Origin: Billgrantia pellis
Lineage (GTDB): Bacteria; Pseudomonadota; Gammaproteobacteria; Pseudomonadales; Halomonadaceae
Reading direction: 5' to 3'
NCBI RefSeq assembly: GCF_008297955.1
Contig: NZ_VTPY01000007.1
Span: 1 to 64,000, forward strand
Length of the DNA: 64,000 nucleotides
Both the position numbers and the translations under genes were made by a program. The notes under the pieces were generated by a model. That model saw only the letters and a list, made by a program, of their open reading frames with translations, was not told the DNA's origin and did no database searches. Below, piece after piece: positions 1-64,000 of this stretch (position 1 is its first letter; every line of letters starts with the position of its first letter).

Positions 1-383
1 CGCTGGTGATCGAGTGCGCCGACCAGGACGAGGTGCGCCAGGTCGCCTCACAGCTTGAAGGCCAGCTCACCGCCACCCTGCAGATGGACGACGGCGACCT
101 GGACGCAGCGAAAGCGCTGCTGCCGATTCTCGAGCGCAAGGCGGGCCGGATACTGGCCAACGGCTGGCCGACCGGGGTCGAGGTGTGCCACGCCATGGTC
201 CACGGCGGCCCCTACCCGGCGACTTCCGACTCGCGCACCACCTCGGTGGGCAGCGCGGCGATCTTCCGCTTCCTGCGCCCGGTGTGCTACCAGGCGCTGC
301 CGCAGGGGCTGCTGCCCGAGCCGCTCAAGGACAGCAATCCGTGGCAAGTCTCGCGGTTGGTCGACGGCAAGCGCGAGGTGTAG
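1..383 (+). CDS. Aldehyde dehydrogenase, alpha-ketoglutaric semialdehyde dehydrogenase type (3' end)
   Basis: Only the C-terminal ~126 residues are present; the reading frame runs in from before the window (first whole codon at base 3) and stops at 381-383. The fragment contains the segment GVEVCHAMVHGGPYPATSDS and the end FLRPVCYQ, which I recognise as typical of NADP-dependent 2,5-dioxovalerate / alpha-ketoglutaric semialdehyde dehydrogenases of sugar-acid and hydroxyproline degradation. The catalytic Cys and Glu lie outside the window, so the substrate cannot be confirmed. A strong intrinsic terminator follows 30 bases after the stop, so this is the last gene of its transcript. Confidence 0.75.
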   Translation, partial: LVIECADQDEVRQVASQLEGQLTATLQMDDGDLDAAKALLPILERKAGRILANGWPTGVEVCHAMVHGGPYPATSDSRTTSVGSAAIFRFLRPVCYQALPQGLLPEPLKDSNPWQVSRLVDGKREV

Positions 384-413
384 TACCAAGCCCGTCAATG
401 TTCTGGAACCTTT

Positions 414-436
414 GGCGGCCTTCGGGCCGCCTTTTT
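414..436 (+). terminator. Rho-independent terminator after the aldehyde dehydrogenase
   Basis: A perfect 7-bp stem GGCGGCC/GGCCGCC closes a TTCG tetraloop and is followed directly by five T. It lies between the dehydrogenase stop (383) and the next start (471). Confidence 0.88.
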
Positions 437-470
437 GCCATAATGGCCCCACACATCTGCGGAGCTGTTC

Positions 471-1223
471 ATGGCCTCTTCTCCTCACGATCGTCGCCAG
501 GGTCGCCCGAATCCCACCCGGCCTTCAATGGGGGGGCAACGCGAGCGACAGCCGCGCGCCCCCAAGACCCAGGTGGGCGAAGTGGCTTACCTCGAAGTGG
601 TCACGGTCAACGAGACCGGCGCCTTTCTCGATTGGGGCCATCCCAGCGACGTGCTGCTGCCCTTCGGCGAGCAGCGCTTCCGGCCCACCCCTGGCAAGCG
701 GGTGCTGGTGCGCCTCTACGAGGACCAGCAGGGACGGCCGGTAGCCTCGCAGAAGCTCGATCGCTTCATCCAGGACGAAGCGACGGGGCTGGCGCCGGGT
801 GACGAAGTGACGCTGGTGATCGCCGATGTCACCGACCTCGGCTACAAGGCGGTGGTCGATCATCGCTACTGGGGGTTGCTCTATCGGGACGATGCCACTC
901 GCCCGCTGCGTCGCGGTCAGCGCGCGAAGGGCTACGTGAAGCGGGTGCGCAACGACGGCCGGCTCGACCTCTCGCTGTTGCCGCCGGGGCCGGCACGCCT
1001 CGACGTGGTGGGCGAGCAGGTGCTCAAGGCGTTGCGCGAGAGCGGCGGTTACCTGCCGCTTTCCGACAACAGCGAGGCCTCGGAGATCAAAACGCGGTTG
1101 GGGGTGAGCAAGAACGCTTTCAAACAGGCGATAGGACGGCTCTACAAGCAGCGACGGATCGTCATCGAGGCACACGGCATTCGCCTGGTCCCGGGCGTCA
1201 CGAGTCTGGATCCACAAGCGTGA
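471..1223 (+). CDS. CvfB-like S1 RNA-binding protein
   Basis: This 250-residue protein has a basic, probably disordered N-terminus (about 1-35), then two or three S1-like OB folds (about 36-170) and a C-terminal winged helix (about 180-240, ending in a segment starting SKNAFKQAIGRLYK). That is the architecture of the CvfB/YitL family, cytoplasmic nucleic-acid-binding proteins tied in some bacteria to virulence gene control. ATG 471 is preceded by GGAG at 461-464. It is monocistronic, set off upstream by a terminator and downstream by 169 bases before gshB. Target RNAs are unknown. Confidence 0.8.
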   Translation: MASSPHDRRQGRPNPTRPSMGGQRERQPRAPKTQVGEVAYLEVVTVNETGAFLDWGHPSDVLLPFGEQRFRPTPGKRVLVRLYEDQQGRPVASQKLDRFIQDEATGLAPGDEVTLVIADVTDLGYKAVVDHRYWGLLYRDDATRPLRRGQRAKGYVKRVRNDGRLDLSLLPPGPARLDVVGEQVLKALRESGGYLPLSDNSEASEIKTRLGVSKNAFKQAIGRLYKQRRIVIEAHGIRLVPGVTSLDPQA

Positions 1224-1392
1224 CGGGCAACGCCGGACACAGGCTCGAGCTGGCGCGCTTCTTCCCCTACCGGCTCGCCAACCTGCAGGCGGCGGTCCGC
1301 TCGTTACCAGCGCCAAGCGTTGCGTCTTGGTGTTGCTCGTGGCCCTGCGTCATACTGCGCTTCATTCCCGTGCCAACCTGGAAACGGTGCCG

Positions 1393-2370
1393 ATGAGCCA
1401 ACAGACGAGCGAACGACCCCTGCGGGTGGGCGTGGTGATGGATGCCATCTCCCGTCTCACCTACAAGAAGGACACCACCCTGGCCATGCTGTGGGCGGCC
1501 CAGGAGCGTGGCTGGTCGCTGCACTACATGGAGCAGGAGGACCTCTTCCTGCGCGACGGTCGCGCCCATGCGCGCATGCGAGGCCTGACCGCGTTTCGCA
1601 ACCCCGACGACTGGTACTCGCTGGGCGCGCCGGAACAGCGGCCACTGGCCGACCTCGACGTGATCCTGATGCGCAAGGACCCGCCGGTCGATGCGCATTT
1701 CCTCAATGCCGTTCATCTGCTGGGCTTTGCGGAACGCGAGGGCGTACTGGTGGTCAATCCCACGCGGGCGTTGCTGGAGTGCAACGAGAAGCTCTTCGCC
1801 CAGCAGTTCCCGCAGTGCTGTACGCCGACGGTGGTTTCGTGCAACGAAGCGGTGCTGCGGGCTTTCCATGCCGAGCACCAGGACGTGATCTTCAAGCCGC
1901 TGGACGGCATGGGCGGCAGCGGGATCTTCCACGTGCAGTCCGAAGGCCGGAACTTGGGCGCCATCATCGAGATGCTGACCGAACGCGGCCAGCGCCAGAT
2001 CATGGCCCAGCGCTACATTCCCGAGATCAAGGACGGCGACACCCGCATCCTGCTGGTGGACGGCGAGCCGGTGCCCTTCGGCCTGGCAAGGGTGCCCATG
2101 GCTGGCGAGACCCGCGGCAACCTGGCCGCTGGCGGTACCGGCATCAGCCGCGAGCTGACCGCCCGCGACCATTGGCTGATCGAGCAGGTGCAGCCGATGA
2201 TCCGCGAGAAGGGGCTGATGTTCGTCGGGCTCGACGTGATCGGCGATTTCATCACCGAAATCAACGTGACCAGCCCCACCTGCGTACGCGAGATCGACGA
2301 TCAGCGCGGCACCGATATCGCCGGCTTGCTGATGGACGCCATCGTACGCCGGCTGGCCCAGCGCGCCTGA
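1393..2370 (+). CDS. gshB: Glutathione synthetase
   Basis: The 325-residue product joins gamma-glutamylcysteine and glycine using ATP, the last step of glutathione synthesis in the cytosol. The N-terminus (RVGVVMDAISRLTYKKDTTL) matches the GshB substrate domain. The ATP-grasp domain shows the KPLDGMGGSGIF nucleotide-binding segment from K168 and the metal-binding NVTSPTCVREID segment from N291. I chose ATG 1393 because it gives the usual GshB N-terminus; a TTG at 1327 would add 22 unrelated residues. It heads the gshB-tonB-algH-ruvX block, an order also known from Pseudomonas. Confidence 0.95.
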   Translation: MSQQTSERPLRVGVVMDAISRLTYKKDTTLAMLWAAQERGWSLHYMEQEDLFLRDGRAHARMRGLTAFRNPDDWYSLGAPEQRPLADLDVILMRKDPPVDAHFLNAVHLLGFAEREGVLVVNPTRALLECNEKLFAQQFPQCCTPTVVSCNEAVLRAFHAEHQDVIFKPLDGMGGSGIFHVQSEGRNLGAIIEMLTERGQRQIMAQRYIPEIKDGDTRILLVDGEPVPFGLARVPMAGETRGNLAAGGTGISRELTARDHWLIEQVQPMIREKGLMFVGLDVIGDFITEINVTSPTCVREIDDQRGTDIAGLLMDAIVRRLAQRA

Positions 2371-2406
2371 CGTCGAGGAACAAAAGAGGAGGGTGACTGG
2401 CCTTCC

Positions 2407-3306
2407 ATGGTGGCCTCGATCAGCGACTCCATCCACTACGCCCCGGTTACGCGACCCTATCGATGCTGGCTGGCGCTGTCGGTCGCGCTGCTGCTGCACT
2501 TGGTGCTGATCGGCATGGTGTCGACCTGGCGGTTCGCCCCGGCGCCGGCCGAGCGCACGAGTCTGGAAGTGGTGCTGGTGACGCGCCCCGCCGAGCCGCC
2601 CGAGGACGTCGAGGCGATCGCCGAGGCGGATCAGCAGGCGGCCGGTGAGCAGTCCGAGGAGGCACCCGCCGAGCAGCGTGCCGCGCTGCTGGACGAGCTG
2701 CCGGTGCTCGAGGCGCCGGAGAGCGCCGTGGACCCGACCACTTCCGCCGAGCCCGAGCCTGTCCCTGTCGAAGAAGCGGCTATCGAGGCCGAGCGGGACA
2801 GCGAGGCAACGCCGCCGGCCAAGCCGCGCGAAAGCGCACCCCAGGCGCAAGAGCCGCCATCGGCCCCGACGGTGGCTCCGACGTCGGCCTCGGGGCGCGA
2901 CCTGCTGGCCCAGGCCACCCGCAGCGTGCGCGAGCAGGGCATCGATCCCGACCTGGCGGAACCGGCCGACGGTGAAGCCCGCCCCGCTGCCCAGCGTGCG
3001 GCGGAGGCGCGCTACGTCGACGACTGGACCCGGCGCGTCGAGGACTACGGCAACCGCGTGCACCCGGCGCCGAGCCACCTGCACGGCGAGCTGCGCATTC
3101 GGGTCGTGATCGGGCGCGATGGTCAGCTCCGCCAGGCGGAGGTGGTACAATCCTCAGGACATCGCGAACTCGACCAGGCGGCACTCGATACCGTACACGG
3201 CGCGGGGCCCTACCGGCCCTTCGACAGCGCCATGGGGGAGCTGGACAGCCTCTCCATCAACCGCGTCTGGCGATTCGGACAAGGCAATCATTTCGGCGTG
3301 CGTTAA
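2407..3306 (+). CDS. TonB-family energy transducer
   Basis: This 299-residue protein has a short cytoplasmic N-terminus, one membrane anchor (about 20-40), a long Glu/Pro/Ala-rich periplasmic linker (about 50-175) and a TonB C-terminal domain (about 205-299, with LRIRVVIGRDGQL and an AGPYRPF segment). TonB proteins pass proton-motive force from ExbBD to outer-membrane receptors. No exbB or exbD lies nearby, so it is one of the stand-alone TonB paralogues that commonly sit between gshB and algH. A purine-rich GAGGAGGG sits at 2386-2393, 13 bases before ATG 2407; GTG 2410 is a possible alternative start. Confidence 0.88.
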   Translation: MVASISDSIHYAPVTRPYRCWLALSVALLLHLVLIGMVSTWRFAPAPAERTSLEVVLVTRPAEPPEDVEAIAEADQQAAGEQSEEAPAEQRAALLDELPVLEAPESAVDPTTSAEPEPVPVEEAAIEAERDSEATPPAKPRESAPQAQEPPSAPTVAPTSASGRDLLAQATRSVREQGIDPDLAEPADGEARPAAQRAAEARYVDDWTRRVEDYGNRVHPAPSHLHGELRIRVVIGRDGQLRQAEVVQSSGHRELDQAALDTVHGAGPYRPFDSAMGELDSLSINRVWRFGQGNHFGVR

Positions 3307-3328
3307 GCCACTGCCGCCCGGGAGTCCC

Positions 3329-3901
3329 ATGGAATCCGTGCAAAACCTAGGCTTGAGACATCACTTTCTGTTGGCGATGCCGCACCTGGAAGATCCCAAC
3401 TTCGCCGGCAGCCTCAGCTATCTCTGCGACCACGATGAGAACGGCACCATGGGCGTGATCGTCAACCGGCCGCTGGACATCAGCCTGGACGCATTGTTCG
3501 AGCAGCTCGAACTCGAGGGGGATGACAGCCCGCACCGCAATGCGCCGGTCTATTATGGCGGCCCGACCCACAAGGATCGCGGCTTCATCCTGCACCGGGG
3601 CTCGAGCGAGCCCTGGGATTCGAGCATCCAGGTGGACGACGACATCGCCCTGACCACCTCCATGGATATCCTGCTGGCGCTGGCCGCCGGGCGCGGCCCG
3701 GAGGAATTCCTGGTGTGCCTCGGTTGCGCCGGCTGGGAGGCCGGTCAGCTCGAGCAGGAACTCAAGGACAACGCCTGGCTCACCGTCGAGGGGGATGGCG
3801 ATATCCTATTCAAGGTGCCGCCTGAGCAGCGTCTCGGTGCGGCGGCCGGCATCCTGGGCGTGGACCTCAACCTGATGTCGCGGGAAGCGGGCCATTCTTG
3901 A
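3329..3901 (+). CDS. YqgE/AlgH family protein
   Basis: The 190-residue protein carries the family hallmarks: an N-terminal HHFLLAMPHL segment, GTMGVIVNRPL, and YYGGPTHKDRGFILH. AlgH was linked genetically to alginate regulation in Pseudomonas, but the biochemical role of the family is not settled. ATG 3329 follows a GGAG at 3321-3324; an in-frame extension back to 3119 overlaps the tonB coding region and is not credible. The stop overlaps the ruvX start by one base (TGATG at 3899-3903), so translation of the two is probably coupled. Confidence 0.92.
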   Translation: MESVQNLGLRHHFLLAMPHLEDPNFAGSLSYLCDHDENGTMGVIVNRPLDISLDALFEQLELEGDDSPHRNAPVYYGGPTHKDRGFILHRGSSEPWDSSIQVDDDIALTTSMDILLALAAGRGPEEFLVCLGCAGWEAGQLEQELKDNAWLTVEGDGDILFKVPPEQRLGAAAGILGVDLNLMSREAGHS

Positions 3902-4356
3902 TGGCCGAAGCAGGAGCACGCCTGATTCTGGCCTTCGATTTCGGTACCCGCCGCATCGGCGTGGCGGTGGGCAACGAGTTGCTCGCCAGCGCCCGCCAGC
4001 TCGAGTGGTTGCCGGCCCGCGACGGCATCCCCGACTGGAACGTCGTCACGCGGCTGGTCGAGGAGTGGCAGCCGGACCTGTTCGTGGTGGGCCTGCCGCT
4101 CAACATGGACGGCACCGAGTCGGAGATGAGTACGCGGGCGCGCAAGTTCGGCAAGCGCCTCTACGGCCGCTACGGCAAGCCCTGCGAGATGGTCGACGAG
4201 CGCGGCTCAACGCGTGAGGCCAAGGCCATCGCCCGCGAAAAGGGCCTGCTGCGTTCTGACAAAAGCTACCGCGACGATGGCGTCGACGGCATCGCGGCGG
4301 TGCTGATCCTGGAGAGCTGGTTTGCCCGCCGCGAAGGCCTGCCGCCGCGCCGATGA
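3901..4356 (+). CDS. ruvX: RuvX/YqgF Holliday junction resolvase-like nuclease
   Basis: The 151-residue protein has an RNase H-like fold: first acidic strand LILAFDFGTRRIGVAVG with the likely catalytic D13, a VVGLPLNMDGTES loop, and a C-terminal DDGVDGIAAVLIL helix with the last acidic residue. YqgF proteins act on pre-16S rRNA 5' ends and have been proposed as Holliday-junction resolvases. It starts at ATG 3901, overlapping the algH stop; a TTG at 3898 is less likely. In Pseudomonas ruvX is followed by pyr genes; here an island begins just downstream on the other strand. Confidence 0.93.
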   Translation: MAEAGARLILAFDFGTRRIGVAVGNELLASARQLEWLPARDGIPDWNVVTRLVEEWQPDLFVVGLPLNMDGTESEMSTRARKFGKRLYGRYGKPCEMVDERGSTREAKAIAREKGLLRSDKSYRDDGVDGIAAVLILESWFARREGLPPRR

Positions 4357-4377
4357 CAGTGGCCGGTCCCCATCGCC

Positions 4378-5598
4378 TCATCCTGGTGGCGTTGACGGCT
4401 CGCGCATCAGCCCCTGAAACTCGGTGACGGCCAGAGCGGTGAATTCCGGATCGTTGATATGCCAGGGGCAGCGGATCAGGCGGCGCTCGGCGCTCTGTCG
4501 TACCGTGGCCTCCAGCGCCGCGAACAGCGCGGCGTCGGCTTCGGGGTCATGGAAGAGCTGGCCGGGAGCATCGAGGGCCGAGACCCCGCCCTCGGGCAGC
4601 AGGAAGCGCAGCGGCCCCCGGCAGCGATTGAGCTTCTCGCCGATCCAGCGCCCCATCCGAGCGTTCTCCTCGGCAGTCGTGCGCATCAGGGTGATCTGCG
4701 GGTTGTGCTCGTAGAGGAGCCGGTGTCGATAGCGCTCGGGAAGCGTCTCGGGGCCGGCGAAGTTGACCATATCGAGCGCCCCGCAAGAGCCCACATAAGG
4801 CAAGTCGACCTGCGCCAACACGTCAAGCCGCGTGTCGCCGGCGCTGAAGATGCCGCCCATCAGCAGGTCGCAGACCTCGGTGGTGGTGATATCCAGTAGC
4901 CCCTTCAGCATACCGCTCGCGGCCAATTTTTCCATCGAGCGCCCGCCGGTGCCGGTGGCATGGAAGACCAAGCAGTCATACGCCGGCGACAGCGCATCGG
5001 TTATTCGATTCACGCATGGCGTAGTGACGCCGAACATGCTCAGGCCGATGGCCGGCTTATCTTCGGCGACCTCGGGTATCCGGCCCTGGAGCATGCCGAG
5101 CAGGGCATGGGCGGCATTGCCCAGCACGCGGCGCGAGATACGATTGAGCCCCGCCACGTCGGTCACCGAGTAAACCATGGCGATATCGCTGGGCCCGACG
5201 TAGGGCGCGACATTGCCCGAGGCGATGGTCGAGACCATCACCTTGGGCACGCCGATGTCCAGATCGCGCATGGCGGGGGCGATCAGCGCCGTGCCGCCGG
5301 AACCGCCGATGCCGATGACGCCGGCCACGTCGTCGCGTTCCGCGAGGAGCCGACGCAGCGCCTCGGCCATCTGCGCCACGGCGCGACCCCGGTCGTTGAC
5401 GAAGACCGCCCCGGCGCCCTGGGGATGATAGGCGGCCACCTGGCGAGCGGGAATATCGGCCGCGGGCGCAGGGTCGCCACCGGTGCCGACGTCGATGATC
5501 AAGGCCTCGGCCCCTGCGGCCAGCAGCAGGTCGCGCAGATAGCATAGCTCCACGGCCTTGGTATCACAGGTGCCAATGATGAAGGCTTTGTGTCCCAT
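4378..5598 (-). CDS. Tm-1-like ATP-binding protein (UPF0261)
   Basis: The 406-residue cytoplasmic protein begins [17 protein letters not shown] and contains [18 protein letters not shown] and [19 protein letters not shown], hallmarks of the UPF0261 / Tm-1-like ATP-binding family. The family is named after the N-terminal domain of tomato Tm-1, which blocks tobamovirus replication; bacterial members have no settled reaction. ATG 5598 is preceded by AGGAGG. It is the distal gene of a run that also encodes an SRPBCC protein, the TIM-barrel partner that is the other half of Tm-1, and an ABC importer, which suggests a small-molecule pathway. Confidence 0.88.
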
Positions 5599-5652
5599 GG
5601 TGCCTCCTGGTCGGCATCGTCGCGCCGGCCTGATTGTTATCGATCTGAGGCG

Positions 5653-6090
5653 TCAGCCCTGGCAGCGTTCGACAGCCCCGTCGAAGGCGAGCCGGAAGGT
5701 ATCGGAGACGCGCTGCACCGCGTCCTCGCGATCGGCATCCGCCACCTCGAATTCCGCCCACCATTCGCCGAAGCACTGGCCGGTGGTGGTAACGGGCTTG
5801 AGGCACATCTCGGCCACGTAGCCCTGCACCGGAAGGGCCGGGGCCTCGAGGATGCGGTAACAGCAGCGGTGCTCACGATCCGAGAGCGTGAGCAGCTCCT
5901 CGCGGATGAAGTTGCCGTCGTAATCGTGGAAGTGGCGCACGCAGCCGATCTGGTCGGCAGGCTTGCCCGCCTCGATCTCGCTCCTGGCGAAGAACGGATG
6001 GTAGTCCGGCAAGCCGTTGAAATCGCGCAGCACGCTCCAGGCCTGCTCGAGGGTGATGGGCATGATGGCGCTGACGTAGACCCGGGTCAT
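5653..6090 (-). CDS. SRPBCC-fold protein
   Basis: This 145-residue protein has the N-terminus of a START/Bet v1-like ligand-binding fold (ITLEQAWSVLRDFNGLPDYH), followed by a strand segment with GCVRHFHDYDG and a C-terminal helix. Such folds bind hydrophobic ligands or act as cyclases or dehydratases. No catalytic assignment is possible from sequence alone. The start is supported by AAGGAG 14 bases upstream on the minus strand. It lies between the TIM-barrel gene (18 bases upstream) and the Tm-1-like gene, so it is probably part of the same pathway. Confidence 0.75.
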   Translation of the reverse strand: MTRVYVSAIMPITLEQAWSVLRDFNGLPDYHPFFARSEIEAGKPADQIGCVRHFHDYDGNFIREELLTLSDREHRCCYRILEAPALPVQGYVAEMCLKPVTTTGQCFGEWWAEFEVADADREDAVQRVSDTFRLAFDGAVERCQG

Positions 6091-6108
6091 GGTGGCGTCT
6101 CCTTGTTC

Positions 6109-6936
6109 TTAGGCAATGGCCTTGAAGCGGCGAATCTGTTCGGTCAGGGCGATCTCCGTTGGCAGGCGCTCCATGCTCGAGGCGCCATAGAAGCCGTTGC
6201 AGTGCTCGCTCTCGCGCATCACGTAGGCGGCGTCGTCGGGCGTGGCGATGGGGCCCCCATGGCACAGGATGATCACGTCCCTGCGCACGCGCCGGGCTGC
6301 CTCGGCCCATTCGTCGATCAGGCGTACCGATTCGTCCAGGCTCTTGGCGGATTCGGCGCCGATGGTGCCGCCCACGGTGACCCCCATGTGCGCCACGACG
6401 ATGTCGGCGCCGGCCTCCGCCATGGCCACGGCCTCGTCGGCGGAGAACACGTAGGGCGTGGTGAGCATGTCCATCTCGTGGGCCTGGCGAATCATGTCGA
6501 CCTCGCTGCCGTAGGTGATGCCGGTTTCCTCCAGACTGATGCGGAAGGTGCCGTCGATCAGCCCCACGGTGGGGAAGTTCTGCACCCCCGAGAAACCCAG
6601 CGCCTTAAGCTCGCGCAGCAGCTTGGGCATGATCACGAAGGGGTCCGTGCCGTTGACCCCGGCGAGCACCGGAGTGCGCTTGACCACCGGCAGCACCTCC
6701 AGCGCCATCTCCTGCACGATCTGGTTGGCATTGCCGTAGGCCAGCAGGCCGGCGGAAGAGGCACGGCCGGCCATGCGATAACGACCGGAGTTGTAGATCA
6801 CGATCAGGTCGATACCGCCGGCTTCCTCACACTTGGCCGAGATGCCGGTGCCGGCGCCGCCGCCGATGATCGGCTGGCCGCGAGCGATCATGTCTTGGAA
6901 GCGAGCCATCAGGTCCTGGCGGTTGAAGGGGGGCAT
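6109..6936 (-). CDS. PEP-hydrolase-like TIM-barrel protein (Tm-1 C-terminal half homologue)
   Basis: The 275-residue protein has a predicted TIM barrel with [44 protein letters not shown] and [13 protein letters not shown]. These identify the phosphoenolpyruvate hydrolase-like family, which also forms the C-terminal domain of plant Tm-1. AAGGAGAA lies just before ATG 6936; a longer frame to 7080 would overlap livM and is not used. Family chemistry is uncertain, though isocitrate-lyase/PEP-mutase-like reactions have been suggested. It is followed on the same strand by the SRPBCC and Tm-1-like genes. Confidence 0.85.
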
Positions 6937-6964
6937 ACCGTTCTCCTTGTCATTTGACGATGGT

Positions 6965-7948
6965 TCATTGGTGATGGGTGCGGGGGCGAGAGTCGACCTT
7001 GGCCGCAGGAGTCGAGGAACGTCGTGAACGGAGCGCCTGGCTGAGTTGGCCCACCACGCCCTGGCGGAAGGTGAGCACACAGGTCATGAACACCAGGCCG
7101 GTGATCACCGTGACCCAGGCGCCGAAGGGGTCCAGGTAGTGGTTCAGCGAGGAGACGAGTGCGGCCCCCACGGCCGGGCCGAAAACCGTGCTCATGCCGC
7201 CCAGCAGGGTCATCAAGATAACGTCGCCGGAGGTGTGCCAGTGCACGTCGTGAAGGGCCGCCAGCTGGAAGATAATCGCCTTGAGCGAGCCGGCGATACC
7301 CGACAGCCCGGCCGAGAGAGTAAACACCAGCACCTTGTAGCGGGCCACGGGATAACCCAGCGAGATGGCGCGAGGCTCATGTTCACGGATGGCGCGCAGC
7401 ACGTGGCCGAAAGGGGAATTGACGGTACGCCAGATCAGCCACAGGCCGGTACCGACGATGCCGACCACCACGTAGTAGAGCGCCGTGTTGTTGCCAAGGT
7501 CGATCAGGCCTAGGAAGGTGCCCCGTGGAATGCGCTGCAGGCCGTCCTCGGCGCCGGTGAAGGGTGCCTGGAGAAAGAAGAAGTAGACCAGCTGCGACAA
7601 GGCCAGGGTGATCATGGCCAGGTAGATGCCGCTGCGACGAATCGCCAGGGCGCCCACTAGGGTACCCAGCATGGCGGCCACCAGGCCTCCGGCGAGGATT
7701 CCCAGCTCGGTGGGAATGCCGTAGGTCTTGATCAACAGGCCTGTCACGTAGGCACCGGTCCCGAAGAAGGCGGCGTGGCCGAAGGAGAGGATTCCGGTAT
7801 GCCCCAGCAGCAGATTGAAGGCGCAGGCGAAGAGCACGAAGCACAGCGTCTTCATCACGAACACGGAGTAGACCAGTTGCGGAAAGAAGGGAACCGCCAG
7901 CAACGCCAGCAGACCCAAGGCGATCAGGGTGGAGGGCAAGGATCTCAT
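6965..7948 (-). CDS. Branched-chain-type ABC transporter permease LivM
   Basis: The 327-residue protein is strongly hydrophobic with about 8-10 membrane spans and carries LivM hallmarks: [22 protein letters not shown] near residue 45 and the cytoplasmic [21 protein letters not shown] loop that contacts the ATPases. It forms the inner-membrane channel with LivH. It starts at ATG 7948, two bases after the livH stop, so the genes are translationally linked. The open frame extends upstream to 8899 only because the livH gene has no stop in this frame. Confidence 0.9.
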
Positions 7949-7950
7949 GA

Positions 7951-8838
7951 TCAGCCCTCCTCGCGGCCGAACAGCCCGGCCGGGCGCAGCAGCAGCACCA
8001 GCACCATGACCAGGAAGACGATGGTCGACGAGAATTCGGAGTAGAACACCCGGGTGAGGCCTTCCACCACGCCCAGCCCCAGGCCGGTGACGATGGCACC
8101 CATGATCGAACCCAGCCCGCCGATCACCACCACGGCGAAAATGATGATGACCAGGCTGGAACCCATGGAGGGGTTGACGTGGAAGATGGGGGCGGCGAGT
8201 ACCCCGGCGAAGGCCGCCAGGCCCACGCCCACGCCATAAGTCAGGGTGACCAGGCGCGGTACGTTGATGCCGAAGGCCTGGGTCAGCTCCGAGCGTTCGG
8301 TGGCGGCGCGCAAGCTGGCGCCTAGTGGCGTGCGCTCGATGATGAACCAGGTTGCCAGGCACAGCAGTAGCGCCGAAACGATCACGAAGCCGCGATAAAG
8401 CGGCAGGACCATGAACCCCAGGTTGAGCGTGCCGCGCAGTAGCTCGGGTGTGGCAAAAGGCTGACCGGAGGAGCCGAAGGCGACGCGAAAGCCCCCCTCC
8501 AGTACCAATACCAGGCTGAAGGTCAGCAGCAGGCCGTAGATCGGGTCGAGTCCGTAGAGCCGGCGCAGGAACAGGAATTCGAACAGCATGCCGAACAGGG
8601 CCACGGCCAGCGGGGCGACAGCCAGCGTCAACCAGTAGCCGGCGCCCATGTACTGAGCCAGCAGAAAGGCGGTGAAGGCGCCCAGCATGAAGAAGGCGCC
8701 ATGGGCGAAATTGACGATCTTGAGCACGCCGAAGATGATCGCCAGGCCCAGGCTCAGCACGGCATAGAAGGAACCGTTGACGATGCCCAGCATGAGTTGC
8801 CCCAGCAGGGCCTGAATGGGGATGCCAAATATATCCAT
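7951..8838 (-). CDS. Branched-chain-type ABC transporter permease LivH
   Basis: The 295-residue permease shows LivH motifs: NGSFYAVLSLGLAIIFGVLK and NFAHGAFFMLGAF at the N-terminus, RAATERSELTQAFGINV in the coupling loop, and FAVVVIGGLGSIMGAIV near the C-terminus. It pairs with LivM in the inner membrane. I prefer ATG 8838; a GTG at 8844 would add two residues. The binding-protein gene lies 71 bases upstream on the same strand. Confidence 0.9.
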   Translation of the reverse strand: MDIFGIPIQALLGQLMLGIVNGSFYAVLSLGLAIIFGVLKIVNFAHGAFFMLGAFTAFLLAQYMGAGYWLTLAVAPLAVALFGMLFEFLFLRRLYGLDPIYGLLLTFSLVLVLEGGFRVAFGSSGQPFATPELLRGTLNLGFMVLPLYRGFVIVSALLLCLATWFIIERTPLGASLRAATERSELTQAFGINVPRLVTLTYGVGVGLAAFAGVLAAPIFHVNPSMGSSLVIIIFAVVVIGGLGSIMGAIVTGLGLGVVEGLTRVFYSEFSSTIVFLVMVLVLLLRPAGLFGREEG

Positions 8839-8909
8839 GATCACTTGCTCGCGAAGCTAACGGAGAGAGAAGGCCCAATGCCCGGCCGTCGCCGGGCACA
8901 GAGAGGGCA

Positions 8910-10139
8910 TCAATCGTTGTCGAGCAGGTGGCAGGTACTCTCCTCCAGCGGCTGGAAGGCTTCCTCGCCGGGAATGGTGGTCACCAGACGCAGGAAGTCG
9001 TAGTCGTACTCGGACTCGGCGGGGGCTTTCACTTCCCACAGGTACTGGTCGTGAACCATTCGGCCGTTGGGCCGGATGTAGCCACCCGAGGCGAAGAAGT
9101 CGTTGATCTCCAGCTCGCGCATCGTCTCGGATACCGCATCGGGATCATCGCTACCGGCGGCCTCGATGGCATTCAGGTAATGCATGGTGGAGGAGTAATT
9201 GCCGGCGTGGGCCATGTTGGGCATGCGTCCGGTGCGCTCGTAGAAACGCTGAGAGAACTCGCGGGTCTCGTCGTTGGCATCCCAGTAGAAGGCGTTGGTC
9301 AACATCAAGCCCTGGGCGGTCTCCAGTCCCAGGCTGACGATGTCGTCATACCATAGCAGCAGCGCGGCCGGGCGCTGCTCGGGTGTCACGCCGAACTCGG
9401 CCAAGGCGTTGATGGCGTTGATAGCGTCGGCGCCGGTGGAAGCGATGCCGATGATCTCCGCGCCGGAGGCCTGGGCCTGCAAGGCGTAGGAGGAGAAATC
9501 GGTAGTATCCAGCGGGTGGCGAGCGGCACCGACGACCTGGCCCCCGGCTTCGCGTACCACCTCGGAGACCTGTTCCTCGAGCCCGATGCCGAAGGCGAAG
9601 TCCACGGTGAGGAAGAACCAGGTATCGCCACCGTCCTCGACGATCGACTTGCCGGTGCCGTGCGCCAGCGAATGCGCATCGTAGGTATAGTGGGTCACAT
9701 AAGGCGAGCAATAGTCGTTGGTGAGCCCGATATTGGATGACGAATTGACGATGGCGTGGCGCTTTTGCTCGTCGGCCACGGCCGCCACGGCCAGGGCGAC
9801 TCCGGAATTGGATAGATCGTTGATCATATCCACGCCTTCGCTGTCGTACCACTCGCGGGCACGGCTGGCGCCAGTGTCGGCGCGGTTGCGGTGGTCGCCG
9901 TGGATGACCTCGATGGGGACGCCGTTGACCTCGCCGCCAAAATCCTCGACGGCCATCCGTACGGCTTCCAACGCTGCTTCACCGGAGAGATCGGTGTAGA
10001 TGCCGGACATGTCGGTGAGCACGCCGATTCGCACTACATCGTCGGTATAGCCTTCGCTGGCCATGGCGTGGGAAAGCCCCCCCAGGCCCAGCACGGTGGA
10101 GGACACCACCAAGGTTTTCAAGGAGTTCGTGGCTGGCAT
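8910..10139 (-). CDS. ABC transporter substrate-binding protein, LivK-like
   Basis: The 409-residue protein has a signal peptide (about 1-27, ending near SHAMA) and a type I periplasmic-binding fold: RIGVLTDMSGIYTDLSG at the start of the mature part, AVAAVADEQKRHAIVNSSSN, and a C-terminal lobe with AHAGNYSSTMHYLNAI. The family binds amino acids, amides, aromatic acids and similar ligands, so the name does not fix the substrate. ATG 10139 is preceded by AGGAG, which excludes the in-frame extension to 10301. It is divergent from the AraC gene and heads the livHM/TIM-barrel/SRPBCC/Tm-1 run. Confidence 0.9.
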   Translation of the reverse strand: MPATNSLKTLVVSSTVLGLGGLSHAMASEGYTDDVVRIGVLTDMSGIYTDLSGEAALEAVRMAVEDFGGEVNGVPIEVIHGDHRNRADTGASRAREWYDSEGVDMINDLSNSGVALAVAAVADEQKRHAIVNSSSNIGLTNDYCSPYVTHYTYDAHSLAHGTGKSIVEDGGDTWFFLTVDFAFGIGLEEQVSEVVREAGGQVVGAARHPLDTTDFSSYALQAQASGAEIIGIASTGADAINAINALAEFGVTPEQRPAALLLWYDDIVSLGLETAQGLMLTNAFYWDANDETREFSQRFYERTGRMPNMAHAGNYSSTMHYLNAIEAAGSDDPDAVSETMRELEINDFFASGGYIRPNGRMVHDQYLWEVKAPAESEYDYDFLRLVTTIPGEEAFQPLEESTCHLLDND

Positions 10140-10248
10140 TGTTTTTTCTCCTGTTCTCATAGGGCGCTGTTGTTGTAATTTGCTCTGATTCGAACGGTTT
10201 GTTTTCTTACGGCCTTTTACAGTTAGGGCCAATACGGGCGAGTGCGCC

Positions 10249-11094
10249 ATGGCTGCAGAGCACGAACAGCTATCCGAAACCCACATCGTCGGCGATGACA
10301 CCCGTCAGTGGATCGTGCGCGCCGAGGATTGCACGGCACTCGAGCAGCGGCACATCTCCCATGTGGGCTTCGGCGATGCCGCGGTGCCCTACCGCATCGT
10401 GCGTACCCGCCTGAGCGGCGCCTATATCCACGGTTCGCTGGGCGGCGAAGGCCGCATGCTGCTCGACGGTCGCTGGTGCACCATGCGCCGCAACATGATG
10501 TCCTTCGCCCCGGCCCACGGGTTGCATGCCTTCCATGCCGTGCCCGAAAAGCGCTGGCAGTACTGCTGGCTGCGCTATCTGCCCAGCGCGCCGCGTTCGG
10601 TGGTGGGAACCATCGCCCCGATCATGCAGCACTTCGACCCCGAACCGATGAAGCACGCCATCCTGGGTCTCTACAGTGAAGTGTTCCACGGCGAGGGGGA
10701 CCCGGCCAGCTGCGTGATGTGGGTTGACACCATCGAACGCTACATCTCACGCTTCGCCGATCCCTGGCGGCGCGATGCGCGTATCGTGGCGGTCTTCGAT
10801 GCGGTGATGCCGACCCTGGAGCGGCACTGGACCATCGAGGAGATGGCCGAGATCGCCCACGTCAGCACCGAGCACCTGCGGCGGATCAGCCGCAAGGTGT
10901 TCGGTCGCAGCCCCATGCAGCAGCTCACTCAGCTGCGCATGCAGCACGCGACTCACTTACTGGCGACCAGCGATTTGCCGATCGAGGAGATCGCCGAGCG
11001 GGTGGGCTATCGCAGCCCCTTTGCCTTCTCCAAGACCTTCAAGCGCATGAACGGCGTCTCGCCCTCCCACTTCCGCCTGCATTCCCGCGTCTGA
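10249..11094 (+). CDS. AraC-family transcriptional regulator
   Basis: The 281-residue protein has an N-terminal cupin-like sensing region (about 25-120) and a C-terminal double helix-turn-helix (about 180-281): TIEEMAEIAHVSTEHLRRIS, then PIEEIAERVGYRSPFAFSKT and the family ending MNGVSPSHFR. It is divergent from the binding-protein gene across 109 bases and its end abuts the end of livF, so it most likely controls the surrounding transporter and Tm-1-like pathway. The effector is unknown. The ribosome site before ATG 10249 is weak. Confidence 0.88.
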   Translation: MAAEHEQLSETHIVGDDTRQWIVRAEDCTALEQRHISHVGFGDAAVPYRIVRTRLSGAYIHGSLGGEGRMLLDGRWCTMRRNMMSFAPAHGLHAFHAVPEKRWQYCWLRYLPSAPRSVVGTIAPIMQHFDPEPMKHAILGLYSEVFHGEGDPASCVMWVDTIERYISRFADPWRRDARIVAVFDAVMPTLERHWTIEEMAEIAHVSTEHLRRISRKVFGRSPMQQLTQLRMQHATHLLATSDLPIEEIAERVGYRSPFAFSKTFKRMNGVSPSHFRLHSRV

Positions 11095-11102
11095 TCGCGA
11101 TG

Positions 11103-11831
11103 CTAGACGCCCAGGCGTGCCAGCAGGGCATCGGCGTCCTGCTCGATGCCCTTGCGGTCATAGCGTGCCACCACCTGACCGTGATCGATGAGGTAGAAGT
11201 GATCGGCCACGCTCATGGCGAAGTGCAGGTTCTGTTCCACCAGCAGGAGGGTATAGCCCCGTTTCTTGAGGTGGCGGATGGTGTCGCCGATATGCTCGAC
11301 GATGCTGGGCGCCAGCCCCTCGGTAGGTTCATCGAGCAATAGCAGCCTGGCCCCGGTACGCAGGGTGCGTCCGATGGCCAGCATCTGCTGCTCCCCTCCG
11401 GAAAGCTTGGTCCCGGGGCTGCTAAGCCTCTCGCGCAGGTGAGGAAACAGATCGAGCACCTGCTCGGTGCTCAGGCCGTTGTCGTCGATCCGTGTCGGCA
11501 GCTCGAGGTGCTCCTTGACATCTAGCGTGGCGTAGATGCCACGGTCCTCCGGGCAGAAGGCAACGCCATGGCGGGCGACGTGGAAAGGACGCAGGCCGAT
11601 GGTTTCGGTGCGGGCAAGCCGAATGCTGCCACGGCGCCGCGGGACAATGCCCATGATCGACTTCAGCGTGGTGGATTTCCCTGCGCCGTTGCGGCCCAGC
11701 AGGGTGACCACCTGCCCTGGCGGTACCTCCAGGTCGATGCCGTGCAGCACGTGGCTTTCGCCGTACCAGGCGTGCAGGTCGCGGATGGCAAGCATGGGCT
11801 CGAGGGCCTGCTTCGCGGCGGCATCAGTCAT
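11103..11831 (-). CDS. Branched-chain-type ABC transporter ATPase LivF
   Basis: The 242-residue ATPase has Walker A GRNGAGKS (46-53), the LivF-type stretch GVAFCPEDRGIYATLDVKEHL, the signature LSGGEQQMLAIGR, Walker B LLLLDEPTEGL and the H-loop segment LLVEQNLHFA. With LivG it powers the LivHM channel. Its start lies inside the end of livG (8-base overlap at 11824-11831), so the two are translated together. The products belong with LivH/LivM/LivK encoded beyond the intervening AraC gene. Confidence 0.92.
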   Translation of the reverse strand: MTDAAAKQALEPMLAIRDLHAWYGESHVLHGIDLEVPPGQVVTLLGRNGAGKSTTLKSIMGIVPRRRGSIRLARTETIGLRPFHVARHGVAFCPEDRGIYATLDVKEHLELPTRIDDNGLSTEQVLDLFPHLRERLSSPGTKLSGGEQQMLAIGRTLRTGARLLLLDEPTEGLAPSIVEHIGDTIRHLKKRGYTLLLVEQNLHFAMSVADHFYLIDHGQVVARYDRKGIEQDADALLARLGV

Positions 11832-12579
11832 GGCGGGCCCCTCCGATGTAGGATTCGATCACGCGCGCGTCGCACGACACGGTGGCGTAGTCGCCCTCAA
11901 CCAGCACCTCGCCGCGAGCCAGTACGGTGATGCGGTCGCAGAGTTCGGCCACCACGCCCAGGTTGTGTTCCACCATCAGCACCGAGCGCCCCTCTGCCAC
12001 GCGGCGGATCAGCTCGGCAGTTCTGCCTACGTCCTCCGTGCCCATGCCGGCCAGCGGCTCGTCGAGTAACATCACCTCGGGGTCGAGCGCCAAGGTAGTG
12101 GCGAGCTCCAGGGCACGCTTGCGCCCATAGGGCAATTCGGCGGCAGCTATGTCGGCCCATGGCTCCAGGCCAACGTCGGTCAGCAGCGCCATGGCCCGCT
12201 CGCGATGATGATCGAGCCGGTGATGCGAGGCCCAGAAGTCGTAGGACTCGCCGCGCTGGCGCTGCAGCGCCAGCTTGACGTTCTCCAGCGCACTGAGGTG
12301 GCCGAACACGGCGGATATCTGAAACGAGCGGACCATGCCCAGCCTGGCTATCTGGTCCGGCTTGAGGCGAGTGATGTCGCGCCCTTTGTAGAGAATGCTG
12401 CCGGCGCTGGGTTCGAGGAATTTCGTCAGCAGGTTGAAGCAGGTGGTCTTGCCCGCTCCGTTGGCGCCGATCAGAGCATGAATGGTACCGGGCTCGATCC
12501 GGATGGAGATGTCGTTGACCGCCGTGAAGCCCCGGAAGTTCTTGGTGAGGCCCCGGGTTTCGATGATTGCCTCTGCCAT
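11824..12579 (-). CDS. Branched-chain-type ABC transporter ATPase LivG
   Basis: The 251-residue ATPase has Walker A GANGAGKT (38-45), RSFQISAVFGHLSALENV, Walker B VMLLDEPLAGMG and the LMVEHNLGVV H-loop. The signature region reads LPYGRKRALELA, the relaxed form common in LivG rather than a strict LSGGQ. It is the first gene of the livG-livF pair; no other gene of the island lies upstream on this strand. Confidence 0.92.
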   Translation of the reverse strand: MAEAIIETRGLTKNFRGFTAVNDISIRIEPGTIHALIGANGAGKTTCFNLLTKFLEPSAGSILYKGRDITRLKPDQIARLGMVRSFQISAVFGHLSALENVKLALQRQRGESYDFWASHHRLDHHRERAMALLTDVGLEPWADIAAAELPYGRKRALELATTLALDPEVMLLDEPLAGMGTEDVGRTAELIRRVAEGRSVLMVEHNLGVVAELCDRITVLARGEVLVEGDYATVSCDARVIESYIGGARHD

Positions 12580-12768
12580 CGTGTACTCCGCCGTTGTTAT
12601 TGTCTGTCGGTCTGGCCTAGGGGTGACGGAGCGAGGCGGATGAGCCGACGACTTCCGTCGGCTTCAGTGTTGACGCGAGCGGGAAGCGGCGCCATGGCCG
12701 CAGGGCACGTGTGGCTATCCGAAATACACCTGCGGAGCGGCTGCAAGACTGGGGGCGCGTGCAGACCG

Positions 12769-12791
12769 GCCGGACCCGGCGAGGGTCCGGC
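12769..12791 (-). terminator. Hairpin downstream of the pyrB-linked membrane protein gene
   Basis: A perfect 9-bp stem GCCGGACCC/GGGTCCGGC with a 5-base loop lies 31 bases after the stop of the 215-residue membrane protein gene. There is no T-run, so a terminator role is only plausible. The rest of 12580-12821 shows no gene. Confidence 0.4.
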
Positions 12792-12821
12792 TGGCGGATC
12801 CAGCCGCGTGTATCAGTACGT

Positions 12822-13469
12822 TCAGGTGGTCAACACCCGATCCTCGGCATACTGGGCGGCGATGTCGTTCACCGAGATGCAGGTGTACTTGATGACGAAA
12901 AAGGCCAGCGTGGCGGGGCAGGAAAAACTCTCCTCGAAGCGCTCCACCTGGGTGCCGCGACCGCGCACCACGCTGGCACGGTAGGTGCTGCCCGCCTTGG
13001 TCAGCTTGACCGTGGCCTGGCGATCGGCCTCCTGCTTCTCCAGCACCAGCTCGCGCTGCTTGTCCAGCAGTTCGCCGAGCATCTTGCCGCCTTCGCGCTC
13101 CTCGGGCGTGGCCCAGATCTCCTGATCGCGCTCGCCGTACTGGAACAGCAGGATGGCCGGCATCACCGAGAAGATGGCGCCGGTCAGTAGCCAGGTCAGC
13201 TCGGTGCCGGTGGGGTGCAGCGAGAACACGGCGAACACTTGCAGCACGAACCCGGCCGCGAGGATACCCGCCAAGGGGCGCCAGATCCTCGGATTCATGA
13301 TGGGCCTGCCCAGGGTATGCCCCCATAGGCCGGCGGCGACCATGGCACCCAGGCCGACCAGGATCAGGCCCCACAGCGGACCACCGCCCATCAGCAGGGC
13401 GATGGCGCCGATCGCCACCAGTGCGCTGTAGAACACCGCCAGCAGTATGTACGCTCGATGCAGGGTCAT
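12822..13469 (-). CDS. Four-span inner-membrane protein of unknown function
   Basis: I do not recognise this 215-residue protein. It has four hydrophobic segments (about 6-27, 30-50, 65-84, 92-110) and a charged cytoplasmic-type C-terminal half (about 112-215) rich in Glu/Lys/Arg with helical character between 120 and 150. GGAGAG precedes ATG 13469. It sits 16 bases after the stop of a 49-codon frame, which itself follows pyrB by two bases, so it is probably cotranscribed with pyrB. Confidence 0.7.
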   Translation of the reverse strand: MTLHRAYILLAVFYSALVAIGAIALLMGGGPLWGLILVGLGAMVAAGLWGHTLGRPIMNPRIWRPLAGILAAGFVLQVFAVFSLHPTGTELTWLLTGAIFSVMPAILLFQYGERDQEIWATPEEREGGKMLGELLDKQRELVLEKQEADRQATVKLTKAGSTYRASVVRGRGTQVERFEESFSCPATLAFFVIKYTCISVNDIAAQYAEDRVLTT

Positions 13470-13485
13470 GCGTCATCTCTCCTTT

Positions 13486-13635
13486 CTACCGGTTGCCGCG
13501 TTCGGCAACGCACTTGTTGTATTCGAGAATCCCGGCTCGGGGCGAGCCGTCGTCGGGGAACAGCCTGTCGGCTGCCGTGACCGCTTCGCAGCTCATCGAC
13601 GTCATCAGCATAGCGACGACAAGCGTTGGTTGCAT
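13486..13635 (-). CDS. Small exported peptide candidate (49 aa)
   Basis: A 49-codon frame starts at ATG 13635, two bases after the pyrB stop, and ends 16 bases before the next gene. The product has a hydrophobic N-terminus (MQPTLVVAMLMTSMSCEA) that could be a signal peptide, possibly a lipoprotein-like one with Cys at 16, then a short hydrophilic tail with one Cys (EYNKCVAERG). No separate ribosome site is visible, so translation would rely on coupling to pyrB. I do not recognise the family. Confidence 0.45.
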   Translation of the reverse strand: MQPTLVVAMLMTSMSCEAVTAADRLFPDDGSPRAGILEYNKCVAERGNR

Positions 13636-13637
13636 CG

Positions 13638-14669
13638 TCAGAAATGCGCGTCGTCCACCCCGACCCGCTCGGGTACGAACCAGCGCACCGGACGCAGGTC
13701 CCGCTCGATCTGGTCATCGACCCGCAGCAGGGTGGCGAAGATCGCCATGCGCACCGGGATGCCGTTGTCGGTCTGGCGAAAGATCGCCAGGCGCGGATCG
13801 CCGTTGAGATCGACGTTGAGGTCGTTGGCGCCGGGACGGCTGTCCCGCGGCAGGGGATGCATGACGATGGTGGTGTCGCTGCAGCGCGCGTCGAGAAAGG
13901 TGCGGTCGACGGTGAAGTCCTGCGACAGGCCGGCGAAGTTCTCGCTCATCTCCTCGGTAAAGCGCTCCTTCTGAATGCGCGTGGTGTAGACCACGTCGAG
14001 ATCCGAGAAATCGCTGGCCAGGCTGTCGCGCAGCTCCACTCGATGCCCCCGCGAGGCGACCAGATCGATCAGGTGACTCGGCATCTCCAGCCCCGGCGGG
14101 GCGACCAATGTCAGGCGCATCGGGTCATAGAGCGACAGCAGCTTGATCAGCGAATGCACGGTACGTCCGTACTTGAGATCTCCAGTGAGCAGGATGTGGG
14201 CGCCGGCGAGCGACTTGCCCAGGCGGGTGAATTCCTTGTCGATGGTATAGAGGTCGAGCAGCGCTTGGCTGGGGTGCTCGCCGGGGCCGTCGCCGCCGTT
14301 GATTACCGGCACGTGGGTCGCGGCGGCGAACTCCGCCACCGAGCCCTGCTCGGGATGGCGCATGACGATGGCATCGCAATAGCCGCTCATCACGCGGCTG
14401 GTGTCGTAGAGCGACTCGCCCTTGGCCATCGACGAGAAGGTGAAGCCGGTGGTGTCGCACACGCTGCCACCCAGGCGGCAGAAGGCGGCGTTGAAGCTGA
14501 CCCGGGTGCGGGTGCTGGCTTCGAAGAACAGATTGCCGAGCACGGCACCCTCCAGTACCCGGGTGACCTGGCGGCGGCTTGCGATGGGTTCCATGCGGGC
14601 GGCGACGCGCAGCAGGTGATCGACGCTATCGCGGGACAAAGAATCGACGGAGAGCAGGTGGGGACTCAT
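13638..14669 (-). CDS. pyrB: Aspartate carbamoyltransferase catalytic subunit
   Basis: The 343-residue enzyme condenses carbamoyl phosphate and aspartate in pyrimidine synthesis. The carbamoyl-phosphate loop STRTR is at 52-56, followed by FTFSSMAKGESLYDT, the GGDGPGEHPSQALLDLYTI segment, and MHPLPRDSRPGANDLN near the C-terminus. It is longer than the ~310-residue E. coli PyrB, like other ~340-residue gammaproteobacterial forms. ATG 14669 gives a normal N-terminus with GAGG upstream; the extension to 14753 is not homologous-looking. No pyrI, pyrC or pyrR is adjacent. Confidence 0.93.
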   Translation of the reverse strand: MSPHLLSVDSLSRDSVDHLLRVAARMEPIASRRQVTRVLEGAVLGNLFFEASTRTRVSFNAAFCRLGGSVCDTTGFTFSSMAKGESLYDTSRVMSGYCDAIVMRHPEQGSVAEFAAATHVPVINGGDGPGEHPSQALLDLYTIDKEFTRLGKSLAGAHILLTGDLKYGRTVHSLIKLLSLYDPMRLTLVAPPGLEMPSHLIDLVASRGHRVELRDSLASDFSDLDVVYTTRIQKERFTEEMSENFAGLSQDFTVDRTFLDARCSDTTIVMHPLPRDSRPGANDLNVDLNGDPRLAIFRQTDNGIPVRMAIFATLLRVDDQIERDLRPVRWFVPERVGVDDAHF

Positions 14670-14753
14670 CGAAAGCCTCGAGGTGGCAGCGAAGGATGGC
14701 CGTAGTGTAACGCTCCCGGCTGTGCGCTTCACGGGGCGCGGTCGTGCCGGCAC

Positions 14754-15431
14754 TCAGCGTCCTATCAGTTCAGCCAGGCGCTGTGCATGAGCCTTCACTT
14801 CGTGAATCGCCCGCTCGGTATCGAGGTCGTCCATCGCCACCACGCCCACGCAGGCCTCCACCCCAGCGCGCAATGGCGGCGTGATCACGGGGCTGGCCAC
14901 GCCCACCGCGCCGCGCTGCAGTTGGCCGCGGGTCAGGCTGTAGCCGTCGGCGCGGGCCTGGCGCACCTCGTCGCTGTCGTCGTCCCGCGCGGGGCGCCCG
15001 GCAAGGATGGCGATGCCCGCCGCCCCCAGGGACAGCGGATGACGGCTGCCGACACGATAGCCGACCCGCAGCAGCCCCTCGTCGGGCTCGGCTACCAGGA
15101 TCACCACGCACTCCTCGCCTTGGGCCACCGAGACGAAAGCGGTGGCCCGGGTCGCCTTGGCCAGCGCCTGCAGCAGCGGCTGGGCCACCGCCCGCAGCTG
15201 CGGCTCGAAGCGCGAGGCGAGCAGCGAAATGCCGGCGCCCAGGCGCACGGGCCCATCGGAGGTGCGTGTGATCAGGCCATGCTGCTCCAAGGTAGTGACG
15301 ATGCGGTAGGCGATGGCGCGATGGACGTCGAGCCGCTCGGCGAGCTCGGCGATAGTCATGCCCTCGGCATGCTCGGCGACGAGCTCCAGGGCGCGCAGGC
15401 CGCGATCGAGAGTCTGCAGGGTGGTGGACAT
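14754..15431 (-). CDS. IclR-family transcriptional regulator next to the P450 gene
   Basis: The 225-residue protein has an N-terminal winged helix (LRALELVAEHAEGMTIAELA, then a LDVHRAIAYRIVTTLEQHGL recognition region) and an IclR effector domain with LSLGAAGIAILAG and the C-terminal ACVGVVAMDDLD. It is divergent from the P450 gene over 199 bases that contain a 15-bp near-palindrome, so it is the likely controller of that gene. I chose ATG 15431; ATG 15470 would add 13 residues but has no ribosome site. Confidence 0.85.
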   Translation of the reverse strand: MSTTLQTLDRGLRALELVAEHAEGMTIAELAERLDVHRAIAYRIVTTLEQHGLITRTSDGPVRLGAGISLLASRFEPQLRAVAQPLLQALAKATRATAFVSVAQGEECVVILVAEPDEGLLRVGYRVGSRHPLSLGAAGIAILAGRPARDDDSDEVRQARADGYSLTRGQLQRGAVGVASPVITPPLRAGVEACVGVVAMDDLDTERAIHEVKAHAQRLAELIGR

Positions 15432-15529
15432 CGTGACGTCTTGCCTCGGGTCGGTGACGGTAGCCCGCATGGTAGCGCAGGCGCACGGGATTGACGTCCC
15501 GTGTGAATCCGCCTATGTTCGGCATTATG

Positions 15530-15544
15530 TTTCTTTAAACGAAA
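15530..15544. promoter_or_regulatory. Candidate IclR operator in the iclR-P450 divergent region
   Basis: TTTCTTTAAACGAAA is a 15-bp palindrome with one mismatched pair, the size and AT-rich TTTC...GAAA form of many IclR-family sites. It is framed by an 8-bp inverted repeat, GCATTATG at 15522-15529 and CATAATGC at 15569-15576, in an AT-rich stretch between the two divergent starts. Confidence 0.45.
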
Positions 15545-15630
15545 TGATTTGTGCGATAAAAGTAAAAGCATAATGCACCTGACCATTATCCGCCACGTCA
15601 AGTGCGACGACTCGCAGAGGGAGAAGCCCC

Positions 15631-17970
15631 ATGACATCCGTATCCCACCGTACCCGGGCCGGCGGCTGCCCCTTCCACACCGCCGGGCGCGCGGCGAGCT
15701 CGCCCACCGGCTGCCCCGTATCGAGCGAGGCCGCTACCTTCGATCCCTTCGACGCGCCCTACCAGCTCGATCCCGCCGAGGCGTTGCGCTGGTCGCGCGA
15801 GCAGGAGCCGGTGTTCTACAGCCCCAAGCTGGGTTACTGGGTGGTGAGCCGCTACGACGACATCAAGGCGATCTTTCGCGACAACCTCACCTTCTCGCCG
15901 TCGATTGCGCTGGAAAAGATCACACCGCCCAGCGACGAGGCGCTGGCGGTGCTCAAGCGTTACGACTACGGCATGAACCGCACCCTGGTGAACGAGGATG
16001 AGCCGGCTCACATGGCCCGGCGTCGCGAGCTGCTCGATGCTTTCACCCCCGAGGCGCTGGAAGCCCACGCGCCGATGGTGCGCCGCCTGGTGCGCGATAA
16101 GCTCGATGCCATCATCGACCGTGGCCGCGCCGACCTGGTCGCCGAGATGTTCTGGGAAGTGCCGCTCACCGTCGCGCTCCACTTCCTCGGCGTGCCCGAG
16201 GAGGACATGGAGCAACTGCGCCGCTTCTCGGTGGCCCATACCCTCAATACCTGGGGGCGCCCCTCGCCCGAACAGCAGGTCGAGGTGGCCGAGGGGGTGG
16301 GCAAGTTCTGGCAGTACTCCGGTCAGGTGCTGGCAAAGATGCAGGCCCAGCCTCATGGCCACGGCTGGATGTACGACATGATCGAGAAGAACCGGCAAAA
16401 GCCGGACGTGGTCACCGACAACTACCTGCACTCGATGATGATGGCGATCATCGTCGCCGCTCACGAAACCACCGCGCTGGCCACCGCCAACGCCTTTCGC
16501 CAGCTGCTTTCGCGCCCGGCGGTATGGGCCGAGCTGTGCGAGAACCCCGAATTGATCCCAGCGGCGGCCGAGGAGTGCCTGCGCCACTCCGGCTCGGTGG
16601 TGGCATGGCGACGCATCGCCACACGCGATGTCGAGGTGGGCGGCGTCACTCTACCCGAAGGCGGCAAGATCCTGATGGTCACCGCTTCGGCCAATCACGA
16701 TCCGAGCCACTTCGAAAATCCCGATGAACTCGACATCTATCGCGACAACGCCGTCGATCACCTGACCTTCGGTTATGGCAGCCACCAGTGCATGGGCAAG
16801 AACCTGGGGCGCATGGAGATGCGCATCTTCCTCGAGGAGTTCACCCGCCGTCTGCCGCATCTCGAACTCGAGGAGCAGGCGTTCACCTTCCTGCCCAATA
16901 CCTCCTTTCGTGGTCCGGAAGCGGTATGGGTGCGCTGGGACCCGGCGAGCAACCCCGAGCGGCGAGACCCGTCGGTGCGCACCGCGCAGCGCGACTTTCC
17001 GGTGGGCGCGCCGGAGGCGCGTGCCATCGTGCGCCGCGTCACGGTCGCTGAGGCCCGACCCGAGGCCGAAGGCGTGCTCGGCGTGACCCTGACCGACCCT
17101 GCCGGGCGCGCGCTGCCCGCCTGGACGCCGGGCTCGCACCTCGACGTGGTGCTGCCCACCGGCGAGGCGCGCAAGTACTCGCTGTGCGGGCCGGCGGATT
17201 CCGGTGACTGGCGCATCGCCGTGCTGCGCGAGGAAGCGGGTCGCGGCGGCTCGCGCTGGGTGCACGAGGCGGTGCGAGAGGGCATCGAGCTGCGCGTGCG
17301 CGGCCCCAAGAACCACTTCCGTCTCGATGAATCGGCAGGGCATCATGTGCTGGTCGCCGGCGGCATCGGCATCACCCCGATCATTGCCATGGCCGATCGC
17401 CTCAGACGGCTGGGCAAGTCCTTTGAACTCCACTATGCGGGGCGTTCGCGCCGCAGCATGGCGTTCGTCGAGCGCCTGGAGCGCGATCATGGCGAGGCGC
17501 TTCGCCTCTACCCCAAGGACGAGGGGCGCCGGCTCGATCTGGCCGAACTGCTCGCCGAGCCGAGCGAAGGCACGCTGCTCTACGCCTGCGGCCCGGAGCG
17601 CCTGCTCGCGGCGCTCGAGGCCGGCACCGCCCACTGGCCGGAGGGCAGCCTGCATGTGGAGCACTTCAGCGCCGAGGGCGCATTGCTGGATCCAAGCAGA
17701 GAGCACGCTTTCGAGGTGGAGCTCGCCGACTCCGAGCTCGTGGTCGAGGTGGCCGCGGATCGCACCCTGCTGCAGACCCTGCGTGCCGCCGGCGTCGATG
17801 TGCCCAGCGACTGTGAGGAGGGCCTGTGCGGCTCCTGCCAGGTCGAGGTGATCGAAGGCGAGATCGATCATCGCGACAAGGTGCTCACCGCCGCCGAGCG
17901 CGCCGGCCAGGATCGGCTGATGAGCTGTTGCTCGCGGGCCAAGGGCAAGAAGCTGGTGCTAGCCCTCTGA
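15631..17970 (+). CDS. Self-sufficient cytochrome P450 (CYP116B-type P450-reductase-ferredoxin fusion)
   Basis: The 779-residue protein is a complete monooxygenase in one chain. The P450 domain (about 30-445) has the I-helix AAHETT with E279/T280 and the haem loop FGYGSHQCMG with ligand C387. An FMN/NADH phthalate-dioxygenase-reductase-like domain (about 465-685) shows RKYSLCG and GGIGITPIIAM. A plant-type [2Fe-2S] domain (about 690-779) has C728, C733, C736 and C766 or C767. This order defines class VII P450s such as P450RhF. GGGAG precedes ATG 15631. Its orphan TRAP binding-protein neighbour suggests an organic-acid or aromatic substrate; the substrate itself is not deducible. Confidence 0.95.
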   Translation: MTSVSHRTRAGGCPFHTAGRAASSPTGCPVSSEAATFDPFDAPYQLDPAEALRWSREQEPVFYSPKLGYWVVSRYDDIKAIFRDNLTFSPSIALEKITPPSDEALAVLKRYDYGMNRTLVNEDEPAHMARRRELLDAFTPEALEAHAPMVRRLVRDKLDAIIDRGRADLVAEMFWEVPLTVALHFLGVPEEDMEQLRRFSVAHTLNTWGRPSPEQQVEVAEGVGKFWQYSGQVLAKMQAQPHGHGWMYDMIEKNRQKPDVVTDNYLHSMMMAIIVAAHETTALATANAFRQLLSRPAVWAELCENPELIPAAAEECLRHSGSVVAWRRIATRDVEVGGVTLPEGGKILMVTASANHDPSHFENPDELDIYRDNAVDHLTFGYGSHQCMGKNLGRMEMRIFLEEFTRRLPHLELEEQAFTFLPNTSFRGPEAVWVRWDPASNPERRDPSVRTAQRDFPVGAPEARAIVRRVTVAEARPEAEGVLGVTLTDPAGRALPAWTPGSHLDVVLPTGEARKYSLCGPADSGDWRIAVLREEAGRGGSRWVHEAVREGIELRVRGPKNHFRLDESAGHHVLVAGGIGITPIIAMADRLRRLGKSFELHYAGRSRRSMAFVERLERDHGEALRLYPKDEGRRLDLAELLAEPSEGTLLYACGPERLLAALEAGTAHWPEGSLHVEHFSAEGALLDPSREHAFEVELADSELVVEVAADRTLLQTLRAAGVDVPSDCEEGLCGSCQVEVIEGEIDHRDKVLTAAERAGQDRLMSCCSRAKGKKLVLAL

Positions 17971-18033
17971 TCACCCACCACAACGAGAAAGACGTACGCC
18001 AACCCTGACAACCGGGACTCATGAGGAACGACA

Positions 18034-19095
18034 ATGAAAATGCACAAGTTCGCGACACTGACCACGCTTGCCGCGCTCTCCTTCGGCGCCTTCCAGGGGG
18101 CCGCGGCCACCGAGCTGACGATCAGCACCTGGGCGGGCCCCAACCACGGTGTCAACACCATCGTCTGGCCGACCTGGGGCAAATGGGTGGAAGAGGCCAC
18201 CGACGGGCGGGTTACCGTCAACGTGGTACACGACATGGGGCCGCCCAACGCCCAGATGGAGCTGATCGCCGACGGCGTGGCCGATGTCACCTGGCTGTTC
18301 CATGGCCTGATGCCGGGACGCTTCGAGCTGACCAAGCTGCCCGAACTGCCCACCTTCGAGAATTTTTCTTCCGAGGCCGCCTCGGTCGCCTACTGGCGCA
18401 CCCATAACGCGTACTTTGCCGATGCCGGCGAGCATCGTGGCGTCGAAGTGATCGGCGTGGGCGTGCACGGCCCCGGGTCGCTGTTTCTCGACGAGTCGAT
18501 CGACAGCCTCGAGGATCTCGATGGCAAGCGCGTGCGCATCGGTGGCGGAGTGATGTCCGATATCTCCCAGGCGCTGGCGCTCACCGGCGTGGCGCTGCCG
18601 CCGGCCAGTACCTACGAGGCCGCGACGCAAGGCGTCATCGACGGGGCCATGCTCACGCTGGAAGGGCTCAAGAGCTTCCGCCTGGCCGAGGTGCTGCCTT
18701 ATACGGTGCAGATGCCGGGCGGGTTCTACCGCGGCAGTTTCTCGCTGGTGATCAATCCGGATACCTGGGCGTCGCTTCCCGAGGAGGACCGGGCGGCAAT
18801 CGAGGAGGTGTCGGGCGAGCGCCTCTCGCGTCTGTTCGGCTACATGATGGACGTGGTCGACGTGCGCGGCATCGAGTTTGCCGAGCAGCAAGGCAACACC
18901 TTTATCGACCTGCCCGCCGAGGAAGTCGAGCGCTTCCAGCAGATGGCAGCCGACTTGCCCGATACCTGGAAGGCCGCGGCGGAGCAGAAGGGCGTCGACG
19001 GTGAGGCGGCACACGCCTACTTCTTCGAGCAGCTCGATGTCGCCGAGGGCGAAGAGGGGCTCTCATCCGACGAGGTGATCGACCCCGAAGCCTGA
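18034..19095 (+). CDS. TRAP transporter substrate-binding protein DctP (orphan)
   Basis: The 353-residue periplasmic protein has a signal peptide (about 1-25, ending QGAAA) and a TRAP DctP fold: GPPNAQMELIADGVADVTWL, TKLPELPTFENFSSEAAS, RIGGGVMSDISQAL and GVIDGAMLTLEGLKSFR. It begins 63 bases after the P450 stop on the same strand with GAGG upstream, so it is probably cotranscribed with the P450. No DctQ or DctM gene is adjacent. Its closest visible relative in the window is the DctP at 44609-45664, which has its own DctQM. Export and high-affinity ligand capture are family knowledge; the ligand is unknown. Confidence 0.92.
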   Translation: MKMHKFATLTTLAALSFGAFQGAAATELTISTWAGPNHGVNTIVWPTWGKWVEEATDGRVTVNVVHDMGPPNAQMELIADGVADVTWLFHGLMPGRFELTKLPELPTFENFSSEAASVAYWRTHNAYFADAGEHRGVEVIGVGVHGPGSLFLDESIDSLEDLDGKRVRIGGGVMSDISQALALTGVALPPASTYEAATQGVIDGAMLTLEGLKSFRLAEVLPYTVQMPGGFYRGSFSLVINPDTWASLPEEDRAAIEEVSGERLSRLFGYMMDVVDVRGIEFAEQQGNTFIDLPAEEVERFQQMAADLPDTWKAAAEQKGVDGEAAHAYFFEQLDVAEGEEGLSSDEVIDPEA

Positions 19096-19186
19096 TCGAC
19101 CCTGCTTGAACGACCTGCGAGCGCGGCCTGGCCGCGCTCGCTTGCGTTGGGAGCGCGTCGAGTTTTTTGTTGCAAACGCAACTAAT

Positions 19187-19200
19187 TTGACCCGGATCAA
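19187..19200 (+). promoter_or_regulatory. FNR/ANR-type box before the Cys-rich DUF6455 gene
   Basis: TTGACCCGGATCAA matches the FNR/ANR consensus TTGAT-N4-ATCAA at nine of ten positions. Its centre (19193.5) lies about 41 bases before the expected transcript start if GATACT at 19223-19228 is the -10 element, the spacing of class II FNR-activated promoters. Confidence 0.65.
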
Positions 19201-19222
19201 TGCCCGCCCACGGCCAGGCCGC

Positions 19223-19228
19223 GATACT
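19223..19228 (+). promoter_or_regulatory. Putative -10 element of the FNR-type promoter
   Basis: GATACT lies where a -10 hexamer should be relative to the FNR-type box at 19187-19200, predicting a transcript start near 19235 and a short leader before GTG 19259. Confidence 0.4.
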
Positions 19229-19258
19229 GAAGCAAAGCCAAGTCAAGGAGCCGCTGCC

Positions 19259-19693
19259 GTGATCCACGCCTCGACCCATTCACGCCGTACCTGGTGGGAG
19301 CGCCTCAGCGAGCGCTGTTACCGGGCCTCCATGCCGCAGCTGGTTCGCGACATGGCGCGTGAATCCCCTCACCTCTTCGACGAGCTGCTCCGTGACCTTG
19401 AGGCGCCGCTGGAAGCGGTCTTCGAACAAGCCGTCGCCCATCGGTTGGGAGAAGGCGGCTATCCCGCTTTCATGCCCGCCGAGACCCTGATGCCCGTAAT
19501 GGCGCAACGCCTCGGCATGACCGAGGCGAGCCTGTTTGAGGCGCACGCTGATGCCGAGCTTCGGGCGACCTGCAATCGCTGTCCGGCCGTGGGCCGCTGC
19601 TGGCGCGCCCTGCGCCACGGCATTGAGGCGGATGAGTGTCGCGGCTTCTGCCCCAACGCCGAAGCGCTGGCGCGCGAGCAGCTTGCCTGCTGA
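19259..19693 (+). CDS. DUF6455-like cysteine-cluster protein
   Basis: The 144-residue protein starts at GTG 19259, supported by AAGGAG at 19245-19250. The C-terminal region has an ordered cysteine set C105-x2-C108-x5-C114-x12-C127-x3-C131 plus C144, with the ending CPNAEAL that I associate with DUF6455. The spacing would suit a metal or Fe-S site. It is preceded by an FNR/ANR-type box, so expression probably rises when oxygen is low. Function is unknown. An in-frame extension to 19106 would run through the promoter and is rejected. Confidence 0.75.
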   Translation: MIHASTHSRRTWWERLSERCYRASMPQLVRDMARESPHLFDELLRDLEAPLEAVFEQAVAHRLGEGGYPAFMPAETLMPVMAQRLGMTEASLFEAHADAELRATCNRCPAVGRCWRALRHGIEADECRGFCPNAEALAREQLAC

Positions 19694-19749
19694 GACGAAA
19701 CGCGGCGTCCAGCATCGTCACGATGAGCGCAGTTGCCGTCAGCGTACTC

Positions 19750-19773
19750 GAACGCCGGTCGAAGCCGGCGTTC
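19750..19773. terminator. Possible bidirectional terminator hairpin
   Basis: A perfect 9-bp stem GAACGCCGG/CCGGCGTTC with a 6-base loop lies between two convergent genes (ends at 19693 and 19811). No strong T-run flanks it. Confidence 0.45.
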
Positions 19774-19810
19774 TGGGCTTACGCCGATGATGGTTTCGCC
19801 GGCGTCGCCC

Positions 19811-21172
19811 CTAGCTCTTCAAGGCGTCGAGTACCGCTGTCCGGGACGCCTGCTCGCGCTTGGCATAGAGGGCCAGTTCATCGATCACGCTGCCGCCCAG
19901 CGCCGTTTCGAAGGCGTCGCGGTTGGCGTTGCCGGCGTAGGCTTCGCTCCGGCCGTCGCCGAGGTTCGACTGGAAGATGCCCGCTGCGCTTACCGGAAGG
20001 AAGTCCTCGTAGGTAATCGGCCGCGCCTCGACCAGACCGCGCTCGACGAGGGCTTCAATGTCGCGCTCGGCGACCCTGCCGGCTGCACGACCGGCATCGG
20101 TCAAGGTGTATTCGAAGAACGCCAGACCGCGACGGCGCAGCTCGGCTTCGTCGTCAGGGAAGTCGCGGAACACCTCGGTCAGGACACGCTGATGCTCGGC
20201 GTTGTCCAGCTCGGCGGTACGTCGGCGCGACGCCTTGAGCAGTTGGTCGTAGAGCTCGCGCCCCGCCGGGGTCAGGGCCGCTCCACGCTGCTCGATTTCA
20301 CCGAAGCGGGCGGTGTGGGTTCCCTGGCGTTCGCCGGCGAACAGGATCGACTCCTCCAGCGCCTTGAAGCTGGTCTGGCGCAGGAGAATCGGACAGCGGC
20401 GACGCGGCGGTCCTTCGATGACCGCCTTGGGGCTCATCCCCGCCTGAGGCATGCGGCGTTGCACCTCGTCGATGTCCAGCGTCCGCGGCGTCAGGTGATT
20501 GATATGGGGCCCACGGAAGCAGACGACATCGGCGATCAGACGGTGCTCGGCATGCAGCGCCTCATAGGTGTCCAGATCCACCGTGGCGTCGCGGTGCCAA
20601 CGGAAGGTCTCCAGCGCCTCGCTCACGAAGCGCTCGGCCTGGTCGCTGGTGAGGCCGCCTTGCGATTCGCTCGCGGCGATCAGCTCACGTGCGCCGTCGG
20701 TGAAGATATCGCGCTCGGCGAGTATCCCCGCGGCCCGCTCGCGAAGCGTGTCGCTCTCGATCAGCTCCAGCCGCAGCAATGAAGTGAAGACCCGAAAGGG
20801 ATTGCGGGCCAAAGCCTCGTCATCAACGGGGCGGAAGGCCGTGGAGTGAACCGGCACCCCAGCCTCGGAGAGGTCGTAGTACCCCACCGGATGCATGCCC
20901 ATCACGGCGAAGAGGCGGCGCAGCATGGCCAGCTCCGCGGCGTTACCGACGCGGATGGCGCCATGCCGCTCGACGCCGAGACGATCCAGCTCGCCGTGAA
21001 TGGCGAGTCGTTCGGCGAGCGCCGGGTCACGCTCGAGAGTCTCCCGATTTACCTGCTCGACCAGCTCAAGCAGGGTTTCGTACTGCGGCACCTCGGCCTG
21101 GTACATGGCCGACATGGCCTTGGAAAAACGATCGCGTATCTCGTTCGGCGAAACGAACGTCTGGCGATTCAT
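19811..21172 (-). CDS. hglS: 2-oxoadipate dioxygenase/decarboxylase (HglS, DUF1338)
   Basis: The 453-residue protein belongs to the DUF1338 family whose Pseudomonas putida member HglS converts 2-oxoadipate to 2-hydroxyglutarate with O2, releasing CO2, in lysine catabolism. From memory of that work the Fe(II) ligands are H70, H226 and E294 with R74 binding substrate; this protein has His, His, Glu and Arg at exactly those numbers (VERH70, INH226, EIE294, R74). Upstream on the same strand is an aminotransferase that could supply 2-oxoadipate, and amaB lies beyond. That context supports the same pathway step. Confidence 0.9.
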   Translation of the reverse strand: MNRQTFVSPNEIRDRFSKAMSAMYQAEVPQYETLLELVEQVNRETLERDPALAERLAIHGELDRLGVERHGAIRVGNAAELAMLRRLFAVMGMHPVGYYDLSEAGVPVHSTAFRPVDDEALARNPFRVFTSLLRLELIESDTLRERAAGILAERDIFTDGARELIAASESQGGLTSDQAERFVSEALETFRWHRDATVDLDTYEALHAEHRLIADVVCFRGPHINHLTPRTLDIDEVQRRMPQAGMSPKAVIEGPPRRRCPILLRQTSFKALEESILFAGERQGTHTARFGEIEQRGAALTPAGRELYDQLLKASRRRTAELDNAEHQRVLTEVFRDFPDDEAELRRRGLAFFEYTLTDAGRAAGRVAERDIEALVERGLVEARPITYEDFLPVSAAGIFQSNLGDGRSEAYAGNANRDAFETALGGSVIDELALYAKREQASRTAVLDALKS

Positions 21173-21273
21173 GAATCGTGCCTCCTTGGGGGGCTGTCAA
21201 TGTATGGGGCTCGGGCGTTCGCCACTCGTGGCTCGCGCGTGATGAGGAAGCTCGGCGCCTGGCAACGATGCGA

Positions 21274-22527
21274 TCAGGGGGGCAGCGTGCCAAGGGCTCG
21301 CTCGAGCCGATCCAATCCTTCCTTCAATACCTCGAGTTCCGTCGTCAGCGGGGGCAGCAGGCGCAACACGTTGCGCCGGCGACCGCTGGGCATCAGCAGC
21401 ACGCCCGCCTCCCTCCCGGCACGCAACAGGGCGGCCAGGTGCTCGCTGCCGCTGGCATTGGCGGTGTCCTCGAAGAGTATGCCGCGCATGGCGCCGATGC
21501 CGGTCATCTTTCCCAGCATCGGGAAACGCCCCGAATCCCGCCAGCGACGGTGGGTCTCGAGCAGCAGCGCTTCCTGGCGCCCGGCCCAGTGGCGCAAATT
21601 GTCCTCGCTCATCGTGTCCATGACCACCCGCGCCGCGGCGCAAGCCACCGCATTGCCCGAGTAGGTGCCGCCCAGGCCGCCCTTGGGCACGGCATTCATG
21701 AGTTCCGCCCTGCCGGCGACCGCCGCCAGCGGCAGGCCGGCCGCCATGCTCTTTCCCATCAGCAGCAGGTCGGGCTCGACTTCGAGATGCGAAAAGGCGA
21801 AACGGCGACCGGTACGACCGAAGCCGGATTGTATCTCATCGAAGATCAATACGATGCCGTGTCGATCGCACAGGGCCCGGAGACGCGCGGCGAAGTCGGC
21901 ACAGAGCAGGCGGAAGCCGCCTTCTCCCTGAACGGGCTCGACGATGATGCAGGCCACTTCGTCGGCGGGCGTCTCGACCTCGAACAGACGCGCCAGGGCC
22001 GCCATGGCCTGGTCGGCGTCAATGTCGCTGTCGCGGCTAGGAAAGGGGACGTGATGCACCGGCCCCGGGAGAGCGCCCAGGCGGTCCTTGTAGGGCTTCA
22101 CCTTGCCGTTGAGGTTGAGTGCGGCGAGTGTGCGTCCGTGAAAGCCGTCGTCGAAAGCGATGACTGTCTGGCGGCCGGTTGCGGCGCGTGCCACTTTGAG
22201 GGCGTTCTCGGTGGCCTCGGCCCCGCTGTTGGTCAGCATGCAGGCCAGCGGGTACGAGACCGGTACGAAGGCATCCAACGCCTTGGCCACTTCCAGGTAA
22301 CCGCGATGCGGCACGGCGTTGAAGGCGGAGTGCATCAGCCTTTCGACTTGCCCCTTGACCGCCTCGATCACGCTCGGGTGACCGTGACCCAGGTTGAGCA
22401 CGCCGATGCCGCCGACGAAGTCGACATAGTGCCTGCCCCGGTCATCCCAGACCTCGGCGTTGCGGCCGCGTTCGATGCAGATGGGGTGAACGATGCCCAG
22501 CGAGCCACTCACGTGTGAAAGATCCAT
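21274..22527 (-). CDS. Class III aminotransferase, probable 2-aminoadipate or lysine aminotransferase
   Basis: The 417-residue PLP enzyme has fold-type I class III motifs: GGIGVLNLGHGHP, TNSGAEATENALK, GFHGRTLAAL, D230 in LIFDEIQSGFGRTG and the Schiff-base lysine K259 in MGKSMAAGLPL. Such enzymes act on omega-amino groups of GABA, lysine or related amino acids. Between hglS and amaB the most economical role is 2-aminoadipate to 2-oxoadipate; lysine 6-aminotransferase is an alternative. ATG 22527 has AGGAA upstream; the extension to 22590 is not needed. Confidence 0.88.
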   Translation of the reverse strand: MDLSHVSGSLGIVHPICIERGRNAEVWDDRGRHYVDFVGGIGVLNLGHGHPSVIEAVKGQVERLMHSAFNAVPHRGYLEVAKALDAFVPVSYPLACMLTNSGAEATENALKVARAATGRQTVIAFDDGFHGRTLAALNLNGKVKPYKDRLGALPGPVHHVPFPSRDSDIDADQAMAALARLFEVETPADEVACIIVEPVQGEGGFRLLCADFAARLRALCDRHGIVLIFDEIQSGFGRTGRRFAFSHLEVEPDLLLMGKSMAAGLPLAAVAGRAELMNAVPKGGLGGTYSGNAVACAAARVVMDTMSEDNLRHWAGRQEALLLETHRRWRDSGRFPMLGKMTGIGAMRGILFEDTANASGSEHLAALLRAGREAGVLLMPSGRRRNVLRLLPPLTTELEVLKEGLDRLERALGTLPP

Positions 22528-22605
22528 GTCGCGTTCCTGTTCGATGCCGGAATGAGGAGCATCTGAACAGAGCCGGCGAAAACCCATCAAACGAAAAAAA
22601 GCGAG

Positions 22606-23574
22606 TCAACCATTCCAAAAATTCCGGTAAGTGTCGGCAGCCGACAACGTATCGGTGCGCGCTCCGCTTCCCTCGGTGCCGGACGATTCGCCGAGTCGCT
22701 CAAGGATCCATTCGATGAAGCCCTTGACCTTGCCCACTTCGCCCTTGTGCTCGGAATAGGCCAGGTAATAGGCATCTCGGCTGGTCAGGGAGAAGGCCCA
22801 TGGGATGATCAACTGGCCCGCCTGAAGCTCCTCCTCGGCCAGGAAGCGCGGAACCAGGGCCACGCCGCAGCCTGCCCGGGCGGCCTGGAGCGACATGTAG
22901 AACGTATCGAATCGCGGGCCGTGATAGCTGTGCTCGGTGTAAGTTCCCTGGGCGGCAAACCAGTCATGCCAGGCTTCCGGGCGGGTTGCGCTCTGCAGCA
23001 GCACCAGGCGCGTCAGAGCCAGGGGGTCGGCAATGCCCCCTTCCGGCATTACGCCAGGCGCACAGACCGGCACCATCTCCTCGTCGAGCAGCTTGATGCA
23101 CTCCGCCTTCGGCCAGGCACCGTGACCGAAGAAGAAGGCGACGTCGACGTGATCTTCTTCGAGATCGAACGGCTCCACCCGGTTGCTGATGTTCAGGTAG
23201 ACATTGGGATGGCGAAAGCGAAAGCCGTTGAGTCGCGGGATCAGCCAGCGGGCGCCAAAGGTCGGCAGCGTGGTGACATGGAGTACTTCGCTCTGGCCGC
23301 CGTAGGACTGCATGTAGCGCGTCGACATCTCGACCTGCGCGAGGATCTTGCGCACCTCGGACAGGTAGAGCGATCCCTCAGGCGTGACCTGTAGTCGCTT
23401 GCGCACGCGGCGAAAGAGCGGGTGCTCCAGGATCGACTCGAGCTGGGCGACCTGCTTGCTGACGGCGCTTTGCGTCAGGCTCAGCTCAGCGGCGGCTCGA
23501 GTGAAGCTGAGGTGGCGGGCGGACGCCTCGAAGCACTGCATGGCGGTGAGGGTCGGCAAGTGGCGGCGGCTCAT
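22606..23574 (-). CDS. LysR-family regulator (GcvA-like) of the lysine cluster
   Basis: The 322-residue regulator has an N-terminal winged helix (HLSFTRAAAELSLTQSAVSKQ at about 20-40) and a periplasmic-binding-like effector domain (about 95-295, with LHVTTLPTFGARWLIPRL). GcvA-type LysR proteins often control amino-acid metabolism. It is divergent from amaB and codirectional with the aminotransferase and hglS genes, so it is well placed to control both sides of the 117-base gap. That gap contains AAACG-T-CGTTT at 23616-23626 as a possible half of its site. Confidence 0.88.
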   Translation of the reverse strand: MSRRHLPTLTAMQCFEASARHLSFTRAAAELSLTQSAVSKQVAQLESILEHPLFRRVRKRLQVTPEGSLYLSEVRKILAQVEMSTRYMQSYGGQSEVLHVTTLPTFGARWLIPRLNGFRFRHPNVYLNISNRVEPFDLEEDHVDVAFFFGHGAWPKAECIKLLDEEMVPVCAPGVMPEGGIADPLALTRLVLLQSATRPEAWHDWFAAQGTYTEHSYHGPRFDTFYMSLQAARAGCGVALVPRFLAEEELQAGQLIIPWAFSLTSRDAYYLAYSEHKGEVGKVKGFIEWILERLGESSGTEGSGARTDTLSAADTYRNFWNG

Positions 23575-23691
23575 CTCAGCCTCCTATCAGAAAAAAAGGA
23601 ATGACCTCCGTATAAAACGTCGTTTGAGGCGGGTCAACCGCCGCGGCAATACTGGACGTTACCCATACTGACAAGAAACAGTGGAGGAAGC

Positions 23692-25185
23692 ATGATCGAT
23701 ACCGTGATGCAGCGCCTCGGCGTGACCGAAGCCCAGTACCGCCAGGGCGACTATGTCGTCACCTCGCCCACCGACGGCGGCGAGATCGGGCGCGTGACCC
23801 TCGAGGGCGTCGAGGCGGTGGCCGCGCGCATCGACCGCGCCGAGAAGGCCTTCAAGCAATGGAGCCGTGTGCCCGCGCCGCGCCGCGGTGAGCTGGTCCG
23901 TCTGTTCGGCGAGCAGCTGCGCCGGCACAAGCAGGACCTTGGTACCCTCGTAACCCTGGAGTGCGGCAAGATCCTTCAGGAAGGGCTGGGTGAAGTGCAG
24001 GAGATGATCGACATCTGCGACCTGGCCGTAGGTCAATCGCGTCAGCTCTACGGCCTGACCATTGCCTCCGAGCGCCCCGGCCACCACATGCGCGAGAGCT
24101 GGCATCCGCTGGGTCCGGTCGGTCTGATCACCGCGTTCAATTTCCCGGTGGCGCCCTGGGCGTGGAACGCCGCCCTGGCGCTGGTATGCGGCAACAGCCT
24201 GCTGTGGAAACCCTCCGAGAAGACGCCGCTCAGCGCGCTGGCCTGCCAGGCTTTGCTGGAACGCGCCATAGAGGCGTTCGGCGACGACGCCCCACGGGAC
24301 CTGAGCCAGGTCATCATCGGTGTTCGTGACGCGGGCGAGCGGCTGGTGGACGACCCCCGCGTCCCGCTCATCAGCGCCACCGGCAGCACCCGCATGGGCC
24401 GCGAGGTCGCGCCGCGTGTGGCCGCTCGCTTCGGGCGCAGCATTCTCGAACTCGGCGGCAACAACGCCATGATCCTGGCGCCCAGCGCCGATCTGGACAT
24501 GGCCGTGCGCGCCATCCTGTTCTCCGCCGCCGGTACCGCGGGGCAGCGCTGCACCACGCTGCGTCGCCTGATCGTCCACGAATCCATTCGCGAGGAAGTC
24601 CTCGAACGGCTCAAGAAGGCCTATGCGGGTATCCGCATCGGCGATCCCATGGAGGGACATCTGGTCGGTCCGCTGATCGATGCCCAGGCCTTTGAACAGA
24701 TGCAATCGGCGCTGGAGCGCGCCCGCCAGCAAGGGGCGAAGGTCTTCGGCGGCGAGCGCCAGCTGGCCGATATCTACCCCAACGGCTATTTCGTGTCACC
24801 GGCCATCGTCGAGGTGGAGCGTCAGGACGACCTGGTCAGGCACGAGACGTTCGCCCCGATCCTGTACGTCATGAGTTATCGCGACTTCGACGAGGCGCTG
24901 GCGATGAACAACGACGTGCCTCAGGGTCTCTCCTCCTGCGTCTTCACCACGGACGTGCGTGAAGCCGAGGCCTTCGTCTCCGATCAGGGCAGTGACTGCG
25001 GGATCGCCAACGTCAACATCGGCCCCAGCGGTGCCGAGATCGGCGGTGCCTTCGGCGGCGAGAAAGACACCGGCGGCGGTCGTGAATCCGGCTCGGACGT
25101 ATGGAAGAGCTACATGCGCCGTCAGACCAATACCGTCAATTACTCTCGTGAGCTGCCTCTCGCACAAGGTATTCAGTTTGATTGA
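23692..25185 (+). CDS. amaB: Piperideine-6-carboxylate / 2-aminoadipate semialdehyde dehydrogenase
   Basis: The 497-residue ALDH7-type enzyme oxidises L-2-aminoadipate 6-semialdehyde (in equilibrium with piperideine-6-carboxylate) to 2-aminoadipate with NAD(P)+. Catalytic E253 lies in LELGGNNA and C287 in AGQRCTTLRR; the C-terminal GGAFGGEKDTGGGRESGSD is typical of the AmaB/ALDH7 branch. AGGAAG precedes ATG 23692. An amaA-like oxidase gene follows after 43 bases containing a hairpin. The gene fits the Pseudomonas pipecolate branch of lysine breakdown. Confidence 0.93.
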   Translation: MIDTVMQRLGVTEAQYRQGDYVVTSPTDGGEIGRVTLEGVEAVAARIDRAEKAFKQWSRVPAPRRGELVRLFGEQLRRHKQDLGTLVTLECGKILQEGLGEVQEMIDICDLAVGQSRQLYGLTIASERPGHHMRESWHPLGPVGLITAFNFPVAPWAWNAALALVCGNSLLWKPSEKTPLSALACQALLERAIEAFGDDAPRDLSQVIIGVRDAGERLVDDPRVPLISATGSTRMGREVAPRVAARFGRSILELGGNNAMILAPSADLDMAVRAILFSAAGTAGQRCTTLRRLIVHESIREEVLERLKKAYAGIRIGDPMEGHLVGPLIDAQAFEQMQSALERARQQGAKVFGGERQLADIYPNGYFVSPAIVEVERQDDLVRHETFAPILYVMSYRDFDEALAMNNDVPQGLSSCVFTTDVREAEAFVSDQGSDCGIANVNIGPSGAEIGGAFGGEKDTGGGRESGSDVWKSYMRRQTNTVNYSRELPLAQGIQFD

Positions 25186-25189
25186 CAGC

Positions 25190-25216
25190 AACGGCGCGCC
25201 GAGCAGGCGCGCCGTT
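25190..25216 (+). promoter_or_regulatory. Intercistronic hairpin between amaB and the amaA-like gene
   Basis: A perfect 11-bp stem AACGGCGCGCC/GGCGCGCCGTT with a 5-base loop fills the gap and ends three bases before the GAGGAGG ribosome site. Only three T follow, so partial termination or mRNA-end protection is more likely than full termination. Confidence 0.6.
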
Positions 25217-25228
25217 TGAGGAGGGGTC

Positions 25229-26509
25229 ATGAAAGCGCAGTGCCTGTGGCACGAGACGTCGCCGGAGCCCTGTCTGGAGCTGCCAGCCCTCGAAGGACGC
25301 CAGTCTGCCGATGTCATCGTGGTAGGTGCCGGCATTACAGGGCTTAGTACAGCACTGCATCTTGCAGAGGCGGGAACATCGGTAGCCCTGATTGAGGCAG
25401 GAGAGATCCCCAGCGGCGGCTCGGGACGGAATGTCGGCCTCGTCAACGCAGGGTTATGGATTCCGCCAGACGACATTTGTAAAGCGCTCGGGGAGCGGGA
25501 CGGTGAGCGTGCCAACGCTATCCTGAGTGAGGCCCCAAGTGAGGTGTTCGCACTGATCGAGCGCCATGGCATCGAGTGTCAGGCGACTCGCACCGGTACG
25601 CTGCATCTCGCCCACAATGCCAAGGGCGAGCAAGAACTCTCTCGGCGTGTCGAGCAATTCCAACAGCGCGGGGCGCCTGTGGAATTGCTGGAAGAGGAGG
25701 CATGCTGGCGGAAGGTGGGGACAAGGCAGATTCGTCGAGCACTGCTGGATCGGCGGGCGGGTACTCTCAATCCGGCAGCCTATACGCGGGGAATGGCCAG
25801 GGCGGCAGTCGCTGCGGGGGCAAGCCTTTTCACGCAGAGCCCTGCGCTGGGTATTGCGCGTGAGGGCGACGCCTGGCGTGTTACCACGCCACAAGGCAGT
25901 GTAGTGGCTTCACAGGTGGTGCTCGCGACCAATGCCTATTCAGAGGAAGACTGGAACCAGGTTCGCCGCCACTTCTTTCCCGGCTGCTTCTTCCAGGTGG
26001 CCTCGGCGCCGCTGCCTGATGCGCTTGCCGGTGACATCTTGCCTGAGCGGCAAGGCGCCTGGGATACGCGCCTGGTGCTTAGCAGCATGCGTCGTGATGC
26101 AGAAGGCCGCCTGATTCTGGGCAGTCTCGGGCGTGGTGAAGGACGGCCAGCTGCCTACCTGCGTTGCTGGGCCGATCGCATTCAACGACATTACTTTCCC
26201 CAACTAGGCAAGGTGGATTGGGAGTGTCACTGGACGGGAAAAATCGCCTTTACACCAGACCATACGTTGCGGCTTTTCGAGCCTGCTCCCGGCATTCTGG
26301 CTGCTACCGGCTATAATGGACGCGGCATCACCACAGGTACGGTAGTCGGCAAGGGTTTTGCTCGATACCTGACCCAAGATGACGACTCCCAGCTACCGCT
26401 GCCGATTCGGTCTTCCAAGCCTATTCCGGCGAAACCACTTTGGAGCTCTGTCTATGAAGGAGGATTTACGCTTTACCATGCGGGGCAATGTCTTCGCGTG
26501 CTGATCTGA
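25229..26509 (+). CDS. FAD-dependent oxidoreductase, probable L-pipecolate oxidase (AmaA-like)
   Basis: The 426-residue protein is a DAO/GlpO-fold flavoprotein. The FAD-binding GAGITG motif is at 33-38, the SGGSGRNVGLVNAGLW stretch is near 55-70, and the C-terminal FAD contact GILAATGYNGRGITTGTVVG is near 370-390. Next to amaB, the matching step is L-pipecolate to piperideine-6-carboxylate; other amine or amino-acid oxidase activity cannot be excluded. GAGGAGG sits just before ATG 25229. From here to 28133 base composition is visibly less GC-rich than upstream, pointing to different ancestry for this gene and the next. Confidence 0.8.
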   Translation: MKAQCLWHETSPEPCLELPALEGRQSADVIVVGAGITGLSTALHLAEAGTSVALIEAGEIPSGGSGRNVGLVNAGLWIPPDDICKALGERDGERANAILSEAPSEVFALIERHGIECQATRTGTLHLAHNAKGEQELSRRVEQFQQRGAPVELLEEEACWRKVGTRQIRRALLDRRAGTLNPAAYTRGMARAAVAAGASLFTQSPALGIAREGDAWRVTTPQGSVVASQVVLATNAYSEEDWNQVRRHFFPGCFFQVASAPLPDALAGDILPERQGAWDTRLVLSSMRRDAEGRLILGSLGRGEGRPAAYLRCWADRIQRHYFPQLGKVDWECHWTGKIAFTPDHTLRLFEPAPGILAATGYNGRGITTGTVVGKGFARYLTQDDDSQLPLPIRSSKPIPAKPLWSSVYEGGFTLYHAGQCLRVLI

Positions 26510-26606
26510 GAAATCAAGCTTTCCCTTCTACCGAAGATCATGCCCGAGAGATCCAAGAATAAGGGGCGTTGAACAAACATAACAGCCAAGTAGGAAGGAT
26601 AACAAA

Positions 26607-28133
26607 ATGAGAGAAAACAAAGCATCCGTGGAGCTTCAAAAGCCAAGCCTTGCGCTGGCACTTACACCTGTGCTGTTAACGCTAGCGGCTATTGGTGTAC
26701 AAATTTTTTATTTCGGTGATTTTACTCCGCACATTCCATTGGCTGTCGGTCTGGCTATTACCTCTCTGGTGGGTGTGAAGCTTGGCTTTAAATGGAAGCG
26801 GATCGAGGAAGGTGTCTTTCACGTCATTCATGTGTCACTGCCATCAGTGTCCGTACTGATATGCGTAGGAATGATTGTTGGAGTATGGATCGCTAGTGGG
26901 ACGGTGCCGAGCCTGATTTACTATGGGCTGACCCTGTTATCCCCAGCGTTTTTCCTCGCCGCTGCCATGATTCTCTGTTCGGTAGTCTCGGTTTCCCTGG
27001 GCACCTCCTGGGGGACTGTCGGGACCGTCGGCCTTGCATTGATGGGTATCGGTGCCGGTTTCGATATCCCCATGTACTGGACGGCAGGGGCTGTGGTTTC
27101 TGGAGCCTTCTTCGGTGATAAGGTGTCGCCGCTTTCAGATACGACCAATCTTGCACCAGCAGTTACCGGAACCGATATTTTTTCGCACATCAAGAATTTG
27201 CTGCCAACGACCATTCCCGCGATGCTGATTGCGCTGGCGATCTACCTGGTTGCCGGCTTCAGCATGATCGATGACCAGACAGCCTCCTTTGAGCGAATCC
27301 ATTCCATAACCACGGCGCTGAACGATAATTTTACTATTTCCCCCTGGTTGTTACTGCCAGCATTGCTGGTCATCATTCTAGCTGTTAAGCGCATGCCGCC
27401 GATCCCCTCTCTTTTTGCCGGCGTGCTTGCGGGTGGGGCGACGGCAATGATGGTTCAAGGCGTCGGCCTGCATGAAGTGGTGACCTATGCTAACTACGGT
27501 TATAGCATCGAAACCGGTGTCGAGGCGATGGATAGCCTGCTCAACCGCGGTGGCATTCAGTCTATGATGTGGACTATCTCTTTGATTCTTATTGCCTTGG
27601 GGTTTGGCGGTGCGTTGGAGAAAACACGTTGCCTGGAGACGATTATTCAGGCGATCATGTCCAAGGTGAAGAGTTTTAAAGGAGTTCAGACTTCTGCCAT
27701 GTTGACTTCTTTCTCCACCAACTTGGTCGCAGGCGACCCCTACCTCTCTATTGCTTTGCCTGGTCGTATGTACGCCCCGACCTATCGCGGCCTGGGTTAT
27801 TCAACGCTGAACCTGTCCCGTGCTATTGAAGAGGGGGGTACGCTGATGTCTCCCCTGGTGCCATGGAATGCTGGTGGGGCCTTTGTTATCAGTGTGCTGG
27901 GCCTGGGCATAGCAGAGGGTAATGTTGAAAACCTGCTATATATCCCACTTGCCTTCGCTTGCTGGATATCGCCCATTATCGGCATTCTCTATTCACAGCT
28001 TGGCATTTTCTCCCCCAAGGCGACGGATGCCGAGCGTGCGCTCTGGAAAGAACAGAATGAAGCCGTTGCCACAACGGAGGATTTAGGGGCTGCTGCGAGT
28101 GCCGCAGTGGGAACTTCGGCCCGCTTGGTTTGA
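26607..28133 (+). CDS. NhaC-family sodium:proton antiporter-type transporter
   Basis: The 508-residue membrane protein has about 11-12 hydrophobic spans and NhaC-family features: GTSWGTVGTVGLALMGIG, GAVVSGAFFGDKVSPLSDTT and NLVAGDPYLSIALPGRM. The family includes Na+/H+ and malate-Na+/lactate-H+ antiporters and several amino-acid carriers. Its place after amaA with 97 bases between suggests it brings in a substrate of this pathway, such as lysine or pipecolate, rather than serving only pH homeostasis. AAGGATAAC precedes ATG 26607. It shares the lower GC of the amaA-like gene. Confidence 0.85.
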   Translation: MRENKASVELQKPSLALALTPVLLTLAAIGVQIFYFGDFTPHIPLAVGLAITSLVGVKLGFKWKRIEEGVFHVIHVSLPSVSVLICVGMIVGVWIASGTVPSLIYYGLTLLSPAFFLAAAMILCSVVSVSLGTSWGTVGTVGLALMGIGAGFDIPMYWTAGAVVSGAFFGDKVSPLSDTTNLAPAVTGTDIFSHIKNLLPTTIPAMLIALAIYLVAGFSMIDDQTASFERIHSITTALNDNFTISPWLLLPALLVIILAVKRMPPIPSLFAGVLAGGATAMMVQGVGLHEVVTYANYGYSIETGVEAMDSLLNRGGIQSMMWTISLILIALGFGGALEKTRCLETIIQAIMSKVKSFKGVQTSAMLTSFSTNLVAGDPYLSIALPGRMYAPTYRGLGYSTLNLSRAIEEGGTLMSPLVPWNAGGAFVISVLGLGIAEGNVENLLYIPLAFACWISPIIGILYSQLGIFSPKATDAERALWKEQNEAVATTEDLGAAASAAVGTSARLV

Positions 28134-28286
28134 GAGCAGCATGGCGGGTGGGGCGCTTTATTCTAGCTTGGGTATTAGCTGAGTTGAGATTGGCCAGATG
28201 AGGCGCCCCTTCTGGCTGGCCGGACGACAATGGGGAGGACAAGATATATTCGCCGTAGCGCGGGGCATCGTCGCGAGTTCGATCGG

Positions 28287-29066
28287 TCACCGCCGCCGAC
28301 ACAGCGCCACCAGCCGCGCCTTGGAGGGCACGCCGAGCTTGGCGTAGGCGCGCTTGCGATAGGTCTCGGCGGTGGAAAGGGCGATGTCGAGCTCGGCGGC
28401 GGCGGTCTTGAGGGTATGGCCGCGCAGCAGGTAGAGGCAAAGCTGGCGCTCGCGCTCCGACAGCGGGGCGAGCACCGCGGCTTCTTCGATGCTGGGACGT
28501 TGCGAGAGCGGTCGGGACTGGCCGTAGTGGCGACGCATCAGGCTGGCCAGCAGGGGGGCCAGGGCGTCGAGGCGGGTCAGGTCGTTGTTGTCGAATGGGC
28601 CGGCCTCGCTGCCACGATAGAGGTTGAGATAGTAGACGCTCTCCTGGCCGGGCAGGGTCAGCGATACCTTGTCAACCAGGTCGGGAAAGGCGAACAGGTG
28701 GCTGCGGTAGACGTCGGGCATGGCTTCGGCCTGCATCGGCGTGATTTCCGCCGCGGCGAGATTGCTGCCTTCATCGAGCCGACGGCGCAGGCGCTGGTAG
28801 TTGGGATCCTGACGAAACAGGCCGCCGGTGTAGAGTTCGGCCAGACGGCCGGCCACCCGTGGCGCTCGCTCGTTGGCTGCCAGCAGGCAGTCGACGTCGT
28901 CGCGGCCATCGAAGGCAAACACCATGCACTGTTCGATGCCCACCGCCTGGCGCAGCAGGGCGAGCAGGACCTCGTCGAAGCCCGGCTCGCCCAGTCGCGC
29001 CACGCACTCCGCCATGGCCGGCACCAGGCTCGGCCAATCGTCCTCCGCCGCCTTGGCTTCGCTCAT
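28287..29066 (-). CDS. LuxR-type helix-turn-helix regulator
   Basis: The 259-residue protein has a GAF/autoinducer-like N-terminal part (about 10-170) and a C-terminal LuxR/GerE helix-turn-helix (about 190-255): LSERERQLCLYLLRGHTLKT, then ELDIALSTAETYRKRAYAKL. I prefer ATG 29066, because the sequence coding for MEKD supplies a GGAGAAGG ribosome site for it; ATG 29078 would add four residues. It is divergent from a flavin hydroxylase gene over a short region with a 21-bp palindrome, and is its probable activator. Confidence 0.85.
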   Translation of the reverse strand: MSEAKAAEDDWPSLVPAMAECVARLGEPGFDEVLLALLRQAVGIEQCMVFAFDGRDDVDCLLAANERAPRVAGRLAELYTGGLFRQDPNYQRLRRRLDEGSNLAAAEITPMQAEAMPDVYRSHLFAFPDLVDKVSLTLPGQESVYYLNLYRGSEAGPFDNNDLTRLDALAPLLASLMRRHYGQSRPLSQRPSIEEAAVLAPLSERERQLCLYLLRGHTLKTAAAELDIALSTAETYRKRAYAKLGVPSKARLVALCRRR

Positions 29067-29092
29067 GTCCTTCTCCATTTCGTGTGATGCGG

Positions 29093-29113
29093 TGTCCCGG
29101 CTTTTACGGGACA
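29093..29113. promoter_or_regulatory. Candidate LuxR-type operator
   Basis: TGTCCCG and CGGGACA form a perfect 7-bp inverted repeat around a 7-base centre between the divergent regulator and hydroxylase genes. Size and position suit a dimeric LuxR-type protein. Confidence 0.5.
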
Positions 29114-29173
29114 GCTGTCGTACTTGCCTCGGGATAGGCTATCAGCAGACGACAACGCCAACAGGAGCCGCCC

Positions 29174-30853
29174 ATGCGACCCGCCGGACGCGCCGAAACC
29201 GACTCGCTCTATTTCGATTATCCGCATTTCCCCTTCGTTCGTCCTGCCGAGCTGGAGGGCGGGCCGACACGTCACCGCGTGGCCATCGTCGGTGCCGGCC
29301 CGGTGGGCGTCACCGCCGCGCTGGAGCTGGCCCGCCATGGCGTCGACTCGGTGGTGCTCGACGACAAGGACACCGTCAACGACGGCTCGCGGGCGATCTG
29401 CATTTCCCGCCATAGCCTCGAAATTCTGCAGCAGCTCGGCGTCGATGGTCCCTTCGTGGAGAAGGGACTGGGATGGACCCGGGGCCGCACCTACTTTCGC
29501 GACCGCGAGATTTACCGCTTCGAGATGCCTCACACCCAGCAGGAGCGCTTCCTGCCGATGTATAACCTGCAGCAGCAATACATCGAGAAGTTTCTGATCG
29601 ACAAGGCTGCCGAGAGCGAGCGCATCGAGCTGCGCTGGCGAAGCGCGGTAACCGGGGTACGCCAGGAGGAGGACGGCGTGACCCTCGAGGTGGCCACGCC
29701 GGAGGGCGACTACCGCCTCGAATGCGACTATCTGCTGGCTGCCGACGGCGCGCGCAGCATGGTGCGCAAGGCGCTGGGGCTTGCGCTGCATGGCGAAGCC
29801 TACGAAGGGCGCTACGTGATCGCCGACATTCGCATGCATTCGGATTTTCCCACCGAGCGCCGGGCTTTCTTCCACTCCGCGGCGTTGCCCGATTCGACGA
29901 TTCTCGTGCACAAGCAGCCCGATGACATCTGGCGCATCGACTACCAGCTCAGTCCCGACGAGGATCCCGAAGCCGCGGTGGAGGAAGGGAACATACGCGA
30001 TAGGGTGGGCCAGATCGTGCGTGAGGTGCTGGGCGAAAGGGACGACTGGGAACTGGAGTGGTGGAGCCTCTACAAGGCCTACACTCTGGCGCTGGACGAC
30101 TACCGCCATGGCCGCGTGCTGTTCATCGGCGACAGCGCCCATCTGGTGCCGATCTTCGGCGTGCGCGGCCTCAACAACGGCCTGGCCGATGCCGCCAACG
30201 CCGGCTGGAAGCTCGCCTGGGTGTTGAAGGAGCAGGCCTCCGAGCGGCTGCTCGACAGCTACACACCCGAGCGGCGCGGCGCTACCCTCGATGTGTTTGC
30301 CAACGCCGGCAAGAGCACCCGCTTCATGACCCCGCCGAGCCGCGGCTACCGGCTGATGCGTGACGCTGCCCTGTCGTTGGCGCTGCACAACGATTACGCC
30401 AGCGGTTTCGCCAACCCGCGCCAGGTCACGCCCTACACCTACGCCGAGAGCCCGCTGACGCTGGCCGATGAGGCTGGCTTCAATGCCGGGCCGATGCCCG
30501 GTGCGCCGCTGTTCAACCGCCGGCTGAGCGAGGACGGCTTTTTGCTCGACTACTTGGGCAGCGGCTTCACCCTGCTGCACTTCAGCCACGATGGAAGCAT
30601 CGATCCGGCACTGGCCGAGTGCCTGAACGCGCTGCAAGCCGCCGGACAGCGTATCGATGTGCTAACCGTGGCGCGCCAACCCGGTTCCGACAATACACTG
30701 GCGGATCGCAACGGCAACCTGTTCGCCGCCTATGGCGCCGATCCCGGCAGCGCCTACCTGATACGCCCCGACCGCCACGTGGCGGCGCGCTGGAAACGTC
30801 CCGAGCCTGGCGACCTCGAAGCCGCACTCGCCACTGCCCTGGGAGGAAACTGA
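29174..30853 (+). CDS. FAD-dependent aromatic hydroxylase (MhpA/MhaA-like), copy 1
   Basis: The 559-residue flavoprotein has a GAGPVG FAD-binding motif (40-45), the DGARSMVRKALG segment (about 195) and the GDSAHLVPIFGVRGLNNGLAD flavin/pyrophosphate motif (about 318-338). A C-terminal thioredoxin-like domain (about 440-559) ends in YLIRPDRHVAARW, as in phenol or hydroxyphenylpropionate hydroxylases. A 67-residue DUF2783 protein is encoded immediately after it. A second such pair lies at 41232-43161 in the homogentisate cluster. The likely reaction is NAD(P)H-dependent ring hydroxylation of an aromatic acid; substrate unknown. Confidence 0.88.
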   Translation: MRPAGRAETDSLYFDYPHFPFVRPAELEGGPTRHRVAIVGAGPVGVTAALELARHGVDSVVLDDKDTVNDGSRAICISRHSLEILQQLGVDGPFVEKGLGWTRGRTYFRDREIYRFEMPHTQQERFLPMYNLQQQYIEKFLIDKAAESERIELRWRSAVTGVRQEEDGVTLEVATPEGDYRLECDYLLAADGARSMVRKALGLALHGEAYEGRYVIADIRMHSDFPTERRAFFHSAALPDSTILVHKQPDDIWRIDYQLSPDEDPEAAVEEGNIRDRVGQIVREVLGERDDWELEWWSLYKAYTLALDDYRHGRVLFIGDSAHLVPIFGVRGLNNGLADAANAGWKLAWVLKEQASERLLDSYTPERRGATLDVFANAGKSTRFMTPPSRGYRLMRDAALSLALHNDYASGFANPRQVTPYTYAESPLTLADEAGFNAGPMPGAPLFNRRLSEDGFLLDYLGSGFTLLHFSHDGSIDPALAECLNALQAAGQRIDVLTVARQPGSDNTLADRNGNLFAAYGADPGSAYLIRPDRHVAARWKRPEPGDLEAALATALGGN

Positions 30854-30854
30854 A

Positions 30855-31058
30855 ATGACCGATACGACGCTTCCCTTCGCCGATCTGGAGCGGACTTACG
30901 AGCGCCTGGCCGAGACCCTGGACGCACTGCCCGAGGCGCAGGAGCGCCTGTTCCTGGCCCAGTTGGCGCTGGCGCTGGCCCATCGCGTGGGCGATCTCGA
31001 GCGGGTGATGGCGGCCATCGAGGAGGCGCGCCAAGGCGTCGAGGAAACCTCAGCGTAG
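30855..31058 (+). CDS. DUF2783 small protein, possible hydroxylase coupling subunit
   Basis: The 67-residue, mostly helical protein (LAQLALALAHRVGDLERVMAA core) belongs to DUF2783. Its ATG lies one base after the hydroxylase stop with GGAGGAAA inside the hydroxylase end, so the two are translated together. From memory, Pseudomonas putida MhaB is a ~7-kDa coupling protein required by the flavin hydroxylase MhaA for 3-hydroxyphenylacetate; the arrangement here suggests an equivalent role, which is inference. Confidence 0.8.
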   Translation: MTDTTLPFADLERTYERLAETLDALPEAQERLFLAQLALALAHRVGDLERVMAAIEEARQGVEETSA

Positions 31059-31067
31059 CGACAGTGC

Positions 31068-31286
31068 TCAGGCCGAGGCGGCTTTCAGCCGCGCGAGCAG
31101 GTCGTCGATCATGCTCATCTTGGCCTCGGCCTCGCGAATTTCGTCGAGGCGGAATGCCAGTTCGCGGGTTCGGCGCACGAAGCGCAGCTCCGCCAGGGTC
31201 TGCTCGGTGTATTCGCGGTAACCGTTTTCACGCCTGAGTGGGGGCGTGATCAGGCCGCGTTTCTCGCAGCGTGGCCGCGATGGCAC
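31068..31286 (-). pseudogene. MerR-family regulator remnant
   Basis: The 72-codon frame reads EKRGLITPPLRRENGYREYT then LAELRFVRRTRELAFRLDEI, which aligns with the second half of the DNA-binding domain of CueR-like MerR proteins. The first helix-turn-helix is absent. The expected linker and dimerisation helix are shortened to EAKMSMIDDLLARLKAASA. The 5' part overlaps the MocR gene in another frame: the MocR reading frame runs into the remnant and stops there. This is what a deletion that fused the two genes would leave. Confidence 0.7.
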
Positions 31287-32670
31287 CCACGCATTCTAGC
31301 GCCGCCTCGATGATTGGCGTCATGGCGGCGGCATAATTGAGCCGCAGGCAGTGCCGGTACTTGCCCGACGCCGAGAATAGCGAGCCCGGGGCGATATGCA
31401 GCCCTTCTTCCGCCAGACGATCCTTGAGTCGCACGCAGTCCACCCCCGGCAGCTCCAGCCACAGCAGGAAACCGCCCTGCGGGTAGCTCACTCCGGTGTC
31501 GGCTGGAAAATAGCGATCGACCCAGCCCAGCATGATGTCCCGGTGACGGCGATACTGGCGGATCATCTCGCGCAGGTGGCGTTCGTAGTGGCCGTGCCGG
31601 ACGAACTCGGCTACCGCCAGTTGCGGCAGGGTCGCCGAGGCGCCGGTGGAGACATACTTCATGTGCAGCACCTGGTCGCGATGACGGCCCGGCGCCATCC
31701 AGCCGACCCGCAGCCCCGGCATCAACGTCTTGGAGAAGGAGCTGCACATCAGCACCCGGCCCTCGTCGTCGAAGCTCTTGACGCTGCGTGGGCGAGACGC
31801 GGTGAAGGCCAGGTCGCCGTAGATGTCGTCTTCGATGATCGCCACGTCAAAGCGTTGAGCCAAAGCCACCAGTTCGCGTTTGCGCGCCTCAGGCATGGTG
31901 TAGCCGAGTGGATTGTTGCATGTCGGCGTGAGCTGGATGGCCTTGATCGGCCACTGCTCCAGGGCCAGCTCCAGTGCCTCCAGGCTGATGCCGGTACGCG
32001 GATCCGTGGGAATCTCCAGCGCCTTGAGCCGGTTTGCCTTGAGGATTTGCATGGTGCCGTAGAAGCTCGGCGAGTCCACGGCCACCACGTCGCCGGGCTC
32101 GGTCAGGGTGCGTAGGGCGAGCGACAGCGCCTCCTGGCAGCCGGTGGTGATCAGAACGTCGTCGGGGTGCAGCAGGCAGTCCGAAGCGGTTGCCAGCCGG
32201 GCGACCTGGCGTCTGAGCGCCAGACTGCCCTGCAGGCTGTCGTAATTGAGCCCATAGGTGCCTACCCTGCGGTGCAGGGTGGCCAGCTCGCGCTTCAGGG
32301 GGCGCAGGCTGGGGGCGTCGAGATCGGGTACGCCGCGGCCTAGCATCAGCCGGTCGTCCTCTTCGGGGGAGGGCGCCACCAACTCCAGCACCTGATCCCA
32401 CTGTGACACCTCGAGAGGGCGCTGGGCGGGGCGCGTGACTCGGGGCAGCGTCTCGGGGCGGGCGACGGGCAGCGCGTAGTAGCCCGAACGTGGACGCGCC
32501 TCCGCCAATCCCGCTTCTTCCAGGCGGCGATAGGCCTCCTGCGCCGTGGACACGCTGACACCTAGCTCGCGGCATACGGCACGCACCGAGGGCAGCCGGT
32601 CGCCGACGCGATACTGTCCTTGCTCGATGCGCTGGGCCAAGGCCTGGGCCACCTGATCGTAACGTTTCAT
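31228..32670 (-). CDS. MocR/PdxR-like GntR-aminotransferase regulator
   Basis: The 480-residue regulator joins a GntR winged helix (1-70: YRVGDRLPSVRAVCRELGVS) to an aminotransferase-like PLP domain (about 95-465) with the PLP lysine in SSFSKTLMPGLRVGW. MocR proteins sense PLP-linked metabolites and usually control genes beside them. The last residues (from about RETRPDH) are encoded by DNA belonging to a MerR remnant, so the natural C-terminus was probably replaced. It is divergent from a DUF1127 gene across 170 bases carrying 13-bp direct repeats, the usual MocR operator form. Confidence 0.88.
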   Translation of the reverse strand: MKRYDQVAQALAQRIEQGQYRVGDRLPSVRAVCRELGVSVSTAQEAYRRLEEAGLAEARPRSGYYALPVARPETLPRVTRPAQRPLEVSQWDQVLELVAPSPEEDDRLMLGRGVPDLDAPSLRPLKRELATLHRRVGTYGLNYDSLQGSLALRRQVARLATASDCLLHPDDVLITTGCQEALSLALRTLTEPGDVVAVDSPSFYGTMQILKANRLKALEIPTDPRTGISLEALELALEQWPIKAIQLTPTCNNPLGYTMPEARKRELVALAQRFDVAIIEDDIYGDLAFTASRPRSVKSFDDEGRVLMCSSFSKTLMPGLRVGWMAPGRHRDQVLHMKYVSTGASATLPQLAVAEFVRHGHYERHLREMIRQYRRHRDIMLGWVDRYFPADTGVSYPQGGFLLWLELPGVDCVRLKDRLAEEGLHIAPGSLFSASGKYRHCLRLNYAAAMTPIIEAALECVGAIAATLRETRPDHAPTQA

Positions 32671-32747
32671 GACAATTTTACCTGTTCGTTCATGATAGCG
32701 GTACAGTTAAAGAAAGCTCGCCCAGGACAGCAGCCCCAAGACGTCTC

Positions 32748-32790
32748 TCTGTATCGGTAATATAGTGGAAATCTGAATCTGTATCGATAA
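32748..32790. promoter_or_regulatory. Direct repeats, candidate MocR operator
   Basis: TCTGTATCGGTAA (32748-32760) and TCTGTATCGATAA (32778-32790) are direct repeats differing at one base with starts 30 bp apart, about three helical turns. MocR/PdxR/GabR-type regulators are known to bind spaced direct repeats. They lie between the divergent MocR and DUF1127 genes. Confidence 0.6.
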
Positions 32791-32840
32791 AAAGAACCGC
32801 CGTAATCTTATCTCGTACCCTGCGAAGAGAGGTGACGGCC

Positions 32841-33005
32841 ATGCTTTTCCATTCTTGGAGGCGGTTGCGTGACAGGTGGCAGTATTTGCGTCAGCGCCAT
32901 CATTCGCGGCGCAGGCTGGTGGACCTCGACCAGCACCTGCTCGACGACGTCGGACTCGACCGTCCCACGGCCCAGCGCGAGGCGCGCAAGCCATTCTGGC
33001 GCTGA
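32841..33005 (+). CDS. DUF1127 small basic protein (54 aa)
   Basis: ATG 32841 to TGA 33003-33005 encodes 54 residues: a basic N-terminal half (SWRRLRDRWQYLRQRHHSRR) and the family ending LLDDVGLDRPTAQREARKPF followed by WR. That ending is diagnostic of DUF1127 (YjiS-like). Small members influence RNA or phosphate-related regulation in some alphaproteobacteria; here function is unknown. GAGAGGTG lies upstream. The gene is divergent from the MocR regulator and could be its target. Confidence 0.85.
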   Translation: MLFHSWRRLRDRWQYLRQRHHSRRRLVDLDQHLLDDVGLDRPTAQREARKPFWR

Positions 33006-33091
33006 CAGCCGGCGTGCACGGGAACCCAGGCCGGTCCATGCTGCCGTATAAGAAGACCAAGGACGCAACCGGACAGCATGAAGGAGACACG

Positions 33092-33487
33092 ATGATCGAG
33101 ATTCTGCCGGCCCCCGAGTACGTGGCCGCGTTTCGTCTATCCGGAACGCTGCGTGGCGAAGATTACGATGTGATCATTCCCGCGATCGAAACAAAGCTAG
33201 CGCACAACGAACAGATCGGCGTGCTGGCCGATCTGACGCAGTTCGAGCACATGACGGCAAAGGCGCTGCAGCGCGACCTGGCCTACGGCATGAGCAAGCT
33301 GGGCGAGTATCACCGCTTCAAGCGCGCCGCGGTGATCGGCGACAAGCGTTGGATCGAGATGACGACCAAACTGGCCGACAAGCTGTTTCCCCAGATCGAG
33401 GCGCGGGTCTTTCATGCGGGCGAACTGGAAGAGGCCATGCGCTGGGTCGCCGGCTTCCGGGACGATCTGATTAGCGAAGGGCTATGA
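33092..33487 (+). CDS. STAS/SpoIIAA-like protein
   Basis: The 131-residue protein resembles the SpoIIAA-like (STAS/SEC14-like) family: an N-terminal strand-rich part (EYVAAFRLSGTLRGEDYDVI), the IGVLADLTQFEHMTAKALQR centre and AVIGDKRWIEMTTKLAD. The family is small, cytoplasmic and without known enzyme activity. AAGGAG at 33081-33086 supports ATG 33092; earlier in-frame codons overlap the DUF1127 gene. It ends six bases past the convergent MFS gene's last base, a tail-to-tail overlap. Confidence 0.8.
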   Translation: MIEILPAPEYVAAFRLSGTLRGEDYDVIIPAIETKLAHNEQIGVLADLTQFEHMTAKALQRDLAYGMSKLGEYHRFKRAAVIGDKRWIEMTTKLADKLFPQIEARVFHAGELEEAMRWVAGFRDDLISEGL

Positions 33488-34687
33488 CGGTACGGCGTTG
33501 GGCTGTTCGACGTGCCATTGGCGCAGCAGCCAGGCAAAGGCGAGCCCCAGCGCCAGCAGCCAGCATCCGGTGCCGACCAGTAACCACAGACTCCCAGTCA
33601 ACCGCAGCAACAGCCCACCGAGGCTGACGCCCACCGACTGGCCGAGGAACAGACAGCCGGCGAATACCGCCATGGCGGTGCCGCGCATGGCAGGCGCCAT
33701 CTGGGTGGCGTTGATCTGCAGGGTGCTATGCATCATGTAGAAGCCGAGACCGGCGCAGAAGGCACCGGCAGTGGCCGCTAGCGCCTGGGTGGCCAATGCC
33801 AACAGGCAGAAGCCGAGCCCCATCAGTACACCACCGCCCGCGGCCAGACCCGATTCGCCCAGCCGGGCGACCAGCGGTCGCGCCAGGGCGGCGAAGACCA
33901 GCCCGCCGACCCCGAACAGAGCGATCATCAGGCCGGCCTGGGTCAGCGAGACCCCCAGCCGCTCGTACAGATGACTGGCGGCAAAAGCCAGTGCACCGAA
34001 GGCGGCGATGCCCTCGAGAAACACCAGTGCCAGGATGCGTCGCGCACGAGCGATCAGCAACACCTCGCGAATCCGTGAGAAAAATGCGATGCGTCCCTGG
34101 GCCACCTTGGCCGGAGATAGTTCGGGACGTTGGCGAAGCGTCACCAGCAGCAGGCTGCCGGCGACAAGGAACAGCAGCGTCAGCAGGCCGAATGCTGCCG
34201 GCCAGCCGAGCGTATCGGCCAGGAAGCCGCCCGCCACTTGGCCGCTGATAAGCCCCATCACCGCGCCCGATAGCATGTGTGCCAGTGCCACCTGGCGCCG
34301 CTCGTAGGGCACGTTGTCGCCGACCCAGGCCATGGAGAGCGGGATGATCGCCGCCGCCGTGGCACCGTTCAGGGTGCGAAACAGCAACAGCGCGGGCAGC
34401 GAATCGGCCAGTGCCGAGCCCAGCGCGCCCACGGCGCAGGCCAGGGTGGCCAGGCCGATTACTCTCAGGGTGCCGAAGCGGTCTCCCAACGGGCCGTAGC
34501 AGAGCTGCAGGACGCCATAGGCGATGGCAAACAGGGTGATGTTCTGGGCGACGTCGGCCAGCGGCCGGGCAAAGGCCTGTGACAGCGCCGGCAGCATGGC
34601 GTCGGTGACGCGCATCGAGGCCATGCTGGCGAAGCCGGCCAGGGCCAGCAGCAGGATGACGAGACGGGGAGGGGCGCTACGACTCAT
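33482..34687 (-). CDS. MFS transporter (second gene of the exporter pair)
   Basis: The 401-residue protein has about 12 membrane spans, with the MFS motif-A-like loop CYGPLGDRFGTLRVIG between spans 2 and 3 and a basic central loop near 185-200. It starts at ATG 34687, two bases after the stop of the Bcr/CflA-like gene, so the two are one operon. The substrate is unknown; drug or metabolite efflux is likely by family. The open frame extends upstream only across the preceding gene. Confidence 0.85.
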   Translation of the reverse strand: MSRSAPPRLVILLLALAGFASMASMRVTDAMLPALSQAFARPLADVAQNITLFAIAYGVLQLCYGPLGDRFGTLRVIGLATLACAVGALGSALADSLPALLLFRTLNGATAAAIIPLSMAWVGDNVPYERRQVALAHMLSGAVMGLISGQVAGGFLADTLGWPAAFGLLTLLFLVAGSLLLVTLRQRPELSPAKVAQGRIAFFSRIREVLLIARARRILALVFLEGIAAFGALAFAASHLYERLGVSLTQAGLMIALFGVGGLVFAALARPLVARLGESGLAAGGGVLMGLGFCLLALATQALAATAGAFCAGLGFYMMHSTLQINATQMAPAMRGTAMAVFAGCLFLGQSVGVSLGGLLLRLTGSLWLLVGTGCWLLALGLAFAWLLRQWHVEQPNAVPS

Positions 34688-34689
34688 CG

Positions 34690-35904
34690 TTACGGCCGTG
34701 CCTGGGTGGAGGCCGCCGCCTGGCTGGCCGGTCGCACCAGCAACTGGTACGCCACCAGGGAGAGCACGCCGCCAAGACCGATGGACATGGCCATGGTGAG
34801 TGAAGTGCCGTCGTGGAAGCGGCCGACAAGCGCCCCGCCGAAGGCGGCAATGGTCATCTGCAGAAAGCCGAACAGCGAGGAAGCCGAACCGGCACACTGC
34901 GGATTGGGCGCCAGCGCCCCGGACATGCTCTGTGGCATCACGATGCCAAAACCGACCAAAAACAGGATGTGCGGGCCGATCACCGCCCAGGGAGAGAAGA
35001 CACCCATCGCCGCCAGGCCCGCCATCGTGGTACCGGCCAGCGCGCACATCGCCGTGGCCAGCAGTAGCAGGCGGTCGCGTCCCAGACGATGGCTATAGCG
35101 GCCGCTGATCAGGGTGCCGCTGAAGAAGCCGGCGACGATCAGGGTGAAGCCGATGCCGTACTCGAAGGGCGACATGCCCATGAATTCGATGAGAACGAAG
35201 GAGGAGCCGGAGAGAAACGCGAACAGACCGGCAAAGCCGCTGGCATTGACCAGCGTGTAGCCCATGAAGGCGCGCTGTCCGAGCAGCATGCGATAGTTGC
35301 GCAAGATGATGGCCGGGTGTACCGACTGGCGATTCTCCCGGGCCAGCGGTTCCGGCATGAGAAAGGCGAGGACCAGCAGCATCGCCGCGGCGTAAACCGT
35401 CAGCAGCAGGAAAATCGATTCCCAGCCGAAAAACAGCAGCAGCCCTGCGCCGACGATGGGTGCCAGCGCCGGTGCCAGTGCCGTGACGCTGGCCATGTAG
35501 GAGAGCATACGCCCGGCCTCGATGGGGCCGTAGATATCGCGCACCGCGGCACGCCCCAGCACCGGACCGGCGGCACCGCCCAGGGCCTGAAGGAAGCGGC
35601 CGGCCAACAGCCATTCGACGCTAGGAGCGAAGGCGCATAGCAGGCTTGCCAGCAGGAATAGGCCGAAGCCGGCGATCATGATCGGCCTGCGGCCGAAGCG
35701 ATCGGAGATCGGACCGCAGAACAGCTGCGCCATGGCGAAGCCGGCCATGTACAGGCTAAGCGTCAACTGTACCTGGTCGGGGCCGGTATCGAGCGCCTTG
35801 GCCATCGCCGGCATCGCTGGCAAGTACATATCGGTGGCTAGCGGGCCCAGCGCGGTCAGCGCTGCCAGCGCCACCACCGTGGCAGGGGACTTCAGCCTCA
35901 GCAC
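34690..35904 (-). CDS. Bcr/CflA-family MFS drug exporter
   Basis: The 404-residue, 12-span exporter carries Bcr/CflA hallmarks: ATDMYLPAMPAMAKAL near the N-terminus, FCGPISDRFGRRP (motif A) and GRFLQALGGAAGPVLGRAAV (span 4). The start is GTG 35904, with AGGAG seven bases before it; the extension to 35958 would cross a structured leader. The gene is first of a two-exporter operon. A 16-bp inverted repeat in its leader suggests control at the RNA level. Confidence 0.87.
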   Translation of the reverse strand: MLRLKSPATVVALAALTALGPLATDMYLPAMPAMAKALDTGPDQVQLTLSLYMAGFAMAQLFCGPISDRFGRRPIMIAGFGLFLLASLLCAFAPSVEWLLAGRFLQALGGAAGPVLGRAAVRDIYGPIEAGRMLSYMASVTALAPALAPIVGAGLLLFFGWESIFLLLTVYAAAMLLVLAFLMPEPLARENRQSVHPAIILRNYRMLLGQRAFMGYTLVNASGFAGLFAFLSGSSFVLIEFMGMSPFEYGIGFTLIVAGFFSGTLISGRYSHRLGRDRLLLLATAMCALAGTTMAGLAAMGVFSPWAVIGPHILFLVGFGIVMPQSMSGALAPNPQCAGSASSLFGFLQMTIAAFGGALVGRFHDGTSLTMAMSIGLGGVLSLVAYQLLVRPASQAAASTQARP

Positions 35905-35929
35905 ATCGGTTCTCCTGGAGAAGAGGATC

Positions 35930-36011
35930 AACGACCGGCGGGCGTCTCTTCCTGGCACCCCGGCTTGTCGAAAACCGTGGTAACAGGAGGGAGGGACGCC
36001 CGCCGGTCGTT
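35930..36011 (-). promoter_or_regulatory. Long-stem leader hairpin of the MFS operon
   Basis: AACGACCGGCGGGCGT (35930-35945) and its exact reverse complement (35996-36011) form a perfect 16-bp stem enclosing 50 bases. TACAAT at 36021-36026 on the minus strand could be the -10 element, which would place the stem at the very 5' end of the transcript, 26 bases before the GTG start. No known riboswitch was recognised. Confidence 0.6.
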
Positions 36012-36145
36012 AGCTTGCTTATTGTAGCGGAAACGAGGCTGGGTTGCGCAGCCATGTGGATCTCGAATGAAACCCTATCACAGGCATGGCTTCGATTGAC
36101 GCCAAGGATTGCAGACACGCGTGCGTGCCGTAGCCGTAGGGGGAA

Positions 36146-36190
36146 CAGGAAGGCCAGAAGAAGCGTAGCCGCTGCCTCTGGCCTTTCCTG
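36146..36190 (-). terminator. Hairpin after the glycine-zipper-like exported protein gene
   Basis: CAGGAAGGCCAGA (36146-36158) pairs with TCTGGCCTTTCCTG (36177-36190) with one bulged base; it lies 13 bases past the stop at 36203. There is no clean T-run, so termination is uncertain. Between this and 36012 I see nothing else apart from the MFS promoter region. Confidence 0.45.
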
Positions 36191-36202
36191 GTCACGCTTC
36201 TG

Positions 36203-36982
36203 TCAGTTCGATTCCGAGTCTGTCTCGTCGTCCTCACCCAGATCCGGCGTGGTGGTCGGTTCTTCGGAAGGGGAGGAAGCCTCGGTGTCGGACGTGCTGC
36301 GACTATCGCGTTCCGTCGTGCTGCCCTGGTTCGCTGTACCGCGGGTGTCGCTGCGGTCCATGGAACGCTGCGAATCGCGCATCGATGAGCCGCTCTGGCT
36401 ATCGCTCTGGCCGTTCTGACCCTCTTGGAGCCCGTCTACGAAACCTTGGCGATAGCCTCTAATGGCACCTTCCTGCAAGCCCTCCATCTTGCCTTCCATA
36501 TAGCCCTGCATGAAGAGGTGGTGGGCTTGTTGGTCGTCCTGCCGGCCATGGGGGCCGGAACCGCGACTGGAACTGTCCCATTGGCTTCCCTGGCTGCCGC
36601 CGTCATAGCGGTCCCCGCGATACTGGGGGCGGTTGCGATCATCCCACTGGTTTCCCTGGTTGCGATCATCACCGTAGCTGTCGTCCCTGTACGATTCGCG
36701 GGTCTGATCGTCCCAGGGTGGGTTCTGCTGCGAGCTCCTCTGGCTATCGCTCCGGTATGGTTGGGACGCCCTGTCGTCCCATGACGGGCCGCCTTGATGT
36801 CGCTGCCTGTCGTAATCGTAGCTCCCACCTCGCTGCTGACCGTCACTGTCGTTCCACGGCTGACTGCCACGGGGTTGGTTATCGTAACGGTAACCGTCAC
36901 GGCTCTCCTGCGGTTGCGCCAAAGCGCTGGTCGAGGCCAGCGCGGTCGATACCGCAGTGACAATTAGCATTCTTTTAAACAT
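36203..36982 (-). CDS. Exported low-complexity protein with Gly-every-fourth-residue segment
   Basis: I do not recognise this 259-residue protein. It has a signal peptide (1-22, ending SALA), then a hydrophilic region rich in Asp, Arg, Gln, Ser, Gly and Trp (23-150). A segment follows in which glycine recurs at exactly every fourth position (160, 164, 168, 172, 176, 180, 184, 188), then an acidic Ser/Thr/Glu tail. The Gly series resembles GxxxG helix-packing repeats. GGAGGAACC precedes ATG 36982. The signal peptide resembles that of the repeat protein encoded just upstream, so the two are probably related. Likely periplasmic or secreted. Confidence 0.75.
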   Translation of the reverse strand: MFKRMLIVTAVSTALASTSALAQPQESRDGYRYDNQPRGSQPWNDSDGQQRGGSYDYDRQRHQGGPSWDDRASQPYRSDSQRSSQQNPPWDDQTRESYRDDSYGDDRNQGNQWDDRNRPQYRGDRYDGGSQGSQWDSSSRGSGPHGRQDDQQAHHLFMQGYMEGKMEGLQEGAIRGYRQGFVDGLQEGQNGQSDSQSGSSMRDSQRSMDRSDTRGTANQGSTTERDSRSTSDTEASSPSEEPTTTPDLGEDDETDSESN

Positions 36983-37052
36983 GGTTCCTCCGATGAACTC
37001 GGGTGTGCGTTGAGTCACAACTCAGTTGATGAACGGCTGGCGATGCAGGTGG

Positions 37053-37838
37053 TTAATTGCCGTATGGGTCGTAGCGATTGCGGTCCTGGTCGCGCCACCG
37101 CTGGTCCATGCCGCCCTGGTCGTAGCGGTGGCGGTCCTGGTCCTGCCACTGCTGGTTCTGCCCGCTCGGGTCGTAGCGGTTGCGGTCCTGGTCCTGCCAC
37201 TGCTGGTTCTGCCCGCTCGGGTCGTAGCGGTTGCGGTCCTGGTCGCGCCACGGCTGGTCCATGCCGCCCTGGTCGTAGCGGTGGCGGTCCTGGTCCTGCC
37301 ACCGCTGGTCCTGCCCGCTCGGGTCGTAGCGGTGGCGGTCCTGGTCGCGCCACCGTTGGTCCATGTCGCCCTGGTCGTAGCGATTGCGGTCCTGGTCCTG
37401 CCACCGCTGGTTCTGCCCGCTGCGGCGGTGATCCTGGTCGCGCCATCGTTGGTCCATGCCGCCCTGGTCGTAGCGATTGCGATCCTGGTCGCGCCACCGC
37501 TGGTCCATGCCGCCCTGGTCGTAGCGGTTGCGGTCCTGGTCCTGCCACTGCTGGTTCTGCCCGCTCGGGTCGTAGCGGTTGCGGTCCTGGTCCTGCCACT
37601 GCTGGTTCTGCCCGCTCGGGTCGTAGCGGTTGCGGTCCTGGTCCTGCCACTGCCGGTTCTGCCCGCTCGGGTCATAGCGGTTGCGATCCTGGTCGCGCCA
37701 TCGATTGTCTTGGCCTTGCTGTGAGAAACGGTTGTTGTCGCTCCACTGGCTACCTTGATCCGATTGCTGGGCCACGGCGGATCCCGTCATGGCCAGCGCG
37801 GTTGAAATTGCCGTTGTCATAAGCAGCTTTTTAAACAT
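37053..37838 (-). CDS. Exported tandem-repeat protein (17-residue Trp/Asp/Arg/Gln repeats)
   Basis: The 261-residue protein has a signal peptide (1-23, ending SAVA) and from residue 47 consists of 13 tandem units of the type WQDQDRNRYDPSGQNQQ: eleven of 17 residues, one of 14 (sixth) and a truncated last one. Two alternating flavours occur, ending PSGQNQQ or QGGMDQR. The composition is highly polar with one Trp and one Tyr per unit; no enzyme motif is present. AAAGGAGTT precedes ATG 37838. It lies 70 bases upstream of the related gene on the same strand. Function unknown; a surface or periplasmic, possibly stress- or desiccation-related, role is speculation. Confidence 0.8.
   Translation of the reverse strand: MFKKLLMTTAISTALAMTGSAVAQQSDQGSQWSDNNRFSQQGQDNRWRDQDRNRYDPSGQNRQWQDQDRNRYDPSGQNQQWQDQDRNRYDPSGQNQQWQDQDRNRYDQGGMDQRWRDQDRNRYDQGGMDQRWRDQDHRRSGQNQRWQDQDRNRYDQGDMDQRWRDQDRHRYDPSGQDQRWQDQDRHRYDQGGMDQPWRDQDRNRYDPSGQNQQWQDQDRNRYDPSGQNQQWQDQDRHRYDQGGMDQRWRDQDRNRYDPYGN
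37056..37700 (-). repeat. 51-bp in-frame tandem repeat array
   Basis: About 12.6 copies of a 51-bp unit (one copy 42 bp) encode the protein repeats. The repeats keep other frames on both strands free of stops, creating long spurious open frames. Neighbouring units are nearly identical at DNA level, which fits recent duplication or homogenisation. Confidence 0.92.
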
Positions 37839-38152
37839 GTCTAACTCCTTTAGATTTGTTTAAATTTAAGCTAGGCCATTTGCCTGCGCCGAATTTCGAC
37901 GTCACGAAACAGGCCATGTCAGTAAAGCTAGCTGCCAACTTTGTAATTAATGGAGTGTCGGAAGTGCTTTTTTGTTTTATTTTTTATATATCAATGTGCG
38001 GCGAGAGAGTTAAGCGATGGACGGTAAATCTCTAATGTTTGCGTATTGGTAAAATCTAGTATTTTTGATTTCTAAATGAAAAGCGCCCCCATCGATCGGA
38101 CGATGGAGGCAAAACGGTTTACTGACGATTGAGCTATTGTCGAAAAGGGAAA
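37839..38152. other. AT-rich intergenic region (314 bases)
   Basis: The region is strikingly AT-rich against its surroundings (for example 37961-38080). It carries the promoter side of the repeat-protein gene next to 37838 and the terminator of the homogentisate genes at 38085-38110. No gene or recognisable RNA was seen. Confidence 0.6.
38075..38110 (-). terminator. Terminator of the homogentisate operon (after maiA)
   Basis: On the minus strand GCCTCCATCG (38110-38101) pairs with CGATGGGGGC (38094-38085) with one mismatch, followed by CTTTTCATTT. It lies 42 bases past the maiA stop. Confidence 0.7.
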
Positions 38153-38797
38153 CTACCCTGCATCCGGCTGCTCGCCTGGGGCGGCCCTGGCGAAGGCTTC
38201 CAACTCGCGGCAGCGCTTGGTGATGCGCTGTAGAGTCGGGTAGGCGGAGAGATCACACTCGAAGCGTTCGGCGTTGAACACCTGAGGCACTAGGCAGATG
38301 TCTGCCAGCGTCGGGGTATCGCCGTGGCAGAAGGTGCCGGTGCCGGGCTCGTTGGCGAGCCGCGCCTCAAGGGCGCTGAAGCCCTCGGCGATCCAATGAC
38401 GGTACCAGGCCAGCTTGGCATCGTCGTCCACCTTCAGTTCGCGCACCAGGTACTTAAGTACCTTGAGGTTATTGAGCGGGTGGATCTCGCAAGCGATGAG
38501 CTGGGCCAACGAGCGCACCCGGGCGCGGCCCTCGGCGTCGGCCGGTAGCAGTGGCGGCTCGGGGTGGTGCTCGTCGAGGTACTCGCAGATCGCCAGCGAC
38601 TGGGTCAGCTGCGTGCTGTCGTCGGTTACGAGCACCGGCACTAGCCCTTGGGGATTGCGGGCAAGGTTGTCCTCAGAGCGCTGCTCACCCTTGACCAGGT
38701 TCACCGGGGCCTGCTCATAGGCCAGACCCTTGAGGTTGAGCGCGATGCGCACCCGATATGCCGCCGAGGAGCGGAAATAGCCGTACAACGTGATCAT
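38153..38797 (-). CDS. maiA: Maleylacetoacetate isomerase (zeta-class GST)
   Basis: The 214-residue protein begins ITLYGYFRSSAAYRVRIALN, with the SSAAYRVR glutathione-binding motif of zeta-class GSTs, then a Q-SLAICEYLDE segment and a C-terminal helical domain with TPTLADICLVPQVFNAERF. It isomerises 4-maleylacetoacetate to fumarylacetoacetate using glutathione. It is last of the hmgA-fahA-maiA run, 19 bases after fahA, and is followed by a terminator. Confidence 0.95.
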   Translation of the reverse strand: MITLYGYFRSSAAYRVRIALNLKGLAYEQAPVNLVKGEQRSEDNLARNPQGLVPVLVTDDSTQLTQSLAICEYLDEHHPEPPLLPADAEGRARVRSLAQLIACEIHPLNNLKVLKYLVRELKVDDDAKLAWYRHWIAEGFSALEARLANEPGTGTFCHGDTPTLADICLVPQVFNAERFECDLSAYPTLQRITKRCRELEAFARAAPGEQPDAG

Positions 38798-38816
38798 GTT
38801 GCCTCTCCCTGGCCGT

Positions 38817-39836
38817 TCACTTGGGCTGGTACTTCACCACCTGCTGGTCGATGGCGCCGAAGATGCTCTTGCCCTGTCGATCGAACATCTCGATGCGCAC
38901 CCGGTCGCCGAAGCGCATGAAAGGCGTCTTGACCTCGTCGTAGAGAATCTTCTCGACCATGCGCACTTCGGCCAGGCAGCTGTAGCCCACGCCGCCGTCG
39001 GCGATCGGCTTGCCCGGGCCGCCGTTGGCGTCGGGGTTGGAGACGGTGCCCGAGCCGACGATGGCACCGGCGCCCAGGTAGCGGGTGCGTGCGGCGTGGG
39101 CGACCAACTCCGGGAAGCTGAAGATCATGTCCGGCCCGGCTTCCGGCTCGCCGAACTTCTCGCCGTTCAGGTGTACCGTCAACGGCAGGTGCACCTTGCC
39201 CTCCTGCCAGGCGTCACCCAGTTCGTCGGGAGTGACACAGATGGGCGAGAAGCTCGAGGCCGGCTTGGCCTGGAAAAAGCCGAAACCCTTGGCCAGTTCG
39301 CCAGGAATCAGTCCGCGCAGGCTGACGTCGTTGACCAGCATGAGCAGCTTGATGTGACCGGTGGCCTGCTCCGGGGTCACCGCCATGGGCACATCGTCCG
39401 TGATCACCGCGATCTCGCCCTCGAAGTCGATGCCGTGCTCCTCGCTGACCGCCTCGATGTCCTCGGTGGGGGCGAGAAAGCGATCGCCGCCGCCCTGGTA
39501 CATCAGTGGGTCGTTCCAGAAGCTCTCGGGCAGCTCGGCGCCGCGCGCCTGGCGCACCAGCTTGACGTGGTTGAGGTAGGCGGAGCCGTCGGCCCAGTGG
39601 AAACTGCGCGGCAGCGGCGAGTGCAGTTTGCTCTGGTCCAGCGTGAAGGCGCCCTCGGCGCTACCGTCGTTGAGCTCGGCGTAGCGCGCTTCCAGTTTGG
39701 GGCTCACGGCGTCCCAGTTCTCGATCGCCTGCTGCAGGGTGGCAGCAATGTCGCTGGCGGAAACGGCCTGACCCAGGTCGCGGGAAACCACGAGCAGTTC
39801 GCCGTCGCGGCCGTTCTTCAGGGTAGCGAGTTTCAT
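38817..39836 (-). CDS. Fumarylacetoacetate hydrolase family protein
   Basis: The 339-residue protein has the FAH fold with metal-binding acids in the DFEGEIAVITDDV segment and DVSLRGLIPGELAKGFGFFQ. Residues GSGTVSNPDANGG and FGDRVRIEMFDRQG lie towards the C-terminus. It cleaves fumarylacetoacetate to fumarate and acetoacetate, the last step of homogentisate breakdown. It is shorter than the ~430-residue FahA type and resembles the ~330-residue form found beside hmgA in many proteobacteria. It lies between hmgA and maiA on the same strand. Confidence 0.93.
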   Translation of the reverse strand: MKLATLKNGRDGELLVVSRDLGQAVSASDIAATLQQAIENWDAVSPKLEARYAELNDGSAEGAFTLDQSKLHSPLPRSFHWADGSAYLNHVKLVRQARGAELPESFWNDPLMYQGGGDRFLAPTEDIEAVSEEHGIDFEGEIAVITDDVPMAVTPEQATGHIKLLMLVNDVSLRGLIPGELAKGFGFFQAKPASSFSPICVTPDELGDAWQEGKVHLPLTVHLNGEKFGEPEAGPDMIFSFPELVAHAARTRYLGAGAIVGSGTVSNPDANGGPGKPIADGGVGYSCLAEVRMVEKILYDEVKTPFMRFGDRVRIEMFDRQGKSIFGAIDQQVVKYQPK

Positions 39837-39908
39837 CTTGTCTCAATCCTTTCGTCAGGGGCGGGGCTCGTCGGCCCCGTCCGGTTCAGCGATTCGTCGC
39901 TCAGGCTG

Positions 39909-41219
39909 TCAGGGCTGCTGCGAGTCGAAATGCGAGCGCAGCGTCGACCACACATCGACATAGTCGCGCTGGCGGAAGTCCGCATTCAGCGCTGCCTCGG
40001 TGGGATGGTAGACGTAGCGGCTCTCGAACATGAAGGCCAGCGTGGCATCCAGGCGCTGTGGAGTCAGCTCGGCGTTCGAGGCCTTCTCGAAGGTGTCGGC
40101 GTCGGGGCCGTGGGGCGACATGCAGTTGTGCAGGCTGGCGCCGCCGGGCAAAAAGCCCTCGGCCTTGGCGTCGTATTCGCCGTGGATCAAACCCATGAAT
40201 TCGCTCATCAGATTGCGATGGAAGTAGGGCGGGCGGAAGGTGCTCTCCGCCACCATCCAGCGCGGCGGGAAGATCACGAAGTCGATGTTGGCCATTCCCG
40301 GCGTATCGGAGGCCGAGGTCAGCACGGTGAAGATCGAGGGGTCGGGATGATCGAAGCTCACCGTGTTGATGGTATTGAAGCGCGCCAGGTCGTACTTGTA
40401 GGGGGCATAGTTGCCGTGCCAGGCCACCACGTCCAGCGGCGAGTGGTCGAGCTTCGTGGCCCAGAAGCGTCCGGAGAACTTGGCCACCAGCTCGAAGTCG
40501 CCGGAGAGATCCTCGTAAGCGGCCACCGGACTCTCGAAGTCACGCGGGTTGGCCAGGCCGTTGGCGCCGATGGGGCCGAGGCCGGGCAGCTCCAGGGGGC
40601 TGCCGTAGTTCTCGCAGATGTAGCCGCGGGCGGCGTCACTGCCTTGGGCCAGGCGCACCTGGAACTTCATCCCGCGGGGAATCACGGCGATCTCGCCGCC
40701 CTTGACCTCGAGTTCGCCGAGTTCGGTGCGCAGGCGCAGGCTGCCCTGCTGCGGCACGATCAGAAGCTCGCCGTCGGCATCGTAGAAGAAGCGTTCGGTC
40801 ATGTCCTGGTTGAAGGCGTAGACGTGTACGCCACAGCCGGCTTGGCTACCGGCGTCGCCGTTGACGGCGAGGGTCAGCAGCCCATCGATGAAGTCGGTGG
40901 GCTCGGCGGGAATCGGCAGCGGATCCCAGCGCATCTGGTTGGGGTCGGCGGCGGGCTTGGCCAGCGGCGAGGTGGCCACGCGGTTCTCGCCCAGCGGGCG
41001 ATACGCACTCTGCACCACCGAGGGACGGATGCGGTAGAGCCAGCTGCGCAGGTTCTCGTGGCGTGGTGCGGTAAAGGCCGAGCCGGTGAGCTGCTCGGCG
41101 TAGAGACCGTAGGCGCACTTTTGAGGCGAGTTCTGACCCACCGGTAGGGCGCCGGGCAGCGCCTCGCTGGCGAAGTGATTGCGAAAACCGCTCTGGTAGG
41201 CCAATGTCTCGTTCATCAT
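39909..41219 (-). CDS. hmgA: Homogentisate 1,2-dioxygenase
   Basis: The 436-residue cupin-fold dioxygenase opens the ring of homogentisate to maleylacetoacetate. It begins [20 protein letters not shown] as the family does. The Fe-ligand region [15 protein letters not shown] (His and Glu six apart) is followed by [12 protein letters not shown] with the last ligand. ATG 41219 and 41216 are both possible starts. It follows the DUF2783 gene by 12 bases and precedes fahA by 72 bases. Confidence 0.96.
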
Positions 41220-41231
41220 GGGGGATCCCTC

Positions 41232-41462
41232 TCACTCGTTGTCTGTTGGCTTGTCTGGGGATGCCGCACCGGCAGCTTGGCCGGCAATGGCCAAGGCCTC
41301 CTCGAGCACCTGCTGATCGCCGATGTGGTTGGCCAGCAGCAGGATCAGCCGCGCGTTGATGCGCTCGCTCTCGGCCTCGCTACGCTCGCGATGCACCTCG
41401 GTCAGCGCGGCGTAGAAGGCGTCCGGGTCGGTGAAATTGGGGGTCAGTTCAAGCCGTGGCAT
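41232..41462 (-). CDS. DUF2783 small protein in the homogentisate cluster, possible MhaB-like coupling subunit
   Basis: The 76-residue protein has a helical core (FYAALTEVHRERSEAESERI, then LILLLANHIGDQQVLEEALA) matching the DUF2783 family and resembling the 67-residue protein at 30855-31058. Its ATG 41462 lies inside the end of the flavin hydroxylase gene (14-base overlap) behind GGAGG. The same two-gene arrangement occurs twice in this window. Coupling hydroxylation to NADH use, as described for P. putida MhaB, is the proposed role. Confidence 0.8.
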   Translation of the reverse strand: MPRLELTPNFTDPDAFYAALTEVHRERSEAESERINARLILLLANHIGDQQVLEEALAIAGQAAGAASPDKPTDNE

Positions 41463-43161
41463 GGCGCACCTCCTCGGCATCAAGGTGACGGCCCAGGGCG
41501 CGATCCAGCGCCTTATCGACGGCACCGGCCGATACCTCGCGCCAGCGGGCGGTGACGTGCTGGTCGGGGCGAATCAGGTAGGCGGTGCCGCCGGTGAGAC
41601 CGTAGCGTTCTCCTACCAGCGCCTCGGCATCCTCGATCAGCGTGCTGCGCGGCAGCTCGGCGAGCGCATGGGACGTGGGGCCGACGATCAGCAGAGCGAG
41701 ATCGTCGCGACGCGCGAGCAGCGTCGCGAGCTCGGCCTTGAGCGCCTCGGCCCGGGCGCTGTCGACGCGCCCATCCAGCAGCAGCACGAAACGGTTGCCC
41801 AATTGGTTGAGCAGCCAAGCCGGGCGGCCCGCCACCCGTACCGGAGCATCCTTGGTCGGGCTGCCGGGGCGCAGCCCATGGGGCAGACCCTCGGTCTCGT
41901 GGCCGTTGAGCGGCGAACCGTCGTAGTGGCACGGCATCGACAGGCGGCCGCTATTGACCAGGCGGCGGGCGAAAGGATAGTGCTCGGCCAGCTCCAGGGT
42001 GGTGTCGCGAAACAGCCGGCTGACGCGGCTCTTGGGCGAGATGAAGTCGGTGGCGCGGGTCGAGTTGAGGATGTTCTCGGCGGCGCCGTGCTGACGCTCG
42101 TCATTGTAGGTCGCCAGCAGCGCCTCGGGAGCGCGGCCCTTGAGCACGCGAGCCAGTTTCCACGCCAGATTCTCGGTACTCTGCAGCGCGCCGTTGGCGC
42201 CGCGGGCGCCGAAGGGCGAGACTTGGTGGGCCGCATCGCCCATGAAGAACACGCGGTGGTGAATATAATCATCCATCTTGCGACAGCGGAAGGTGTAGAC
42301 GCTGGCCCACTCGAGCTCGAACTCCACGTCCTCGCCGAGCATCGCCTGTACCCGGGGGCGGATGTTCGCCTCCTTCTTCTCCTCTTCCGGGTCGGCATCC
42401 CAACCCAACTGGAAGTCGATGCGCCAGACGTTGTCCGGCTGGCGATGCAGCAGCACCGACTGATTGGGGTGGAAGGGCGGGTCGAACCAGAACCAGCGCT
42501 CGGTGGGGAAACTCGCCTTCATGATCACGTCGGCGATCAGGAAGCGGTCCTGGAAGACCTGGCCTCGGCTCTCCAGGCCCAGCATGTCGCGGATCTTGCT
42601 GTTGGCCCCGTCGGCCACCAGCAGGTAGTCGCAGGTGAGGCGGTAGTCGCCATCCTCGGTATTGACCTGTACCTCGCTGCGTTCGGCTTGGCTGATGACC
42701 TCGGTGACCTTGTGCTTCCAGCGCAAGTCGATGCGGTCGGTGAGCGCGTCGACGCGGTTAACCAGGTACTCCTCGAAGTAGTACTGCTGCAGGTTGATAA
42801 AGGCCGGCATGCGGTGGCCCTCCTCCGGCAGCAGATCGAAGTGGTAGACCTCGCGCTCCTGGAAGAAGACGCGGCCGCGCTGCCAGGTCACGCCCTTGTC
42901 GACCATCGGTTGGGCGCAACCCAGGCGGTCGAGGATCTCCAATGTGCGCTTGGCGAAGCAGATCGCCCGTGAGCCGACGCTGACGGTGTTATTGTCATCG
43001 AGCACGACGCTCTCGACGCCCTGCTGTGCCAGGTCGATGGCCATGGCCAGGCCGGTGGGGCCGGCACCGACGATCACCACGGGGCAGTGGCGTACGACAT
43101 GGTGGTCGAGTTCCGGCGGGCGTCGATACGGGTAGACGGGATTATTGTAAGTCGTAGGCAT
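41449..43161 (-). CDS. FAD-dependent aromatic hydroxylase (MhaA-like), copy 2
   Basis: The 570-residue flavoprotein has GAGPTG at 32-37, a DGANSKIRDMLGLESRGQVF segment and the FAD motif GDAAHQVSPFGARGANGALQ. A thioredoxin-like C-terminal domain contains YLIRPDQHVTARW. Its place ahead of a DUF2783 gene and hmgA suggests it makes homogentisate from a hydroxyphenylacetate, as MhaA does from 3-hydroxyphenylacetate in P. putida. ATG 43161 has GGAGGAAGC directly upstream; the frame to 43218 is longer but lacks a site. It is clearly homologous to the protein encoded at 29174-30853. Confidence 0.88.
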   Translation of the reverse strand: MPTTYNNPVYPYRRPPELDHHVVRHCPVVIVGAGPTGLAMAIDLAQQGVESVVLDDNNTVSVGSRAICFAKRTLEILDRLGCAQPMVDKGVTWQRGRVFFQEREVYHFDLLPEEGHRMPAFINLQQYYFEEYLVNRVDALTDRIDLRWKHKVTEVISQAERSEVQVNTEDGDYRLTCDYLLVADGANSKIRDMLGLESRGQVFQDRFLIADVIMKASFPTERWFWFDPPFHPNQSVLLHRQPDNVWRIDFQLGWDADPEEEKKEANIRPRVQAMLGEDVEFELEWASVYTFRCRKMDDYIHHRVFFMGDAAHQVSPFGARGANGALQSTENLAWKLARVLKGRAPEALLATYNDERQHGAAENILNSTRATDFISPKSRVSRLFRDTTLELAEHYPFARRLVNSGRLSMPCHYDGSPLNGHETEGLPHGLRPGSPTKDAPVRVAGRPAWLLNQLGNRFVLLLDGRVDSARAEALKAELATLLARRDDLALLIVGPTSHALAELPRSTLIEDAEALVGERYGLTGGTAYLIRPDQHVTARWREVSAGAVDKALDRALGRHLDAEEVRHATA

Positions 43162-43254
43162 GCTTCCTCCGGCCGGGACTGACGGACCTTCGTTTCGCCT
43201 TGCCCCGGCATCGCTCACCAGGCCGTGGCTCTGGCGAGGCTTGTTGATGACGGC

Positions 43255-44223
43255 TTACTGGTTCTCGACGGCTTCCTGCAGCGAGTGCCACATCTGCGTG
43301 TCGCGCTCGGCGGTCCAGATGCGTGGGTCGGGATATTCGCCGCCGGCCTCATCAAAGCAGCGGGTGATGTCGAACGGCAGGCAGTGGTCGAAGATCACCC
43401 AGTGACCGTACTTCGGCTTGAGCTTGGCGTAGGTTTCGGAGTAGCACTCGGAGAGCGACTTGCCGGCGGCTTTGCCCGCCTTGACGCTTTCGTACATGTC
43501 GGCAAGGAAGTCACGGGTGCCCTGGATCGCTTCCTGGCACTGCTCGGGCGACTGCAGCGCCTCGCCGCGGCCCGGTACCAGTTTCTGCGGGGCCATGGCC
43601 TGCAGGCGGTCGAGGGTCGCCGGCCAGTCCTCGTGGTAGGCGTCGCCGGTGTAGGGGGTGGCGCCGTATTCGACCAGATCGCCGGAAAACATCACCTTTT
43701 CCTCGGGCAGCCAGACGACGGTATCGCCTTTGGTGTGGCCGCGACCCAGATGAAGGATGCGCACCTCACGCTTGCCCATGAACACCGTCAGCTCCTTCTG
43801 GAACACGATGTTGGGCCAGGTCAGGCCGGGCACCGAGTCGACGCCCTTGAACAGGCGCGGGAAGCGGCCGACCTCGGACTCGTAGTCCTGCTGGCCGCGC
43901 TCGACGATCAGATCAAAGGTGTTCTGGCTGGCGTAGAGGTTCTCGGCCTCATAGGCCGAGGCGCCGAGTACGCGTACGGCGTGGTAATGGGTCAACACCA
44001 CGTGCTTGATCGGCAGGTCGGTCACCTCGCGAATGCGGCGGATCACGTCCTGAGCCATGATCGGCGTGGCCTGGGTGTCGATCACCATGACGCTGTCGTC
44101 GCCGATGACGACACCGGTATTGGGATCGCCCTCGGCCGTATAGGCATACAGGCCCTCCGCCAGCTGGGTGAAGCTGACCTGCTTCTCTTCGGTATCGGCA
44201 TGCGAGGCGAATGTCTTGCTCAT
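43255..44223 (-). CDS. MBL-fold protein with degenerate metal motif
   Basis: The 322-residue protein has a metallo-beta-lactamase core: GDDSVMVIDTQATPIMAQDV, THYHAVRV, HLGRGHTKGDTVVWLP and FSGDLVEYGATPYTGD. In place of the usual HxHxDH it has H79-Y-H81-A-V-R, so the Asp and third His of the motif are missing. At most one metal site may remain. GGAGGAACC precedes ATG 44223. It is first gene of the minus-strand homogentisate run and is divergent from the TRAP transporter. A thioesterase or lactonase role is possible but unproved. Confidence 0.8.
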   Translation of the reverse strand: MSKTFASHADTEEKQVSFTQLAEGLYAYTAEGDPNTGVVIGDDSVMVIDTQATPIMAQDVIRRIREVTDLPIKHVVLTHYHAVRVLGASAYEAENLYASQNTFDLIVERGQQDYESEVGRFPRLFKGVDSVPGLTWPNIVFQKELTVFMGKREVRILHLGRGHTKGDTVVWLPEEKVMFSGDLVEYGATPYTGDAYHEDWPATLDRLQAMAPQKLVPGRGEALQSPEQCQEAIQGTRDFLADMYESVKAGKAAGKSLSECYSETYAKLKPKYGHWVIFDHCLPFDITRCFDEAGGEYPDPRIWTAERDTQMWHSLQEAVENQ

Positions 44224-44608
44224 GGTTCCTCCAATATCGTCAGGGGCGCCGCGGCGGGGCGACGTGCAGGCCGGATCATGGCCGTGTGGGATGGGCATGG
44301 CTGCCAGCATAGTTGTTAATGAAACTATATGTCCAGCAGACCACGTACCAGCCCGCGAAGCAAGTGCGGCAAGAAAGGCGAAATATTGTCCTAGATCATG
44401 TGTTTTGCGTGCTTTTGCGACCTAAGTCTAATGCCGCTGAAAGCCAAATTAGTTGCAGGGGAGAGTAACTGGCGGCATGGTGACAGCGGGAATAAGAACA
44501 GGCTGTCGTACGCAGGCCTCACTGCTGGCCAGCGCTCAGTCGCAATACAACAACGCAGATAGACACACGTGGCGCGAGTACGCCTCCCGCGACGACCAGG
44601 AGCACGCA
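44224..44608. other. Divergent regulatory region (385 bases) between the MBL and dctP genes
   Basis: This region separates the minus-strand homogentisate genes from the plus-strand TRAP transporter. It has a 20-bp palindrome at 44309-44328 and an AT-richer stretch to about 44460 that should hold both promoters. I see no gene in it. Confidence 0.6.
44309..44328. promoter_or_regulatory. Candidate MarR- or IclR-type operator
   Basis: ATAGTT and AACTAT form a perfect 6-bp inverted repeat around 8 bases, 86 bases before the MBL start. The MarR gene at 47547 and the IclR gene at 48231 are the candidate binders. Confidence 0.45.
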
Positions 44609-45664
44609 ATGACAAACTCCAATCGCCTCATGATCGGCGCCGTGGCGGCGCTGAGCCTTGGCTTCGGCACGCCGGTCTTGGCCGAGACCACCATCAACGT
44701 CAGCAGCTGGGGTGGGCCGAACCACGGCATCAATACCATTGTCTGGCCCACCTGGAAGGCCTGGATCGAGGAAGCGACCGAGGGCCGGGTAACGCTACAG
44801 GTCAACGAGGACCTCGGTCCGCCCAACGCGCAGATGGCATTGGTAGCCGACGGGGTCGCGGATGCCAGTTGGATCTTTCACGGCCACATGCCGGGTCGCT
44901 TCGAGCTGACCAAGCTGCCGGAATTTCCCACCTTCGAGGCGTTTTCGTCCGAAGCCGCGTCGTCCGCTTACTGGACGACTTACCAGGAGCATCTCGCCCA
45001 GGGCAACGAGCACCGCGGCTTGGAGGTCATGGCTGTCGGCGTTCACGGGCCGGGTCAGATCTTCTCCGCCGAGCTGGTCGAAACCGTTGATCAGTTGGAA
45101 GGCAAGCGGCTGCGCACGGGCGGTGGCCTGATGAGTGAACTGGCGGATGCCATCGGCGTGACCGGCGTGGCGCTGCCGCCCACCGGTGTTTACGAGGCCG
45201 CTTCCCAGGGTGTCATCGACGGCGCCATGCTGACCCTCGAGGGGCTTCGCAGTTTCCGCGTGGCCGAGGTACTGCCGAATACGCTGACGGTGGATGGCGG
45301 TTTCTACCGCGGCAGCTTCGCCATCATCATGAGTCCCATGGTGTGGGATCGTGTGTCGGCGGAAGATCGCGAGGCCATCGAGAGGGTGTCGGGCGAACAG
45401 CTGTCACGCCTGTTCGGCTACATGATGGATGTGTCGGACGAGCGTGGTGTCGAGTTCGCCAAGGAGCTCGGCAATACCTTCACCCAGGCCTCCGAGGACG
45501 ACATTGCCATGCTCCGCGAGGTCAGTGACGAGCTGATCGAGGCATGGGCCGACAAGGTCAGTCGCGGCGACCTCGACGCTCGCGAGGCCTTGAGCTTCTT
45601 CCGCGACCAGCTCGGCGTGGCGGCCGGGGAAGAGAGCATCGCGTCTCGCGTGGTACAGCAGTAA
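44609..45664 (+). CDS. TRAP transporter substrate-binding protein DctP
   Basis: The 351-residue periplasmic protein has a signal peptide (about 1-25) and DctP motifs GPPNAQMALVADGVADASWI, RTGGGLMSELADAI and GVIDGAMLTLEGLRSFR. It is followed after 17 bases by DctQ and then DctM, a complete tripartite transporter using a sodium or proton gradient. Divergence from the homogentisate genes suggests an aromatic acid such as a hydroxyphenylacetate as ligand. AGGAG precedes ATG 44609. It is a close paralogue of the orphan DctP at 18034-19095. Confidence 0.93.
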   Translation: MTNSNRLMIGAVAALSLGFGTPVLAETTINVSSWGGPNHGINTIVWPTWKAWIEEATEGRVTLQVNEDLGPPNAQMALVADGVADASWIFHGHMPGRFELTKLPEFPTFEAFSSEAASSAYWTTYQEHLAQGNEHRGLEVMAVGVHGPGQIFSAELVETVDQLEGKRLRTGGGLMSELADAIGVTGVALPPTGVYEAASQGVIDGAMLTLEGLRSFRVAEVLPNTLTVDGGFYRGSFAIIMSPMVWDRVSAEDREAIERVSGEQLSRLFGYMMDVSDERGVEFAKELGNTFTQASEDDIAMLREVSDELIEAWADKVSRGDLDAREALSFFRDQLGVAAGEESIASRVVQQ

Positions 45665-45681
45665 CCCATCAGGAGCCAATC

Positions 45682-46233
45682 ATGACCAGCCTGTCGACCC
45701 GTTGGCAGCGTGTCGGTCGGGTCATGCAGCTGGGGCTGGAGGGAGTGGCGGGCGCCACTCTCTTTGCCATGATGCTGCTGACCACGGCGGACGTCGCCGG
45801 CCGTTTCTTCTTCAACTCGCCGATTCTCGGCACCGTCGAGCTGACCCAACTGATGCTGGCGGCGGTGGTGTTCCTATCGCTGCCGGTGGTGTGCTGGCGC
45901 GAGGAGCACGTCAGCGTGGACCTGCTCGACACGATCTTCCCTTCGCGGCTGATCTGGATTCGCCAGGTCCTGGTCAATCTGATCGTCACCGCGGCATTGT
46001 GGGTGATGGCCAGCCGCGTCTGGGCCCTGGGCGCGCGGGCCTTCGAATGGGGAGACGTGACCGAATTCCTGCGCATCCCGGTCGGCTACCTGATCTACCT
46101 GATGGCCGCCATGCTGGCCGTTTCCGCCCTGTTGACCCTGCTGCGTGCGGTGCGTTACCTGCTCGAGGGCATCGGGATGGTCGAACGGGGCGGTCCCCTC
46201 AGTCCCGAGAAAGCCCCGGGAGGTGATAAGTGA
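45682..46233 (+). CDS. TRAP transporter small permease DctQ
   Basis: The 183-residue protein has four membrane spans (about 20-40, 50-72, 88-110, 130-155) with the DctQ pattern TTADVAGRFFFNSPILGTVELTQ-like segment from residue 33 and CWREEHVSVDLL. It forms the membrane part of the transporter with DctM. AGGAG at 45671-45675 supports ATG 45682. Its stop overlaps the dctM GTG start by three bases. Confidence 0.9.
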   Translation: MTSLSTRWQRVGRVMQLGLEGVAGATLFAMMLLTTADVAGRFFFNSPILGTVELTQLMLAAVVFLSLPVVCWREEHVSVDLLDTIFPSRLIWIRQVLVNLIVTAALWVMASRVWALGARAFEWGDVTEFLRIPVGYLIYLMAAMLAVSALLTLLRAVRYLLEGIGMVERGGPLSPEKAPGGDK

Positions 46234-47525
46234 TCGAAGCACTCTACGGGTTCGCCGCCCTGCTGCTGCTGGCGTTTCTGCGGGTACCGCTGGCCTTCGC
46301 CATGGGGATCGTCGGTTTCCTGGGCTTCTACTTTCTTACCGGCAACTGGAGCGCCGCCGAGTCGATGGCCGCGCGGCGGGTGATCGACACGGCCATGGAT
46401 TATGGCCTATCGGTGATCCCGCTGTTCATCCTGATGGGCAACCTGGTGTCGCACGCTGGGCTGTCCGATGCGCTGTTTCGTGCCTCCAATGGCTTTCTCG
46501 GTCATCGCAAGGGCGGCCAGGCCATGGCCACCATCGTCGCTTGCGGCGGCTTCAGCGCCATCTGCGGCTCGAGTCTTGCCACCGCCGCCACCATGGGTCG
46601 GGTGGCGATGCCGCAGATGCGTAAGTACGGCTACAAGGACACCCTGGCCTCGGCCTCCATCGCCGCTGGCGGCACGTTGGGCATCCTGATTCCGCCCAGC
46701 GTGATGCTGGTGATCTACGGCATCCTCACCGAGACCAGCATACGCGAGCTGTTCGCCGCCGGTTTCATTCCCGGCATGCTGGGTATCGTGCTCTACCTGG
46801 TGGCGGTGAAATGGGTGATGTGGCGCGACCCCGACGCCGGCCCGGCCGGTGAGAAGGTCGAGTGGCCCGAGCGTATCAAGGCGCTGAAGAGCGTGGGCGA
46901 CACCCTGGCGCTATTCGTGCTGGTGATCGGCGGTATCTATCTCGGCGTGTTCACCCCCACCGAGGCGGCGGGCATCGGTGCCATGGGCGCCTTCCTGATC
47001 GCCCTGCTGCGGCGTGCGCTGACGGTGCAGGTCCTGATGAACGTGCTGATGGACACCGTGCGCACCACCGCCATGCTGTTCGCCGTGGTGCTCACTGCGT
47101 TGATCTTTGCCAACTTCATCAATCGGGCGGGGCTGCCGAGCGACCTGCTGGCCTTCGTCAACGGGCTCGACATCGCACCGTTCCTGGTGATCCTGGTGAT
47201 ACTCGCCATCTACGTACTGCTGGGCTGCGTGTTCGAGAGCATGTCGATGCTGTTGCTCACCGTGCCGGTATTCTTCCCGGTGGTGGCGGGGCTGGGCTAC
47301 GACCTGGTGTGGTTCGGTATTCTGGTGGTGATCGTGATCGAGATCAGCCTGATCACGCCGCCGGTGGGGATGAACGTGTTCGTGCTGCGGGCGGTGCTGC
47401 CGGACGTCTCCACGGGCACGATCTTCCGCGGCGTGACGCCGTTCTGGGTGGCGGGCATGGTGCGTGCGTTGCTGGTACTGCTGGTCCCGAGTATCGTGCT
47501 GTTCCTGCCGCAGTTGCTGTATTGA
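46230..47525 (+). CDS. TRAP transporter large permease DctM
   Basis: The 431-residue permease has about 12 spans and DctM motifs: AFAMGIVGFLGFYFL, SVIPLFILMGNLVSHAGLSD, the SSLATAATMGRVAMPQMRKYG loop and AAGGTLGILIPPSVMLVIYG. It starts at GTG 46230 within GTGA shared with the dctQ stop. DctQM here could also serve the orphan DctP encoded at 18034. Confidence 0.93.
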   Translation: MIEALYGFAALLLLAFLRVPLAFAMGIVGFLGFYFLTGNWSAAESMAARRVIDTAMDYGLSVIPLFILMGNLVSHAGLSDALFRASNGFLGHRKGGQAMATIVACGGFSAICGSSLATAATMGRVAMPQMRKYGYKDTLASASIAAGGTLGILIPPSVMLVIYGILTETSIRELFAAGFIPGMLGIVLYLVAVKWVMWRDPDAGPAGEKVEWPERIKALKSVGDTLALFVLVIGGIYLGVFTPTEAAGIGAMGAFLIALLRRALTVQVLMNVLMDTVRTTAMLFAVVLTALIFANFINRAGLPSDLLAFVNGLDIAPFLVILVILAIYVLLGCVFESMSMLLLTVPVFFPVVAGLGYDLVWFGILVVIVIEISLITPPVGMNVFVLRAVLPDVSTGTIFRGVTPFWVAGMVRALLVLLVPSIVLFLPQLLY

Positions 47526-47546
47526 TTCGAGCCGAGGAGTGCCGTG

Positions 47547-48056
47547 ATGAACAGGGAAGAGGGCCGGGCCGGCTTCGCCATCGGTGGCGATGACGAGCGG
47601 GATGCTCCGCCGGCGAAGCCCGAGCTGGATTTGAACCAATTTCTGCCCTATCGGCTCAACAGTCTGGCCGACCGCATCAGCCAGGCCCTGGCGCAGCTTT
47701 ACGAGGAGCGTTACCAGCTCAATATCGCGCAGTGGCGGGTGCTCGCCTGGCTCAGCCACTGCGACGAGCTGACCGCCAAGAAGGTCTGCACCTACACCAA
47801 CATGGACAAGGCCCGCGTGTCGCGGGCAATCCAGGCGCTGGAGGATCGCGGTCTGATCCACCGCACGCCGTCACCCAGGGATCAGCGTTTGCACGACTTG
47901 CATCTCACCTCGGCGGGGCAGGCTCTGCTCGCTGAACTCGTTCCCGAAGCCCAGGCCTGGGAGGCGGGGTTGGTAGCGACTCTTACCGCTGGGGAATATC
48001 GCGACCTGCTCAATGTGATGCGCAAGCTCGAACGGCAGTTGGAGCGGATTGGTTAA
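47547..48056 (+). CDS. MarR-family regulator
   Basis: The 169-residue regulator has a winged helix between about 55 and 140: QWRVLAWLSHCDELTAKKVC, NMDKARVSRAIQALEDRGLI and the wing RTPSPRDQRLHDLHLT. It follows dctM by 21 bases on the same strand, so it is probably part of the TRAP operon and may control it and the divergent homogentisate genes in response to an aromatic acid, as HpaR-type MarR proteins do. GAGGAG at 47534-47539 fits ATG 47547; GTG 47544 is the alternative. Confidence 0.88.
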   Translation: MNREEGRAGFAIGGDDERDAPPAKPELDLNQFLPYRLNSLADRISQALAQLYEERYQLNIAQWRVLAWLSHCDELTAKKVCTYTNMDKARVSRAIQALEDRGLIHRTPSPRDQRLHDLHLTSAGQALLAELVPEAQAWEAGLVATLTAGEYRDLLNVMRKLERQLERIG

Positions 48057-48230
48057 GCGCCTCGCCGCGGCAGTGCCCGCCGCGAAGGCCGGGCGCAGGC
48101 TGTGGCGCATCCACTCGAACTCCTTGGCGATATCCTTGATACCCACTCTGCTGGAAGCGGAAATGCTTGCCGGCGAAGCTTGGGCCGAACGTGCCGAGGG
48201 CCAGCGTCAGGATGGCAAGCGCCGAATCAT

Positions 48231-49076
48231 TCATGCTTCCGCTACGGGCTCCGGGGTGGCAGGCACATGGCCGCCGAGGCGGGTGGTGATCTCGGCGGCG
48301 GTTTCGCGTACCAGTTCGCCCAGCTCCATCAGGCGCGACTCGGGAATTCGCGCCACAGGGCCGGAGACGGAGATCGCCGCCAGCGGCGTGCCGTGCTCGT
48401 CGTGCAGACAGGCGGCTACGCAGTGCAGGCCGATGGCATGCTCCTCGCGGTCGCAGGCGAAGCCTTGACGGCGCACCTGGGCGAGGTTGGCGCGTAGCGT
48501 CTCGGGTGAGTGAAGCGTGTTCTCGGTGACCCGCGCCAGGCCGCGTTCGGCCAGCACCCGGTCGAACTCGTCGTCGGGCAGCCAGGCCATCAACGCCTTT
48601 CCCACCCCCGAGGCATGCAGCGGCGCGCGCGAGCCGAGCCGGGTAATCATGCGCATCATCTGCGGCGATTCACTCTGGGCGAGGAAAACCGCCGTGGCAC
48701 CATCACGAATGCCCAGGTTGGCAGTCTCACCGGTCTGTGCGGTCAACCGGCGCAGGAAAGGGCGGCTGGTGGCGACGAAGTCGCGCGCTTCGAGGAAGCT
48801 GTTGCCGATGCGAAACGTCTTGACGTCAATCTTCCATACCCCGAGCTCGGCGTCCTGCGTAATGTAGCCTTGGCCCTGCAGCGCCTGCAGCAGGCGATGG
48901 GTGGTGGAAGGCGCCAGATCGACCATCTCGGCCAGTTCCGACAAGGACAGGCCGCCCGGCGTCGCCGCCAGCCGCTCCAGCAGATTGAGTCCGCGTACCA
49001 ATGACTGGCTGTGGCCGCTGGCGCTCTTGCCGGGGCCTGGCGGGCGCCCCGCCGTTCTGCGTTTGACTTCACTCAC
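48231..49076 (-). CDS. IclR-family regulator, HmgR candidate
   Basis: The 281-residue protein has a winged helix (about 25-85: LSLSELAEMVDLAPSTTHRL) and an IclR effector domain with RAPLHASGVGKALMAWLPDD and the AAISVSGPVARI ending. In Pseudomonas the homogentisate repressor HmgR is an IclR protein, so this is a good candidate controller of hmgA-fahA-maiA. I chose GTG 49076 because AAAGGTG lies just upstream; an ATG at 49151 would add 25 residues and has no ribosome site. It converges with the MarR gene. Confidence 0.82.
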   Translation of the reverse strand: MSEVKRRTAGRPPGPGKSASGHSQSLVRGLNLLERLAATPGGLSLSELAEMVDLAPSTTHRLLQALQGQGYITQDAELGVWKIDVKTFRIGNSFLEARDFVATSRPFLRRLTAQTGETANLGIRDGATAVFLAQSESPQMMRMITRLGSRAPLHASGVGKALMAWLPDDEFDRVLAERGLARVTENTLHSPETLRANLAQVRRQGFACDREEHAIGLHCVAACLHDEHGTPLAAISVSGPVARIPESRLMELGELVRETAAEITTRLGGHVPATPEPVAEA

Positions 49077-49195
49077 CTGCGTCACCTTTTGCTTATCGAC
49101 CTGGCTGGCCTCGCGTGGAAGCCGCCGACAGGATACCCGTTCAGGGGCCATTTGTCGCGGCTGCGGAAATGCGTTCCACGTTAGCCGAGGCGTAT

Positions 49196-49987
49196 TCAGC
49201 GGTGCCGCCAGTGGGGGTGACGCTTCTCGATGAAGGCGTCGATGCCTTCGGCCACGTCTTCGGCCAGCATATTGCAGGCCATCGCTTCGCCGGCGAAGTC
49301 GTAGGCCTCGCTCAGCGGCATCTGCAGTTGCCGCTGGAACATCGCCTTGCCGATGCGCAACGCCACGGCGCTCTTGGCGCAGATGCTCGAGGTCAGTTCC
49401 CCCAGTGCCTCGTCAAGCGCCGTGTCGTCGGCCACGCGGTTGACCAGCCCCCATTCGAGCGCCTGGTCGGCATTGATGAATTCGCCGGTAAAGAGCATTT
49501 CCAGCGCGCGCTTGCGACCCACGCTGCGTGATAGCGCCACCGCCGGGGTGGAGCAGAACAGCCCGACGTTGATGCCCGATACCGCGAAGCGCGCCGAACG
49601 TGCCGCCACTGCCAGATCGCAGGTGGCCACTAGCTGGCAACCCGCGGCGGTGGCCAGCCCCTGCACGCGAGCGATCACCGGGACCGGCAGATTGACGATA
49701 CGCTGCATGACCTCGCCGCAGCGAGCGAACAGCGCCTGATAGTACGCCTTGTCGGAGTTGGCGCGCATCTGCTTGAGATCGTGGCCGGCACAGAAGGCGC
49801 GCCCCTCGGCGGCGATCACCACGCAGCGCACCGACGCGTCTTCAGCGAGCCGGTCGAACTCGCCCGCCAGCGCCTCGAGCATCTCCTCCGATAGCGCGTT
49901 GAACTGGCGCGGCCGGTTCAGCGTCAGCGTGGCGGTGCCATCCGCATCGTGCCGAAGGACCGCGCGCTCATCGACGATTGTGTTCAT
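49196..49987 (-). CDS. Enoyl-CoA hydratase/isomerase family protein (ECHDC3-like)
   Basis: The 263-residue crotonase-fold protein has the oxyanion-hole segments GRAFCAGHDLKQM and LATAAGCQLVATCDLAVAA, followed by SGINVGLFCSTPAVALSRSV, typical of the ECHDC3-like branch. In that branch one or both hydratase Glu residues are absent, and hydration activity is uncertain. No CoA ligase or thiolase is adjacent, so the pathway is not clear. It begins at ATG 49987, 117 bases from the divergent PLP-enzyme gene. Confidence 0.82.
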   Translation of the reverse strand: MNTIVDERAVLRHDADGTATLTLNRPRQFNALSEEMLEALAGEFDRLAEDASVRCVVIAAEGRAFCAGHDLKQMRANSDKAYYQALFARCGEVMQRIVNLPVPVIARVQGLATAAGCQLVATCDLAVAARSARFAVSGINVGLFCSTPAVALSRSVGRKRALEMLFTGEFINADQALEWGLVNRVADDTALDEALGELTSSICAKSAVALRIGKAMFQRQLQMPLSEAYDFAGEAMACNMLAEDVAEGIDAFIEKRHPHWRHR

Positions 49988-50104
49988 TGTCGTATCCTGT
50001 AGAAACTGCCCGCCTCCAGCCTAGCTCGTTGAAGGCCTTATTCGTCAGCCATGCGACCAAAGGCGATGCGAAGGAAGCGGGCCCTCCCCCTGCGAGAGCG
50101 AAGC

Positions 50105-51367
50105 ATGAACGATTCCACTCCCACTCCCACTCCCACTCCCACGCCAGCGTCAGCCGAGAGTCCGCACAAGGGTGTGCCGCAGACCGGCAACCGTCTGCTG
50201 GCCGACGTCAGCCTGCCCGCGGCCGTGATTCACGAAGCGGCGCTGGCGCACAACCTGGCCTGGATGCAGGCTTTCTGCGATGCTCACGGTGCCCGGTTAG
50301 CCCCGCATGGCAAGACCACCATGAGCCCGCAGCTCTTCCACCGCCAGCTCGCCGCCGGTGCCTGGGGCATCACGTTGGCCACGGCGCCCCAGTGCCGTGC
50401 TGCCTTCGCCCACGGCATCACACGGATGCTGATGGCCAACCAGCTCGTCGGCGAAGCCAACATGGCGATCGTGGCCGAGTTGATCGAGGGCGGCGCCGAC
50501 TTCTACTGCGTGGTCGACAGCGCCGCGAACGTCGACCAACTGGCACGCTACTTCACCGCCCGCGACCTGCGCCTGAAGGTATTGATCGAACTGGGCATGC
50601 CCGGCGGGCGCTGTGGCTGTCGCGATAGCGACGAGGTGCTGGCGCTGGCCGAGCGGATCGACGGCGAGCGGGCGCTGGTGCTTTCCGGCCTCGAGGGCTA
50701 CGAAGGGGTGGTACATGCGGACGAGCCGGAGCGGGCTGTGCGCGCCTATGCCTGGCAGTTGGTGGAAGCCGCCCAGGCGCTGGAGCGCGATGCCCTGATC
50801 GAGAGCCCCGAACCGCTGATCACTGCTTCCGGCTCGGCCTGGTACGACCTGATGGCCGGAGTGTTCCACGAGGCGCGGCTGGGCTCCCGGTTCGTGCCGG
50901 TGCTGCGCCCCGGTTGCTACGTCGTACACGACCACGGCATCTACCGCCAGGCACAGCGCGAGGTGTTGGAGCGGCAGCCGGCACTGACGCGTGGCCTCGA
51001 ACCGGCGCTGGAAGTCTTCGCCCAGGTGGTATCGCTGCCTGAGCCGGGGCTCGCCATCGTCGGCCTGGGCAAGCGCGACATCGGCCACGACTTATTGCCC
51101 GAGCCGCTGCGGCGTTATCGCGAAGGGGACGAGCGGCTGCGCCCTCTGTCGGTGGCAGGCTGGCGAGTGACCAGGCTGATGGATCAGCACGCCTTCATCG
51201 AACTCCCTCGAGAGGAGGAACCCGAGGTGGGGCGCGCCAGGGTGCGGGTGGGTGATATCGTCGCCTTCGGCGCCTCCCATCCCTGCCTGACCTTGGACAA
51301 GTGGCGGCGCCTGTGTCGCGTGAACGAGCGACTCGAAGTGGTCGAGGTGCTGGAGACTTGCTTCTGA
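50105..51367 (+). CDS. DSD1/D-threonine aldolase-like PLP amino-acid deaminase
   Basis: The 420-residue fold-type III PLP protein has the cofactor lysine in RLAPHGKTTMSPQLF. It continues with LIELGMPGGRCGCRDSDEVL, ITASGSAWYDLMAG and the C-terminal metal-binding-type FGASHPCLTLDKWRR. Family members include D-serine dehydratase (Zn/PLP) and D-threonine aldolase; proteobacterial relatives are often called amino acid deaminases. The true substrate is unknown. ATG 50105 follows GAGCGAAG. The N-terminus has a Thr-Pro repeat encoded by four hexamers near 50115-50142. Confidence 0.82.
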   Translation: MNDSTPTPTPTPTPASAESPHKGVPQTGNRLLADVSLPAAVIHEAALAHNLAWMQAFCDAHGARLAPHGKTTMSPQLFHRQLAAGAWGITLATAPQCRAAFAHGITRMLMANQLVGEANMAIVAELIEGGADFYCVVDSAANVDQLARYFTARDLRLKVLIELGMPGGRCGCRDSDEVLALAERIDGERALVLSGLEGYEGVVHADEPERAVRAYAWQLVEAAQALERDALIESPEPLITASGSAWYDLMAGVFHEARLGSRFVPVLRPGCYVVHDHGIYRQAQREVLERQPALTRGLEPALEVFAQVVSLPEPGLAIVGLGKRDIGHDLLPEPLRRYREGDERLRPLSVAGWRVTRLMDQHAFIELPREEEPEVGRARVRVGDIVAFGASHPCLTLDKWRRLCRVNERLEVVEVLETCF

Positions 51368-52282
51368 CTAGGAGTGCCGCTCGAGCTCGGTCGTTCGCTC
51401 GCGGGCGGCCTTGAGCCGGGCCAGGCGGTCTCCGAAGAGATAAGCGCCGAGCGCCACCAGAATCAGTATCGCGCCGACCAGCATCGATGAGGAGGGCTGC
51501 TCCTGGTTGAGCGTCATGCCCAGGCCCAGGGCGAGCACCGGCGTGATCAGCGTGACCAGTGCCACGGTGGCGGCGGGAAGGCGCGACAGAATCAGGTAAT
51601 AGCAGAGAAAGCCAAGCAGCGAACCGAACAGCGCCAGGTAGAGGACCGCCCACAGTCCGCGCGGGCTCAGCGGCACCGTCAGCGGCTCGCCGCTGGCCAA
51701 CCACAGCACGAAGAAACACGGCAGGCTCAGGCCGAGGGCGCCCAGGGTCTGCTCCAGTGGCCCGAGTCCGGCGGCGGCGCGCTGGACGGCGATGCCGCTG
51801 CCGCTGAACAAGGTCACGGCAAGCAGCATCATCAGTAGCGCCGGCAACTGGTCGTTGCCTAGTACCAGGCTGTCGGCGAACACCACGCCGAGGCCCACCA
51901 CCCCCAGCAGGCAGCCGATCCAGTGCCAGCGTTTGAGCTTCACGGCGCCAGGCATCGACTGCAAGATCAGCCCCGATATCAGCGGGGCCATGCCGAAAAT
52001 CACCGACATCATGCCCGAAGGCAGCGTCATCGAGGCGTGATAGCTCAGCGCCATGGCGCCGAAGACCCCGGGAACCGCCGCCGCATAGCTCTTCAGCGCG
52101 CGGCCGTCGCGGCGCAGGCCTCGACGCATCAGCAGCAATACCGCCAGCCCCGCCAGAAAGGCGATCAGCATGCGCAGCATCACGCTGCCTACCGGCGCGC
52201 CGGCTTCGGCGCTCCATTTGATGGCCAATGGCGTCGTGGCCCATACCAGAACCACGATCAGATAGGCGGGAGCGGTCGGCAT
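51368..52282 (-). CDS. EamA/DMT-family exporter
   Basis: The 304-residue protein has ten membrane spans in two EamA repeats (YLIVVLVWATTPLAIKWSAE at the N-terminus; LYLALFGSLLGFLCYYLILS in the second half). DMT proteins mostly export amino acids or other metabolites. It begins 26 bases after the DUF1989 gene on the same strand, with AAGGAAGGG before ATG 52282, so it is probably the last gene of that run. A longer frame to 52492 overlaps the preceding gene and is rejected. Confidence 0.87.
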   Translation of the reverse strand: MPTAPAYLIVVLVWATTPLAIKWSAEAGAPVGSVMLRMLIAFLAGLAVLLLMRRGLRRDGRALKSYAAAVPGVFGAMALSYHASMTLPSGMMSVIFGMAPLISGLILQSMPGAVKLKRWHWIGCLLGVVGLGVVFADSLVLGNDQLPALLMMLLAVTLFSGSGIAVQRAAAGLGPLEQTLGALGLSLPCFFVLWLASGEPLTVPLSPRGLWAVLYLALFGSLLGFLCYYLILSRLPAATVALVTLITPVLALGLGMTLNQEQPSSSMLVGAILILVALGAYLFGDRLARLKAARERTTELERHS

Positions 52283-52308
52283 ATGCCCTTCCTTGGTAAT
52301 GAATGGAG

Positions 52309-53181
52309 TCAGCCGCAACGCTGACGCTTGATCCCGGCCCAATCGACGGATGGCGCCTGACGTCCATGACGGCCTCGATAAGGCGCCGGCTCTGGCGGCT
52401 GCCAGCCTGCGAGACGATCCTCCTCCAGCGCAAAGACCTCCACGCCTAACGGATGGCATGTGGCTAAAGGGTCGCTTGCGTCGGGGCCCCACAAATCAAC
52501 TGACAAATCGCCTCCGGGGCAGCAGGACAGCGCGCACAGCAGATCGATTTCGGCGAAAAATTCCAAGTAATCGCCCTCGCGTGCCGGAGAGGCCTTCATG
52601 AAGTACCGATCATCATCGTTCAAACCGGTACATTGGAAAATATTCAGCACGTCGTGCACATCCAACTCGGTCAACCCCCAGGGCTCGACAGCGCGAACCA
52701 GGTTGGAATGACAGTGGAAGTCGAAGTCCTCTCCCGTCAGAAGACGGTTCACATACGGATCGCAGCGGGTGCCAAGCAGGTCATGAACGCGCCCCCCTTG
52801 CTCATCCATGCCGTAGTCGGCCAGCGTATCGTCGATGATGGTCGCCATGGGGCGCAGGTAGGGAAGCGTCGACCACAGCCTATCATAGGTGCTGACATGC
52901 GCCCGCTGTAGCTGACGGGTGCGTGAGGCCCACATGCGTTCTCGGGGGTTGTGCAAATTCCACATGTTGAAGTCACCGACCTGGGAACCCTCGATGATTT
53001 TGATGCGAAAGACATGCCCCGCCGGGACGCTCCAGGCCAGACCGTCACGCAGTGGCACGGTATGCTGGGCAACTAGCTGGCGCGGTGCGTGGGCTTCGGT
53101 CAGGCTGTCGTAGAAGGCCTTGTCGACGTCCAGGATCGAGCCGCGGCTGGCCTGATACGCGGCGGGTACGTTGCTGGGCAT
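52309..53181 (-). CDS. DUF1989 protein (urea carboxylase-associated / carboxyguanidine deiminase-like)
   Basis: The 290-residue protein has DUF1989 hallmarks: SVPAGHVFRIKIIEGSQVGD, FNMWNLHNPRERMWASRTRQ, DFHCHSNLV and the C-terminal DLLCALSCCPGGDLS. Family members include proteins beside urea carboxylase and, from memory, the CgdAB subunits of carboxyguanidine deiminase. Only one copy is present here and no urea or guanidine carboxylase is nearby, so a related C-N hydrolase on another substrate is likely. AAGGAG precedes ATG 53181. Neighbours are a GntR regulator, ABC importer and amidase. Confidence 0.85.
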   Translation of the reverse strand: MPSNVPAAYQASRGSILDVDKAFYDSLTEAHAPRQLVAQHTVPLRDGLAWSVPAGHVFRIKIIEGSQVGDFNMWNLHNPRERMWASRTRQLQRAHVSTYDRLWSTLPYLRPMATIIDDTLADYGMDEQGGRVHDLLGTRCDPYVNRLLTGEDFDFHCHSNLVRAVEPWGLTELDVHDVLNIFQCTGLNDDDRYFMKASPAREGDYLEFFAEIDLLCALSCCPGGDLSVDLWGPDASDPLATCHPLGVEVFALEEDRLAGWQPPEPAPYRGRHGRQAPSVDWAGIKRQRCG

Positions 53182-53273
53182 ATAGAAAACTCCTTGGTCC
53201 TTGTGATGAGCAGCGCAGCGCCGAATAGAGTGACCTGACGCAAAGGCCCGCTGTGGCGCGAGAAACGGCTCGT

Positions 53274-53963
53274 TTAACCTCTACGCCTATCGGACTGGTG
53301 CGCCAGAACGATGTCGCTGACGTAGGCTTCAGACTCATACAGGTATAGCTTCATCATCTCCGAGGCTTCCTCCTGCCGGCCCGCAACGAGATGCCTGTAG
53401 ATACTGCGATCCTTCTCGAGCCAGCCGACCTGAAACCGTTTCTCGTTGATGGACATCGAGAAGATCAATCGCAACTGGGCGAGAATGGTGCTGAAGTAGC
53501 TGCTCAAGCGCTCACTCTCCAGCAGCCCCACAACGGCATGATGAAAGAACAGGCTGCTGGTGCCCACCGAATTCCAGCGGTTTTCCGTGGCGGCCTTCTC
53601 GCCATCGCAGAGTATGTTGTCGATAGTTTCGAAATGGCGCTCACTGACGTACTGGCTGTGTTTGATGGCGGAGAGTTCCAAGGTATGCCTGATCTTGTAG
53701 ATGTCACGCACATCGGAGAGCGTCAGGACCTTGACCTGGGCTCCTTTGTTCAGCGCATAGATGATCAAGCCTTCATAGCGCAGCTGGCGCAGCGCTTCGC
53801 GGATGGTGTTTCGCGAAGCCTGGTACTGCTTGCATAACCCGGACTCTACCAGCGGCGTGCCTGGCGCAATATCTCCGGTAATGATGGCGTTCTTCAACCT
53901 GAGGGCAATCAGGTCGGATAAGGGGGCGTCATTGCTTAGTTCCACTCCATTGCTCCACATCAT
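53274..53963 (-). CDS. GntR-family regulator, FCD subfamily
   Basis: The 229-residue regulator has a winged helix (about 15-85: LSDLIALRLKNAIITGDIAP, YQASRNTIREALRQLRYEGL) and an all-helical FCD ligand domain (about 95-220) with metal-binding-type His/Asp residues (VRDIYKIRHTLELSAI, SLFFHHAVVG). FCD regulators sense small organic acids or amino acids. It lies 33 bases after the ABC gene on the same strand. A fitting palindrome, TTGTTGAACAA, occurs in the divergent region at 56512-56524. Confidence 0.88.
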   Translation of the reverse strand: MMWSNGVELSNDAPLSDLIALRLKNAIITGDIAPGTPLVESGLCKQYQASRNTIREALRQLRYEGLIIYALNKGAQVKVLTLSDVRDIYKIRHTLELSAIKHSQYVSERHFETIDNILCDGEKAATENRWNSVGTSSLFFHHAVVGLLESERLSSYFSTILAQLRLIFSMSINEKRFQVGWLEKDRSIYRHLVAGRQEEASEMMKLYLYESEAYVSDIVLAHQSDRRRG

Positions 53964-53996
53964 TTCGACGTTTGGCCGGACACGCTCAAGTCTTGG

Positions 53997-55544
53997 TCAG
54001 TTGATCTTGAAATCCTTCAGGAACCGAGTCACGCGAGGCTCATCGCAGTGCTCGAAGATTTCGACCGGGGAGCCGGAGTGTACGATGGCTCCTTCCTCCA
54101 TGAAGACCACCCGATCGGAAATGCGCCGCGAGAAGGCCATCTCGTGGGTGACGATAATCATGGTCATGCCCTCGCGAGCGAGATCTTCGATGTTTCTGAG
54201 GACTTCGCCGACCAGCTCGGGATCGAGTGCCGAGGTGGGTTCGTCGAATAGCATGATGGAAGGTTTCATGGCCAATGCCCGGGCGATGGCCACTCGCTGC
54301 TGCTGGCCGCCGGAGAGCTGGTGCGGATACTTGTAGGCGTGATCGGCCATACCGACCTTATCGAGTACAGCCAAGGCCTCCAGCTCTAGCTGTTTCGCGC
54401 TGCCAAAGCCATGGTATTGCGGCCCCAGCGTCACATTTTGCAGGACCGTCTTGTGCGGAAAGAGATTGAACTGCTGGAAAACCATGCCGATGTTCTTGAT
54501 CTGATCGGCCCTTGGTAATTGCCCCTTGTCACTCTGCTGGTTTGGACTCCTGTGAAACGAGACCTCTCCGTTGAGGGTGATATGCCCTGAGTCCGGGATT
54601 TCGAGACCGTTAAGAGTACGGATGAACGTCGTCTTGCCGGAGCCCGAAGGGCCAATGATGGAGACGGTTTCGCCCCTGCTCACGGTCAGCGAGACATTCT
54701 TAAGTACCTGGACTTCATCGAAGCTCTTGTTTATGTCGCTGGCGGCAACCACAACCGCATTCTCGTCGATGGTCCGACGCGGTTCGCTGAGCTGACCTGG
54801 CTTTGGAGCGTCCGGAGTCGAGCGGCTTTCTCGGAAGGCCCGTAGCTCGGCCTGGCCCGCGGAACCCTTTCGGCGTGTGACGTCCATCTTTCTCTCGCCC
54901 AGTTTGAGCAGATTGTCGAACACCGTGACGATCAGTACATAGAAGAGCGCGACCATGAGCATGGTCTCCAGAACCTTGAAGTTCTGCGTATACAGCCGCT
55001 GGCCGACCAGCAGGATCTCCGCCAAGGAGATGACTGACACAAGAGAAGTCAGCTTGACGATGGTGATGAACTGGTTGGAAAGCGTTGGGAGCGCAACGCG
55101 AATCGCCTGGGGAATCACTATCAGCTGTTGAATCCCTGAATAACTGATGCCTAGCGCCTTTCCGGCTTCGCGTTGGCCATTAGGTACCGCCAGCAGTCCT
55201 CCACGATGAATCTCGGCCATGTAGGCCGTCTCGCTCAGCACCAGGCCCAGTAGCCCGGCGAAGAATGGACTGGAAAGGTAGGGGCTGGTCCAGGGCAATA
55301 CCTGGGGAAGGTTGTAGACGAAAATCAGCAGCACAAGTAGAGGCAAGCTTCTGAAGAACCAGATATAGGCGGCTACCGGCAGCTTAAGGATCGGATAGGA
55401 CGACAACTTGGCCAAAGCCAGCAGAAAGCCCAGCGAAGCGGCAATGGTCCAGGAGAGCAGGCTCAGTACGATAACGACGAGGGTGGCTCGCCATAGCGGT
55501 GCATATCCAAACAGGCTTAATGCATATTCCCAATCGAAGCTCAT
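53997..55544 (-). CDS. Polar amino acid ABC transporter, permease-ATPase fusion
   Basis: The 515-residue protein joins two parts normally encoded separately. Residues 1-225 are a HisM/GlnP-type permease (SYPILKLPVAAYIWFFRSLP, ETAYMAEIHRGGLLAVPNGQ, EAGKALGISYSG). A polar linker (about 226-265) leads to an ATPase (about 266-515) with Walker A GPSGSGKT, MVFQQFNLFPHKTVLQNV, LSGGQQQRVAIARALAM and Walker B IMLFDEPTSALDPE. The dimer would make a full importer with the periplasmic protein encoded 62 bases upstream. No second permease gene is present. Substrate unknown, amino-acid-like by family. Confidence 0.92.
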   Translation of the reverse strand: MSFDWEYALSLFGYAPLWRATLVVIVLSLLSWTIAASLGFLLALAKLSSYPILKLPVAAYIWFFRSLPLLVLLIFVYNLPQVLPWTSPYLSSPFFAGLLGLVLSETAYMAEIHRGGLLAVPNGQREAGKALGISYSGIQQLIVIPQAIRVALPTLSNQFITIVKLTSLVSVISLAEILLVGQRLYTQNFKVLETMLMVALFYVLIVTVFDNLLKLGERKMDVTRRKGSAGQAELRAFRESRSTPDAPKPGQLSEPRRTIDENAVVVAASDINKSFDEVQVLKNVSLTVSRGETVSIIGPSGSGKTTFIRTLNGLEIPDSGHITLNGEVSFHRSPNQQSDKGQLPRADQIKNIGMVFQQFNLFPHKTVLQNVTLGPQYHGFGSAKQLELEALAVLDKVGMADHAYKYPHQLSGGQQQRVAIARALAMKPSIMLFDEPTSALDPELVGEVLRNIEDLAREGMTMIIVTHEMAFSRRISDRVVFMEEGAIVHSGSPVEIFEHCDEPRVTRFLKDFKIN

Positions 55545-55564
55545 TCTCAGCCCCTTTATTATGT

Positions 55565-55591
55565 CGCCCCGAAGCCGCAGGCTTCGGGGCG
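55565..55591 (-). promoter_or_regulatory. Intercistronic hairpin between binding-protein and permease-ATPase genes
   Basis: A perfect 12-bp stem CGCCCCGAAGCC/GGCTTCGGGGCG with a 3-base loop lies 15 bases after the binding-protein stop. No T-run follows. Such hairpins often protect the upstream mRNA and keep binding protein in excess of the membrane complex. Confidence 0.65.
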
Positions 55592-55606
55592 ATGCCGTGT
55601 GTCAAC

Positions 55607-56449
55607 TCAGCTTTCGGAGAGTGCGGCTTCCACGGCATCTTGATCGGGAGCACTCAGGTTGTACTTCGACAGAATCTCGTCATATTCACCGCTTTCCTTC
55701 ATTTGCTCGATGGCGGTGGCAATCTCCTCCTTGAGCTCAGGCTTGTTGCTGTTTACCCCTAGCCCCACAGGAATGGGATAGATCAGCTCCTGAGAAGTGA
55801 TCTTGAGGGCGCCTTCGGTATTCTCGACGGCTAGCTGTGCCACGGCAGCATCGGCGAACTGAGCCTCTACGGACCCGGAAAGAATGGCTTGGGTCGCCTC
55901 CGGTGCGGTGGCGAATTCACGGATATCGATTGCGCCGAGATCATTGGGCTCGCAATGTTCCTCCGAGACCTTCTCCAACTTGGGTATCCATGAGGCGCCT
56001 TGGATGGAGCTGACACGCAAGCCACAGAGCTCCTCGGGTTCGCTGGGGTCGTCCTCAAAAGTGCTGGCGGTGAGGATCGAGGAGCCGGTTTGGGTATGCG
56101 GCACGTAGTCGATTACCTCGGCGCGTTCGGGGGTGATGTAGAGGAGAGAGGCAATGACATCGTAGCGATTCGAGCGCAGCCCCACGATCAGCTGGGCGAA
56201 ACGAGTATCCACATATTCCGGCTCGAGTCCCATATGTCGGGACAGAGCATTCATGAACTCCACTTCAAAGCCGGCTGGCTGCTCGTCTTCCAGATAGATA
56301 TAGGGTGGGTAGGTCATGTCAGACCCGATAAGCAAGGTATCGGGTTCGATGGTGTCGGCAGCTAATGCAGATGATTGTTGAACAAGGCAGGCGGCCAGTG
56401 CTATGCCGGCAGCGAAAAATTTTGATTTAAGTGATTGTTTATAAAGCAT
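55607..56449 (-). CDS. Polar amino acid ABC transporter substrate-binding protein
   Basis: The 280-residue protein has a signal peptide (1-30, ending SALA) and a type II periplasmic-binding fold: LLIGSDMTYPPYIYLEDEQP, AGFEVEFMNALSRHMGLEPE, RYDVIASLLYITPERAEVID and the C-terminal MKESGEYDEILSKY. These are the features of family 3 amino-acid-binding proteins. It is first of the minus-strand run and divergent from the amidase gene over 173 bases. It delivers its ligand to the permease-ATPase fusion. Ligand unknown. Confidence 0.9.
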   Translation of the reverse strand: MLYKQSLKSKFFAAGIALAACLVQQSSALAADTIEPDTLLIGSDMTYPPYIYLEDEQPAGFEVEFMNALSRHMGLEPEYVDTRFAQLIVGLRSNRYDVIASLLYITPERAEVIDYVPHTQTGSSILTASTFEDDPSEPEELCGLRVSSIQGASWIPKLEKVSEEHCEPNDLGAIDIREFATAPEATQAILSGSVEAQFADAAVAQLAVENTEGALKITSQELIYPIPVGLGVNSNKPELKEEIATAIEQMKESGEYDEILSKYNLSAPDQDAVEAALSES

Positions 56450-56511
56450 GATTAATCACCTTTGTCGTGTTTGTCATTGTGAGGCTTCAGGACATGCAAA
56501 TTTTGGTATAA

Positions 56512-56524
56512 ATTGTTGAACAAT
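56512..56524. promoter_or_regulatory. Candidate GntR (FCD) operator
   Basis: ATTGTTGAACAAT is a perfect 13-bp palindrome with a single central base, matching the TNGTnnnACNA form of FCD-GntR sites. It lies between the divergent binding-protein (56449) and amidase (56623) starts. Confidence 0.55.
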
Positions 56525-56622
56525 CCCTGTCAAGCCGTTGAGCCGCCATGATCACCATGTGCGCGCGAGATCCGCTGCCTATATTGGATGCGCTATGTGC
56601 GCTTGTCTGAAGGAGCCACCGC

Positions 56623-58008
56623 ATGACCGACGTACCCGAAGATCCTGTCGCCAGCGCCGGTGGCCTGCGTGCTGCAGGGGAGCTGCTGCGCTCAGGTAAG
56701 ATTACCTCCGAGCAGATGACCCTTGATTACCTCACCCGGATTCGGGCCTTGGATCCACACCTGGGTGCCTTCGAGCACGTAGCACATGAGCAGGCGCTAG
56801 AGACTGCAAGGGCCGTGGACAAGCTTCTTGCCTCGGGAACAGACCTGGGCCCACTGATGGGAATGCCGGTTAGCGTCAAGGACCTGTTTACAGTAGCGGG
56901 CATGCCGCTTACGGCGGGCTCTCGGCTGGACCTTTCGGCGATTGTGGATTGTCGGGAAGGGCCTTTCATTCAGTCCCTGAGGCAAGCGGGGTGCGTGTTG
57001 CTCGGCAAGACGCGGATGGTGGAGTTCGCCTATGGCATCACGGGGCTTTCGCAGCCGCGAGGAACGCCTTGGAACCCTTGTGATCATCAGGTCCAGCGCA
57101 TACCGGGCGGTTCAAGCTCGGGAGCCGGGGTGGCCATGGCTGCCGGATTGTGTGCCGTGGCGATCGGTACCGATACAGGAGGTTCGGTTCGCGTGCCAGC
57201 TGCCTTATGCGGTGTCTTTGGTCTCAAGACGACATTCGGCATATGGCCAACTCAGGGTGTCTTTCCGCTGGCACCGGAACTGGATACGATTGGGTTGTTG
57301 ACCCGCAGCGCTGACGATGCTGCTATTTTTTATGCTGACATCACGCGACTTCTTCATGGTGGGAACTACAAGGAAATAAGGCCCGCGTTGCTTCCCGGCA
57401 CAATACTAGGCGTGCCGAAGGCTTATTTCTGGGAGGATCTGACCTCGGAGGTATCGATAGTTGCTTCACGGGCAGTCGACCTGCTGGTATCGGCAGGCGT
57501 GAAGTTCACCCAGGTCTCCTTCCCCGAGGCAAGCGAGCGAGAGAGTTATTTCCCTATCAGCATGCCCGTACAGCTGCTGAACACCTTGGGGCGTGAGCGG
57601 TTTGAAGCAAGCCGTCATCTCATGGATCCGGTTATCGCCGAGAGAACGGCGCAAGGGCTTGATATCCTAGCTACTCAGCTTCTAGAAGTCGAAATGCGCC
57701 GGAAGCGCAGCGCCTCGCGAGCATTAAGCAGGTTCCAAGGCGTGAATGCTGTCGTCAGCCCGACGACTGCCAGCGCTGCCCCTAGTGTCGCAAGCTTGGC
57801 GGATTACAATGAAGCCTATCGGCAAGCATTGAACATGACCCGAAATACCCAGCCGGCGAACTACTTGGGGTTATGTGCTGCCAGCCTGCCTATGCCGGTG
57901 GGGGCACAGGGCTTGCCTGTAGGTCTACAGCTGATGAGCCCTGCTGGCCATGAGGAGGGGCTGCTTGCTATTGCCCTGTCTGTCGAGAAAGCATTGGCGG
58001 GTGGTTAG
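56623..58008 (+). CDS. Amidase signature family enzyme
   Basis: The 461-residue hydrolase has the Ser-cisSer-Lys triad: K86 in MPVSVKDLF, the cis-Ser region GGSSSG (162-167) and nucleophile S188 in TDTGGSVRVPAALCG. Family members cleave amides, including allophanate, maleamate-type compounds and aryl amides. It is the first plus-strand gene opposite the ABC importer, followed by a racemase-superfamily gene. AAGGAG precedes ATG 56623. Substrate specificity cannot be read from sequence. Confidence 0.9.
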   Translation: MTDVPEDPVASAGGLRAAGELLRSGKITSEQMTLDYLTRIRALDPHLGAFEHVAHEQALETARAVDKLLASGTDLGPLMGMPVSVKDLFTVAGMPLTAGSRLDLSAIVDCREGPFIQSLRQAGCVLLGKTRMVEFAYGITGLSQPRGTPWNPCDHQVQRIPGGSSSGAGVAMAAGLCAVAIGTDTGGSVRVPAALCGVFGLKTTFGIWPTQGVFPLAPELDTIGLLTRSADDAAIFYADITRLLHGGNYKEIRPALLPGTILGVPKAYFWEDLTSEVSIVASRAVDLLVSAGVKFTQVSFPEASERESYFPISMPVQLLNTLGRERFEASRHLMDPVIAERTAQGLDILATQLLEVEMRRKRSASRALSRFQGVNAVVSPTTASAAPSVASLADYNEAYRQALNMTRNTQPANYLGLCAASLPMPVGAQGLPVGLQLMSPAGHEEGLLAIALSVEKALAGG

Positions 58009-58157
58009 AGCCGATTGTCATTGCCGAAAAGCAGGTGAGGGAATCGGAAGCAGAACGGGCGGAGAAGTGCTCACAGTGGCTCCTTGCCAGCGTACTCCCG
58101 CCTGAAAGCCCATGTTTTTACCGCGTCATGTGACGCACCGCCGACCGAGAGGTACCG

Positions 58158-58907
58158 ATGCGTAATGTACAGTGTCTGGGCATACTACTGCCCGAGGACG
58201 GACCGCCCGATTATGAATGGTACGAACTGAACGAACGTCCCGGCATCGGCGAGACGCTGCCCGCTATCGAAGTGGGCAAGATAGTCAGCGACGGCCACCA
58301 TGAGCACACGGCGTTGATGTCGCTCGGTGCCACCGACCGCCTGGCGGCAGTGGGCGAAGGGCTAGTGAAGGAGCGCGGTGCCCAGGCGGTGGTTTGGGCC
58401 TGTACCAGCGGCAGCTTCATTGGCGGGCTCGAATGGTCCTGTGCCCAGGCACGCGAACTCTCGCAATGGCTCGGGGTGCCGGCCACCAGCACTGCCATGG
58501 CTTTCCGCGACGCTCTTGCGGCCCTGGCCTGTCGTCGGGTCGATCTGCTCAGTCCCTATCCACCGGAGGTCACCGATCAGTTGGTACAGTTTCTGCGCGA
58601 CAGCGATGTCGCGGTAGAGGGTCGGCAAGTGCTGGATTGCCCTTATGCAGCCGACTCCCATAAGCTCGACATCGTCGCAGCCGTGCGTGATTTCGCCACC
58701 ACGCACGAATCGAACAACCCGATCCTGGTTCCCGACACCGCCATCAACACGCTCGAACTGGTCGAGGCGATGAACCGTGAGGCAGGGCGCCAGGTGCTCA
58801 CGGCCAATCAGGTGAGCTTGTGGGCGGGGCTTAGGCGGCTCAAGCGCAGCGGCGGCCCGGCCCGTTATCTGCAGGCCTTGGCCGAGGTATCGGCGCCCGG
58901 CGTTTGA
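58158..58907 (+). CDS. Asp/Glu racemase-superfamily protein (maleate isomerase / AMDase-like)
   Basis: The 249-residue protein resembles the maleate cis-trans isomerase / arylmalonate decarboxylase group, with catalytic-type C82 in VVWACTSGSFIGG and the second half-site VPDTAINTLELVEAMNREAG before a conserved-looking SLWAGLRRLKR. At the position where these enzymes carry a second Cys (SCT) it has Asp 193 (PDT). Maleate isomerase uses both Cys, and AMDase keeps only the second, so this Cys/Asp pair is unusual. GAGAGG precedes ATG 58158. It lies 149 bases after the amidase, probably the same transcript. Confidence 0.82.
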   Translation: MRNVQCLGILLPEDGPPDYEWYELNERPGIGETLPAIEVGKIVSDGHHEHTALMSLGATDRLAAVGEGLVKERGAQAVVWACTSGSFIGGLEWSCAQARELSQWLGVPATSTAMAFRDALAALACRRVDLLSPYPPEVTDQLVQFLRDSDVAVEGRQVLDCPYAADSHKLDIVAAVRDFATTHESNNPILVPDTAINTLELVEAMNREAGRQVLTANQVSLWAGLRRLKRSGGPARYLQALAEVSAPGV

Positions 58908-59034
58908 AGCGAACATCGAAGGCGAGGCGTGCCGCCGCGTATCGCACTCGTCACAATAACCTGCGTTAAGCCGTTTGTCCGGCGAGTTCTGATAGGTTCC
59001 AAACGGGGCGGGGCAAGTTTTCACCGGAGGATGA

Positions 59035-59403
59035 ATGAGCGACGAACTGAGCGAGTTCGAACAGAGCATCAAGCGTGAGATAGATGCCTTCATGAAGCCC
59101 GAGAAGGCCTCGCCGACCTCTCGTGAGCCGGCAATTGGCACGGTCGGCCCTGCCACCAAGGAGAAAGGCATCCAAGAGAAAGGCGGCAAGGGAAAAGGAG
59201 TTGCCCGTGAATCCGCCAAGGCCTACAGGACCGGTCACCTGGTGCGGCTTGCCGTACGCACCAAACAACTGGAAACGGATACCGTCTTCGAGCATCGTTC
59301 CACCAGCATTTCCAAGCTTGAGGCCCAACTGGAGGCGGAGAAAGCCGCCAAGCAAGCCGGCTACCCCATCGTGGGATACCTGATCGATATCCAGAGCCTC
59401 TAA
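59035..59403 (+). CDS. Hypothetical protein (122 aa), Lys/Glu-rich
   Basis: I do not recognise this protein. It has an acidic N-terminal helix (SDELSEFEQSIKREIDAFM), a Lys/Gly-rich, probably disordered middle (about 38-65) and a C-terminal region with a short coiled-coil-like stretch (KLEAQLEAEKAAK) before a hydrophobic end YPIVGYLIDIQSL. GGAGG lies close upstream; an ATG at 59031 is out of frame. It has no clear functional partners and sits between the amidase island and serA, which is convergent. Confidence 0.6.
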   Translation: MSDELSEFEQSIKREIDAFMKPEKASPTSREPAIGTVGPATKEKGIQEKGGKGKGVARESAKAYRTGHLVRLAVRTKQLETDTVFEHRSTSISKLEAQLEAEKAAKQAGYPIVGYLIDIQSL

Positions 59404-59443
59404 GGCGCCAGGGTACGGCCAGGCGGCCTCGAGAAACAGCCAT

Positions 59444-59474
59444 GAAATAATGCCGCCGCGCTTGAGCGCGGCGG
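59444..59474 (-). terminator. serA terminator
   Basis: A perfect 9-bp stem CCGCCGCGC/GCGCGGCGG with a TTGA loop lies 24 bases after the serA stop; on the minus strand it is followed by ATTATTTC. Confidence 0.7.
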
Positions 59475-59498
59475 TCTGTCAGAATGGCGCCGGCGGCG

Positions 59499-60749
59499 TC
59501 AGTCCTCGAAGTTTGTCTCGGAGTAGAGCACTCGCACGCGGAGCGTGTGCTCGACCTTGCGCAGCGCCTCGAGTGCCTGGGGGCCGTAGGCCTTGTCCAC
59601 GTCGATGACCACGTAGCCGACCTTCTCGTTGGTCTGCAGATACTGGCCGGAGATGTTGATGTCGTTCTCGGAGAGCACCCGGTTGATCTCGGAGAGCACG
59701 CCCGGCACGTTGTCATGGATGTGCAGCACGCGGTGCTTGTCGGGGTGCGCCGGCAGCGCCACTTCGGGGAAGTTGACCGCGGTGACGGTGGTGCCGTTGT
59801 CGGAATAGGTGACCAGCTTTTCGGACACCTCGATGCCGATGTTCTCCTGGGCTTCCAGGGTGGAGCCGCCGATGTGCGGGGTGAGGATCACGTTGGGAAT
59901 CCCGCGCAGCGGGCTGACGAACTCTTCCTCGTTGCCCTTGGGCTCGACCGGGAAGACATCGATGGCGGCACCGTAGAGACGACCGGCCTCGAGTGCCTCG
60001 GCGAGATCTTCGATCACGACCACGCTACCGCGCGAAGCGTTGATCAGGATGCCGCTGGGCTTCATCAGTGCCAGCTGCTCCTTGGCGATCATCCATTTGG
60101 TGGAGGGCAGCTCCGGCACGTGTAGGCTGACCACGTCGGCGCGGGCCAGCAGCTCCTCGAGGCTCGCCACTTGGTTGGCGTTGCCCATGCCGAGCTTGGT
60201 CACCACATCGTAGAAGATGACGTTGAAGCCGAGCGATTCGGCCAGCACCGAGAGCTGGGCGCCGATGTTGCCGTAGCCGACGATGCCTAGCGTCTTGCCG
60301 CGCGCCTCGTGGGCGTTCTTGGCGCTCTTGAGCCAGCCGCCCTGGTGGGCGCGGGTGGTCTTCTCGGGAATGCCGCGCAGCAGCATGATCGCCTCGGCCA
60401 GCACCAGCTCCGCCACCGAGCGGGTGTTGGAGTAGGGCGCGTTGAAGACCGGAATACCGCGTGAAAGCGCCGCACCCAGATCGACCTGGTTGGTGCCGAT
60501 GCAGAAGCAGCCTACGGCGTTGAGCTTTTCGGCCGCGGCGAAGACGCGTTCGGTGAGCTGGGTGCGGGAGCGAATGCCGAGGAAGTGCACGTCGCGAATC
60601 TTCTCGATCAGCGAGGCCTCGTCGAGCGAGGTGGGCAGATGCTCGATGTTGGTGTAACCGGCATTCAGGAAATTGTCCACCGCGCTCTGGTGGATGCCCT
60701 CGAGTAGCAGGATCTTGATCTTGCTCTTGTCCAGGGACGTTTTGGCCAT
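59499..60749 (-). CDS. serA: D-3-phosphoglycerate dehydrogenase
   Basis: The 416-residue enzyme oxidises 3-phosphoglycerate, the first step of serine synthesis. It has the NAD-binding GIVGYGNIGAQL motif, catalytic-region LINASRGSVV, the ILTPHIGGSTLEAQENIG histidine segment and a C-terminal ACT domain (about 335-416: HIHDNVPGVLSEINRVLSEN) that in E. coli binds serine for feedback inhibition. ATG 60749 gives the E. coli-like N-terminus (MAKTSLDKSKIKILLLEG); a longer frame to 60905 is not used. It is followed by an intrinsic terminator. Confidence 0.95.
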   Translation of the reverse strand: MAKTSLDKSKIKILLLEGIHQSAVDNFLNAGYTNIEHLPTSLDEASLIEKIRDVHFLGIRSRTQLTERVFAAAEKLNAVGCFCIGTNQVDLGAALSRGIPVFNAPYSNTRSVAELVLAEAIMLLRGIPEKTTRAHQGGWLKSAKNAHEARGKTLGIVGYGNIGAQLSVLAESLGFNVIFYDVVTKLGMGNANQVASLEELLARADVVSLHVPELPSTKWMIAKEQLALMKPSGILINASRGSVVVIEDLAEALEAGRLYGAAIDVFPVEPKGNEEEFVSPLRGIPNVILTPHIGGSTLEAQENIGIEVSEKLVTYSDNGTTVTAVNFPEVALPAHPDKHRVLHIHDNVPGVLSEINRVLSENDINISGQYLQTNEKVGYVVIDVDKAYGPQALEALRKVEHTLRVRVLYSETNFED

Positions 60750-60944
60750 GGTCGAATCAACCCCTTCTTGGTGCGCCGCGTGCTGGAAGACCGGAACGTA
60801 CCGCTCGGTGTCTCCGGTAACAGGCTGGAAACAGGGCGCCAATATTAGCACAGCGGGCAGGCACGAGGATGAAAATGCTGCGCCGCGAAGATGAACGCGC
60901 TGCACGTTGCGCGTTCAAGCAGACGAACCCTGGGGCAGTGCGTG

Positions 60945-60950
60945 TATACT
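60945..60950 (+). promoter_or_regulatory. Putative -10 element for xseB-ispA-dxs
   Basis: TATACT lies 39 bases before the xseB ATG within the serA-xseB divergent region. No convincing -35 hexamer was found at standard spacing. Confidence 0.4.
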
Positions 60951-60989
60951 GTGCGTCCCGAAAAACAGCGGCGACGAGCCAGAGGTATC

Positions 60990-61286
60990 ATGGCCGAACG
61001 TGACAAGCAGGCGGCGGACGAAGCGGCGCCGAACGCAGATGCCGAAGTCGATTTCGCCGCCACCGTCGAGAGACTGGAACGGCTGGTCGAACAGCTGGAG
61101 TCCGGCGAGCTGTCGTTGGAAGGCTCGCTTGCCGCCTTCGAACAGGGTGTGGGCCTGACTCGCGAAGCCCAGCGTCGCCTCGACGAGGCCGAGTTGCGCG
61201 TCCGCACCCTGATCGAGCGCCCCGACGGCAGCATCGCCTTCGCCCCTTTCGAGGCGCCCACTGGGGAGGACGGTAGTGAACACTGA
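60990..61286 (+). CDS. xseB: Exodeoxyribonuclease VII small subunit
   Basis: The 98-residue protein has an acidic N-terminal extension and the conserved XseB helical core FAATVERLERLVEQLESGEL, SLEGSLAAFEQGVGLTREAQ. It forms exonuclease VII with XseA, encoded elsewhere, degrading single-stranded DNA. ATG 60990 has AGAGG upstream. It overlaps the ispA start by 11 bases, the usual xseB-ispA-dxs order of gammaproteobacteria. Confidence 0.95.
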   Translation: MAERDKQAADEAAPNADAEVDFAATVERLERLVEQLESGELSLEGSLAAFEQGVGLTREAQRRLDEAELRVRTLIERPDGSIAFAPFEAPTGEDGSEH

Positions 61287-62160
61287 CGCGTTCACGGCTC
61301 GCCTGGCCGCCGCTCGCACCCGCGTCGACGCTTGCTTGGCGCACCTGTTCGACGCGCGCCAGGCATCGGCGATACGACTGGAGTCCGCCATGCGCCACGG
61401 GCTGCTGGTGGGCGGCAAGCGGCTGCGTCCGGTGCTGGTCTATCTGGCCGGACGCGCCCTGGGCGCCGCGGACGAAGCGCTCGATGCGCCGGCCGCCGCC
61501 GTCGAGCTGATCCACGCTTACTCACTGGTGCACGACGACCTGCCGGCCATGGACGACGACGACCTGCGCCGTGGCCAGCCCACGGTGCACCGCGCCTATG
61601 ACGAGGCCACGGCGATACTCGCCGGTGACGCCCTGCAAACGCTCGCCTTCGAAGTGCTGGCACGCGCCGAGCATCCCCGCCTACCCGCGCTGATGCTGAC
61701 CCTGGCCAGGGCGGCCGGGCGCGATGGCATGGTCGGTGGCCAGGCACTGGACCTGGCGGCCGTTGGCGGCCACCCTGACGTCGAGGCCTTGGCCACCATG
61801 CACGCCCACAAGACCGGTGCGCTGATTCGCGCTGCGGTGCGCATGGGGGCGCTGACGGCGGTGGATGAGCACGATCCGCGAGTGGCGGCGCTCGACGCTT
61901 ACGCCCAGGCGCTCGGCCTGGCCTTCCAGATTCACGACGATATCCTCGACGTGACCGGCGACACCCGGACCCTGGGGAAGGCCTCCGGCGCCGATGCGGC
62001 CCGCGACAAGCCCACCTACCCCTCGTTGCTGGGATTGGAGGGAGCACGTTCCCGGTCCCAGGAACTGGTCGAGGAGGCGCTGGCGGCTCTCGATCCGCTG
62101 GGTGAGGCGGGGCTTCCGCTGGCCGAGCTGGCCCGATACATGATCGAGCGCGACCACTAG
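61276..62160 (+). CDS. ispA: Farnesyl diphosphate synthase
   Basis: The 294-residue prenyltransferase condenses IPP with DMAPP and then GPP. It has [14 protein letters not shown], the first aspartate-rich motif in [17 protein letters not shown] and the second in [16 protein letters not shown] 61276 is the start, preceded by GGGGAGG inside the end of xseB, so translation is coupled. dxs follows after 31 bases. Confidence 0.95.
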
Positions 62161-62191
62161 CAATGGCATGAAGCCAGGACGACCGAAAAGC

Positions 62192-64000
62192 ATGAAGCTC
62201 TACGACGCAATTCCCGCCGAACGCCCCGTGACGCCGTTGCTCGACACGCTGGATACGCCAGCGGCGCTGCGGGCCATGACCACTTCCCAACTGCTGCAGG
62301 TGGCCGACGAACTGCGTGCCTACCTGCTGTACAGCGTGGGGCGTAGCGGCGGCCATTTCGGCGCCGGGCTGGGCGTGGTGGAACTCACCGTGGCGTTGCA
62401 TCACGCGCTGGACACGCCCCACGATCGGTTGGTGTGGGACGTCGGTCATCAGGCCTACCCGCACAAGATCCTCACCGGGCGGCGCGAGGCGATGCCCACC
62501 ATTCGGCAGTACGGCGGGCTGGCCGCCTTCCCGCGCCGCGCCGAATCGCCCTTCGACACCTTCGGCGTGGGCCACTCGAGCACCTCGATCTCGGCGGCGC
62601 TGGGCATGGCGCTGGCCAGTGCCACTCGCGGCGACAAGCGCCGGGTCTGTGCGGTAATCGGCGACGGTGCGCTGACCGCCGGCATGGCCTTTGAAGCCTT
62701 GGCGCATGCCGGACACCTCGACGCCAACCTGCTGGTGGTGCTCAACGACAACGAGATGTCGATTTCCGAGAACGTCGGCGGTATCGCCAGCTACTTGGCA
62801 GGCATACTCGCCAGCAAGCCCTATCTCACCTTCCGTGAGGAGGGCAAGCGCGTGCTCTCCCGCCTGCCCGGAGCACTGGAACTCGCCCGGCGCACCGAAG
62901 AGCACATGAAGGGCATGGTCAGCCCGGCCACGCTGTTCGAGGAAATGGGATTCAACTACATCGGCCCGCTCGACGGTCACGACCTGCCCACGCTGATCCA
63001 GACCCTGCGCAACCTGCGCGATCTGGACGGCCCGCAGTTCCTTCATATCAAGACTCGCAAGGGGCGCGGCTTCCTGCCCGCCGAGGCCGATCCCATCGGC
63101 TACCACGCCATCACCAAGCTGGAGAAGAACGGCGACGTGTCGGCGAGTCAGCCCGCCGCCCCCGCCAAGAAGAAGCCCAAGTATTGCAATGTCTTCGGCG
63201 ATTGGCTGTGCGACATGGCGGCGGTGGACGAGCGGTTGATCGGCATCACCCCGGCGATGCGCGAAGGCTCCGACCTGATCCGCTTCTCCAAGGAGTATCC
63301 CGAGCGCTACTACGACGTGGCCATCGCCGAACAGCATGCCGTGACGCTCGCCGCCGGCATGGCCTGCGAGGCGATGAAACCGGTGGTGGCGATCTACTCC
63401 ACCTTCCTGCAGCGCGGCTACGACCAGTTGATCCATGATGTGGCGGTGCAACATCTGGACGTTACCTTCGCCATCGACCGCGCCGGCCTGGTCGGCGAGG
63501 ACGGGCCCACCCACCACGGCGGCATGGATCTTTCCTACTTGCGTTGCGTTCCCGGCTTGGTGATCCTGGCTCCCGCCGACGAGGCGGAGTGCCGCGCCAT
63601 GCTCAGCGCCGCTTACCATTATCCCGGCCCCGCCGCGGTGCGCTACCCCCGCGGCAGCGGGCCGGGCGTGGAGGTTCCCACACACCTCGAGCCACTGGAG
63701 ATCGGCAAGGCCGAGCTTCGCCGAGAGGGCGGTGCCACCGCCGGTCGAAGAGTGGCCCTGCTCGCCTTCGGCAGCCTCAACGGCCCGGCGGTCCAGGTGG
63801 CGGAATCCCTCGACGCCACCCATCTCAACATGCGCTCGGTGAAGCCGCTCGACCGCGAGGCCGTGCTGAAAGCCGCCGCCGAGCACGAGCTGCTGGTCAC
63901 CCTAGAGGAAAACGTGGTGGCCGGCGGCGCCGGCAGCGCCGTCAACGAGCTGCTCGCCGCCGAAGGCGTGCAGGTCGGCATGCTCAACCTCGGCTTGCCC
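62192..64000 (+). CDS. dxs: 1-deoxy-D-xylulose-5-phosphate synthase (3' end beyond window)
   Basis: The first 603 codons are present and the frame runs off the window end without a stop; the family is about 620-650 residues, so only the last few dozen are missing. The enzyme makes DXP from pyruvate and glyceraldehyde 3-phosphate for isoprenoids and thiamine. Visible are the [20 protein letters not shown] start, the thiamine-diphosphate motif [14 protein letters not shown]...NDN, catalytic Glu in [15 protein letters not shown] and [21 protein letters not shown] 62192 has a weak ribosome site (GAAAAG). It completes xseB-ispA-dxs. Confidence 0.96.

Follow-up and report, generated by a model that had tools for sequence, protein, structure and literature searches.

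Tomato Tm-1, a crop resistance gene for which we found no described metabolic role, joins two widespread domain families, UPF0261 and the 'PEP hydrolase-like' TIM barrel PF09370, for whose joint reaction we found no name. In bacteria the two are separate genes that co-occur and co-evolve, as set out in Yang et al. (2016; PMC5028733), which also describes the plant fusion and counts 491 of 504 barrel-bearing bacterial genomes as carrying UPF0261 too; the term 'SRPBCC' is absent from its main text. COG5441-COG5564 is likewise a known predicted pair, with a STRING score of 0.988 in PMC8963296. On the UPF0261 side, PMC13101465 describes MarK as the single-component kinase that starts acetovanillone breakdown in Novosphingobium aromaticivorans.

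The UPF0261/PF09370 pairing is thus already known, and it is a conserved third gene, together with a proposed division of labour, that makes the function testable. Our literature search, which covered titles, the beginnings of abstracts and few subscription papers, returned nothing on an SRPBCC partner or on a difference between enzyme and sensor barrels.

Three genes that close a transporter operon

In the window (the whole 64,000-nucleotide stretch analysed), three minus-strand genes occupy positions 4378-6936, right behind livM. The nine genes at 4378-12579 are one system, in which the trio closes a branched-chain-type ABC transporter operon:

4378..5598, minus strand: UPF0261 protein, 406 aa, relative of the Tm-1 N-terminal half (PF06792, PF23189, 3wry; AGGAGG before the ATG); proposed product, an ATP-dependent small-molecule kinase
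5653..6090, minus strand: SRPBCC protein, 145 aa (PF10604; AAGGAG before the ATG); proposed product, an accessory enzyme
6109..6936, minus strand: PF09370 'PEP hydrolase-like' TIM barrel, 275 aa, relative of the Tm-1 C-terminal half (PF09370, 2p10; AAGGAG before the ATG); proposed product, a phosphate-ester-processing enzyme
6965..7984, minus strand: LivM-type permease (PF02653)
7951..8844, minus strand: LivH-type permease (PF02653)
8910..10139, minus strand: HAAT solute-binding protein (PF13458, E 9e-100; 3i09, E 5e-125), its start taken at the ATG behind AGGAG, position 10139
10249..11094, plus strand: AraC-family regulator, divergent from the solute-binding protein gene (PF12833, PF02311)
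11103..11831, minus strand: LivF-type ATPase (PF00005)
11824..12579, minus strand: LivG-type ATPase (PF00005)

The earlier note on this DNA had placed the three genes in one run directly after livM, and the gaps bear this out: 28 bp from livM to the barrel gene, 18 bp from there to the SRPBCC gene and 54 bp on to UPF0261, with a Shine-Dalgarno-like AAGGAG or AGGAGG before each of the three ATGs. The remainder of the operon, which that note left unnamed, consists of an ABC transporter of the HAAT (branched-chain amino-acid) type, encoded by five genes, and the divergent AraC regulator; the six minus-strand genes that lie upstream of or between the UPF0261/barrel pair in the window are the transporter and the SRPBCC gene. 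The note's picture of both Tm-1 halves as separate neighbouring genes with an SRPBCC gene between them, and the family assignments on which it depended, also stand. All three proteins score above the curated cut-offs: UPF0261 with PF06792 (E 5e-62, 209 bits) and PF23189 (E 1e-88, 296 bits; cut-off 27 each, whole chain covered), the barrel with PF09370 (E 8e-127, 422 bits, cut-off 33.8, 265 of 267 model positions) and the SRPBCC protein with PF10604 (E 7e-17, 62.6 bits, cut-off 27.4). Among solved structures, the tomato Tm-1 N-terminal half (3wry, E 2e-96) is the closest relative of the UPF0261 protein. The genome itself holds a single UPF0261, a single PF09370 and a single SRPBCC of the same subfamily (E up to 1e-12), all at this locus.

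We considered whether relatives of the solute-binding protein name the substrate and drew no conclusion. The best solved ones, 3i09 and 3n0w, are named only as branched-chain amino-acid binding proteins, and the match to 4f06 and 4evs, which we take to bind aromatics, is weak (E about 1e-11).

Distribution of the pair and of the SRPBCC gene

A genome scan with the window barrel found 73 related loci; totals of 74 add the window's own. Since this set was built from patterns of the window barrel, it favours close relatives (60% identity or more to that barrel); the closest, from the Halomonas/Billgrantia group, are 93-96% identical. The co-occurrence predicted by the earlier note is clear in this set. 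UPF0261 is present with the barrel in 71 of 73 loci, the exceptions being L067 and L068, where the contig ends at the barrel; no UPF0261 match was found in the whole 4.2-Mb assembly behind L067 (G274). An SRPBCC gene lies on the same strand within 400 bp of the barrel or UPF0261 in 60 of 73 loci and anywhere in the locus in 61 (with the window included, 72 for UPF0261, 61 for adjacent SRPBCC and 62 for SRPBCC anywhere, each out of 74). The three-gene run is more than chance: in 53 of the 74 loci the barrel and UPF0261 share a strand and lie less than 1 kb apart, and less than 400 bp separate an SRPBCC gene from one of them.

Two further samples, 274 gammaproteobacterial genomes and 149 genomes of the Novosphingobium-containing family, are independent of the window-barrel set. 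Among the 274, PF09370 is above cut-off in six genomes, UPF0261 in nine and both in five (Fisher p 6e-8, a nominal value, the genomes being related); the PF09370 match of the one barrel-only genome is a 61-residue fragment, and UPF0261 stands alone in four. The SRPBCC profile matches 27 of the 274 at E up to 1e-12 and seven at E <1e-35, a threshold chosen after the list was seen. Four of those seven hold the pair, with the SRPBCC gene about 2.1 kb or less from the barrel, and three are without it; G016 has the pair and no SRPBCC. In three genomes with SRPBCC copies away from the pair, we found no common pattern among the neighbours of these copies, and so took no function from them. Among the 149 genomes of the second sample, UPF0261 is above cut-off in seven, two with an adjoining barrel and five of the MarK type.

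Across 58 loci the pairwise distances of the three proteins correlate (TIM-UPF0261 r 0.82, TIM-SRPBCC 0.85, UPF0261-SRPBCC 0.81; all 999 permutations stayed below 0.2). The correlations establish co-inheritance but not contact, and in part they reflect species descent. In a different view of the pair, UPF0261 and the barrel would be subunits of a single ATP-dependent enzyme whose activated intermediate stays in the complex, with ATP driving C-C or C-O cleavage or hydrolysis and the plant fusion as its single-chain form. The fusion itself, the reported co-evolution and the strong co-occurrence agree with such an enzyme, as do the 7-62 bp between the aligned stretches in 10 of the 11 loci where UPF0261 is within 1 kb and no SRPBCC adjoins. 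We nevertheless consider it rather unlikely, given that UPF0261 occurs without the barrel in MarK-type operons, that regulators hold barrel domains without UPF0261, and that in 8 of 74 loci over 2 kb separate the barrel from the nearest UPF0261.

Much else varies around the pair. From 239 matching plasmid records we viewed 21, picked for diversity. UPF0261 adjoins the barrel in 20 of these regions and is annotated as such in 19, the copy in L083 being an ABC ATPase-UPF0261 fusion; the L093 stretch has no UPF0261. An SRPBCC gene follows the barrel in four of the 21, a cupin follows in six and a flavin oxidoreductase in two; in L083 the SRPBCC gene sits behind a flotillin gene, and plasmids of Serratia, Pectobacterium and Xenorhabdus carry TetR, UPF0261 and barrel only. 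Fusion of UPF0261 to an ABC ATPase recurs in L046, L066 and L102, and the transporters near the pair are HAAT, carbohydrate-type, other ABC or none. These variable neighbours indicate that UPF0261 and the barrel are the core and that the SRPBCC gene is confined to one large branch. Other partners include sugar ABC transporters, Gfo/Idh, AP_endonuc_2, cupin and ThuA proteins, and in Centipeda an adenine deaminase and a xanthine/uracil-type permease lie beside the pair. They point in different ways and thus to no single substrate, and we rejected a substrate read from neighbours.

Candidate activities of the three proteins

The predicted model of the UPF0261 protein (pLDDT 92.4) has the fold of the Tm-1 N-terminal half (3wrw, Z 45.7, 385 residues, rmsd 2.1). 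It also matches 9mpy (Z 33.1 over 387 residues, rmsd 6.8), which is Saro_1862, a UPF0261 domain protein of Novosphingobium aromaticivorans with acetovanillone bound. Identity is about 40-44% to the Tm-1 half and 28-29% to Saro_1862. Fifty-eight positions are invariant in 38 TIM-paired UPF0261 proteins, and Tm-1 and Saro_1862 both have the same residue at 39 of them, including D12, K14, E17, K119, D138, D147, N152, H213, D236, E241, R257, R293, R306 and D343.

We infer that MarK is Saro_1862, and the gene order around Saro_1862 relatives supports it. UPF0261 proteins 54-80% identical to Saro_1862 head a run of BCCP, biotin carboxylase, carboxyltransferase and HAD phosphatase genes in five of six loci, also by a Pfam scan of L123; in the sixth (L122) the contig ends after the second gene, leaving the carboxylase in six and the phosphatase in five. 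Published descriptions of the Hpe/Acv pathway give this run as its steps. None of the four (carrier, biotin carboxylase, carboxyltransferase, HAD phosphatase) was found in the 74 TIM-paired loci, and the window operon is without the MarK-type carboxylase and HAD phosphatase. In a tree of 107 UPF0261 proteins, 11 unpaired tips stand apart from the 96 others, which include the window and Tm-1 (support 0.915). TIM-pairing therefore marks a separate UPF0261 clade with switched partner genes. 'Unpaired' is not one pathway, since four of ten unpaired loci (L096, L098, L099, L127) are without the carboxylase run; among their neighbours, L098 and L099 have aminotransferases, L099 also an amine oxidase and a HAD hydrolase, L096 a glycosyltransferase and L127 TctABC, and a DAO/GCV_T protein is also found near unpaired UPF0261.

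By analogy with its relatives, the window UPF0261 protein is most likely an ATP-dependent small-molecule kinase. The earlier note had both halves act in one small-molecule pathway whose reaction was not known. The first part very probably holds, with the transporter included, and was already published (Yang et al., 2016; PMC5028733); the second is partly outdated by MarK (PMC13101465) and by 9mpy with its acetovanillone.

The resemblance to Tm-1 could also suggest that the trio is an antiviral defence, as Tm-1 is in tomato, and conjugative plasmids do carry some copies. This is very improbable: no PADLOC family matched any of the three at E up to 0.01, the neighbours are largely transporters and metabolic enzymes, and Tm-1 works by binding ToMV replication proteins.

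The closest solved relative of the barrel is 2p10 (E 8e-122; Z 37.1 with the predicted model, pLDDT 85.8), followed by 4ml9 ('conserved phosphate binding site', Z 19.3) and then many barrels at 16-18. The PEP mutase/isocitrate lyase superfamily fold scores about 17, and unrelated barrels also score 16-19. With so many barrels at similar Z, fold rank alone is not specific, and we did not take PEP mutase/isocitrate lyase chemistry for the barrel from it; the Pfam scan had no match to that superfamily and, besides PEP_hydrolase, only NMO just below cut-off (E up to 0.001). The barrel has H183, H226-G227-G228 and G251-A252-S253-S254 at strand ends. The last two loops we take to be a phosphate-binding pair, a putative site read from sequence and secondary structure. 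Both H183 and H226 are kept in 112 of 112 stand-alone barrels, down to 39% identity, and in 103 of 103 distinct ones once the duplicates are set aside (the window barrel and the overlapping loci L104-L119). The count excludes ten stand-alone copies that are short or partial (12 listed, two of them regulators), and four of six short ORFs scanned match the model above cut-off over about 46-193 only.

For the barrels fused to regulators, we began with an alignment of 25 barrels, each in an ORF of at least 380 aa, and dropped three: L079_3 (an over-long gene call, misaligned), L119_1 (the gene already present as L125_6) and L109_2 (part of the L126_6 locus). All 22 distinct ones left carry Pfam-confirmed parts, 19 a sigma-54 activator and three AraC. 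H183 occurs in three (AraC type), H226 in one and both in none; by this pair of histidines, enzyme-like barrels can be told from sensor-like ones. The phosphate-type loop is retained in part (G228, S253 and R257 in 22/22), and N120 (22/22) and D98 (18/22) are kept too. At other enzyme-invariant positions, Y48 and A252 are found in 0/22, E38 in 1/22 and E137 in 6/22, so that the pocket differs beyond the histidines and the regulator barrels may bind something else.

Such fusions to sigma-54 activators and AraC helix-turn-helix domains, present in many loci, recall the older name 'TIM-barrel signal transduction' and a reading in which the barrel is a ligand sensor or signalling protein, UPF0261 modifies the signal and neither is catabolic. 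We find this improbable, as the histidine pair of the stand-alone barrels is whole in no fused sensor and the operon already has an AraC regulator of its own.

The SRPBCC protein has profile relatives (7tmu, XoxI, PYR/PYL receptors, lachrymatory-factor synthase, hydroxynitrile lyase) that allow either an enzyme or a binder. Invariant charged residues among 22 invariant positions in 36 sequences (W18, R22, E40, R52, R63, E64 and D71 included) and a fusion in L102, where a zinc-type alcohol dehydrogenase carries a second SRPBCC domain, weakly favour an enzyme. Thirteen loci have a long form (mean length 307 aa), of which the L044 copy is two SRPBCC stretches. The same invariant positions, fusion and matches to hydroxynitrile lyase and lachrymatory-factor synthase would also suit a protein that does the main chemistry as a lyase or isomerase, with UPF0261 and the barrel merely preparing for it or clearing a side product; the 12 of 74 loci where the SRPBCC gene is missing make this quite improbable. 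The earlier note suggested that this protein could be the missing ligand-handling step. It is indeed a conserved neighbour, yet it is dispensable and its fold group includes enzymes too. Other loci have a cupin, a flavin oxidoreductase or neither instead, which supports, within limits, a conserved but dispensable accessory rather than a 'missing step' that all such pathways would share.

We conclude that the trio is most likely a nutrient-breakdown unit, in which phosphate is put on a small molecule and the product is then processed. The full model, with UPF0261 as kinase, the barrel as phosphate-ester-processing enzyme and SRPBCC as accessory in an uptake and breakdown operon, has in our estimate a probability of about one half. 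The locus would be a substrate-inducible operon whose HAAT transporter brings in a small organic compound under control of the AraC regulator. UPF0261 would move the phosphate of ATP to an acidic hydroxyl of that compound, as the MarK/Saro_1862 relative is expected to act on the phenol of acetovanillone. The barrel would hold the resulting ester through the two loops where strands 7 and 8 end and, with H183 and H226 (ends of strands 6 and 7) and conserved acidic or polar residues, may cleave, rearrange or dephosphorylate it, thus filling the place of the HAD phosphatase and carboxylase of a MarK-type operon. For SRPBCC, the weakest part, a supporting role can be imagined, for example tautomerisation or hydrolysis of an unstable intermediate. 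The barrel copies that many relatives carry on a sigma-54/AraC-type regulator, and that lack the histidine pair, may sense the same or a related ligand. The kinase link, the TIM-paired clade and the histidine pair together suggest a concrete assay, ATP with a candidate substrate and then the barrel, and the SRPBCC partner points to a single branch, with a transporter of its own, as the place to look.

More tentatively, these elements may belong to one wider picture, which is possible but which we would not call probable. UPF0261 and PF09370 would then be a general cassette that acts on acidic enols and phenols by the scheme 'phosphorylate, then process', present in bacteria, haloarchaea and fungi and fused in land plants. 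Catalytically dead barrel copies would have become regulators that sense the phosphorylated intermediate, and SRPBCC would be the dedicated third enzyme of one transporter-linked branch. Tomato Tm-1 would be a metabolic enzyme with two functions, its kinase half having been recruited to bind a viral helicase.

Comparison with described systems

HpeHI and AcvAB also open a pathway, by phosphorylating phenolic ketones of the same kind. Unlike UPF0261 they are two-component, HpeHI being an ATP-grasp/swivel dikinase and AcvAB its homologue, and we rejected them as UPF0261 members on this ground. MarK/Saro_1862 shares with the window protein the full-length UPF0261 fold and the 39 common invariant positions, but at the low identity given above, and its near relatives stand with biotin carboxylase and phosphatase and without a barrel.

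On the barrel side, Mll9387 (PDB 2p10) belongs to the same family and is about 65% identical to the window barrel (Z 37.1), although its entry is titled 'putative phosphonopyruvate hydrolase'; our literature search for mll9387 or 2p10 found no paper naming Mll9387. The sigma-54/AraC fused regulators share the barrel family and parts of the phosphate-type loop, but have DNA-binding parts attached and never both H183 and H226. Tm-1 has the same two domain families, with a UPF0261 half about 40-44% identical to the window protein (Z 45.7) and on the TIM-paired side of the tree. In plants, however, these form one fused chain known for virus resistance, whereas here they are two genes with an SRPBCC gene between them in a transporter operon.

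Fusions around UPF0261 and SRPBCC

Four of the compared loci (L-numbers; coordinates are within each locus) encode an ABC transporter ATPase that carries UPF0261 at its C-terminal end, giving chains of 731-750 aa, and at these loci the UPF0261/barrel/SRPBCC run contains flotillin genes. L102 also encodes an SRPBCC-alcohol dehydrogenase fusion, whose gene has a separate SRPBCC gene and one for flotillin as neighbours.

L046:12268-14460, ABC ATPase-UPF0261 fusion
L066:7784-9994, same fusion
L083:6708-8957, same fusion
L102:9117-11351, same fusion
L102:4286-5776, SRPBCC domain-zinc-type alcohol dehydrogenase fusion, 497 aa

Additional barrel genes

Four short PF09370 paralogues (184-239 aa), in which the model match is limited to about positions 46-193, adjoin the pair of UPF0261 and barrel genes, three of them on the opposite strand.

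L079:5164-5880, short PF09370 paralogue
L082:7058-7609, likewise
L084:7064-7645, likewise
L085:7054-7641, likewise

In the Halomonadaceae, a second barrel gene with its own HAAT transporter directly adjoins the first operon in L011, L015, L017, L018 and L065, and also in L008 and L010, where the arrangement is reversed. Three Firmicutes loci carry an AraC-type helix-turn-helix and a PF09370 barrel in one chain, the gene for which immediately precedes those for UPF0261 and a second barrel.

L071:7389-8603, PF09370 barrel-AraC-type helix-turn-helix fusion
L072:7124-8317, same fusion
L073:7276-8613, same fusion
L071:11250-14312 (Centipeda), downstream of the pair, genes for a xanthine/uracil-type permease and an adenine deaminase

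Plasmid-borne genes

Enterobacterial plasmids (L088, L089, L091) carry the UPF0261 and barrel genes as a two-gene cassette, with TetR encoded divergently; the neighbouring annotation includes neither transporter nor SRPBCC. A Salinibacter plasmid encodes a further barrel.

L093:9001-9855, PF09370 barrel

Despite the absence of annotated UPF0261 across the 18.8 kb viewed around it, this barrel retains both histidines (H183 and H226 in the numbering of the window barrel).
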